Source of the DNA: Gemmatimonadota bacterium
GTDB lineage: Bacteria > Gemmatimonadota > Gemmatimonadetes > Longimicrobiales > Gaopeijiaceae
Length of the DNA stretch: 43,604 nucleotides
Assembly: GCA_007126575.1 (NCBI GenBank)
Contig: SLBA01000044.1
Coordinates: forward strand, 1-43,604
Direction: 5' to 3'
Below, piece after piece: positions 1 through 43,604 of this stretch. The notes below the pieces were generated by a model, which saw only the letters and a list, made by a program, of their open reading frames with translations, was not told the origin of the DNA and searched no databases. Positions within the stretch are counted from its first letter, which is position 1; the number at the start of each line of letters is the position of its first letter. The position numbers and the translations under genes were made by a program.

Positions 1-342
1 ATCGCGACCCTCACGGCGCTGACCGCCGAGAGCGTGGCTCGTGCCTATCGGGACTTTCTCCCGGCCGAGGGCCTCGACGAGGTGGTCCTGACCGGGGGTG
101 GGGCGCGCAATTCCGCCCTCGTGCGCCGGATCGAGCGGGCGGTCGACCCGCTGCCGGTGATCACGGGAAGCGAGGCGCTGGGGATCGATCCCGATGCGCG
201 CGAGGCCGCGGCCTTCGCCCTGCTCGCCTGGGCCCACCTGCAGGGGATTCCGGGGAACCTGCCCTCGGCGACCGGGGCCGACGCCCCGCGCATCCTGGGG
301 AGCTTCACCCCGGGCCGGGCTGGCGGCGGGGAGCCGCGGTGA
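1..342 (+). CDS. anmK: Anhydro-N-acetylmuramic acid kinase, C-terminal part (5' end outside window)
   Basis: The reading frame is open from the first base, so the gene starts upstream. AnmK phosphorylates and opens 1,6-anhydro-MurNAc released from turned-over peptidoglycan, giving MurNAc-6-phosphate in the cytoplasm. Visible family marks are the GGGARN motif (bases about 94-111), the LGIDPDAREA segment and the closing GNLPSATGA motif, in the order expected for the C-terminal lobe of the ASKHA-type fold. The visible part covers only about the last 113 residues, so the N-terminal ATP-binding region cannot be judged. The next gene begins about 65 bases later on the same strand. Confidence 0.9.
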   Translation: MATLTALTAESVARAYRDFLPAEGLDEVVLTGGGARNSALVRRIERAVDPLPVITGSEALGIDPDAREAAAFALLAWAHLQGIPGNLPSATGADAPRILGSFTPGRAGGGEPR

Positions 343-406
343 CGATGAGCCGGATCGCCGGCGACCCGGAGTGGGCGGGGCGCGCCCGCCGGACGTGGAT
401 GGTGCG

Positions 407-2101
407 ATGGCTGTGACGCCGTCGCGTGGTGCCCCGGCGGGGATCGCGCTCGAGTGGTGGCTCGCGGGGGGGCTCCTGGTGCTGGTGCAGGCGGGGCTGA
501 TCGCGGCGCTCTTCACCCCCGCGCCGCACCCCGGAGGCGACAACTTCGGCTACCTCACCCTGGGGTACGCCCTGAGCCAGGGGCTGGGCTACACCGAACT
601 CTGGGTGCCCGGAGCACCGCCGCACACGAAGTATCCCCCGGTCTTTCCCGGGCTCCTGGCCCTGTTGATCCTGGGGGGGGCCGCGAGCTGGGGGGCCTTC
701 AAGGTGGTGACGGGGCTCCTGGTCTCGCTGGCGGGGATCCTGGTCTTCGTCTGGGCCGGGGGGCGGCGGGGTGCGGTGGCCGGGCTCGCGGTCGCACTGC
801 TCACCCTGCTTTCGGCCGGATGGCTCGAAGCCAGCCGCTGGATCCTCTCGGAGCCCCTCTTCCTGGTCTTTGCCGTCCTGGCGCTCTGGGCCGGCGACCG
901 GGCTCTGGCGACCGGACCCGAGTCCGCGGAATCGGGCGACTCCGGGACGGACGGGCCGCCGGGCGGGACGGGATGGGTCGTGGTCGCGGCGGTGGCGGCG
1001 ATCCTCGCCTTTTTCACCCGGAGCGCCGGGCTGCCCCTGGTCCTGGCCCTGGTGGGGGCGCTCTTCCTGGCCCGCCGGTGGAGGCCGGGGGTGCTGATCG
1101 GGGGGGGCGCCGCGCTCCTCGGCGGCCTCTGGTTCCTTCGGGTTCGGGGCGACGCCGAGGGCGCCTACCAGTCGGAGTTCTGGATGGCGAATCCCTACGA
1201 TCCCGCGCTGGGCACGATCGGTCCGGTCGGGCTGGTCGGACGCGCCGTGTCGAACCTGGTCACCTACACGGGAAGGGTGATCCCGGGGGAGTGGTGGGGT
1301 GATGCCGGGGGGCTCCTGATCGCCCTGGGGGTGGTGCTCGTGGGACTCGCCCTGGTGGGCTGGGTCCTCCGGCTGCGGCGCTCGATCGGGGTGGCCGAGC
1401 TCTTCCTGCCGCTCTACGCGGGGATGATCCTGATCTGGCCAGAGGTCTGGGCGGGCGACCGCTTCGTCCTCGTCCTCTACCCGATCCTCCTGTTGTATGC
1501 CGGGGAGGCCGTCGTGTGGCTCACCTCCCGGTCGGACCGGGTCTGGCTCCCCGTGGCCACCGTCGCGCTCGGGGCGCTCATCCTGGGAGGCCCGGCGGTG
1601 CCCGGCGCCCTGGAGAAGGTGGATCGAGCCTCGGCGTGCCGGACCGTCGGGGCGGCCGACCCGTTCCGCTGCCTCGGGGGGCCGATGATGGAGTTTCGCG
1701 AGGCGGCCGCCTGGGCCGGTACGCACCTTCCCGAAGGAGCGATCGTTCTGAACCGAAAACCCCGGATCTTCCATGGGCTGGGCGGAACTGTGGGCCACAC
1801 CTTCCCCTTCACTCGCGACCCCGATGCCTTCCTGAGGGAGGCCGATGAACTCGGGGCGCGGTACCTGCTGGTGGATGCGGTGGATGGTATCTCGATCCAG
1901 TATCTTCCCCCTCTGCTCGGCGCGGCGCCGGGGGCGTTCTGCTGGGTCGTCGGATGGGGAGAGGTGACGGATCTGCTGGGGATCCTGCCCCCGGGCGAAC
2001 GCGGAGGGGAAGACATCCTGGAGTGTCCGCCGGAGTACGGGCCGGTGGGGGCCGGAGCGGTACCGGTCGGAGACCGGCACCGCATTCCGCTGCTTCGCTG
2101 A
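407..2101 (+). CDS. Multi-pass membrane glycosyltransferase, GT39/ArnT-like (GT-C fold)
   Basis: A 564-residue membrane protein with many hydrophobic segments through about residue 430 and a soluble C-terminal part. The first transmembrane helix (about residues 18-36) is followed by GGDNFGYL with an acidic residue (Asp45), where GT-C enzymes keep their catalytic Asp, and by a TKYPP motif typical of the dolichyl-phosphate-mannose mannosyltransferase/ArnT superfamily. The inferred role is transfer of a sugar from a polyprenyl-phosphate carrier to a protein or glycolipid on the periplasmic face; donor and acceptor cannot be told from sequence. ATG at 407 is chosen because it just precedes the hydrophobic helix; in-frame GTG at 371 or 395 is possible and the ribosome binding site is weak. 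Confidence 0.75.
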   Translation: MAVTPSRGAPAGIALEWWLAGGLLVLVQAGLIAALFTPAPHPGGDNFGYLTLGYALSQGLGYTELWVPGAPPHTKYPPVFPGLLALLILGGAASWGAFKVVTGLLVSLAGILVFVWAGGRRGAVAGLAVALLTLLSAGWLEASRWILSEPLFLVFAVLALWAGDRALATGPESAESGDSGTDGPPGGTGWVVVAAVAAILAFFTRSAGLPLVLALVGALFLARRWRPGVLIGGGAALLGGLWFLRVRGDAEGAYQSEFWMANPYDPALGTIGPVGLVGRAVSNLVTYTGRVIPGEWWGDAGGLLIALGVVLVGLALVGWVLRLRRSIGVAELFLPLYAGMILIWPEVWAGDRFVLVLYPILLLYAGEAVVWLTSRSDRVWLPVATVALGALILGGPAVPGALEKVDRASACRTVGAADPFRCLGGPMMEFREAAAWAGTHLPEGAIVLNRKPRIFHGLGGTVGHTFPFTRDPDAFLREADELGARYLLVDAVDGISIQYLPPLLGAAPGAFCWVVGWGEVTDLLGILPPGERGGEDILECPPEYGPVGAGAVPVGDRHRIPLLR

Positions 2102-2120
2102 AAAGCTCTGGCCGATGAGG

Positions 2121-2142
2121 GGGCTGGGGGGCGGCCCAGCCC
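2121..2142. terminator. Hairpin between two convergent genes
   Basis: GGGCTGGG (2121-2128) and CCCAGCCC (2135-2142) form a perfect 8-bp stem with a 6-base loop. It sits in the 45-base gap between the plus-strand glycosyltransferase stop and the minus-strand stop at 2147. There is no T-run on either side, so it may end or protect both transcripts but is not a textbook intrinsic terminator. Confidence 0.5.
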
Positions 2143-2146
2143 GAGG

Positions 2147-2722
2147 TCAGCCGTCGTGCCTCGCGTCGCTTCCGGCCAGGAGCCCCAGCGCGGCCCCGTA
2201 GATGAGGTACGAGATCAGGGGGTCCTCTTCGCGATCGCCCTCTTCGAGCAGAGCGCCGACGAGGGGGAGCTTCTGGGCCGGGGTCAGGGAACTGAGCGGG
2301 CCCATCAGGCCGCCCCAGGGCGCGGCCATGTACTCGGCCAGCCCGGTGATGGCTCCGCGCAGCGCCGGGGGGCCGGGCAGAACCGGGTCGAGGATCGCGG
2401 TGTAGACCACACCCTTGCCGGCGCCCAGCAGGAGCGAGTCCGCCAGGTCGGTGGAGTCGTCGCGATCTCCGACGAGGGCCCGCAGGCCCGAGGCTATCGC
2501 CGCAGCGCCCGCGCCGGCGAGCGCCCCCCGCAGGAGTCGGCCGGCCCCGGGACGCCGGCGGGCGGCCCAGCGGCGCAGTGCGGTGCTCGCGGCGGCTGTG
2601 AGAGCGGCCGCGAGCGCCTGGTTCAGGGCGAAGGGGGTGCCGTTCGAGGAGGGGAGGGCATCGCCGATGCGATCGACCGCGTCGGTGACCGAATCTTTCA
2701 GGGAGTTCGTCTTGCGGGCCAT
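2147..2722 (-). CDS. Small Ala/Gly-rich membrane-associated protein of unknown function
   Basis: A 191-residue protein that I do not recognise. It opens with a polar segment (MARKTNSLKDSVTDAVDRIGDALPSSN), then alternates alanine/glycine/leucine-rich stretches with short charged ones, for example an alanine-rich helix near residues 32-45, a glycine-rich hydrophobic stretch near 65-80, and a C-terminal hydrophobic segment (YLIYGAALGLLAG). These look like weakly hydrophobic helices that could lie in or along a membrane. The start at 2722 has AAAGGA four bases upstream. The same ORF stays open upstream past 4.8 kb, but that is the antisense of the neighbouring gene and reads as arginine/proline-rich shadow. 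The gene diverges from the barrel protein at 2816, so about 90 bases hold both promoters. Confidence 0.6.
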   Translation of the reverse strand: MARKTNSLKDSVTDAVDRIGDALPSSNGTPFALNQALAAALTAAASTALRRWAARRRPGAGRLLRGALAGAGAAAIASGLRALVGDRDDSTDLADSLLLGAGKGVVYTAILDPVLPGPPALRGAITGLAEYMAAPWGGLMGPLSSLTPAQKLPLVGALLEEGDREEDPLISYLIYGAALGLLAGSDARHDG

Positions 2723-2815
2723 GAGGTTCCTTTCCGTCCGAATGGAGGTCGTAGCTGTATGACGGTGACGCCGAGGGCGCAGCTTCACAAGGGTCGGGGT
2801 GACGCGTCGAGCACC

Positions 2816-5800
2816 ATGAGCCGACAGCGGAGGCTTCGCTCGGGCATCCTCGCGGCTCTCGTCGCGGGACTGATCCTGGGCTGGGCGCTGCCCGCGGCGG
2901 CTCAGGATCCTCCCCCCGACCTGCGCTGGTACACCTTTGACACCCCACATTTCCAGGTCGTCTTCCACGAGGGCCTCGACGAGGTGGCGGCGCGTGCGGC
3001 CGAACGGGGGGAACGGGCGGTGGAGCGACTCGAGGGCTTCGGGACCCGGCCGGACCTCCGGATCCAGATGGTGGTCACCGACCACATGGACCTCTCGAAC
3101 GGCTTCGCCACCTCGATCCCATTGCCCCGGGTCATTCTCTGGGCGCGGCCTCCCCTCGGCGGGCTGGGTCCGATTCCCTTCGACGACTGGCTGGAGCTGC
3201 TCGTCACGCACGAGGTCGTGCATGTCCTTCATGGCGAGATGACGGGTCCGCTCGGGCGGGCGGGTCGAAGCGTGCTGGGGCGAGCGCCCCTGATCTGGCC
3301 GCTCTTTCCGGCCTTCACCCTCCCCTCGTGGGCGATCGAGGGGGTGGCGGTGCAGGCCGAGTCGGCCCTCACCGACGGGGGCCGGATCCACGGGACCCGT
3401 CTCGAGGGGGTCGCGCGGGCGCAGGCGCTCGAGGGGCGGCTGGAGCGGATCGACCAGGTCGTGGGCTCGACGGGGGTCTTCCCCGGCGGGGAGCGTCCAT
3501 ACGTCTACGGGGCCCTCTTTCACGAGTACCTCACGGACCGTTTCGGGGAGGCCGTCGTCGGCGCCTACTTCCGTCGCCAGGCCGAGCGCCTGAACCCGTA
3601 CCGGCTCGACGCTACGGCGCGCGAGATCTTCGGACAGTCCCTCGCGCAGCTTCATGGGGAGTGGCGGGAGACCGTCCTGGTCGAGGCCGAGTCGCGGGCG
3701 CGGGGTGTGGCCGAGCGGGCGCTGGCCCCCGGCCCGGACCTGATCACCCGGAATGCCCGCTTCGCCCTCTTCCCCCGATTCGAGCCCGGGACCGGAGCTC
3801 TGGTCTACGTGTCTTCGGACGGCCGCACCGAATCGGCGTTGGTCCGCCGGGCCCCGGGGTGCGACCGACCCGGGCCCGAGGAGGCGTCGGGGGGCGTGGC
3901 GGGCGCCGAGGCGTCGAACTGCGAGGAGGAGCGGCTTCTTCCCCTCCACCTCCTGAGCCCGCCCACCCCGATGCCCGATGGCTCGTGGAGGATCGCGCAG
4001 CCGGAGTTCGTGGATCGATACCGGGTGCGCAGCGATCTGTGGGCGGTGGATGCGGTGGGGAGGCGGACGGTCCTGACTCGGGGCGCACGGATCGCCGGGG
4101 CCGACGCCCGCCCGACCGACGGAGCGCTGGTGGCCGTCGTCGAGGTGCCCGGAACGCACCGGCTCGCCCTTCTCGATTCTACCGGGACCGAGATTCGCGA
4201 ACTCGCCGGCCCCGACCCGGGGGTCCTGTGGACCCATCCCCGCTGGTCTCCCGGTGGGGAGTGGATCGCGGTCGGACGATGGCGTGCCGGCGGCATGTGG
4301 GAGATCGTGATCCTGAGCGCCGAGGGAGAAGAGCGCGCGGTCGTCGACCGGGGGCGCGCCCCCGCGTCGGGGCCGGCGTGGGCGCCCGACGGCGACTGGC
4401 TGGTGTGGAGTTCGGAGCGGACGGGGGTCGCGAACCTCTTCGTCGCCGCGATCGACGGCGCGGGGTGGGCATCCGAGGTTCGTCAGCTCACGGACCTGGT
4501 CACCGACGGCGCCTTTCCCGAGGTGTCGCCCGACGGGGACCGGATCGTCTTCTCGTGGCTGAGGGCGGGGGGATGGGAGCTGGCCGGACTGCCCTTTCGG
4601 CCCGACCGCGCCTTCGTTCCCCTCGACACCGACCCGCGCTTCCTGCCCTCGGAACCCGGGGCGATGGCCGAGGGGCATCGGGCGGCACTCGAGATCGACC
4701 CGCGGCCGTGGTCTCCCCTTCCCACGCTGCGTCCCCGCTATGTCGTGCCCTTCGCGCTCGGGCCCGAGTCTCTGACCACGGGGGCCGGGGAGTCGGTGCG
4801 GGTCCTTCCCACGGTCGTGGGGCTCTCGACGGGGGCGACCGACGTCGTGGGTCGCCACCGCTGGGAGGCGCGGGTGGGCGGGTCGGTCGGCGGCGAGGTG
4901 CGCCGATGGGAGGGGCTGGCGCGCTGGAGCTGGGCCGGGCTCGGAAACCCCGTGCTCACCGGAACCGCCGAGCAGCGTTGGCAGCCTCTGGGCCGGGTGA
5001 TCGTCCTGCGCGAAGGGGAGTCCGTCGAGGAGGGACGGGAGCTGCTCGTCACCGCGCGGGAGCGGTCCGCGGGCCTTCGCATGGACGCAGTGAACCCCGG
5101 ATTCCGAGGCGGCCGATCCGCGGGCGTCGAGCTGCGCGGCGTTCGGCAGGACCGGGCCTTCCTGACCCCCGACGGCGCACTCACCCGCGAGGGCCCCCTC
5201 CCGCGGATCCGACGGGATCTGGTCGATGCGTCGGTGACGATGGGGCTCAGTCGGGTGCGGGCTTTTCCGCTATCTGTGGGGCCCCAGGAGGGGCTTTCGC
5301 TCGTCACCCGCGTGCGGGTTCGGCGAGAGACGAACCTGCCGGCCGGCGCCGCCGGTGTGGCGGGACGGGACGGGGCGCTCGAGGACTGGGTCGGCGTGGC
5401 CCGCTATTTCCAGCCCCTGTCCTTCGTTGGGGGCGGGCGGGGAGAGACCGGGCCGGCTGTCCTCGGCCTGAGGGCTGTCGGCGGGTTGGCCCGGGGCCCC
5501 GGCGCGGGAACGGGCCACTTCAGCGTGGGCGGGATGGGAGACCGCCTCTTCCCGGTGCGGGGGACGACGGCCGGGGCTCGCGGTGGCACCCGGGCCTGGG
5601 CGGCCTCGGCGGAGCTGCGCCTGCCCCTGGCGCGGGTGCACCGGGGGTGGGGCCTCCTTCCGCTGCACCTGGATCAGCTCGCGGGCTCGGTGTTCCTGGA
5701 TGCGGGGGCCGCGCCGGCGGGTGGGCGCAACGCCGATCCGATCGCCTCGGCGGGGGTGGAGCTGGTGCTGCAGCAGACGGCGCTCTTTCACGGGTCGGAG

Positions 5801-5881
5801 CGACTCCGGGTCGGGGTGGCGGTCCCCTTCGCCGGGGAGTCGGGACTGGCGCCGTACGCGGCGCTGGGGTGGTCGTTCTGA
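2816..5881 (+). CDS. Secreted HExxH peptidase / TolB-like propeller / C-terminal beta-barrel hybrid
   Basis: A 1021-residue protein with three parts. A signal peptide (basic start, hydrophobic core, AAAQD cleavage area near residue 29) leads to a gluzincin-type peptidase region with H132-E133-V-V-H136 and a downstream Glu175 in WAIEG, the layout of MA-clan metallopeptidases. Residues about 300-635 carry repeated PD40/TolB motifs (WSPGGEWIAV, WAPDGDWLVW, VSPDGDRIVF). From about 640 the sequence turns into alternating amphipathic strands and ends with a terminal Phe after AALGW, as in outer-membrane barrels. The likely location is the outer membrane with the peptidase and propeller in the periplasm. 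ATG 2816 is chosen because it begins the signal peptide; the frame stays open upstream without signal-like sequence. Substrate unknown. Confidence 0.75.
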   Translation: MSRQRRLRSGILAALVAGLILGWALPAAAQDPPPDLRWYTFDTPHFQVVFHEGLDEVAARAAERGERAVERLEGFGTRPDLRIQMVVTDHMDLSNGFATSIPLPRVILWARPPLGGLGPIPFDDWLELLVTHEVVHVLHGEMTGPLGRAGRSVLGRAPLIWPLFPAFTLPSWAIEGVAVQAESALTDGGRIHGTRLEGVARAQALEGRLERIDQVVGSTGVFPGGERPYVYGALFHEYLTDRFGEAVVGAYFRRQAERLNPYRLDATAREIFGQSLAQLHGEWRETVLVEAESRARGVAERALAPGPDLITRNARFALFPRFEPGTGALVYVSSDGRTESALVRRAPGCDRPGPEEASGGVAGAEASNCEEERLLPLHLLSPPTPMPDGSWRIAQPEFVDRYRVRSDLWAVDAVGRRTVLTRGARIAGADARPTDGALVAVVEVPGTHRLALLDSTGTEIRELAGPDPGVLWTHPRWSPGGEWIAVGRWRAGGMWEIVILSAEGEERAVVDRGRAPASGPAWAPDGDWLVWSSERTGVANLFVAAIDGAGWASEVRQLTDLVTDGAFPEVSPDGDRIVFSWLRAGGWELAGLPFRPDRAFVPLDTDPRFLPSEPGAMAEGHRAALEIDPRPWSPLPTLRPRYVVPFALGPESLTTGAGESVRVLPTVVGLSTGATDVVGRHRWEARVGGSVGGEVRRWEGLARWSWAGLGNPVLTGTAEQRWQPLGRVIVLREGESVEEGRELLVTARERSAGLRMDAVNPGFRGGRSAGVELRGVRQDRAFLTPDGALTREGPLPRIRRDLVDASVTMGLSRVRAFPLSVGPQEGLSLVTRVRVRRETNLPAGAAGVAGRDGALEDWVGVARYFQPLSFVGGGRGETGPAVLGLRAVGGLARGPGAGTGHFSVGGMGDRLFPVRGTTAGARGGTRAWAASAELRLPLARVHRGWGLLPLHLDQLAGSVFLDAGAAPAGGRNADPIASAGVELVLQQTALFHGSERLRVGVAVPFAGESGLAPYAALGWSF

Positions 5882-5943
5882 GATCAGGATCGTGCCATGA
5901 CGGGGTCCCTCGGCGGCATGCGAAAATTCATCGCGATCGCCCC

Positions 5944-5972
5944 TTGCCCCACTAGATCTGGTGCCCTACTAT
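5944..5972 (+). promoter_or_regulatory. Putative sigma70-type promoter of nrdJ
   Basis: TTGCCC (5944-5949) and TACTAT (5967-5972) are separated by exactly 17 bases. Transcription would start near 5979-5981, giving a leader of about 137 nt. The first NrdR-like box overlaps the -35/spacer region and the second lies at the predicted start site, as expected for repression. The 235-base gap 5882-6116 holds no gene. Confidence 0.55.
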
Positions 5973-5996
5973 CATGGCCCCCGCAAGATGTTGCGG
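5949..5996. promoter_or_regulatory. Pair of NrdR-box-like operators
   Basis: Box 1 (5949-5964, CCACTAGATCTGGTGC) and box 2 (5981-5996, CCGCAAGATGTTGCGG) both fit the NrdR pattern, a dyad with core C-w-A-n-A-T-n-T-w-G (box 1 has one deviation, G for w). Box 2 is a perfect dyad. Their cores start 32 bases apart (5952 and 5984), about three helical turns, which is the spacing known for paired NrdR boxes. NrdR is the ATP/dATP-sensing repressor of ribonucleotide reductase genes, and the next gene is nrdJ. The nrdR gene itself is not in the window. Confidence 0.75.
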
Positions 5997-6051
5997 TCTC
6001 CGGGAATGGGCTTCCACGGCACGTTCCCCGGAACCCGGGCCTGCTGAGTGG

Positions 6052-6094
6052 TTCTCCACAGCCGTCCCACAGTCGGTCCACAGTCTTTTCCACA
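6052..6094 (+). promoter_or_regulatory. Cluster of DnaA-box-like sites in the nrdJ leader
   Basis: TTCTCCACA (6052-6060) and TTTTCCACA (6086-6094) match the DnaA box TTWTNCACA with one and no mismatch. Two further partial sites with the octamer CCACAGTC (6067-6074 and 6078-6085) lie between them, all in the same orientation. DnaA is known to act on nrd promoters in E. coli; whether it binds here is an inference. Confidence 0.4.
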
Positions 6095-6116
6095 CCCGCC
6101 CCAGGAGCAGCGCACG

Positions 6117-8693
6117 ATGGCAGCCAACCCCTCCCCTGCCCACGACACCGACGAGCCCCGGATCTTCGACGACCGGGTCCCCGATGACCTTCCCCCGGCC
6201 GAGATGACCGAGAATGCCCGCCTGGTTCTGGCGCGCCGGTACCTCAAGAAGAACGAGGACGGGGAACCGATCGAGGAGCCCGAGACGATGTTCTGGCGGG
6301 TGGCGAAGGTGATCGCCGACGAGGACAAGCGGCACGGGGCGTCGGAGGCGGCGGTCGGGGAGCTCGCCCGGCAGTTCTACGGACTCATGACGCGCGGGGA
6401 GTTCGAGCCGAATTCTCCGACGCTCATGAATGCGGGGCGTCCGCTGGGCCAGCTGTCGGCCTGCTTCGTGCTCCCCGTCGAGGACTCGCTTTCGAATGGG
6501 AAGAGCGGGATCTACGACACCCTGAAGTCGATGGCCCTGGTGCATCAGTCCGGAGGGGGGACCGGCTTCTCCTTCTCGAGGCTCCGTCCGACCGGCGACA
6601 ACGTCCGGTCGACCATGGGGGTGGCGTCGGGCCCGGTCTCCTTCATGCGGCTCTACGACGCCTCGACCGAAGTGGTCAAGCAGGGGGGGACGCGTCGGGG
6701 CGCCAACATGGGGATCCTGCGGGTGGACCACGCCGACATCCGGGAGTTCATCACCTGCAAGGACGACACCTCGCAGATCACGAACTTCAACATCTCGGTC
6801 GGGATCACCGACGCCTTCATGAAGGCGGTCGAGAACGACGAGGAGTACGAGCTCTTCAACCCCCGCACCGGCGAGAACGAGGGGACCGAGAACGCCCGCG
6901 AGATCTTCGACCTGATCGTGCAGGGGGCCTGGAAGACCGGGGAGCCCGGCGTCTTCTTCATCGACCGCGCGAACGAGTACAACCCCGTGCCGGAGCTCGG
7001 CTCCTACGAGGCCACGAACCCCTGCGGCGAACAGCCCCTTCTTCCCTACGACGTGTGCAACCTGGGGAGCGTCAACGTCGGAAAGTTCGTGCGGCTCGAC
7101 GCGCCCGAGGGGACGGCGCCCGAAGACCGGATCGACTGGGACGAGCTGCGCCAGGTGGTGCATCTGGCCACGCACTTCCTCGACAACGTGATCGACGCGA
7201 ACCGCTATCCGCTTCCCGAGATCACCGAGCTGGCGCAGACGATCCGCCGCATCGGGCTCGGCATCATGGGGTGGGCCGACCTGCTCATCCGCGTGGGTGT
7301 GCCGTACAACACCCCCGAAGGCGTGGAGCTGGGTCGCCGGGTCATGGAGTTCATCAACGAGGAGTCGCGCAACGCCTCGGAGCGGCTGGCCGAGACCCGC
7401 GGTGTGTTCCCGGCCTGGGAGAACTCGATCTGGGGTCCCGACGAAAGCTGCGCCCGTCGACCCGACGGCAGCCGGGTGCGTCCCGAGCGCAGGCTCCGGA
7501 ACTGCAACCTCACCACGGTGGCACCAACGGGAACGATCTCGATCTTCGCCGGCTGCTCCGGTGGCATCGAGCCCCTCTTCGCCGTGGCTTTCATGCGCAA
7601 CCAGGCCGGGGCGATGATGCCCGATGTGAACGGTGATTTCGTGCGGATGGCCAAGGAGCAGGGCTGGCACTCCGAGGACCTGATGGAGCGGATCGCCACC
7701 GAGGGGCACATCCACTTCGACGAGGTGCCCGACGAGGTGCAGCGCATCTTCGTCACCTCGCATGACATCGCGCCCGAATGGCACGTCCGGATGCAGGCCG
7801 CCTTCCAGGAGCACACTGACTCCGCCATCTCGAAGACCACCAACTTCGCGAACGAGGCGACGGTCGACGAGGTGCGCGAGATCTACGAGCTGGCCTTCGC
7901 CCTGCGCTGCAAGGGGGTCACGGTCTACCGCGACGGGTGTCGCCCGATGCAGGTGCTCTCGACCGGCAAGACGGGAAAGTCCGAGGCCACCCCTGAAGCG
8001 TCGACCGAGGACCGGGAGCGCGCCCTGCAGCTCGAGCAGGCGCTGGCCGACGCCCGCGAGGAGTCGCACCGACTCCGGGTCGAACTCGACCAGGCGCGGG
8101 CGAAGGCCGCCTCGATGGACGAAGACGCCCGTGCGTCGCGCCACAAGCGTCAGCGTCCCGACGTCCTTCGCGGACGCACCATCAAGATGAATTCGCCCCT
8201 CGGAGACCTCTATGTGACGGTCAACGAGGATGAGACGGGGCGGCCCTTCGAGGTGTTCTGCACCCTGGGCAAGGCCGGCGGAGCCGCCATGGCCGACACC
8301 GAGGCGATCGGGCGGCTGGCCTCGCTCGCCCTCCGGTCGGGGATTCCGATCACGGCGGTGCGCGATCAGCTTCGCGGGATCTCCTGCGACCGCGCCGTGG
8401 GAATCGGGCCGAACAAGGTGCTGTCGGCGCCGGATGCGATCGCGCAGGCGATCGAGCACTACCTGGTCGAGCGCGAAGGGGTCCAGGAGGAGCTGCCCAT
8501 CGGGACGCCGGTGCTTGGCCGGGAGGCGGTGGTGCGGGCGCGCACCGAGGTGGGGTCGTCACGTGCGGCCGCCTTCAAGGCGGACGACGGGGAGTCCTTC
8601 CTCGGAAGCTGCCCGGATTGCGGGACCGGTCACCTGGCCTACGAGGAGGGCTGCGTGAAGTGCCACGTCTGCGGGTACAGCGAATGCGGCTGA
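6117..8693 (+). CDS. nrdJ: Vitamin B12-dependent (class II) ribonucleoside-diphosphate reductase
   Basis: An 858-residue adenosylcobalamin-dependent ribonucleotide reductase, which reduces ribonucleotides to deoxyribonucleotides with or without oxygen. Key residues are visible: first redox cysteine C116 in SACFVLP, thiyl-radical cysteine C303 in NPCGEQPLLP and the second redox cysteine C314 in VCNLGS. GGGTGFSFSRLRP marks the substrate region. After the barrel comes a charged helical stretch (about residues 625-670) with coiled-coil character, a TSCPD-type domain and a C-terminal zinc ribbon (CPDCG...CVKCHVCG) thought to help pass electrons. ATG 6117 is preceded by AGGAG (6103-6107). No NrdA/NrdB partner genes are nearby, as expected for class II. 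A paired NrdR operator lies upstream. Confidence 0.95.
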   Translation: MAANPSPAHDTDEPRIFDDRVPDDLPPAEMTENARLVLARRYLKKNEDGEPIEEPETMFWRVAKVIADEDKRHGASEAAVGELARQFYGLMTRGEFEPNSPTLMNAGRPLGQLSACFVLPVEDSLSNGKSGIYDTLKSMALVHQSGGGTGFSFSRLRPTGDNVRSTMGVASGPVSFMRLYDASTEVVKQGGTRRGANMGILRVDHADIREFITCKDDTSQITNFNISVGITDAFMKAVENDEEYELFNPRTGENEGTENAREIFDLIVQGAWKTGEPGVFFIDRANEYNPVPELGSYEATNPCGEQPLLPYDVCNLGSVNVGKFVRLDAPEGTAPEDRIDWDELRQVVHLATHFLDNVIDANRYPLPEITELAQTIRRIGLGIMGWADLLIRVGVPYNTPEGVELGRRVMEFINEESRNASERLAETRGVFPAWENSIWGPDESCARRPDGSRVRPERRLRNCNLTTVAPTGTISIFAGCSGGIEPLFAVAFMRNQAGAMMPDVNGDFVRMAKEQGWHSEDLMERIATEGHIHFDEVPDEVQRIFVTSHDIAPEWHVRMQAAFQEHTDSAISKTTNFANEATVDEVREIYELAFALRCKGVTVYRDGCRPMQVLSTGKTGKSEATPEASTEDRERALQLEQALADAREESHRLRVELDQARAKAASMDEDARASRHKRQRPDVLRGRTIKMNSPLGDLYVTVNEDETGRPFEVFCTLGKAGGAAMADTEAIGRLASLALRSGIPITAVRDQLRGISCDRAVGIGPNKVLSAPDAIAQAIEHYLVEREGVQEELPIGTPVLGREAVVRARTEVGSSRAAAFKADDGESFLGSCPDCGTGHLAYEEGCVKCHVCGYSECG

Positions 8694-8719
8694 CCTGACC
8701 GCGCAGCATCAGGACACAC

Positions 8720-8770
8720 CGACCGGCCCGGGGCACTCCAGGAGGAGGGCTGCCGGGCCGGTCGCGTTTT
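8720..8770 (+). terminator. Intrinsic terminator of nrdJ
   Basis: CGACCGGCCCGG (8720-8731) pairs perfectly with CCGGGCCGGTCG (8753-8764), a 12-bp GC-rich stem with a 21-base loop, followed by CGTTTT. The T-run lies only on the plus-strand side. It also abuts the stop codon of the convergent minus-strand gene. Confidence 0.8.
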
Positions 8771-9201
8771 CAGATCAGGCGCAGCGTCAGCGGGTAGCGG
8801 AACCAGTCTCCCTCGTTCGCCTTGACCGCCGCCACCACGATCATCGCGATCTGGTAGAGGGGAACGATGGCGAAGACGAAGAAGAGGGGGAGCAGGCCCA
8901 GCACCGCAGGCCCGACCAGCAACGAGGAGAGGAACACCATCACCCCCATCATGAAGACCGCCATGTAGACGAAGAAGAGGGTGATCTGGAAGTTCAGTGC
9001 CTCCCGCCCGTGGTGGTCGATGAAGGGATCCTCGTCGCGACGCATGAGCCAGAAGACCAGCGGCAGGAGGATACTCCCCAGGACCGGGACCACGTAGCCG
9101 CCGAAGCCCGCCAGGTGGCAGAGGATGCTCCAGGTGCGTGCGGAGCTCCCGGGTGCGTGTCCGGCATGCCCCGGGTTCGAATACTCATGTGCGTGCGTCA
9201 T
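8770..9201 (-). CDS. DUF4870-type small membrane protein
   Basis: A 143-residue protein resembling the DUF4870 family of small four-helix membrane proteins of unknown function. The N-terminal 20 residues are His/Gly/Ser-rich and polar. Hydrophobic segments follow near residues 25-50 (WSILCHLAGFGGYVVPVLGSILLPLVFWL), 70-90 and 95-125, interrupted by the family-typical RDEDPFIDHHGREALNFQ motif. The start at 9201 has GGGAG eight bases upstream. It is convergent with nrdJ and divergent from the nitrilase. The segment 9202-9375 is the shared upstream region. Confidence 0.8.
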   Translation of the reverse strand: MTHAHEYSNPGHAGHAPGSSARTWSILCHLAGFGGYVVPVLGSILLPLVFWLMRRDEDPFIDHHGREALNFQITLFFVYMAVFMMGVMVFLSSLLVGPAVLGLLPLFFVFAIVPLYQIAMIVVAAVKANEGDWFRYPLTLRLI

Positions 9202-9298
9202 TAGCGGGTCTCCCGGTCGCTCGGGTGGTCGGATCGGAGGGGTTCGGCCCCCATGGTATTGCGGCGGCGGCCTCCGGGCTACCTTCTCACCTTCAGTG

Positions 9299-9327
9299 TT
9301 CACTACGGATCCGGCGGGAAGTAGATT
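9299..9327 (+). promoter_or_regulatory. Possible promoter of the nitrilase gene
   Basis: TTCACT (9299-9304) and TAGATT (9322-9327) are 17 bases apart; each matches the sigma70 consensus at four of six positions. The start site would be near 9334, about 40 bases before the nitrilase ATG. Confidence 0.35.
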
Positions 9328-9375
9328 CACCGGCACGGATCCGAGCCCCGCCGATCCAGAGGACTCGACCTGCCC

Positions 9376-10392
9376 ATGACGCCTTCCCGCACCCCCACCG
9401 ACTCCGTACCCGACCGCACGCGCCCCGAGCCCGACGAGGTCAGGGTGGCGGTCGTGCAGCCCGCGGCGATTCCCTTCGATGCTTCCGGTGCGGTCGATCG
9501 CGTGGTGGAGCTCGTTGCCGAGGCGGCCGCCGAGGGGGCTCGACTCGTCCTCTTTCCCGAAGCCTTCGTCGGGGGATACCCGTGGGGGCTGCACTTCGGC
9601 ACCTCGGTCGGTGGGCGCAGCGATGCGGGAAAGGAAACCTTTCGGCTCTACTACGAGAGCGCGATCACGATCCCCGGACCCGAGGCGACCCGGCTGGCCG
9701 AGGCGGCGAAGGAGCATGGGGTGATCCTGGCGGTGGGGGTGATGGAGCGGCCTCCGACGCGCGGAGGCACCCTCTACTGCACCCTCGCGGTCTGGGGACC
9801 CGATGGAGCGCTCCTCGGAATTCACCGGAAGCTCAAGCCCACCGCGGCGGAGCGACTGATCTGGGGCGAGGGCGATGGGAGCACCCTTCCCGTGTTCGAG
9901 ACCGACATCGGCCGGGTCGGCGGTCTCATCTGCTGGGAGAACTACATGCCGCTGGCGCGCATGGCGCTCTATGGGAAGGGGCTTGAGATCCACCTCGCCC
10001 CCACGGCCGACTCGCGGGATCGCTGGCAGGCGACGTTGCGCCACATCGCCCTGGAGGGGCGGTGCTTCGTGCTGGGCTGCAACCAGTATGTGACTCGCGG
10101 CATGTACGCCGAGGGGCTCCCCATCGCCGAGGAGCTCGAGGGGTGGCCCGAGGAGCTCTGCGCAGGGGGAAGCTCGATCTACGGCCCCGACGGGAGCTGC
10201 CTGGCCGGACCGCTGACGGGCCGCGAGGGCATCCTGTACGCCACCCTCGACATGCGCGAGATCGCCCGGCAACGCTACGAGTTCGATGTGGTCGGCCACT
10301 ACGCCCGTCCCGACGTCTTCCAGCTCGTCGTCAATGAGCGGCCCCTGCGGTCGGTGCAGACGCGCGCCGAGGGGGACCCCGGGGGGGCTTGA
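9376..10392 (+). CDS. Nitrilase / carbon-nitrogen hydrolase
   Basis: A 338-residue member of the nitrilase superfamily, branch 1 in style (nitrilase or cyanide-handling enzyme). The catalytic triad is visible as Glu62 in LFPEAFVGGYP, Lys152 in HRKLKPT and Cys186 in GLICWENYMPL, with the expected spacing. Such enzymes cut a nitrile to a carboxylic acid and ammonia in the cytoplasm; the true substrate cannot be told from sequence. The first 20 residues are polar, Pro/Thr-rich and outside the fold, so a later start cannot be excluded, but no better-placed start with a ribosome binding site is seen. An aminotransferase gene follows about 110 bases later on the same strand. Confidence 0.88.
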   Translation: MTPSRTPTDSVPDRTRPEPDEVRVAVVQPAAIPFDASGAVDRVVELVAEAAAEGARLVLFPEAFVGGYPWGLHFGTSVGGRSDAGKETFRLYYESAITIPGPEATRLAEAAKEHGVILAVGVMERPPTRGGTLYCTLAVWGPDGALLGIHRKLKPTAAERLIWGEGDGSTLPVFETDIGRVGGLICWENYMPLARMALYGKGLEIHLAPTADSRDRWQATLRHIALEGRCFVLGCNQYVTRGMYAEGLPIAEELEGWPEELCAGGSSIYGPDGSCLAGPLTGREGILYATLDMREIARQRYEFDVVGHYARPDVFQLVVNERPLRSVQTRAEGDPGGA

Positions 10393-10501
10393 TCGACCCA
10401 CGGGGGTGCGGCGAGCTTCCCGGTGGACGATGCCCACCCCAGCGGCGGAGGGTCCGCAGCTGGTCCCATCCGAGCATGCCCACGACCGAACGAGCGAGCC
10501 C

Positions 10502-11740
10502 ATGACCCAGACCAGCCCCTCCCCGACCCGGACCGACGCCTACCTCGACGAAGCCGAGCGGTGGAGCGCCCACAACTACAAACCCCTTCCGGTGGTGCTG
10601 GAGCGGGGCGAGGGCGTGTGGGTCTGGGACGTCGAGGGTCGGAAGTATCTGGACATGCTCGCGGCCTATTCCGCCCTGAACCAGGGGCACCGTCATCCGG
10701 CGATCCTCGAGGCGGCCCGGGAGCAGATGGCGAAGCTCACCCTCACCTCGCGGGCCTTCCACAACGACCAGATGGGGCCCTTCGTGAGGGAGCTCTGCGA
10801 GGCGACCGGCTTCGACCGGGCGCTCCCCATGAACACCGGAGCCGAGGCGGTCGAGACCGCGATCAAGATGGTGCGGAAGTGGGGCTACCGCGTGAAGGGC
10901 ATCGAGGACGGACGGGCCGAGATCATCGTCTGCTCCGGGAATTTCGCGGGGCGCACGACCACGATCGTCGGCTTCTCGTCGGAGGCTCAGTACAAGGAGG
11001 GATTCGGCCCCTTCACTCCCGGCTTCCGCGAAGTCCCCTATGGCGACGTCGAGGCCTTTCGGGGTGCGATCAACGAGAACACGGTCGGCTTCCTGGTCGA
11101 GCCGATCCAGGGGGAGGGCGGAGTGGTGGTGCCCCCCGAGGGCTACCTCCGCGAGACCCGGGCGATCTGCCGTGAGCGCAATGTGGCCTTCATGGCCGAC
11201 GAGATCCAGACCGGACTCGGTCGCACGGGCCGCCTGTTCTGCACCGAGTGGGAGGAGGTACGCCCCGACGTCCTGATCGTGGGCAAGGCGCTCGGCGGGG
11301 GGGTCTACCCGGTGTCGGCCGCGATCGCCGACGACGAGATGATGGGGGTGTTCCGTCCCGGCGACCACGGCTCGACCTTCGGGGGGAACCCGCTCGGGGC
11401 CGCGGTGGCACGCGCTTCGCTCCGGGTGATTCTCGAAGAGGAGCTTCCGCGCCGCTCCGACGAGCTCGGCAGCTGGTTCACGGGGGAGCTTCGGAAGATC
11501 GAGAGCCCGCACGTCGACCACGTGCGCGGGCGGGGGCTGATGATCGGCGTGGTGATTCGCGACGCCTCGGGCCCGGCCCGGCCCTTCTGCGAGGCACTCA
11601 TGGACCGGGGGATCCTGGCGAAGGAGACGCAGAAGCAGGTGATCCGCTTCGCCCCCCCGCTCACGATCGAGAAGGCACACTTGGAAGCCGCGCTGCTCGA
11701 GATCGCTCCGGTTCTGCGCGGTGAGGGTGTGGCGCTCTGA
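10502..11740 (+). CDS. rocD: Ornithine--oxo-acid aminotransferase
   Basis: A 412-residue class III PLP aminotransferase that best fits ornithine delta-aminotransferase: ornithine plus 2-oxo acid to glutamate semialdehyde. Diagnostic stretches are HNYKPLPVVLERGEGVWVWD near the start, the PLP phosphate/ring region around PMNTGAEAVETAIK, the AFMADEIQTGLGRTG motif and the Schiff-base lysine K262 in VGKALGGGVYPVSA. Length agrees with the family (about 400). ATG 10502 is chosen because homology begins soon after; an in-frame ATG at 10430 would add 24 low-complexity residues. It converges on the YggX-like gene with a 17-base gap. Confidence 0.9.
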   Translation: MTQTSPSPTRTDAYLDEAERWSAHNYKPLPVVLERGEGVWVWDVEGRKYLDMLAAYSALNQGHRHPAILEAAREQMAKLTLTSRAFHNDQMGPFVRELCEATGFDRALPMNTGAEAVETAIKMVRKWGYRVKGIEDGRAEIIVCSGNFAGRTTTIVGFSSEAQYKEGFGPFTPGFREVPYGDVEAFRGAINENTVGFLVEPIQGEGGVVVPPEGYLRETRAICRERNVAFMADEIQTGLGRTGRLFCTEWEEVRPDVLIVGKALGGGVYPVSAAIADDEMMGVFRPGDHGSTFGGNPLGAAVARASLRVILEEELPRRSDELGSWFTGELRKIESPHVDHVRGRGLMIGVVIRDASGPARPFCEALMDRGILAKETQKQVIRFAPPLTIEKAHLEAALLEIAPVLRGEGVAL

Positions 11741-11757
11741 CCCGCCGGGTCAGTCGC

Positions 11758-12060
11758 TCACCACTCGATCGTGCCCTCCTTCGAGGTGTCGACCTGCTCG
11801 GCCTTCCCGTCGCCCAGGAGGACCTCGTCGACCTGCGAGTAGAGGAACTCTCTCGATTTCGGGTCCCGGGGGTCGAGCCCGTAGTGGTTGATCAGCAGCG
11901 TCTGGTGCTGCAGCCACTCCCCCCAGCAGATGCGGCAGATCCGCTCCTGGATCGTGGTGCCGCGCTCGTTCCGAAAGGGAGGTTTCTCGAGGCGAGGACG
12001 CGGGGCATCGCACCGTTGGCAGTGGATCTCGTCGTCCCGCAGCTCTTCGGAATCGGTCAT
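11758..12060 (-). CDS. YggX-like Fe(2+)-trafficking protein with N-terminal four-cysteine site
   Basis: A 100-residue protein. The C-terminal two thirds match the YggX/oxidative damage protection family (EWLQHQTLLINHYGLDPRDPKSREFL), small proteins linked to protection of iron-sulfur clusters and iron handling. Ahead of it lie C14-x2-C17 and C42-x2-C45, a likely zinc- or iron-binding knuckle. E. coli YggX has a single N-terminal cysteine, so this is an elaborated form. The start at 12060 has GGGAG five bases upstream. It is divergent from the DksA-like gene, sharing a 153-base upstream region. Confidence 0.72.
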   Translation of the reverse strand: MTDSEELRDDEIHCQRCDAPRPRLEKPPFRNERGTTIQERICRICWGEWLQHQTLLINHYGLDPRDPKSREFLYSQVDEVLLGDGKAEQVDTSKEGTIEW

Positions 12061-12213
12061 GCTTTCTCCCGCAGTGGGGTTCGGTGGACTCGGGGCCCGG
12101 ATTTCAGTAACTTTCAAGACTGTACGTTGGGACATCCCCAGGGTTGTTTCCCTACTTCGTGGACCCCGGCCCCCCCTGGGGGGGTTCGGCCGGAACCCAG
12201 TCGAGATCCGTCG
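12061..12213. other. Divergent promoter region with a C7-T-G7 tract
   Basis: This shared upstream region holds no gene. It contains a mirror-like GC tract, seven C then T then seven G (12170-12184), which can fold as a short hairpin in the DksA-like leader. I see no convincing -35/-10 pair on either strand. Confidence 0.3.
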
Positions 12214-12597
12214 ATGCTGAGCAAGTCCCAGTTGGAGCATATCGAAAAGAGGCTACTGCAGGAACGGGGGAAGGCCCTTCGTTCACTCGGACTCTTCGAC
12301 CAGATGGCCAAGGCGGACCGGGAGTCGGGTGACTCCGACCTGGCGGCCTACACCGACCACATGGCGGATCAGGGGACCGAGGCCATGGAGCGCGAGAAGG
12401 CCGCGCTCTTCGCGACCAAGGAGGGGCGGTACCTCTACCGACTCGAAGAGGCGCTGCGTCGGCTGTACAATGATCCCGACACCTTCGGCACCTGCCATAC
12501 CTGCGGGGCCGAGGCCGGATTCGAGCGACTGGACGCCCTCCCCCACGCCCGCTACTGCATCGACTGCAAGCTCAAGGAGGAGCGGGGGGAGGACTGA
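12214..12597 (+). CDS. DksA/TraR-family zinc-finger protein
   Basis: A 127-residue protein with a helical N-terminal half and a C-terminal C4 zinc finger, C94-x2-C97 and C115-x2-C118 (TCHTCG...YCIDCK). Family members bind in the secondary channel of RNA polymerase and tune initiation, often together with ppGpp. DksA proteins carry DxxDxA at the coiled-coil tip; here the corresponding stretch (SGDSDLA, residues 38-44) keeps the second Asp and the Ala but has Gly in place of the first Asp, so canonical DksA activity is uncertain. Start ATG 12214 lacks a clear ribosome binding site. It converges with the next minus-strand gene over a 10-base gap. Confidence 0.8.
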   Translation: MLSKSQLEHIEKRLLQERGKALRSLGLFDQMAKADRESGDSDLAAYTDHMADQGTEAMEREKAALFATKEGRYLYRLEEALRRLYNDPDTFGTCHTCGAEAGFERLDALPHARYCIDCKLKEERGED

Positions 12598-12607
12598 TCC
12601 GGTCGGG

Positions 12608-12991
12608 TCAGCTCGCTTCGTCCAGCTCTTCCTCTTCCTCGTCGACCCGGTGCAGGGGGCTCGTGTCTCTCCAGAGCTCCTCGATCCGATCCCGCAGCGA
12701 CCGGATTTCCTCTTCGATCGGTTGATCCTGCAGGTGATACCGGGCGGCGCTCAGGGCCCGATAGGCTCTCCACAGCGCGGATGAGGCCGGAGTCTGCTCA
12801 TGGCTGCGGCGTTTCTCACCCCGGACTCGCGCGAGGACCCAGTCGGTCATCTCCTCGTCGAGGAGCATTACGTCGCCCTCGGACTTCGATTCCGACACGA
12901 CGAATTTCTGCAGCTTCTTCTTGAAGCTCTTGGGCACGCCCGCAACGACGTACACGGACAGATCCTCTCTCTGTAGCATCTCCGAAGCCAT
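12608..12991 (-). CDS. Hypothetical acidic-tailed protein, downstream of ribonuclease D
   Basis: A 127-residue soluble protein that I do not recognise. The N-terminal half is mixed alpha/beta-like with a basic patch (PKSFKKKLQKF, residues 20-30), the middle is Arg-rich, and the C-terminus is strongly acidic (VDEEEEELDE). No cysteine or signal peptide. GGAGG precedes the start at 12991 by four bases. The gene begins only 26 bases after the ribonuclease D stop, so the two are probably co-transcribed; a role in RNA handling is only an association guess. Confidence 0.6.
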   Translation of the reverse strand: MASEMLQREDLSVYVVAGVPKSFKKKLQKFVVSESKSEGDVMLLDEEMTDWVLARVRGEKRRSHEQTPASSALWRAYRALSAARYHLQDQPIEEEIRSLRDRIEELWRDTSPLHRVDEEEEELDEAS

Positions 12992-13017
12992 TCGACCTCC
13001 GGTCGAGTTGAAAGATT

Positions 13018-14157
13018 CTATGTTCGGAGGGAGTCCAGAACCGCATCTCCCACCGCTTCGACCTGCCAGGCGCGGACGCCGGGCAGGGTGGACAGCGCAT
13101 CGAGATCGGCGGGGGTCTCCTCGGCAATGAGCTGCAGGAGCGCATTGGGAAGGAGGGTTCCGCGGTCGATCCCAAGCTCTTCGGCCCGACGGTTGCGAGC
13201 CCCCTTGATCCGTCGAAAGATCTCTTCGACCTCAGGGGAGGGACGGCCACGCCCGGATCCGCGGGGTGGGGCCGGGTATCCCCGGAGTTGTTCATCGGGG
13301 ACCCGGTCGATCCGAGCCAGTCGTGCAAGGAGCTCTTCCCCCTCGCTTCGGGCGAGCCCACCGTTCATCCCCTGCAGGTCGGCGAGTTCACCGACGGATC
13401 CGAACTCTCTCTGGACGACGGAGACCAGGACGGGATCCCCTACGACGCGGAAGAGGGCCTTGTCGCGCTCCCTGGCGATGTCGTCACGCCAGGCCAGCGC
13501 CTCACGGAGACGGTCCACCTGGCGCGGCTCGAGATCGCGGGCCTGCTTCACCCGCAGGACCGGGTCCTCGTCATCGTCGGTCGGGGAGAAGCGGACCTTC
13601 TCGAGCTCCCTGAACTCCTCTTCGGCCCAATGGAGGCGCCCCATCGCTTCGAGCTCGTCGCGCAGGTGGTCGGCGAGGCGCTCGAGATGGAGTGTGTCCA
13701 TCGCCGCATAGTCGCGCATGCCCTGGGGCAGGGGGCGCTTTGCCCAGTCGGCCCGCTGGTACTTCTTCGACATCCGCACATCGAAGTACTCCTCGAGGAG
13801 CGACGAGAGGCCGAGCGCGTTGCGTCCGAGGAGCGCTGCGGCGATCTGCGTGTCGAAGAGGCCGGCCAGGGAAATGCCGAGGTCCCGGTCGAGGAGGCGG
13901 ACATCGAAGTCGGCCCCGTGCATGACGACCTCGGTGCCGGCGTCCTGCAGGACCGGCTCGAGCTCTCCGGAGAGGTCCAGAGCGAGGGGATCGAGGAGGA
14001 AGGTGAAGGGTCCTGCGGTCAGCTGGACCAGCGAGAGCCGGTCATCGTAGCGATGAAAGCCCGCCGCCTCGCAATCGAGCGCGATTCGTGAGAAACCGCC
14101 GATCAGGCCGCGGGCCTTCTCCAGACCCTCTTCCGTGTCGATGTAGCGAACGTCCAT
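13018..14157 (-). CDS. rnd: Ribonuclease D (3'-5' exoribonuclease, DEDDy) with HRDC domain
   Basis: A 379-residue enzyme that trims 3' ends of tRNA precursors and other structured RNAs. Counting from the start at 14157, the catalytic residues are D28 and E30 (IALDCEA), D85 (HGADFDVRLL) and Y150/D154 (MRDYAAMD), the DEDDy set. The C-terminal part (about 300-379) is an HRDC domain (RRIKGARNRRAEELGIDRGTLLP). A start at 14229 would add 24 residues of poor quality; the downstream ATG fits the usual beginning of the fold (MDVRYIDTEEGL). Neither has a strong ribosome binding site. The first gene of a two-gene minus-strand unit, divergent from pyk. Confidence 0.9.
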   Translation of the reverse strand: MDVRYIDTEEGLEKARGLIGGFSRIALDCEAAGFHRYDDRLSLVQLTAGPFTFLLDPLALDLSGELEPVLQDAGTEVVMHGADFDVRLLDRDLGISLAGLFDTQIAAALLGRNALGLSSLLEEYFDVRMSKKYQRADWAKRPLPQGMRDYAAMDTLHLERLADHLRDELEAMGRLHWAEEEFRELEKVRFSPTDDDEDPVLRVKQARDLEPRQVDRLREALAWRDDIARERDKALFRVVGDPVLVSVVQREFGSVGELADLQGMNGGLARSEGEELLARLARIDRVPDEQLRGYPAPPRGSGRGRPSPEVEEIFRRIKGARNRRAEELGIDRGTLLPNALLQLIAEETPADLDALSTLPGVRAWQVEAVGDAVLDSLRT

Positions 14158-14329
14158 TCCGGTCGGAATCTGTTTCTCCGGCGCCTGTGGGGTGCAAATG
14201 AAGTGCGGGCCGCCCCCGCGTTCAGCCATGGGGACGGACCGCCTGTCGAGCCTTGTACGCACTACGGCAGTAGAAAGTTCCCGATTGGACGTCGACGCCG
14301 CCCTCCCGGACCCGGCAGGTGCCGGGGCC

Positions 14330-14413
14330 CCGGGTTGTAAAAACCCGGTAGCGTCTCTTGCCCGCCCCTTCGAGATGGGACAACTTGCACCCAGCTTCGG
14401 CCCGCAGCGAAGC
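14330..14413 (+). promoter_or_regulatory. Hairpins in the pyk upstream region
   Basis: Two stem-loops precede pyk: CCGGGTT (14330-14336) with AACCCGG (14342-14348), and GCTTCG (14394-14399) with CGAAGC (14408-14413). They may be leader structures or operators. I cannot point to a convincing promoter in 14230-14445. Confidence 0.3.
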
Positions 14414-14445
14414 CCGCCTTTGTGAACCGAGCACCAGGGAGATGC

Positions 14446-15856
<1,411 letters not shown>

Positions 15857-15864
<8 letters not shown>

Positions 15865-16684
15865 CGCCACCGCGCCCCGCCTGACCTTCCTGGGTACCGG
15901 GACATCGTTCGGGGTTCCGGTGGTGGGATGCGATTGTGTGGTGTGCACCTCGAGCGATCCCCGTGACCGAAGAACCCGGCATGGGGCGCTCCTGAGCTGG
16001 CCGGACGGACGGCGCCTGCTGGTGGATACGCCGCCGGAGCTCCGGTTGCAGCTCGTGCGCGAGGGGGTGGGTCGCGTGGACGCGGTCTGGTACACCCACC
16101 TTCACGCCGACCACCTGCATGGAATCGATGATCTCAGGATCTTCTCGGTACGAAACCGGAGCCAGCTTCCCGTCTTCGTTCCCGAGGACGCCCGGGGCGG
16201 GGTCGAGCGCCGGTTCGACTACATCTTCGACCCCTCCGAAGTCCCTCAGAAGGGCACCTCGAAGCCCGGGCTGCGGCTGCACACCCTGCGTCCGCACGAG
16301 CCGGTCACGATCCTGGGTGAGCGCTTCACCCCGCTGCCGGTCCCGCACGGGCGTCTCACACCGCTCGGCTTCCGAATCGGTGAGCTCGGCTACATCACCG
16401 ACGCGAAGCGACTCCCTGCGGCGACCCTCGAGGCCCTGAAAGGCGTGCGAGTGCTCGTCCTGAACGCCCTGTGGTTCGGCAAGCCGCACCCGACCCACTT
16501 CAATGTCGAGGAGGCCGTCACCGCCGCCGACGCGGTGGGCGCGGAGCGCACCTATCTGACCCATCTCACCCACCGCACCCCTCACCGCGAGCTTCGGGAC
16601 CGTCTCCCGGACCACGTGCGCCCGGCTTTCGACGGGCTCACGGTCACGCTCGAACCCGATCAGATCACGGAGGCCGCATCATGA
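15857..16684 (+). CDS. MBL-fold metallo-hydrolase, PhnP/cyclic-phosphate phosphodiesterase-like
   Basis: A metallo-beta-lactamase-fold hydrolase of the PhnP-like type. It shows LTFLGTGTSFGVPVVGCDC at the N-terminus, the metal motif HLHADH, VDTPPELR, a YITDAKRLP segment with the metal-bridging Asp, and HPTHF near the C-terminus. The conserved beta-strand LTFLGTGTS lies upstream of the first canonical start (GTG 15920), and the frame closes at TGA 15845 with no ATG/GTG/TTG in between. The best candidate start is ATC at 15857: GAGGG (15846-15850) precedes it by six bases and it overlaps the pyk stop. CTG 15881 is another option. This gives 275 residues. It ends in an ATGA overlap with pgi. Confidence 0.8.
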
Positions 16685-18075
16685 GTCCCCTCACCCTCGC
16701 GTACGGAAACCTCCTCGCCCCCGCCCTCGGTCCGCAGGGGCTGGCGAGCGAGCGGCTTTCGGGCGACCTCGCCCAACGGTTCCGGGGCGCGCACACCGCC
16801 GTCGAGGATGCGCGGAGAGCCGGTGAGCTGGGCTTCTTCGACCTGCCGGAGGAGGTCGAAACCCGTCGGACCGTCCAGGAGGTGGCCGACTCCTTCGGCC
16901 AGTGGTTCGAGACGATGGTGGTGGTCGGGATCGGAGGCTCGTCGCTGGGGGCCCGAGCCCTTGCGGACGCCCTGCTGGGCCTCCACTGGAACCTGGGATC
17001 GGACGAGGACCGGGATCACTATCCCCGCCTTTTCTTCCTCGAGAATGCGGATCCCGGGAGCCTTCGTGACCTGATGGACCGGGTGGATCCGAGGCGCACC
17101 CTCTTCAACATCGTGAGCAAGTCCGGTTCGACCGCGGAGACCATGGCGCAGTTCATGGTGATCGAAGGGCTTCTCTCCGAGGTTCTCGACGACGAGGCCG
17201 TGGCCGGGCACCTGATCTTCACGACCGACCCGGATTCCGGCGTGCTGCGGAGGCTCGCCAACGAGCGGGGAATTCCGGCGCTCGCCGTGCCTCCCGCGGT
17301 GGGAGGCCGCTTCTCGGTGCTCTCGTCCGTCGGGCTTCTGCCCGCGGCGGTGACGGGCGTGGATCTGGCCGCGCTCCTCGACGGCGCGGCAGCGATGACG
17401 CGCCGATGCGAGGATCCCGAGCTCATTCGGAATCCCGCGGGCCTCTTTGCGACCCTCCTCCATGCGGCACACACCGAGCAGGGTCGCTCGATCCACGTGC
17501 TCATGCCGTACGCCGATCGCCTGCGGGCGCTGGCCCTCTGGTTCCAGCAGCTGTGGGCCGAATCGCTCGGCAAGGCGGTGAACCGCGCCGGGACGCGGGT
17601 CGAGTCGGGGCCCACGCCCGTGGCGGCACTCGGGGCCGTGGATCAGCACTCACTTCTGCAGCTCCTGATGGAGGGCCCCCGGGACAAGGTCGTGGCCTTT
17701 CTGAGGATCCGGACGCCTTCGCACGAGGTCGAGATCCCGCGGCTGTACCCTGAAATCGCCGCACTGTCCTACCTGGGCGGACACGAGCTGGGGGCGCTGC
17801 TCGAGGTGGAGCGGAGGGCGACGGCCGAGGCGCTCCGACGGGAAGGAAGGCCCTCCATGACATTCGAACTCGAGCGGCTCGATGCACGGGGGCTGGGCGA
17901 GTTCTTCATGCTCATGCAGATCGCCACGGTCTATGCCGGAGCGCTCTACGGGGTGGATCCCCTCGATCAGCCGGGCGTCGAGCTCGGCAAGGAACTCACG
18001 TATGGCCTGCTGGGTCGCGAGGGCTATTCCGCACCCGAGCTCCGGGACGAGGACCTGGGGGGCTACTCCGTGTAG
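16681..18075 (+). CDS. pgi: Glucose-6-phosphate isomerase
   Basis: A 464-residue phosphoglucose isomerase of the short bacterial type (E. coli 549). It interconverts glucose-6-phosphate and fructose-6-phosphate. Seen are VVVGIGGSSLGARAL, the phosphate-binding NIVSKSGSTAETMAQF, GGRFSVLSSVGLLPAA and the C-terminal QPGVELGKELTYGLL with the active-site lysine region. The start ATG overlaps the upstream stop (ATGA) and has GGAGG seven bases before it. With pyk and the metallo-hydrolase it forms a compact glycolytic unit. Confidence 0.95.
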   Translation: MSPLTLAYGNLLAPALGPQGLASERLSGDLAQRFRGAHTAVEDARRAGELGFFDLPEEVETRRTVQEVADSFGQWFETMVVVGIGGSSLGARALADALLGLHWNLGSDEDRDHYPRLFFLENADPGSLRDLMDRVDPRRTLFNIVSKSGSTAETMAQFMVIEGLLSEVLDDEAVAGHLIFTTDPDSGVLRRLANERGIPALAVPPAVGGRFSVLSSVGLLPAAVTGVDLAALLDGAAAMTRRCEDPELIRNPAGLFATLLHAAHTEQGRSIHVLMPYADRLRALALWFQQLWAESLGKAVNRAGTRVESGPTPVAALGAVDQHSLLQLLMEGPRDKVVAFLRIRTPSHEVEIPRLYPEIAALSYLGGHELGALLEVERRATAEALRREGRPSMTFELERLDARGLGEFFMLMQIATVYAGALYGVDPLDQPGVELGKELTYGLLGREGYSAPELRDEDLGGYSV

Positions 18076-18105
18076 GGGACTCGCCGATGGTCCCGGCTCG
18101 GCCCG

Positions 18106-18167
18106 CCGGGGTTCGCGGCCCTCCCCAAAACTCGCTGCGGTGGAGCGTACGTCGCAGGGAACCCCGG
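18106..18167 (+). repeat. Nested inverted repeat between pgi and the YtxH gene
   Basis: CCGGGGTTC (18106-18114) pairs perfectly with GAACCCCGG (18159-18167), and inside it CTGCG (18135-18139) pairs with CGCAG (18153-18157). The 182-base gap otherwise holds no gene. No T-run follows, so this is a structured leader or weak terminator rather than a classic intrinsic terminator. Confidence 0.45.
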
Positions 18168-18257
18168 TGATCGGGAGCGGTACCTGATAGACGGCCGCGG
18201 AGGAAAAACGTCCTTCCGGCTCGAAACAGTCGATCCAGAACCATCGGGAGACACGCC

Positions 18258-18674
18258 ATGCGGGAACGGGATGAGACGCCATACTTCGTGATTGAACGAG
18301 AGGGTGGGAGTTCGGGGGTCGGGGCTTTCCTGGCCGGTGCGCTGCTCGGCGCCGGGGTCGCTCTGCTCTTTGCTCCCCGCACGGGCGAGGAGACGCAGCG
18401 GGAAATTCGGGAGCGGGCCACCCACCTGAAGGAGTCGGCCGAGGAGCGCATGCGCGAGGCGCAGAAGCAGGTCGAGGATCGACTCGACCAGGCGCGCACG
18501 GAGCTGATGGACCGGGTCGATGCCGTGCGGGAAGCGGTCGAGTCGGGGAAGGACTCCGCCCGTGAGGCGCGTGGGGAACTAGAAGAGAAGATCGAGCGCT
18601 CCAAGGCGGCCGCTCGGGCCGGCGTCGATGCCGCTCGCGAGGAGGCCAAGAAGAAAGGGGAGGCGTCGGACTGA
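18258..18674 (+). CDS. YtxH-domain protein
   Basis: A 138-residue protein with a short polar N-terminus, one hydrophobic Gly/Ala-rich segment (GVGAFLAGALLGAGVALLFAP, about residues 21-41) followed by RTGEETQREI, the hallmark of YtxH proteins, and then a long charged helix (about 45-138) rich in Glu, Arg and Ala with coiled-coil character. YtxH proteins are membrane-anchored and stress-linked in some species; molecular function is unknown. GGGAG precedes the start. The stop TGA overlaps the CTG proposed as the start of the next gene, implying translational coupling. Confidence 0.85.
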   Translation: MRERDETPYFVIEREGGSSGVGAFLAGALLGAGVALLFAPRTGEETQREIRERATHLKESAEERMREAQKQVEDRLDQARTELMDRVDAVREAVESGKDSAREARGELEEKIERSKAAARAGVDAAREEAKKKGEASD

Positions 18675-20239
18675 GTTCTCGCCCCTGGTCGAAGATCTGG
18701 CAGGAGTCCCGGAGCTTTTCGAAGGAACTCGGGCAGCGCCTGGCACGGAGCGACCTCTTCTTCATGGCGGGGGCGATCACCTTCAACGTGATGGTGGCGA
18801 TCGTCCCCCTCCTGATCCTGACGGCGGGTGTGGCCGGCTTCTTCGTCACGACCCGCTTCGGACAGGTGGAGCCCGAGGTCGTCGAGGTCGTGCTCGGCTA
18901 TCTTCCCGCAACGGGCGCGAACGGGCTTCGGGAGACGGTGGACCGGGTTCTGGAGGGCCTGGTCTCGGATCGGACCGGCCTCTCGATCGTGGGTGGCGTG
19001 GTCTTGGCATGGATCTCGACCCGACTGGTCGCGAGCCTTCGGATCGTCCTGCGGAACCTCTTTCACGAAGAAGAGGATCGGGGTCTGGTGCGGGGCAAGC
19101 TCTTCGATCTGCAGGTCGTGGTCCTGGCCGGGACCCTGATCGTGGTGAACTTCGCGGTCACGATCGCGATCCGAACGGTCGAGGCCCTCGGGCTCGTCTT
19201 CCTCGGTCCGGAGGCGCGGGCGGCCGCGATTCTGCAGTGGGGCGTCGGATGGGGGCTCTCGCTGGCCTCCGCCTGGATCCTCTTTTTTCTCCTGTACCGT
19301 TACCTTCCGGCTCGGAAGGTGGCCTTTCGTACCGCCGTCGCAGGTGCCACATTTGCAGCGGTGGGCTTCGAACTCCTGAAGGGGGCCTTCGCCTGGTACG
19401 TGACGCAGGTCGCGGATTACTCGTCGGCCTACGGAAGCCTGGCGGTGGCGGCCATCCTCTTCTTCTGGATCTATTACAGCGCCGTGCTCTTCATTCTGGG
19501 CGGAATCGTGGCCCGGACCTACGAGGTGCGACGGGAGGCAATCATGGAACGAAAGAAATCCGAGGCCACGGGGTCGGGGAGCGCCGCCGGTGGCGCCGCC
19601 CTGATGATCCTGCTCACGATCGCGGCGACTGCCTTCATGGCGATTCCAGCCGGTGCGCAGAGCTTCGCGCCCTTCGGTGGGAACGGCAACGCCGGCGGCC
19701 TTCTGGATTCCGGTGACGGCGTGGTGTACGCCTCGCGCTCGCTCGAGCGCGAGATGGTGCTCGACCGGCCGCTGGTCGACCACGACGGGCCCTATGTGGT
19801 CGTGCACATCGCCGAAAACCGGGTTCTGGTGCTCGAGGGCACCGAGGTGGTCTGGTCCGCTCAGGCCGGGACCGGCCACGGCTTCCAGCTCGCCGAGCAG
19901 GGGCGGGAGTGGACGTTCACGACACCGGTCGGGATGTTCCGGGTCCTGCGACGCGAGAAGGACCCCGTCTGGATTGCTCCGGACTGGTACTTCATCCAGA
20001 ACGGGATGTCGATTCCGGCGCAGAATCACCCGAGTCGCTACATCCCGAACACCCTGGGAACGTCGGCCCTGTACCTGGGCGACGGGATTGCGATTCACGG
20101 CACCGATCGGCCCCATCTCCTCCTGGACCCGGACCCCGAGTCCCGCCGGATCTCACACGGCTGCATTCGACTGACGAACGAAGCGGCCCGGCAGCTGTAT
20201 CATCGAGTCGAGGTGGGAACGCCCGTCCTGATCTTCTGA
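18671..20239 (+). CDS. Fusion of YihY/BrkB-family membrane protein and L,D-transpeptidase
   Basis: One uninterrupted frame holds two proteins. Residues about 1-290 are a YihY/UPF0761 (formerly BrkB) six-helix membrane protein: AGAITFNVMVAIVPLL, then helices near VVLAWISTRL, VVVLAGTLIVVNF, WILFFLLYRYLP, and SSAYGSLAVAAILFFWIYYSAV. After a short cytoplasmic linker (VRREAIMERKK) a seventh hydrophobic stretch with a signal-peptide-like end (PAGAQS) leads to a YkuD L,D-transpeptidase domain with HGTDRPH and the catalytic ISHGCIRLTN (Cys498), predicted periplasmic, acting on peptidoglycan or attached proteins. The first ATG (18764) falls inside helix 1; CTG 18671, with GGGGAGG seven bases upstream and overlapping the YtxH stop, restores the N-terminal amphipathic segment, giving 522 residues. 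Confidence 0.82.
   Translation: MSSRPWSKIWQESRSFSKELGQRLARSDLFFMAGAITFNVMVAIVPLLILTAGVAGFFVTTRFGQVEPEVVEVVLGYLPATGANGLRETVDRVLEGLVSDRTGLSIVGGVVLAWISTRLVASLRIVLRNLFHEEEDRGLVRGKLFDLQVVVLAGTLIVVNFAVTIAIRTVEALGLVFLGPEARAAAILQWGVGWGLSLASAWILFFLLYRYLPARKVAFRTAVAGATFAAVGFELLKGAFAWYVTQVADYSSAYGSLAVAAILFFWIYYSAVLFILGGIVARTYEVRREAIMERKKSEATGSGSAAGGAALMILLTIAATAFMAIPAGAQSFAPFGGNGNAGGLLDSGDGVVYASRSLEREMVLDRPLVDHDGPYVVVHIAENRVLVLEGTEVVWSAQAGTGHGFQLAEQGREWTFTTPVGMFRVLRREKDPVWIAPDWYFIQNGMSIPAQNHPSRYIPNTLGTSALYLGDGIAIHGTDRPHLLLDPDPESRRISHGCIRLTNEAARQLYHRVEVGTPVLIF
19533..19546 (+). promoter_or_regulatory. Internal ribosome binding site and in-frame start for a free L,D-transpeptidase
   Basis: GGGAGG (19533-19538) stands five bases before an in-frame ATG (19544). 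Initiation here would give a 231-residue protein with a basic start (MERKKSE), a hydrophobic core and an AGAQS cleavage site, i.e. a normal secreted YkuD transpeptidase (Cys207 in this numbering), without the YihY half. Confidence 0.6.
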
Positions 20240-20301
20240 CACCCAGGAGACCGCGGCGTGCCGGATTCGCGTGAGGTCACATTGCAGGCAAGGGAGTGGG
20301 G

Positions 20302-20775
20302 ATGGGTGAGCCGTCGGGAGGGCACCGCACGGTTGCGACGAACCGGAAGGCCCGGCACGAATATCACATTCTGGACCAGTGGGAGGCCGGGATGGTTCTC
20401 ACGGGACCCGAGGTGAAGTCGCTTCGCGATGGGAAGGTCGGGTTCCAAGACGCCTTCGCGCGGGTGGACGGCGGCGAGGTCTGGCTCCACAACCTTCACA
20501 TCTCCCCCTACATGCAGGCCAACCGCTGGAACGACGACCCGATGCGGACCCGCAAGCTGCTCCTGAAGAACAGCGAGATCCGGAAGCTGATCGGGCAGGT
20601 CGATGAAAAGGGGCTCGCCCTGATCCCACTCGAGATCTACTTCAAGCGCGGATACGCCAAGGTGCGGATCGCCCTGGCACGGGGCAAGAAGCTGCACGAC
20701 AAGCGCGAGACGCTGAAGCGCCGGACGCAGGAGAGGGAGACACGGCGGGCGATCGACTCCGGGGGCCGGCAATGA
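20302..20775 (+). CDS. smpB: SsrA-binding protein
   Basis: A 157-residue SmpB, the tmRNA partner in rescue of stalled ribosomes. Typical stretches are TNRKARHEYHILDQWEAGMVLTGPEVKSLR split as the N-terminal OB-fold strands, LHNLHISPY, the RKLLLKNSEI region, IPLEIYFKRGYAKVRIALARGKKLHDKRE and a basic C-terminal tail that enters the decoding centre. ATG 20302 is preceded by AGGGAG (20291-20296). The stop overlaps the amidase start (ATGA). The ssrA RNA gene is not seen in the window. Confidence 0.95.
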   Translation: MGEPSGGHRTVATNRKARHEYHILDQWEAGMVLTGPEVKSLRDGKVGFQDAFARVDGGEVWLHNLHISPYMQANRWNDDPMRTRKLLLKNSEIRKLIGQVDEKGLALIPLEIYFKRGYAKVRIALARGKKLHDKRETLKRRTQERETRRAIDSGGRQ

Positions 20776-22058
20776 GTGGGGGGCGAGGCCGGGCCGGACG
20801 GGGATCCACCCGTCTGCCCCGCGCGCTGTCGGCGACCGCCTTCCTCCTGCTCTTCCTGGCGGCCGTCGGGTCGAGCCTCGTGGCCCAGAGCCCGGAGCAG
20901 GTCACGGTCCGGTTCGCGGGGGGTGAAGAGGCCGAACTCGGCGTTTCGTCCCATCGGGGGTATCCCTCGCTCCGGGCGACCGAGCTCGAGTCGATGGGGT
21001 GGCAGCTGGGTCGCGACGGGGTCGTCCACCGCCTCCTGCACCGCACGGGCCTGGAGCTCCGCTTCACCCCCACCTCGCCGTACTTCCGCTGGGACGGAGA
21101 GCTCCTGCAGCTCGTCGAGGCCCCCTATGTCTTTTCCGGGGAGCTCTTCGTTCCCCTGCAGCTGCTGACCGACTTCTTTCCTGCGCTCCTCCCCGACGCC
21201 TACGCGTACGATCCGGACGCGGCCCTCTTCCGGGTGGCAGAAAACCCGGTACCCGGGGCTCCCGGAATCGCCGGCGTCAGGGATCCCGTCGAGGCCGCGG
21301 GGCCTGGCGAGGCGGAGGAGGGACCGGGTGAGCCGGCCGGGGATCCGGACCGACCCCCGAGGGTGGTGATCATCGATCCGGGTCACGGGGGAGACGAGCC
21401 GGGTGCGATCGGACCCGGCGGGGTGCGGGAAAAGGAGGTCGCGCTCGCGATCGGAATCGCGCTGGCCCGGGAGCTCTCCGGAGACCCCGACATCGAGGTC
21501 CGACTGACCCGGGACCGCGATGTGGCCGTGCCGATCTGGGAGCGGGGGGAGATGGCGACGGAGTGGAAGGGAGACCGGGTCGGGGTCTTCCTTTCGATCC
21601 ACGCGAATGCGGCCCCGGATCGACCGGGCGTTCGGGGATTCGAGACCTACTTCCTCTCGGAAGCCCGTACCGAGCACGAGCGACGGGTGGCTGCGGCCGA
21701 GAATGCGCCGCTGTACCGAAACGGCCCCGACGAGGGCGACGGTCCCGACCCTCTCCTGACGGCGATTCTCCGTGACCTGAGGACGTTCGACCACCAGCAG
21801 TGGTCGTCGCTCCTCGCGGATCTGGTGCAGCGGGAGCTCGCGATCTTTCATCCCGGTCCCGACCGCGGGGTGAAACAGGGCCCCTTCGCCGTGATCACCA
21901 ACGCGATGATGCCCTCGGTCCTGGTCGAGGTCGGATTCCTGACGAACCGCGAGGAGGAGCGTCTCATGATGCGCCCGGAGTTCCACAGGGATACGGCCCG
22001 GGCCCTCGCCGACGCCGTCCGGACCTTCTTCGACCGGTACCCGTCCGCGGGGCGCTGA
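20772..22058 (+). CDS. N-acetylmuramoyl-L-alanine amidase (Amidase_3), secreted
   Basis: A 428-residue exported amidase that cuts the MurNAc-L-alanine bond of peptidoglycan. A basic start and a hydrophobic core (ATAFLLLFLAAVGSSLVAQS) form a signal peptide. Residues about 40-155 look like a copper-amine-oxidase-N-like/AMIN-type beta region. The catalytic domain begins at PRVVIIDPGHGG, with zinc ligands H205, E220 (GVREKEVAL) and H277 (SIHANA), and catalytic E386 (VLVEVGFLTN). A Pro/Glu/Gly-rich linker (about 160-195) separates the parts. It overlaps smpB by 4 bases and is followed 4 bases later by pyrD. Confidence 0.9.
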   Translation: MSGGRGRAGRGSTRLPRALSATAFLLLFLAAVGSSLVAQSPEQVTVRFAGGEEAELGVSSHRGYPSLRATELESMGWQLGRDGVVHRLLHRTGLELRFTPTSPYFRWDGELLQLVEAPYVFSGELFVPLQLLTDFFPALLPDAYAYDPDAALFRVAENPVPGAPGIAGVRDPVEAAGPGEAEEGPGEPAGDPDRPPRVVIIDPGHGGDEPGAIGPGGVREKEVALAIGIALARELSGDPDIEVRLTRDRDVAVPIWERGEMATEWKGDRVGVFLSIHANAAPDRPGVRGFETYFLSEARTEHERRVAAAENAPLYRNGPDEGDGPDPLLTAILRDLRTFDHQQWSSLLADLVQRELAIFHPGPDRGVKQGPFAVITNAMMPSVLVEVGFLTNREEERLMMRPEFHRDTARALADAVRTFFDRYPSAGR

Positions 22059-22062
22059 CGGG

Positions 22063-23022
22063 GTGGACACTGCGCAGACCCTCTTCGGTGCCCGGTTCTC
22101 GAGCCCGGTGCTCCTGGCCGCCGGGACCTGCGGTTTCGGAGAGGAGGTGGCCGAGGTCACCGATCTCGACCGCATCGGGGGACTCGTCACGAAATCGGTC
22201 ACCCTGGAGCCCCGGTGGGGAAACCCGGCACCGCGGGTGGCCGAGATCGATGCCGGAATGCTCAACTCGATCGGGCTCGCGAATCCCGGTGCCCGCAAGG
22301 TTCGAGAAGAGAAGCTGCCCTGGCTGCGCGACCATCTTCCGGGGGTGCAGGTCCTGGTCAGCGTGGCGGGCCACACCCCCGAGGAGTACCTGAACATCGT
22401 CGAGATCCTCGATGACGCCGACGGCTTTCTGGGGTTCGAGCTGAATCTGTCCTGTCCGAACGACACGCGTCGTGGAGGCCTTCCCTTCGCACTCGACCCG
22501 GAGGCGCTCGCCCCCGTCGTCGAGGGTGTCCGGGCCCGCACCGAACGGCCGATCCTCGTGAAGTTGGCTCCGAACGCTCCGGACCTGACCCCGATCGTGC
22601 GGGCGGCCGAGGAGGCCGGCGCCGATGGCCTGACCCTCGTCAACACCCTCCCCGGTCTGGTCCTGAACCCCCGAACGCGTCGGCCGACGCTGGGTGCCGG
22701 GGCAGGGGGGATGAGCGGCCCGGCACTGCGCGCGGTGGGGGTCCACGCAGTCTGGAGGGCCCGCCAGGCCACCGCGCTTCCGATCATCGGCGTCGGCGGG
22801 ATCCGAAAGGGAGAAGACGCCATTCAGTACTTCCTGGCCGGCGCCTCGCTGGTGCAGGTGGGCACGGCGTCATTCTGGGACCCCCGCTCCGCGCCTCGTG
22901 TAGATAGAGAGATCCGCCGGTTCGCCCGGCGGACCGGGGTGAAGGCCCTTTCGGAGTGGGTCGGCGCCGCTCGCATGGTGCCGAATGGGCTCGAAGACGA
23001 GTCAGGAGAAGTGGATGGCTGA
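22063..23022 (+). CDS. pyrD: Dihydroorotate dehydrogenase, class 1B type
   Basis: A 319-residue flavoenzyme oxidising dihydroorotate to orotate in pyrimidine synthesis. Marks are SPVLLAAGTCGFG, the catalytic cysteine C131 in ELNLSCPN, VKLAPN, and the FMN-phosphate site IIGVGGIRKGEDA. Class 1B enzymes use a PyrK iron-sulfur partner, which is not seen here. The start is GTG with a weak ribosome binding site; the frame opens just after the amidase stop. The last eight bases overlap pyrF, so the two enzymes of consecutive pathway steps around orotate are co-translated. Confidence 0.93.
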   Translation: MDTAQTLFGARFSSPVLLAAGTCGFGEEVAEVTDLDRIGGLVTKSVTLEPRWGNPAPRVAEIDAGMLNSIGLANPGARKVREEKLPWLRDHLPGVQVLVSVAGHTPEEYLNIVEILDDADGFLGFELNLSCPNDTRRGGLPFALDPEALAPVVEGVRARTERPILVKLAPNAPDLTPIVRAAEEAGADGLTLVNTLPGLVLNPRTRRPTLGAGAGGMSGPALRAVGVHAVWRARQATALPIIGVGGIRKGEDAIQYFLAGASLVQVGTASFWDPRSAPRVDREIRRFARRTGVKALSEWVGAARMVPNGLEDESGEVDG

Positions 23023-23722
23023 CATTATCGTGGCGTTGGATGTTTCCGACGCCTCCCAGGCGCTCCGGCTGGTCGACCGCCTCGGGCCGGATCTGGATTT
23101 CGTGAAAGTCGGCCTGGAGCTCTTCACCCGGGAGGGGCCCCACGTGGTGCGTCGGCTCCAGGACCGGGATGTTCGGGTCTTTCTCGACCTGAAGCTGCAC
23201 GATATTCCCAATACGGTGGCCGCAGCCGTGCGGGCGGCGTCGGAACTCGAGGTCGATCTGCTCACGGTGCATGCGTCGGGCGGGCGGCGGATGCTCGAGG
23301 CCGCGGCCGGGGCCCGGTCGGGCTCCCTGGCCCTGCTCGCCGTAACGGTGCTCACCTCGCTGGACCCCGGCGAGCTCGGCGAGGCGTGGGGGCGGGCGGG
23401 TGGCGCAACGCCATCCGACGAGGCCCCTCGACTGGCGCGGCTGGCGGCCGAGTGCGGAATCGACGGGGTGGTCGCGTCCGCGTGGGAGGCGGGGACGATC
23501 CGCCGTGCGGTGGGTCCGACCGCGAGCATCGTGACCCCGGGGATCCGGCTGGAGGGCGGCGAGGCGCACGATCAGCGCCGGGTCGCCACCCCGGACCGGG
23601 CCGTACGCGAGGGGGCCACGCACCTGGTGCTGGGCCGCGCGGTGACCGCGGCCGAGGATCCCCGGGCGGCGCTCGAGTCGGTGCGCTCCCAGGTGGCCAG
23701 CGCGGTCGGAGGTGTGCGATGA
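23015..23722 (+). CDS. pyrF: Orotidine 5'-phosphate decarboxylase
   Basis: A 235-residue decarboxylase making UMP from OMP. IIVALDVSDA opens the barrel; the catalytic D58-x-K60-x2-D63 array lies in LDLKLHDIPNT; TVHASGG and TPGIR follow as expected. ATG 23015 is chosen because AGGAGA lies five bases upstream and the protein begins directly with the first beta strand. It ends with an ATGA overlap into the next gene. Confidence 0.95.
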   Translation: MADIIVALDVSDASQALRLVDRLGPDLDFVKVGLELFTREGPHVVRRLQDRDVRVFLDLKLHDIPNTVAAAVRAASELEVDLLTVHASGGRRMLEAAAGARSGSLALLAVTVLTSLDPGELGEAWGRAGGATPSDEAPRLARLAAECGIDGVVASAWEAGTIRRAVGPTASIVTPGIRLEGGEAHDQRRVATPDRAVREGATHLVLGRAVTAAEDPRAALESVRSQVASAVGGVR

Positions 23723-24195
23723 GCCGGGGGCCTCTCCGGAGCGCAGGGGGGCGGTGGCTGCTCCTGCCGGTTCTGATGCTTCTCTTTCCGCTCTTCTCCA
23801 CCGCCGCACAGGCGCAGGAGGAGGCCATGGATCCCGAGCTCGCCCCGATCGCGCAGGAGTTCGCGCGACTCTGGGCCGCCGGCCAGGCCGAGGGCCTCGG
23901 ACCGCTACTCGCACGAGACGGCATCCGACTCCAGCTCGATGGGCCCGCCCGCTCCGCCACCCCTCCCCGTCAGGCGGTGGCCGCCGTTCGGGACTTCCTC
24001 AGGGGCTTCGAGGAGAGAACCGCGCAGGCCACCCGCGCCGCGGTCGCCGGGGGAACCGAGGACCGGGGCTTCGTCGAGCTCGCCTGGTCCGCCCGTCGGA
24101 CGGGCACGTCCCAGTGGGTGGAATACACGCTCTTCCTCTCGATGACCCGTATGGATGAGCGCTGGCGGGTGGAAGAGATTCGGCTTCTCCCGTAA
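23719..24195 (+). CDS. Secreted NTF2-like (SnoaL/DUF4440-type) protein of unknown function
   Basis: A 158-residue exported protein. A signal peptide (SAGGRWLLLPVLMLLFPLFSTAAQAQEE) precedes a domain with a helix (EFARLWAAGQAEGLGPLL), a turn, and C-terminal strands (FVELAWSARRT, WVEYTLFLSMTRM, WRVEEIRLLP) that fit the cone-shaped NTF2-like fold. Such domains often bind small ligands or act as chaperones; no catalytic residues can be named. The ATGA overlap with pyrF and position before cysS show it belongs to the same transcript. Confidence 0.65.
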   Translation: MSRGPLRSAGGRWLLLPVLMLLFPLFSTAAQAQEEAMDPELAPIAQEFARLWAAGQAEGLGPLLARDGIRLQLDGPARSATPPRQAVAAVRDFLRGFEERTAQATRAAVAGGTEDRGFVELAWSARRTGTSQWVEYTLFLSMTRMDERWRVEEIRLLP

Positions 24196-24275
24196 GATTG
24201 GTGCGCCCGGGGGCGTTCGGCGTCCGGCCGGACCTCCTCGAGTCCGACTTCCTTCTCAGTCCCCACATCGGATCC

Positions 24276-25739
24276 ATGGGTCTTCGGCTCTACAACACCG
24301 CCACGCGCAGCCTCGAGCCCTTCCGTCCGCTCGATCCCGAGCGGGTCGGGGTCTACGCCTGCGGCCCGACGGTCTACGGTCATGCCCACATCGGGAATTT
24401 CCGGACCTTCGTCTTCTACGACCTGGTGCACCGCACCCTCGAGTGGATGGGGTATCCGGTCCACTTCGTGATGAACCTGACCGACGTCGACGACAAGACG
24501 ATCGCCGCGGCCGCGCGGGAGGGGATGACGCTGGGGGAGTACACGGCGCCCTTCGCTGAATCGATCATGGAGGAGTCCGACGCCCTGGGGATCCGCCGGT
24601 TCGACCTCTACCCCCGCGCCACCTCGTACGTGGATCGGATGATCCAGCTGGTCTCGACCCTTCTGGAGCGTGGGTTGGCGTACACCACCGACGACGGCTC
24701 GGTCTACTTCGACATCTCGGCCTTTCCCGAGTACGGAAAGCTGTCGGGAAAGGACCTGGAGCAGGGGCGCAGGGGAGAGCGGGTGGCGGCGGACGAATAC
24801 GAGAAGGAGGACGCGAGGGATTTCGCCCTCTGGAAGGCCTCGAAGGAGGGTGACGAGGCGGTCGGGGCGGTGTGGGAGGCGCCCTGGGGACGGGGTCGGC
24901 CCGGCTGGCATCTGGAGTGCTCGGCGATGGGGCTGGCCGAGGTCGGGGAGACGCTCGACCTGCATCTGGGGGGCGAGGACCTGATCTTCCCGCATCACGA
25001 GGACGAGATCGCGCAGTCCGAGGGAGCGACGGGGAAGCCGTTCGTGAAGACCTGGCTCCACGTGAAGCATCTGCGGGTCGAAGGGGAGAAGATGTCGAAG
25101 TCGCTCGGCAACGTGGTCTCGGTTCGGGGCCTGATCGACGAGGGGGTGCCGCCGGCGGCGATTCGACACCAGCTCCTCTCCGCGCACTACCGGAGCGAGC
25201 TCAATTTCACCCGCGCCGGGCTCGAAGGATCGGCGCGAGCGGTGGCCCGGCTCCTGGACTTCGAAGCGAGGCTCGAGGAGGCCGTCGGGGAGCGCGCCGG
25301 GGACGCTCCGTCCTCCGGCGCGTCGGCGGGCCCCCTGGAGGAGATCGCGGAGCGGGCCGAAGCCTCCTTCCAGGAGGCCCTCTCCGACGACCTGAACGCG
25401 GCGGAGGCGCTGGCGGCCCTCTTCGTGTTCATGCGGGAGGCCAATTCGGTGCTCGAAGAGGCATCGCCCGCCGGCCTGTCTCGGGCGCTGGAGACCCTCC
25501 GATCGATGGATGAGGTGCTGGGGCTGCTCGAGACCGGTCGGTCGGGTCGGGCCGTCGACCCCGAGTTCGCCCGCTGGGTCGAGTCGCGGATCCGGGACCG
25601 CGAGGAGGCGAGGTCCGAAAAGGACTGGCAGCGGGCGGATGCGATCCGCGACGAGCTCGGGGCCGAGGGGGTGATTCTAGAGGATGGTGCCCAGGGAACC
25701 CGCTGGAAGCGAGCCGCGCCCTCGGAGCTCTCGGGCTGA
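24276..25739 (+). CDS. cysS: Cysteinyl-tRNA synthetase
   Basis: A 487-residue class I aminoacyl-tRNA synthetase that charges tRNA-Cys. HIGH motif HAHIGNF, zinc-site elements YACGPTVYG, WHLECSAMG and HHEDEIAQSE, and the KMSKS loop EKMSKSLGN are all present. A helical anticodon-binding region follows, with DDLNAAEALAAL and a C-terminal KDWQRADAIRDELGAEGVILEDGAQGTRWK typical of the family. ATG 24276 is preferred because the fold starts right after (MGLRLYNT); the upstream GTG at 24198 gives unrelated sequence. The last gene before the tRNA/tuf promoter. Confidence 0.95.
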   Translation: MGLRLYNTATRSLEPFRPLDPERVGVYACGPTVYGHAHIGNFRTFVFYDLVHRTLEWMGYPVHFVMNLTDVDDKTIAAAAREGMTLGEYTAPFAESIMEESDALGIRRFDLYPRATSYVDRMIQLVSTLLERGLAYTTDDGSVYFDISAFPEYGKLSGKDLEQGRRGERVAADEYEKEDARDFALWKASKEGDEAVGAVWEAPWGRGRPGWHLECSAMGLAEVGETLDLHLGGEDLIFPHHEDEIAQSEGATGKPFVKTWLHVKHLRVEGEKMSKSLGNVVSVRGLIDEGVPPAAIRHQLLSAHYRSELNFTRAGLEGSARAVARLLDFEARLEEAVGERAGDAPSSGASAGPLEEIAERAEASFQEALSDDLNAAEALAALFVFMREANSVLEEASPAGLSRALETLRSMDEVLGLLETGRSGRAVDPEFARWVESRIRDREEARSEKDWQRADAIRDELGAEGVILEDGAQGTRWKRAAPSELSG

Positions 25740-25770
25740 ACGTTGCGGAAGAGGAGTGTGGGGCGGACGG

Positions 25771-25799
25771 TTGACACCGACCCCCGGTAGGAATACAAT
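25771..25799 (+). promoter_or_regulatory. Strong sigma70-type promoter of the tRNA-tuf operon
   Basis: TTGACA (25771-25776), 17 bases, TACAAT (25794-25799): the -35 is perfect and the -10 differs by one base. Transcription would start near 25806, ten bases before the first tRNA. Confidence 0.88.
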
Positions 25800-25815
25800 T
25801 TACGGCTCGGTTCCC

Positions 25816-25888
25816 GCTGACGTAGCTCAATTGGAAGAGCAGCCGCCTTGTAAGCGGCAGGTTGAGGGTTCGAGTCCCTCCGTCAGCT
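25816..25888 (+). tRNA. tRNA-Thr (anticodon TGT)
   Basis: Cloverleaf folds by eye: acceptor GCTGACG/CGTCAGC, anticodon stem GCCGC/GCGGC with loop CTTGTAA and anticodon TGT at 25849-25851, T-arm GAGGG TTCGAGT CCCTC. The CCA end is not encoded. First of four tRNA genes ahead of tuf. Confidence 0.95.
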
Positions 25889-25935
25889 CCTTCGCCGTGC
25901 ACGGTCGAGTGGCCGTCACGGCGAAGCCGTGAGAG

Positions 25936-26018
25936 GGTGGGGTACCGAAGCGGTCAAACGGGGCAGACTGTAAATCTGCTGGCTTATGCCTTCGAAGGTT
26001 CGAATCCTTCCCCCACCA
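25936..26018 (+). tRNA. tRNA-Tyr (anticodon GTA)
   Basis: Acceptor GGTGGGG/CCCCACC, anticodon stem GCAGA/TCTGC with loop CTGTAAA and anticodon GTA at 25970-25972, a long variable arm typical of bacterial tRNA-Tyr, T-arm GAAGG TTCGAAT CCTTC. CCA is not encoded. Confidence 0.95.
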
Positions 26019-26137
26019 CTGACCGGACGCGCGGGCTCCGCCACGATCGGGTGACCGATCCGGGGACCGGAGTGGTTTGGAAGCGCGCGGACGGGCGATG
26101 TGGATGCAGGAAATAGTGGTAAAAATTAAGGAGTGCC

Positions 26138-26211
26138 GCGGGAGTAGCTCAGTTGGCTAGAGCATCAGCCTTCCAAGCTGAGGGTCGCGGGTTCGAGTCC
26201 CGTCTCCCGCT
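26138..26211 (+). tRNA. tRNA-Gly (anticodon TCC)
   Basis: Acceptor GCGGGAG/CTCCCGC, anticodon stem TCAGC/GCTGA, loop CTTCCAA with anticodon TCC at 26172-26174, T-arm GCGGG TTCGAGT CCCGT. The 119-base gap before it (26019-26137) holds no gene. Confidence 0.95.
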
Positions 26212-26245
26212 TCGGCGATCCCTTCGGGGGTGCGCCGGATGGACC

Positions 26246-26317
26246 GCTCCGGTAGCTCAGTGGTAGAGCGCTTCCTTGGTAAGGAAGAGGTCGAGGGTTC
26301 AATTCCCTCCCGGAGCT
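26246..26317 (+). tRNA. tRNA-Thr (anticodon GGT)
   Basis: Acceptor GCTCCGG/CCGGAGC, anticodon stem CTTCC/GGAAG, loop TTGGTAA with anticodon GGT at 26278-26280, T-arm GAGGG TTCAATT CCCTC. Fourth tRNA of the operon, 95 bases before tuf. Confidence 0.95.
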
Positions 26318-26398
26318 CTCCGGTGGTTGCGCTGGAGAAGTGAAGTACCGAAGTAGCGGTGTCAGTCGATGGAAAGTTCAACAGTTGGGTTTGACACA

Positions 26399-26502
26399 GA
26401 GGAACGAGAGCAATGGCCAAGGCGAAGTTTGAGCGGACGAAGCCCCATGTAAACGTGGGGACGATCGGGCACGTCGATCACGGGAAGACGACGCTGACGG
26501 CG
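26399..26502 (+). repeat. Direct repeat, tuf copy 1 start region
   Basis: These 104 bases (14-base leader plus the first 90 of tuf) are identical to 43501-43604, where the window ends. The repeat unit therefore probably extends through most of tuf. Confidence 0.95.
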
Positions 26503-27612
26503 GCGATCACCGAGATCCAGGCGGCGAAGGGGCTGGCGGAGTATGTGAGCTTCGACAACATCGACAAGGCCCCCGAAGAGCGGGAGCGGGGGATCACGAT
26601 TGCGACGGCGCACGTGGAGTACGAGTCGGACAACCGGCACTACGCGCACGTGGACTGCCCGGGACACGCGGACTATGTGAAGAACATGATCACGGGAGCG
26701 GCCCAGATGGATGGGGCGATCCTGGTGGTGAGCGCGGCGGACGGGCCGATGCCGCAGACGCGCGAGCACATTCTGCTGGCGCGGCAGGTGAACGTGCCGC
26801 ACATCGTGGTCTTCCTGAACAAGTGCGACATGGTTGACGACGAGGAGCTGCTGGAGCTGGTGGAGCTCGAGGTTCGGGAGCTGCTGAGCGAGTATGACTT
26901 CCCCGGAGACGACCTGCCGGTGATCAAGGGTTCGGCGCTGAAGGCGCTGGAGTCGGGAGACCCGGAGTCGGAGTGGGGCAAGAAGATCGGTGAACTGATG
27001 GAGGCGATCGACACGGCGATTCCGCAGCCGGAGCGAGACATCGACCAGCCGTTCCTGATGCCGGTGGAGGACATCTTCACGATCACGGGACGAGGGACGG
27101 TGGCGACGGGGCGGATCGAGCGGGGTGTGGTCAACGTGCAGGACGAGGTGGAGCTGGTCGGGCTGGGCGCGACGCCGGGGACGAAGACGGTGGTGACCGG
27201 AGTGGAGATGTTCCGGAAGCTGCTGGACCGCGGAGAGGCGGGCGACAACGTGGGTCTGCTGCTGCGGGGCGTGAAGAAGGACGACGTGGATCGGGGGATG
27301 GTGCTGGCGAAGCCGGGCACGATCAAGCCGCACACGAAGTTCAAGGCGGAGGTGTACATCCTGACGAAGGAAGAGGGAGGCCGCCACACGCCGTTCTTCG
27401 ACGGCTATCGTCCGCAGTTCTACTTCCGGACGACGGACGTGACGGGCTCGGCGCACCTGCCGGAAGGTGTGGAGATGGTGATGCCGGGAGACAACGTGCA
27501 GATGGAGGTGGAGCTGATCAGCCCCATCGCCATGGAGAAGGAGCTGCGCTTCGCGATCCGTGAGGGCGGCCGCACCGTGGGTGCCGGCGTCGTCACCGAG
27601 ATCATCGAGTAG
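26413..27612 (+). CDS. tuf: Elongation factor Tu (first copy)
   Basis: A 399-residue EF-Tu, which carries aminoacyl-tRNA to the ribosome. G1 GHVDHGKTT, switch I RGITI, G3 DCPGHADY and G4 NKCDM are present, with domains 2 and 3 complete to the ITEVEI-like end (VVTEIIE). The start and its leader GAGGAACGAGAGCA are identical to those of the second copy at 43515. Codon choice is striking: from the start to about 27520 Thr is nearly always ACG, Val GTG, Ala GCG and Gly GGG/GGA, while the last 30 codons switch to ACC, GTC, GCC and GGC. It shares a transcript with the four tRNAs upstream. Confidence 0.98.
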
Positions 27613-27665
27613 ACGATCGCGCCGAAGGGGCCGGGTTCGCCGAGGGGCGGCTCGACCTCGACATG

Positions 27666-27709
27666 ACCTCCCCCGGGCTCCGAAGCGATTCGGAACGCCC
27701 GGGGGAGGT
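27666..27709 (+). terminator. Long hairpin after tuf
   Basis: A 13-bp stem, ACCTCCCCCGGGC (27666-27678) with GCCCGGGGGAGGT (27697-27709), is extended by TCCGAA/TTCGGA around a GCGA tetraloop. No T-run follows, so it may act by pausing, Rho-independent weak termination or 3'-end protection of the tuf message. The 183-base gap to rpmG holds no gene. Confidence 0.65.
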
Positions 27710-27795
27710 TGCCTGTCCCCGGGATTCGCGATCAACAGAGGACGGCCCCCCGACCGAATGGCCGGGGCGCTGATCAATGAGCAGGAGGACATCGG

Positions 27796-27948
27796 ATGGC
27801 TCGGGATCAGATCACCCTCGCGTGCCCGGAATGCGAGGAGCGGAATTACAGCACGAAGAAGAACAAGCGCCTCCATCCCGAGCGGATCGAGCAGCGCAAG
27901 TATTGCCCCAGGTGCCGGACCCACACGGTCCATAAAGAAACCAAGTAA
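27796..27948 (+). CDS. rpmG: 50S ribosomal protein L33, zinc-binding form
   Basis: A 50-residue L33 ([22 protein letters not shown]...). The paired CPEC and CPRC motifs mark the zinc-binding (C+) form. AGGAGG lies seven bases before the ATG. It sits between tuf and secE, a common place in bacteria, and ends nine bases before secE. Confidence 0.95.
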
Positions 27949-27957
27949 GAGGGCCTC

Positions 27958-28164
27958 ATGGTAGATGCAATCAAGCGGACCGGGGAGTTCCTCGAGGAGT
28001 GCTATATCGAGCTGCAGCGGGTCACGTGGCCCGACTGGCCACAGCTCAAGAACGCTACGCTCGTCGTGATCGTCTTCTGCCTGATGGTCTCCCTGGTCAT
28101 CTGGCTCATGGACATGGCTTCCCGGTTCGGGATCGACGTGATCATGGGCCTCTTCGGAGCCTGA
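27958..28164 (+). CDS. secE: Preprotein translocase subunit SecE
   Basis: A 68-residue single-span form of SecE: an amphipathic N-terminal helix ([17 protein letters not shown], with the conserved VTWP) followed by one transmembrane helix ([19 protein letters not shown]). SecE clamps the SecY channel. E. coli SecE has two extra spans; the short form is the usual one elsewhere. GAGGG is four bases before the start. Followed by nusG as in most bacteria. Confidence 0.95.
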
Positions 28165-28172
28165 GGACCCTT

Positions 28173-28718
28173 ATGGCGGACGCCAAGTGGTACGCGGTAC
28201 AGAGCTATTCCGGGCACGAGAACAAAGTCCAGCGCCTCATCGAACGCAAGATCGAGGAGGAAGAGGGCGAGACGCCCGAGGAGAAGGAGATCCAGGCGGT
28301 TCTGGTCCCCACCCAGGAAGTTGTGGAGATCAAGGACGGGAAGCGGGTCACCGTCACCAAGCGGCTCTACCCGGGCTACGTGCTCGTCAAGATGGTCCTG
28401 AACGAGAGGACGCAGCACGCGATCAACACGATCCAGGGGATCATCAAGTTCGTCGCCTCGGGTCCGGAGCCGCAGCCGCTCCGCGAAGAGGAGATGAACA
28501 AGATCCTGGGAATCGAGGTCGAGGGTGCCGAGGATGACGAGGAGGATGTGCCGTTCCACGTGGGGCAGGTGGTGGAGATCACCGCCGGGCCCTTCACCGA
28601 GTTCTCAGGGACGGTCCAGGATGTGTTCCCCGACAAGGGAAAGGTGAAGGTCGAGGTGTCGCTCTTCGGGCGGCCGACCTCGGTGGAGTTGGACTTTACG
28701 CAGCTCGAGGGATTCTAA
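28173..28718 (+). CDS. nusG: Transcription termination/antitermination factor NusG
   Basis: A 181-residue NusG: NGN domain from WYAVQSYSGHENKVQ to about residue 115 (RLYPGYVLVKM), a short acidic linker (EGAEDDEEDV), and a C-terminal KOW domain (FHVGQVVEITAGPFTEFSGTV...GKVKVEVSLFGRPTSVEL). It travels with RNA polymerase and couples to Rho or ribosomal protein S10. ATG 28173 has GAGGA five bases upstream. Confidence 0.96.
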   Translation: MADAKWYAVQSYSGHENKVQRLIERKIEEEEGETPEEKEIQAVLVPTQEVVEIKDGKRVTVTKRLYPGYVLVKMVLNERTQHAINTIQGIIKFVASGPEPQPLREEEMNKILGIEVEGAEDDEEDVPFHVGQVVEITAGPFTEFSGTVQDVFPDKGKVKVEVSLFGRPTSVELDFTQLEGF

Positions 28719-28816
28719 GACACTCCTCCACTGCCGGGGCCCGCACGCGGGTCGGACGGACGGGTGGGGGCTGACGGAACGATCGCCTCATCGGCGAGAA
28801 GCGGGACGGGAAGACT

Positions 28817-29242
28817 ATGGCGAAGAAAGTTACGGGGTTCATCAAGCTGCACGTGCCGGGAGGCCAGGCGAACCCTGCTCCCCCGGTGGGTCCGGCGCTG
28901 GGTCAGCACGGCGTGAACATCATGGAGTTCTGCAAGCAGTTCAACGCGCAGACCCAGCAGCAGGCCGGACTGACGATCCCGGTGGAGATCACCGTGTTCG
29001 CCGACCGCTCCTTCACCTTCATCACGAAGACGCCGCCCGCGGCCGTCCTCCTGAAGAAGGCCGCCGGACTCAGCAAGGCCTCGGGTGTGCCGAACCGCGA
29101 CAAGGTCGCGTCGGTCACGGTCGATCAGTTGAAGGAAATCGCGGAGACCAAGATGGCGGACCTGAATGCCCGTGACGTGGATGCGGCCGTGCGAATGATC
29201 GCCGGTACCGCCCGCTCCATGGGGATTACGGTCGCCGACTGA
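28817..29242 (+). CDS. rplK: 50S ribosomal protein L11
   Basis: A 141-residue L11 ([34 protein letters not shown]), part of the GTPase-associated centre and sensor for stringent response activation. Length is standard. The 98-base gap from nusG holds a small hairpin near the end (TCGCC/GGCGA) but no gene. A long structured gap separates it from rplA. Confidence 0.97.
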
Positions 29243-29275
29243 TCCGCGACTGAAGTTGAACCGCCGGAGGGTTCG

Positions 29276-29361
29276 GATGGAGACGCGTCTCCATCGGATC
29301 TTCCGTTCGGGTCGGGGTGCCGAAGGTGGCCTCCGACCACATCCCCCGGAGTGATCCGGGG
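29276..29361 (+). promoter_or_regulatory. Structured spacer between rplK and rplA, possible r-protein operator
   Basis: Three hairpins lie in this 185-base gap. One is a perfect 20-base dyad, GATGGAGACG/CGTCTCCATC (29276-29295), folding as an 8-bp stem with a CGCG loop. The next is TTCGG/CCGAA (29306-29324). The third is CCCCGGA/TCCGGGG (29344-29361) closed by a GTGA tetraloop of the GNRA type. The L11/L1/L10 genes are known to be controlled by L1 or L10 binding to mRNA. Which protein would bind here is not shown by sequence. Confidence 0.5.
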
Positions 29362-29427
29362 CGCCCGCCGAACCACCCGCTGCGAGCCGCCAGGGGTGGG
29401 AGGGTTGAAAAGAACGGCTCGGATATC

Positions 29428-30125
<698 letters not shown>

Positions 30126-30129
<4 letters not shown>

Positions 30130-30659
30130 AGCGCAGCCAGAAGGAACTGTTCATCGAGGAGTTCGCCGACCGAATTCGTTCGGCTCCGGTGTTCTACCTG
30201 ACCGATTTTTCGGGCCTCGACGTCAAGTCGATGACCCGCCTGCGCGACCGCCTGCACGAGGCGGGGGCGGAGTACACGGTGGTCAAGAACCGCCTGGTGG
30301 TCCGGGTGCTCGAGGACATCGATGCCGATTTCCCCGACATCTCGGAGTACCTGAAGGGACCCACGGGTGTCGTGATCGCCGAGTCCGATGTGGTGAGCCC
30401 GGCACGCGCCCTGACCGAATTCGCCAAGGAAAACGGCGACCGCCCGGTCTTCAAGATCGGGGTGATGAGAGAGGCATTGGTCGAGGAGGAGAAGTTCGTC
30501 CGACTCGCCAAGCTCCCGCCCAGGGAGCAGCTCCTCGCGGAGCTCGCGGGGGCACTTGAGGCGCCGATGTCGCTCTTTGCGATGGCGCTGGAGTCGAAGA
30601 TCCAGGAGACCGCAGGTCTTCTGGACGCCCTTCGCGAAAAGAAGTCGGAGGAGGCCTAG
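30126..30659 (+). CDS. rplJ: 50S ribosomal protein L10
   Basis: A 177-residue L10, base of the L7/L12 stalk. N-terminal RNA-binding domain (FYLTDFSGLDVKSMTRLRDRLHEAGAEYTVVKNRLVV) and C-terminal helices that hold L12 dimers. GGAGG is five bases before the ATG. It overlaps rplA by four bases, so the separate L10 leader known from E. coli and Bacillus in front of rplJ cannot exist at its usual place here. Confidence 0.96.
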
Positions 30660-30689
30660 GCCCCCCGAACGTTCAGGAGGTCCGCGAGT

Positions 30690-30718
30690 GGGCGCTCCCG
30701 CAATCGAAGCGGGCGCCC
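30690..30718 (+). promoter_or_regulatory. Hairpin in the rplJ-rplL spacer
   Basis: GGGCG/CGCCC and CCCGC/GCGGG stack into a 10-bp stem with a 2-base bulge and a 7-base loop in the 129-base spacer. It may help set the extra yield of L12 over L10 or be a processing site. Confidence 0.4.
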
Positions 30719-30788
30719 CCGGGCTTCGAAGCACGATGTACGCCCAACCCCGGCAAATGAGACCGGAAACCAAGGAGAAATCAGGATC

Positions 30789-31160
30789 ATGGCAATCAAC
30801 CAGGAAGAACTCCTCGAGACCATTGGCAGCATGACTGTGCTCGAGCTCTCCGAGTTCGTGGATGCCTTCAAGGAGAAGTTCAACGTCACGGCCGTCGCTG
30901 CGGCCGCCCCGGCCGCGGCCGCGGGTGTGGCCGAAGTCGCCGAAGAGAAAGACGAGTTCGACGTCATCCTCGAGGGCGCCGGTGACAAGAAGATTCAGGT
31001 CATCAAGGTCGTTCGCGAGGTGACCAGCCTCGGACTCAAGGAGGCCAAGGATCTCGTCGAAAGCGCCCCCGCGGCCGTCAAGGAAGCGGTGTCGAAGGAC
31101 GAGGCGGAGCAGATCAAGGCCAAGCTCGAAGAGCAGGGCGCAAAGGTCTCTCTGAAGTAA
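30789..31160 (+). CDS. rplL: 50S ribosomal protein L7/L12
   Basis: A 123-residue L12: N-terminal dimerisation helices ([26 protein letters not shown]), an Ala/Pro-rich hinge, and the factor-binding C-terminal domain ([36 protein letters not shown], read in parts). AAGGAGA lies ten bases before the ATG. Multiple copies bind L10. Confidence 0.97.
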
Positions 31161-31181
31161 GTTCGGGAGCTTTTCCCGACG

Positions 31182-31306
31182 CCCGGGGTCCAAGAACCCG
31201 GGTCCGGGGTGACTCGGAGGGGTCGCTGCGGCGGCCCCTCCGGCCCTCCGGAACTACAGTCCGATCTTCGCTGATCCCCGGCGCCGTTCTTGGCGTGGCG
31301 GGGATC
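31182..31306 (+). promoter_or_regulatory. Three strong hairpins between rplL and rpoB
   Basis: CCCGGG-G-T/ACCCGGG (31182-31202, one bulge), CGGAGGGG/CCCCTCCG (31215-31242, 12-base loop), and GATCCCCG/CGGGGATC (31273-31306) with an inner CGCC/GGCG stem. None is followed by a T-run. In E. coli the same place holds an attenuator and an RNase III site that lower rpoBC relative to ribosomal genes; the same role is inferred. Confidence 0.55.
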
Positions 31307-31380
31307 TCGGCGCTTGATCGAAATCGATGAATCACGTTCCCGGATGCTCTCTCGAGCTCCGGTTCGAGAAGGGGGACCCG

Positions 31381-35586
<4,206 letters not shown>

Positions 35587-35609
35587 TCCGAGATCCACCG
35601 GTGGTCCGG

Positions 35610-35627
35610 CCGACCCTCGACGGTCGG
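35610..35627 (+). promoter_or_regulatory. Hairpin in the rpoB-rpoC spacer
   Basis: CCGACC (35610-35615) pairs with GGTCGG (35622-35627) around a six-base loop in the 102-base spacer. No T-run; likely a pausing or processing structure. Confidence 0.35.
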
Positions 35628-35688
35628 TCGGATCACCGATGATCGCATCCGCCGTACGACACGAACCCGCAATCCGGGATTCCAACGC

Positions 35689-38600
35689 ATGATCGATTTT
35701 CCCCGGTCCCGAGAGACCCGAAGCTCAGATTTCGACTACATCCAGATCCGGATCGCATCCGCCGATGAGATCCGGTCCTGGTCCTACGGCGAGGTGGTGA
35801 AGCCCGAGACCATCAACTATCGCTCGTTCAAGCCCGAGAAAGACGGGTTGTTCTGCGAGCGTATCTTCGGACCCGTGAAGGACTGGGAGTGCCACTGCGG
35901 GAAGTTCAAGCGGATTCGCTTCCGCGGGCATGTCTGTGACCGCTGCGGCGTCGAGGTGACGTTGTCGAAGGTCCGGCGTGAGCGGATGGGGCACATCGAG
36001 CTGGCCGTGCCGGTCTGCCACATCTGGTTCTTCAAGACGCTGCCTTCCCAGCTGGGCTACCTGGTCGGAATGTCGCTGCGCGACCTCGAGAAGGTGATCT
36101 ACTACGCCAATTACGTGGTGGTGAACCCCGGCAAGCAGGACCTGGAGTATCTCGACCTCCTGGACGAGGACGAGTACTACGATCTTCGCGCCAAGGCACG
36201 CGACGAGGGAGACGAGGCCTTCAAGGCCGAGATCGGCGCCGAGGCCGTCCGGATCCTCCTGAAGGAGCTGGACACCCCCGAGCGGGCCGTCATCTACAAG
36301 AACTCCGACGGCAAGGGCCTCGACCGGCTGGCCGAGTGGCTCCGGCACGAGATCAAGACCGAGACCTCGCAGCACCGGAAGAAGAAGAAGCTCAAGCGGC
36401 TCAAGGTCGTCGATGCGCTCCGCAACTCCGGACAGACTCCCGACGGACGCAACCGTCCGGAGTGGATGGTCATGGATGTCGTCCCGGTCATTCCTCCCGA
36501 CCTGCGGCCCCTCGTGCCGCTCGACGGTGGACGGTTCGCGACCTCGGACCTCAACGACCTCTACCGCCGGGTCATCAATCGGAACAACCGCCTCAAGAAG
36601 CTCATCGAGATGCGGGCACCGGAAGTGATCCTGCGCAACGAGAAGCGGATGCTTCAGGAGGCCGTGGACGCCCTCTTCGACAACGGACGCCGCTCGAAGG
36701 CGATCCGGGGTCGGGGCAAGCGGCCGCTGAAGTCCCTTTCGGACATGCTGAAGGGGAAGCAGGGACGGTTCCGCCAGAACCTGCTCGGAAAGCGGGTGGA
36801 CTACTCGGGACGTTCGGTGATCGTGGTGGGTCCGGAGCTTCGGCTGCATCAGTGCGGCCTGCCCAAGGCGATGGCGGTGGAGCTCTTCAAGCCCTTCATC
36901 ATCCACGAGCTGGAGCGACGCGGTGAGGCCGAGACGGTCAAGCGGGCGAAGAAGATCGTCGAGAAGGACGAACCGAAGGTCTACGAGGTGCTCGAGGATA
37001 TCATCCGGGACCACCCCGTGCTCCTGAACCGGGCCCCGACCCTCCACCGACTCGGCATCCAGGCCTTCGAGCCCGTGCTCGTCGAGGGGAAGGCGATCCG
37101 GGTGCATCCTCTCGTTTGTGCGGCCTTCAACGCCGACTTCGACGGGGACCAGATGGCGGTCCACCTGCCCCTCTCCTTCGAGGCGCAGCTGGAAGCCCGC
37201 GTGCTGATGCTCTCGTCGAACAACATCCTTCTGCCGTCGAACGGACGCCCGGTGGCCTCGCCGACCCAGGACATGGTCATCGGCGCGTTCTATCTGACTA
37301 AGGCGCCGCAGGCGATCCAGACCCTCGAGAAGGTGGTCGCGGATGCCGGGGTGGGGAAATCCGCCCGGGCCCGTGCCGAGACCGAGCTCTCTGACCTGTT
37401 CAAGGACGCACCCTACTTTGGAGCGTACGCGCAGGCCGAAGAGGTGGTCGCCAACGAGCGGATGACCTTCCACGACCTCTGTCACTACTGGGTGGACCGA
37501 CATGTCCGTCCCGGCGAAGAGGTGGTGCGCCCCGGACGGTGGGTTCGCACCACCGTCGGCCGGCTCCTCTTCAACTCGATCATCCCCGACGAGATCGGAT
37601 ACCGGAACTACACCTTCGGGAAGCGGGAGCTCGGGGACCTCATCTTCGAGTGCTTCACCGGAGTCGGGCTGGGTCGGACGACCGAGTTCCTCGACGGGCT
37701 CAAGGACTTCGGGTTCCGATATGCCACGATGGGTGGTCTCAGCGTCGGGATCGAGGACATGGAGATCCCGCCCGAGAAGCTCGAGATCCTGCGCGATGCC
37801 GAGGAGCAGGTTAACCGGTTCCAGAAGGCCTATTCCGCCGGGTTCATCTCGAATGGCGAGCGGTACAACAAGGTGATCGACACCTGGACGCACGCCAACA
37901 ACGACGTGGCGGACGCGATGGTCCGGCGCCTCGAGAAGTCCAAGGACGGCTTCAACCCCGTCTACATGATGATGATCTCGGGAGCGCGGGGTAACCGCGA
38001 CCAGATGCGCCAGCTCGCCGGAATGCGTGGGCTGATGGCCAAGCCGCAGAAGAAGCTCACCGGAGGGATCGGGGAGATCATCGAATCGCCCATCCGGTCC
38101 AACTTCCGCGAGGGGCTGAGCGTGGTCGAGTACTTCATTTCGACCCACGGAGCCCGGAAGGGCCTCGCCGACACCGCGCTGAAGACGGCCGATGCCGGAT
38201 ACCTGACCCGCCGCCTGGTCGATGTCGCCCAGGACGTGACGGTCACCGAGGAGGATTGCGGCACCATCCTGGGGCTCGAGATGACGGCGCTGAAGGAAGG
38301 CGAGGACATCATCGAGCCGCTCAAGGACCGGATCGTCGGAAATGTGGCGCTCGAGGACGTGGTGGATCCGCTCGACGGCGAGATGATCGTCGAGGCCGCC
38401 AACCTGATCACGGAGGCGGCGGCCGATTCGATCGAGGAGGCCGGCATCCAGGCCGTGCGTATCCGCTCCGTCCTCACCTGTGAGGCGCGTCGGGGCGTAT
38501 GTCAGACCTGCTACGGACGCAACCTCGCCACGATGGGCCCGGTCGATATCGGGGAGGCGGTCGGGATTCTCGCCGCCCAGTCGATCGGTGAGCCGGGTAC

Positions 38601-39999
38601 GCAGCTCACGCTGCGGACCTTCCACATCGGAGGAACGGCCTCCCGCATCGCCGCCCAGACGCAGCGCAAGTCCAAGATGGACGGCATCATCGCGCTCGAG
38701 CGGGTGACGACGGTCGAGACGCCGGACGAGAAGACCGTGGTCAACTCGAGGGAAGGAGAAATCCTCCTCAAGTCCGCGACCGGCCAGATCCGGAGTCGTC
38801 TGCAGGTGCCCTACGGGGCGACCCTGCTCGTCACCGAGGGCCAGGAGATCGAAGCCGGGGACCTGCTCTTCAGCTGGGACCCCTACTCCGAGCCGATCGT
38901 GGCCGACTCCATCGGGACCGTGCGCTTCGTCGACATCGTCGAGGACCAGACGATGCGCGAGGAGCTCGACGAGTCGACCGGCCGTCGCCAGATGGTGATC
39001 ACCGAGGACCGCAACAAGAAGCTGCATCCCACGATTCAGCTCCTGGCCAAGGGCAAGGGCGGCGAGAAGCTGAAGGAGTTCATCGTCCCGGTCGGTGCCC
39101 AGCTGATGGTGAAGGACGGCGCGGAGGTCCAGCCCGGTGACCATCTGGCGAAGATCAGCCGCGAGGTCTACAAGACCCGCGACATCACCGGGGGTCTGCC
39201 CCGGGTGGCCGAACTCTTCGAGGCCCGGCGCCCGAAGGATCCCGCCGTGATCACCGAGATCGACGGACGGGTCAGCTTCGGCGACATCAAGCGAGGCAAG
39301 CGCGAGGTGCTCATCACCCCGGAGACGGGCCCGGAGCGCACCTACGACGTCCCGGTCGGAAAGCACATGCGTGTGCACGAAGGGGACCAGGTGCGGGCGG
39401 GTGACCGCCTTTCGGAGGGGCCGATCAACCCCCACGACATTCTGCGGATCAAGGGCCCGAGGGCGGTGCAGGAGTACCTGCTCAACGAGATCCAGGAGGT
39501 CTACCGACTTCAGGGTGTGAAGATCAACGACAAGCACATCGGTGTGATCGTGCGTCAGATGCTCCAGAAGGTGCGGATCATCGACCCTGGTGAGACCGAT
39601 CTTCTCGAGGGTGAGCATTCGGACCGCGTGGAGTTCCGCGAGGTCAACCAGAAGGCGCTGCAGGAGGGCCGCAAGCCGGCCCGGTCCGAGCCGCTCCTGC
39701 TGGGCATCACGAAGGCCAGCCTCACCACGGAGTCCTTCATCTCGGCCGCCTCCTTCCAGGAGACGACCCGAGTGCTGACCGACGCCGCGGTGCGCGGTGC
39801 GCGGGACGACCTGAAGGGCCTGAAGGAGAACATCATCATCGGACACCTGATTCCCGCGGGGACCGGGGTCCACCGGTACTCCGACATCGAGTTCATGGTG
39901 GAGGAGTCCTTCTACGACGAGGAGATCGTTCCGCTCAGCGAGCCGGCCGGACTCATCCCGGGGCTCGAGGCTCCGCAGGAAGAGCCCGCGATCGACTGA
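35689..39999 (+). CDS. rpoC: DNA-directed RNA polymerase subunit beta'
   Basis: A 1436-residue beta' subunit. The N-terminal zinc site is C68, C70, C83, C86; the catalytic Mg site [12 protein letters not shown] has D483, D485 and D487; the second zinc region [15 protein letters not shown] lies in the later third; the trigger-loop area ([53 protein letters not shown], in parts) is normal. The C-terminus [14 protein letters not shown]...[13 protein letters not shown] is standard. No start codon upstream fits better, though the ribosome binding site is weak. The last gene of this transcript; a terminator follows. Confidence 0.98.
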
Positions 40000-40033
40000 G
40001 TAGAGCGGGTCCGGGGGAGCTGTCGATGAAGGC

Positions 40034-40067
40034 GGAGGGGGTGGCAGGGGAGCCGCCCCCTCCGTTT
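40034..40067 (+). terminator. Terminator after rpoC
   Basis: GGAGGGGGTGGC (40034-40045) pairs with GCCGCCCCCTCC (40052-40063), a 12-bp stem with one G-T pair and a six-base loop, followed by GTTT. It separates the rpoBC transcript from the rpsL promoter. Confidence 0.7.
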
Positions 40068-40113
40068 GCGTCTGGCCGGAAGGGTCAGGCGCGGAAAACA
40101 GGGGTGGTGGGCG

Positions 40114-40142
40114 TTGACATGGGCCCGCCCCGCCTATACCTT
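40114..40142 (+). promoter_or_regulatory. Promoter of the rpsL-rpsG(-fusA-tuf) operon
   Basis: TTGACA (40114-40119) is a perfect -35; 17 bases later stands TACCTT (40137-40142), with TATACC overlapping it at 15 bases. The start would be near 40148-40150, giving a leader of about 125 nt. Confidence 0.75.
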
Positions 40143-40144
40143 AC

Positions 40145-40251
40145 TCAGTCTCTGTCAGGAACGCCTCGATTCGCATCGTTCTCGGTGCGGGTCGCTCCTG
40201 ACTGAAGACAGGTTTCCGCGCTGCGGCGGGTGATCGCTGGCGCGGTTTTTT
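40145..40251 (+). promoter_or_regulatory. Structured rpsL leader, putative attenuator
   Basis: GTCAGGA (40154-40160) pairs with TCCTGAC (40196-40202), enclosing a hairpin CGCATCG/CGGTGCG (40172-40189, TTCT loop). Competing pairs exist: TCAGTC (40145-40150) with GACTGA (40200-40205), and CTGTC (40152-40156) with GACAG (40207-40211). A terminator hairpin follows before the rpsL ribosome binding site. Overlapping partners suggest alternative folds. Confidence 0.6.
40216..40251 (+). terminator. Terminator hairpin inside the rpsL leader
   Basis: CCGCGC (40216-40221) pairs with GCGCGG (40240-40245), with an inner GCG/CGC stem, followed directly by six T (40246-40251). It lies between promoter and start codon, 22 bases before the rpsL ATG. 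Confidence 0.72.
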
Positions 40252-40273
40252 GACCCAAGGGATGTGAGTTTCG

Positions 40274-40648
<375 letters not shown>

Positions 40649-40663
40649 CAAGGAACCCGATAG

Positions 40664-41134
40664 ATGAGCCGTCGAACGAGAGCAGACCATCGCAAGGAAG
40701 TGGGCGATCCGAAGTACGATTCGCCCGTGGCCGCGAAATTCATCAACCGTCTCATGGTGGACGGAAAGAAGTCCACGGCGGAAGGCATTTTCTACAACGC
40801 TCTGGATGTGATCGAGGAGAAGACCGGGCAGCCCGGTCTGCAGGTCTTCAACCAGGCGGTTCAGAACGCGAAGCCGGCACTCGAGGTGAAGAGCCGACGG
40901 GTCGGTGGTGCGACGTACCAGGTTCCGATCGAAGTGCGACCCGAGCGCCGGACCGCCCTGTCGATCAAGTGGCTGGTCGGGTTCGCCCGCCAGCGCAACG
41001 AGAAGACGATGGGCGAGCGGCTGGCCACAGAGCTGATGTCCGCTTCGCGCAACGAGGGTTCGACGATCAAGAAAAAGGAAGACACGCATCGTATGGCTGA
41101 CGCGAACAAGGCTTTCGCTCACTATCGCTGGTAG
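40664..41134 (+). CDS. rpsG: 30S ribosomal protein S7
   Basis: A 156-residue S7, primary binder of the 16S rRNA 3' domain. Start [39 protein letters not shown] (in parts) and [17 protein letters not shown] are typical. AAGGA lies nine bases before the ATG. A 207-base structured gap follows before fusA. Confidence 0.98.
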
Positions 41135-41151
41135 TTCTTCCGCATCCCGCT

Positions 41152-41273
41152 GGCGCGAGTCGCGCCGATAGCGGCGGAAGTCCGGGTGCCTCCGGACTCC
41201 GGGAGAGCGCGGGCGGGCTGGTGGCCGCGAAGATGACGGCTACGGCGGTAAGTCCGCGCGCGCTCTTTTTTTT
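41152..41273 (+). promoter_or_regulatory. Structured rpsG-fusA spacer ending in a terminator
   Basis: Hairpin 1 is GGCGCG/CGCGCC (41152-41166, three-base loop). Hairpin 2 is GTCCGG/CCGGAC (41180-41197). Hairpin 3 pairs AGAGCGCG (41204-41211) with CGCGCTCT (41259-41266) over a 47-base loop and runs into eight T (41266-41273). I find no convincing promoter in the remaining 68 bases before fusA. Confidence 0.6.
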
Positions 41274-41341
41274 GGGCCTGCACAATACGGTGCGGTCACA
41301 ACACGACTGACGCAGTTCCGGTTTAACGAGGGAATAGATCA

Positions 41342-43456
41342 ATGTCCAGGCAGCACCCGCTCCTACACTTCCGAAATATCGGCATCATGGCGCACATCGA
41401 TGCCGGAAAGACCACCACGACGGAGCGCATCCTGTTCTACACGGGACGCCTCCATCGCATGGGCGAGGTGCATGATGGCGCCGCGACCATGGACTGGATG
41501 GAGCAGGAGCAGGAACGGGGGATCACGATCACCTCGGCCGCGACGACCGCGTTCTGGAAGCGGAACGAGACGGAATACCGGATCAACATCATCGACACCC
41601 CCGGGCACGTGGACTTCACGGTCGAAGTCGAGCGGTCCTTGCGGGTTCTCGATGGCGCGGTCGCGGTCTTCTGCGCGGTGGCCGGGGTCGAGCCCCAGTC
41701 CGAGACCGTCTGGCGCCAGGCCGATCGGTACGAGGTACCGCGGATGGCCTTCGTCAACAAGATGGACCGGGTCGGTGCGGATTTCGACAACGTGGTCGAC
41801 ATGCTCCGTGACCGCCTCAAGGCGAATGCCCACCCCGTGCAGCTTCCGATCGGGGCCGGTGAGGACTTCGAGGGAATGGTCGACCTGGTTCGCATGGTCG
41901 CCTACCGCTACGAAGACGAGCTGGGCTCGACGTACAACGAGGAGGAGATCCCGGAGAACCTGCGCGCCAGGGCCGAGGAGCTCCACAACGCCCTTATCGA
42001 GGCCGCGGTCGAGGCCGATGACGTCCTCCTCGAGAAGTATCTCGGGGGAGAGACGATCACCGCGGACGAGCTGCGGGGCGCGATTCGCGCCCGGACGCTT
42101 TCGGGCGACCTCTTCCCGGTCTTCTGCGGAACGGCCTTCAAGAACAAGGGTGTTCAGCTGCTCCTGGACGGGGTGATCGACTACCTCCCGTCGCCCCTCG
42201 AAGTGAAGCCGATCAAGGGATTCCTTCCCGATGACGACCACGACGAGGAGCCGACTGGAGCCCGCGAGGCCGATGACAGCGAGCCCTTCGCGGCGCTGGC
42301 CTTCAAGATTATGACCGATCCATATGTCGGTAAGCTCACCTTCTTCCGCGTCTACTCGGGATCAATCCCTTCGGGGACGCACATCCTGAACGCGACGCAG
42401 GACAAGAAGGAGCGGGTGGGGCGCCTCCTGCAGATGCACGCCAACAAGCGCGAAGAGCGAGACGAGGTCTACGCCGGCGACATCGCGGCGGCCATCGGGC
42501 TCAAGGATGTGCGCACCGGCGACACCCTCTGCCACCCGGACCACCCGATCGTGCTCGAGAGCATGAAATTTCCCGAGCCGGTCATTTCCGTGGCGATCGA
42601 GCCGAAGACCAAGGCGGACCAGGACAAGCTCGGCAACGGGCTCCAGAAGTTGGCTGAAGAGGATCCGACCTTCCGCGTCCACACGGACCCGGAGACGAGT
42701 CAGACCATCATTCAGGGAATGGGCGAGCTCCACCTCGAGATCATCGTCGATCGGCTGCGCCGGGAGTTCGGCGTCGAGGCCAACATCGGCCGGCCCCAGG
42801 TGGCGTATCGCGAGACGATCCGCCAGGGCGTCGAGAAGATCGAGGGCAAGTTCGTGCGGCAGACCGGTGGGCGGGGTCAGTACGGCCACGTCGTCATCAA
42901 CCTGGCCCCGGGTGAGACCGGGACGGGGTTTGTCTTCGAGAACAAGATCGTCGGAGGCTCGATCCCCAAGGAGTACATCAACTCCGTGGAGCAGGGGATC
43001 CGGGAGGCGACGTCCAGCGGGACGATCGCAGGGTACCCGATCATCGATCTGGCGGTTCAGCTGATCGACGGGTCCTACCACGACGTCGACTCCAACGAGA
43101 TGGCCTTCAAGGTGGCCGGCTCGATGGCGCTGAAGGCGGCCGTAAAGCGCGCCAGCCCGGTGCTGCTCGAGCCGATGATGGAGGTCGAGGTGGTGACTCC
43201 TTCCGATTACATGGGAGACATCATCGGAGACCTCTCCTCGCGGCGCGGAAAGGTCGAGGGAATGTCGGAGCGGGCCGGGTCACGGGTCATCGCCGCGTAC
43301 GTGCCGCTGGGTGAGATGTTCGGGTACTCCACCACGCTGCGCTCGATGAGCCAGGGGCGGGCCGTGTACTCGATGCAGTTCAGCCACTACGAGGAAGTGC
43401 CCAAGAACGTGGCACTGGAAATCATGAGCGCAAATGGTGGCGGGTCGGACGACTGA
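41342..43456 (+). CDS. fusA: Elongation factor G
   Basis: A 704-residue EF-G, the translocase. G1 [20 protein letters not shown]3 [23 protein letters not shown] (read in parts) and G4 VNKMDR are present, with domains II-V complete: [11 protein letters not shown] in domain IV and [11 protein letters not shown]...[16 protein letters not shown] in domain V. GAGGGA lies eight bases before the ATG. Fifty-eight bases later the second tuf begins. Confidence 0.98.
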
Positions 43457-43500
43457 CCACGGCCCCGCGACGCACCGAAAACGAACACTTCTGAACTTCT

Positions 43501-43604
<104 letters not shown>

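Follow-up and report, generated by a model that had tools for sequence, protein, structure and literature searches.

Among the closest described systems is FbcH of Bradyrhizobium, a cytochrome b/c1 precursor in which a polytopic membrane protein is followed, in frame, by a secreted protein with a cleavable signal peptide of its own. Genes within genes, arising by in-frame internal initiation in bacteria, are a theme discussed in PMC11005335. Here we describe a Gemmatimonadota locus in which yihY and ykuD share one open frame. The locus is like FbcH in joining a polytopic membrane protein to an in-frame secreted protein with a predicted internal signal peptide; however, the proteins are different ones, and the fusions also conserve an in-frame internal start. 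With genes within genes it shares a second in-frame start that would yield a C-terminal protein; in contrast, the second start in yihY-ykuD once began a separate gene, and the short form has a signal peptide of its own. The nested in-frame gene and the precursor with an internal signal peptide are known kinds—what is new here is a conserved fusion that retains the start of its second gene.

The two halves of the frame belong to described families. The C-terminal half has the catalytic domain, the H-G-T motif and the SHGCIRL motif of the YkuD-family L,D-transpeptidases (PF03734), and the Sec-type signal peptide carried by its separate relatives is a further likeness; the difference is that the window enzyme occupies the C-terminal end of a frame that encodes a polytopic membrane protein. 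The N-terminal half agrees with the poorly understood YihY/BrkB family (PF03631, TIGR00765) in its full-length domain, six helices and conserved motifs; however, it lacks a stop codon of its own, and a signal peptide and an enzyme come after it. Another YihY fusion is catalogued as NCBIfam PRK04214, with a C-terminal domain that is unknown. None of the papers searched links YihY with YkuD or with transpeptidases.

The fused frame and its neighbours

The window—the whole stretch of 43,604 nucleotides that was analysed—is contig C192 of a 3.68 Mb genome in 205 contigs; the named relatives are uncultured Gemmatimonadota, many of them from sediment assemblies. The features discussed below are as follows.

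18258..18674, + strand: ytxH-like gene (Pfam PF12732, E 7.7e-17) upstream of the fusion, its stop overlapping the fusion start (CTGA)
18671..20239, + strand: yihY-ykuD fused open frame, 522 aa, kept in 17 species
18671..18673, + strand: probable CTG start of the full-length product, with Shine-Dalgarno GGGGAGG upstream, no ATG/GTG/TTG before the conserved DLFF motif, and the CTGA overlap also in relatives
18749..19531, + strand: YihY/BrkB domain (PF03631) with six membrane helices (AlphaFold model)
19533..19538, + strand: internal Shine-Dalgarno GGGAGG, duplex energy -10.3 kcal/mol
19544..19546, + strand: internal ATG (residue 292), the retained transpeptidase start codon; invariant Met, 17/17 at +39 nt after the GG motif
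19544..19657, + strand: signal-peptide-like segment with a short hydrophobic core, cleavage by signal peptidase I being predicted behind A329; all 19 fusions have [ALV]-x-[AGS]↓Q
19790..20233, + strand: YkuD L,D-transpeptidase catalytic domain (PF03734; Foldseek matches to solved L,D-transpeptidases)
20153..20164, + strand: catalytic SHGC motif, read from the sequence and invariant in the alignment
20296..20775, + strand: smpB, the conserved downstream neighbour (PF01668, E 1.6e-59; synteny)

The frame runs stop-free through 522 codons. BrkB is matched at residues 27-287 (E 4.9e-48; 164.5 bits against a Pfam cut-off of 33.7) and YkuD at residues 374-521 (E 3.6e-23; 83.2 bits against 23.4). The H476-G-T and S495-H-G-C-I-R-L motifs are intact in the window gene and invariant in the alignment of 19 fusions, the catalytic cysteine being C498 of S495-C498, with H476 upstream. 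In the AlphaFold model the BrkB part forms six long helices, the signal-peptide region is a 13-residue helix of low confidence followed by a disordered linker, and the YkuD fold matches solved L,D-transpeptidases in Foldseek; no solved structure resembling YihY was found by sequence or fold search. The first-pass annotation had described a single frame joining a six-helix YihY domain to a YkuD domain with an SHGC motif, and the open frame, Pfam, AlphaFold and Foldseek all bear this out: the window gene is YihY/BrkB plus a YkuD-type L,D-transpeptidase in a single frame. The same genome also carries a second, distant YihY paralog (G000:C129:2529-3329; about 28% identity), which is unfused.

Synteny comparison finds the arrangement ytxH - yihY - ykuD - smpB - amidase in three families of the order, including this one, which argues that the adjacent yihY/ykuD pair is ancestral. 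The block from ytxH to the amidase is flanked at its two ends by pgi and pyrD, where the fetched stretches extend so far. Across the family (L087-L093), the interval between the conserved neighbours ytxH and smpB holds yihY, ykuD, both, or the fusion—as if each of the two genes could be dropped cleanly from it.

No ATG, GTG or TTG precedes the BrkB domain in the window frame, and CTG 18671, which overlaps the ytxH stop and has a strong Shine-Dalgarno sequence, is most likely the start of the full-length product. Ten fusions and several separate pairs show the CTGA overlap as well, and in seven fused rows with upstream sequence present no other usual start precedes the DLFF motif. A gene finder restricted to ATG/GTG/TTG would clip the window frame to 18764; given a CTG start with none of the usual options, common gene finders will shorten the protein.

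Age, origins and losses of the fusion

The same fusion is present in 17 species from 11 genera of one Gemmatimonadota family, separately assembled and down to 52% identity, and the tree places the 17 in one clade with a support of 100/100. Two more fusions of the same pair arose independently in the family (L037 and L038), for 19 in total; sequence comparison thereby establishes the fusion itself, which is old and repeated. The fused state has also been left by three lineages nested in the main clade, two of them now lacking one half: G111 has re-split, yihY is gone from G033, and the transpeptidase gene is gone from G034, both losses falling at the one position between ytxH and smpB. No fusion outside the family appeared among the matches listed for 395 Gemmatimonadota genomes, and none was found in plasmids.

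The fragmentation of the window assembly into 205 contigs speaks for an assembly or sequencing error, or for a very recent stop loss in this one genome; the same frame in 17 separately assembled species rules this out, and we give it practically no credence. A recent loss of the stop between two adjacent genes had been the alternative offered in the first-pass annotation, and it is refuted by a fusion that is common to 11 genera and arose by a frame change. That annotation had also proposed searching relatives for fusions and for separate pairs, and had set against its own reading the possibility that relatives always have two separate genes—the search returned the 17-species fusion, together with adjacent separate pairs elsewhere in the order.

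In the rest of the order yihY and ykuD are separate but adjacent. In 30 of the 36 separate pairs the transpeptidase start (ATG, GTG or TTG) and the yihY stop share 4 nt or 1 nt; the usual overlap is 4 nt, with the enzyme start at -4 of the yihY stop. Distances were counted from the conserved GG that ends helix 6 to the transpeptidase start. Nearly every separate pair gives a value of 2 mod 3: most pairs from other families stand at +59, and most from this family at +68 or above. In 17/17 fusions the distance to the ATG is exactly +39 nt, or 0 mod 3; the comparison argues that the frames were joined by a net shift of about 20 bases, or by some equivalent change, that left the start in place. 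The fusion thus arose via a frame change and not by mutation of a stop codon. In one other locus, L014 (G012), the two genes share a frame and only one stop codon parts them, which leaves the locus a single step from fusion; the yihY there is unusually divergent, at about 32% identity.

The internal start, the joint frame and the fate of the products

We consider it probable that the locus is a nested in-frame gene, encoding a YihY-transpeptidase precursor and, from a start of its own, a secreted transpeptidase; one site would probably serve for the cleavage of both. Ancestrally, yihY and ykuD would have overlapped by four bases; a small net gain or loss of bases in the ancestor shared by the 11 genera would then have joined the frames, with the start signals of the second gene kept. 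Translation from CTG 18671, probably coupled to the termination of ytxH, would yield YihY, signal peptide and transpeptidase in one chain of about 55 kDa, and translation from ATG 19544 a pre-transpeptidase of 231 residues and about 24 kDa. With helix 6 of YihY ending in the cytoplasm and positive residues lying before the signal peptide, the transpeptidase of either product would come to lie in the periplasm; a cut at A329↓Q330 by signal peptidase I would leave both with the same enzyme of about 193 residues and about 21 kDa.

The internal start signals are conserved. GGGAGG at 19533-19538, a five-base spacer, the in-frame ATG at 19544 and a signal-peptide-like segment had been picked out at the junction in the window alone; all are confirmed, and a conserved in-frame start codon with a Shine-Dalgarno sequence, as expected of a nested gene, is found in 17/17. 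The internal Met is the sole invariant one among 40 Met-containing alignment columns, and its column takes zero parsimony steps on the tree, against 7 to 13 for each of the six columns after it. Shine-Dalgarno energies at the internal ATG range from -5.9 to -11.2 kcal/mol in the 17 fusions, while the 87 further in-frame ATGs in these genes average -2.5 (Mann-Whitney p 7e-10); the median of -8.3 is stronger than that at the separate genes' own starts (-6.95). Energies lie below the mean of synonymous shuffles in 16/17 fusions (Fisher combined p 3e-4), a figure to be read with the rows being related, not independent, and with part of the signal supplied by SD-like Arg/Glu codons that the protein sequence partly dictates.

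Chance is ruled out as the source of the ATG by the column conservation and these energies. That the Met is kept for YihY structure is unlikely, as it is lost where YihY remains: the residue is Ser in G034, which has lost the enzyme, and Gly in the re-split G111. In G033, where yihY is gone, V-R-R-x-x-R-M with a Shine-Dalgarno sequence and an ATG seems to mark the beginning of the stand-alone enzyme, and this lineage likely retains the old start segment, the DNA alignment there being weak. These comparisons indicate that the internal start is under selection, and we infer that initiation takes place at ATG 19544. If the CTG is weak and the internal ATG strong, the short product would be made in preference to the long one.

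The same invariant ATG and strong Shine-Dalgarno sequence also suit a different account, in which the two separate mature proteins are all that matters and the joint frame is translational coupling in a harmless form; most of the enzyme would be started internally, and the long chain would be a by-product, cut or degraded. The expected weakness of the CTG start, the cleavage motif retained in 19/19 fusions and the three exits within the clade, by re-splitting or loss of either half, agree with it. The joint frame itself is harder to reconcile with this account. The 13 codons between the GG motif and the ATG contain zero stops in the 17 species that keep the internal ATG, and a rough estimate, from a tree length of 5.8 changes per site for the clade, puts the neutral expectation at about 5 or more, in a range of 5 to 47. 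In addition, the n-region is relaxed as if the fusion supplied its charge: counted from the internal ATG it has a median length of 17 in fusions and 10 in separate genes, and 6/17 fusions, against 0/36 separate genes, have a net charge no higher than zero there; with the five preceding fusion residues included, 16/17 n-regions are positive. The internally started form may therefore be exported less well in some species, which speaks against the nested-gene reading. The missing stops and the relaxed n-region suggest that the joint frame is probably under selection too; with the same pair having fused three times, we regard harmless coupling as unlikely.

Where the products end up depends on the signal segment, which closes with A-x-A↓Q at residues 327-330 in the window gene. 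By a simple -3/-1 rule, [ALV]-x-[AGS]↓Q follows a short hydrophobic core in 19/19 fusions—a predicted internal signal peptide of the FbcH kind—and a like site is found in 35/36 separate genes; the Gln after the predicted cut is invariant in the alignment. The pattern is what signal peptidase I needs and would free the same mature enzyme from both products, and we infer that the fusion is cut there. The segment could instead serve as a seventh span, so that a stable fusion tethers the transpeptidase permanently to the inner membrane beside YihY and the internal ATG goes unused. Its mean hydrophobicity over 19 residues is slightly higher in fusions (1.99 against 1.72 in separate genes, p 0.001, the rows not being independent) and Leu at -3 is commoner, which could reflect a shift toward an uncut anchor or partial anchoring. 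One independent fusion, L037 (G103), whose sister L062 has separate genes, offers no usable ATG/GTG/TTG internal start before the signal segment; it counts against the nested gene and for the tether, and implies that fusion alone can be tolerated. A permanent tether would, however, leave an invariant ATG with its Shine-Dalgarno sequence unexplained; the short core, then a small residue before the invariant Gln, resembles a cleavage site, and the model has just a 13-residue helix there, at low confidence. We judge it improbable. The outcomes foreseen in the first-pass annotation, two products or a cut precursor, gain from the internal ATG, Shine-Dalgarno sequence and cleavage motif in 17 species; the stable seven-span tether that it also envisaged is possible but not favoured.

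YihY, cross-linking and the fate of fused genes

The fused gene is the only YkuD-type gene detected in the window's genus and the only YkuD-type domain detected in G000, G001, G002, G011 and G031, so the free enzyme likely matters in these genomes. The hope that a physical link to peptidoglycan cross-linking would be a clue to YihY has fared less well. The same pair fused three times is suggestive of a tie between YihY and peptidoglycan; however, in several other genera of the family just one of the two occupies this place, either yihY and no YkuD gene or this YkuD and no yihY. An obligate YihY-YkuD partnership is ruled out by these genera, and because of them the clue is weaker than it had seemed. 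A stronger proposal is that the two starts and the cleavage site set a balance of YihY-tethered and free periplasmic transpeptidase, with YihY positioning or controlling cross-linking. We hold this to be quite doubtful; if true, the repeated fusion of the pair would be a direct clue to YihY function.

The locus is a clear example of a gene fusion that does not erase the start of its second gene. Its relatives display the state before (an overlapping pair), the state after (the fusion), re-splitting, and loss of either half, all at one conserved place, and the system offers a simple test of whether a fused frame is a precursor, a tether, or just tight coupling. With three fusions of the pair, whether YihY is tied physically or functionally to peptidoglycan cross-linking becomes a testable question, though the genes also occur apart.
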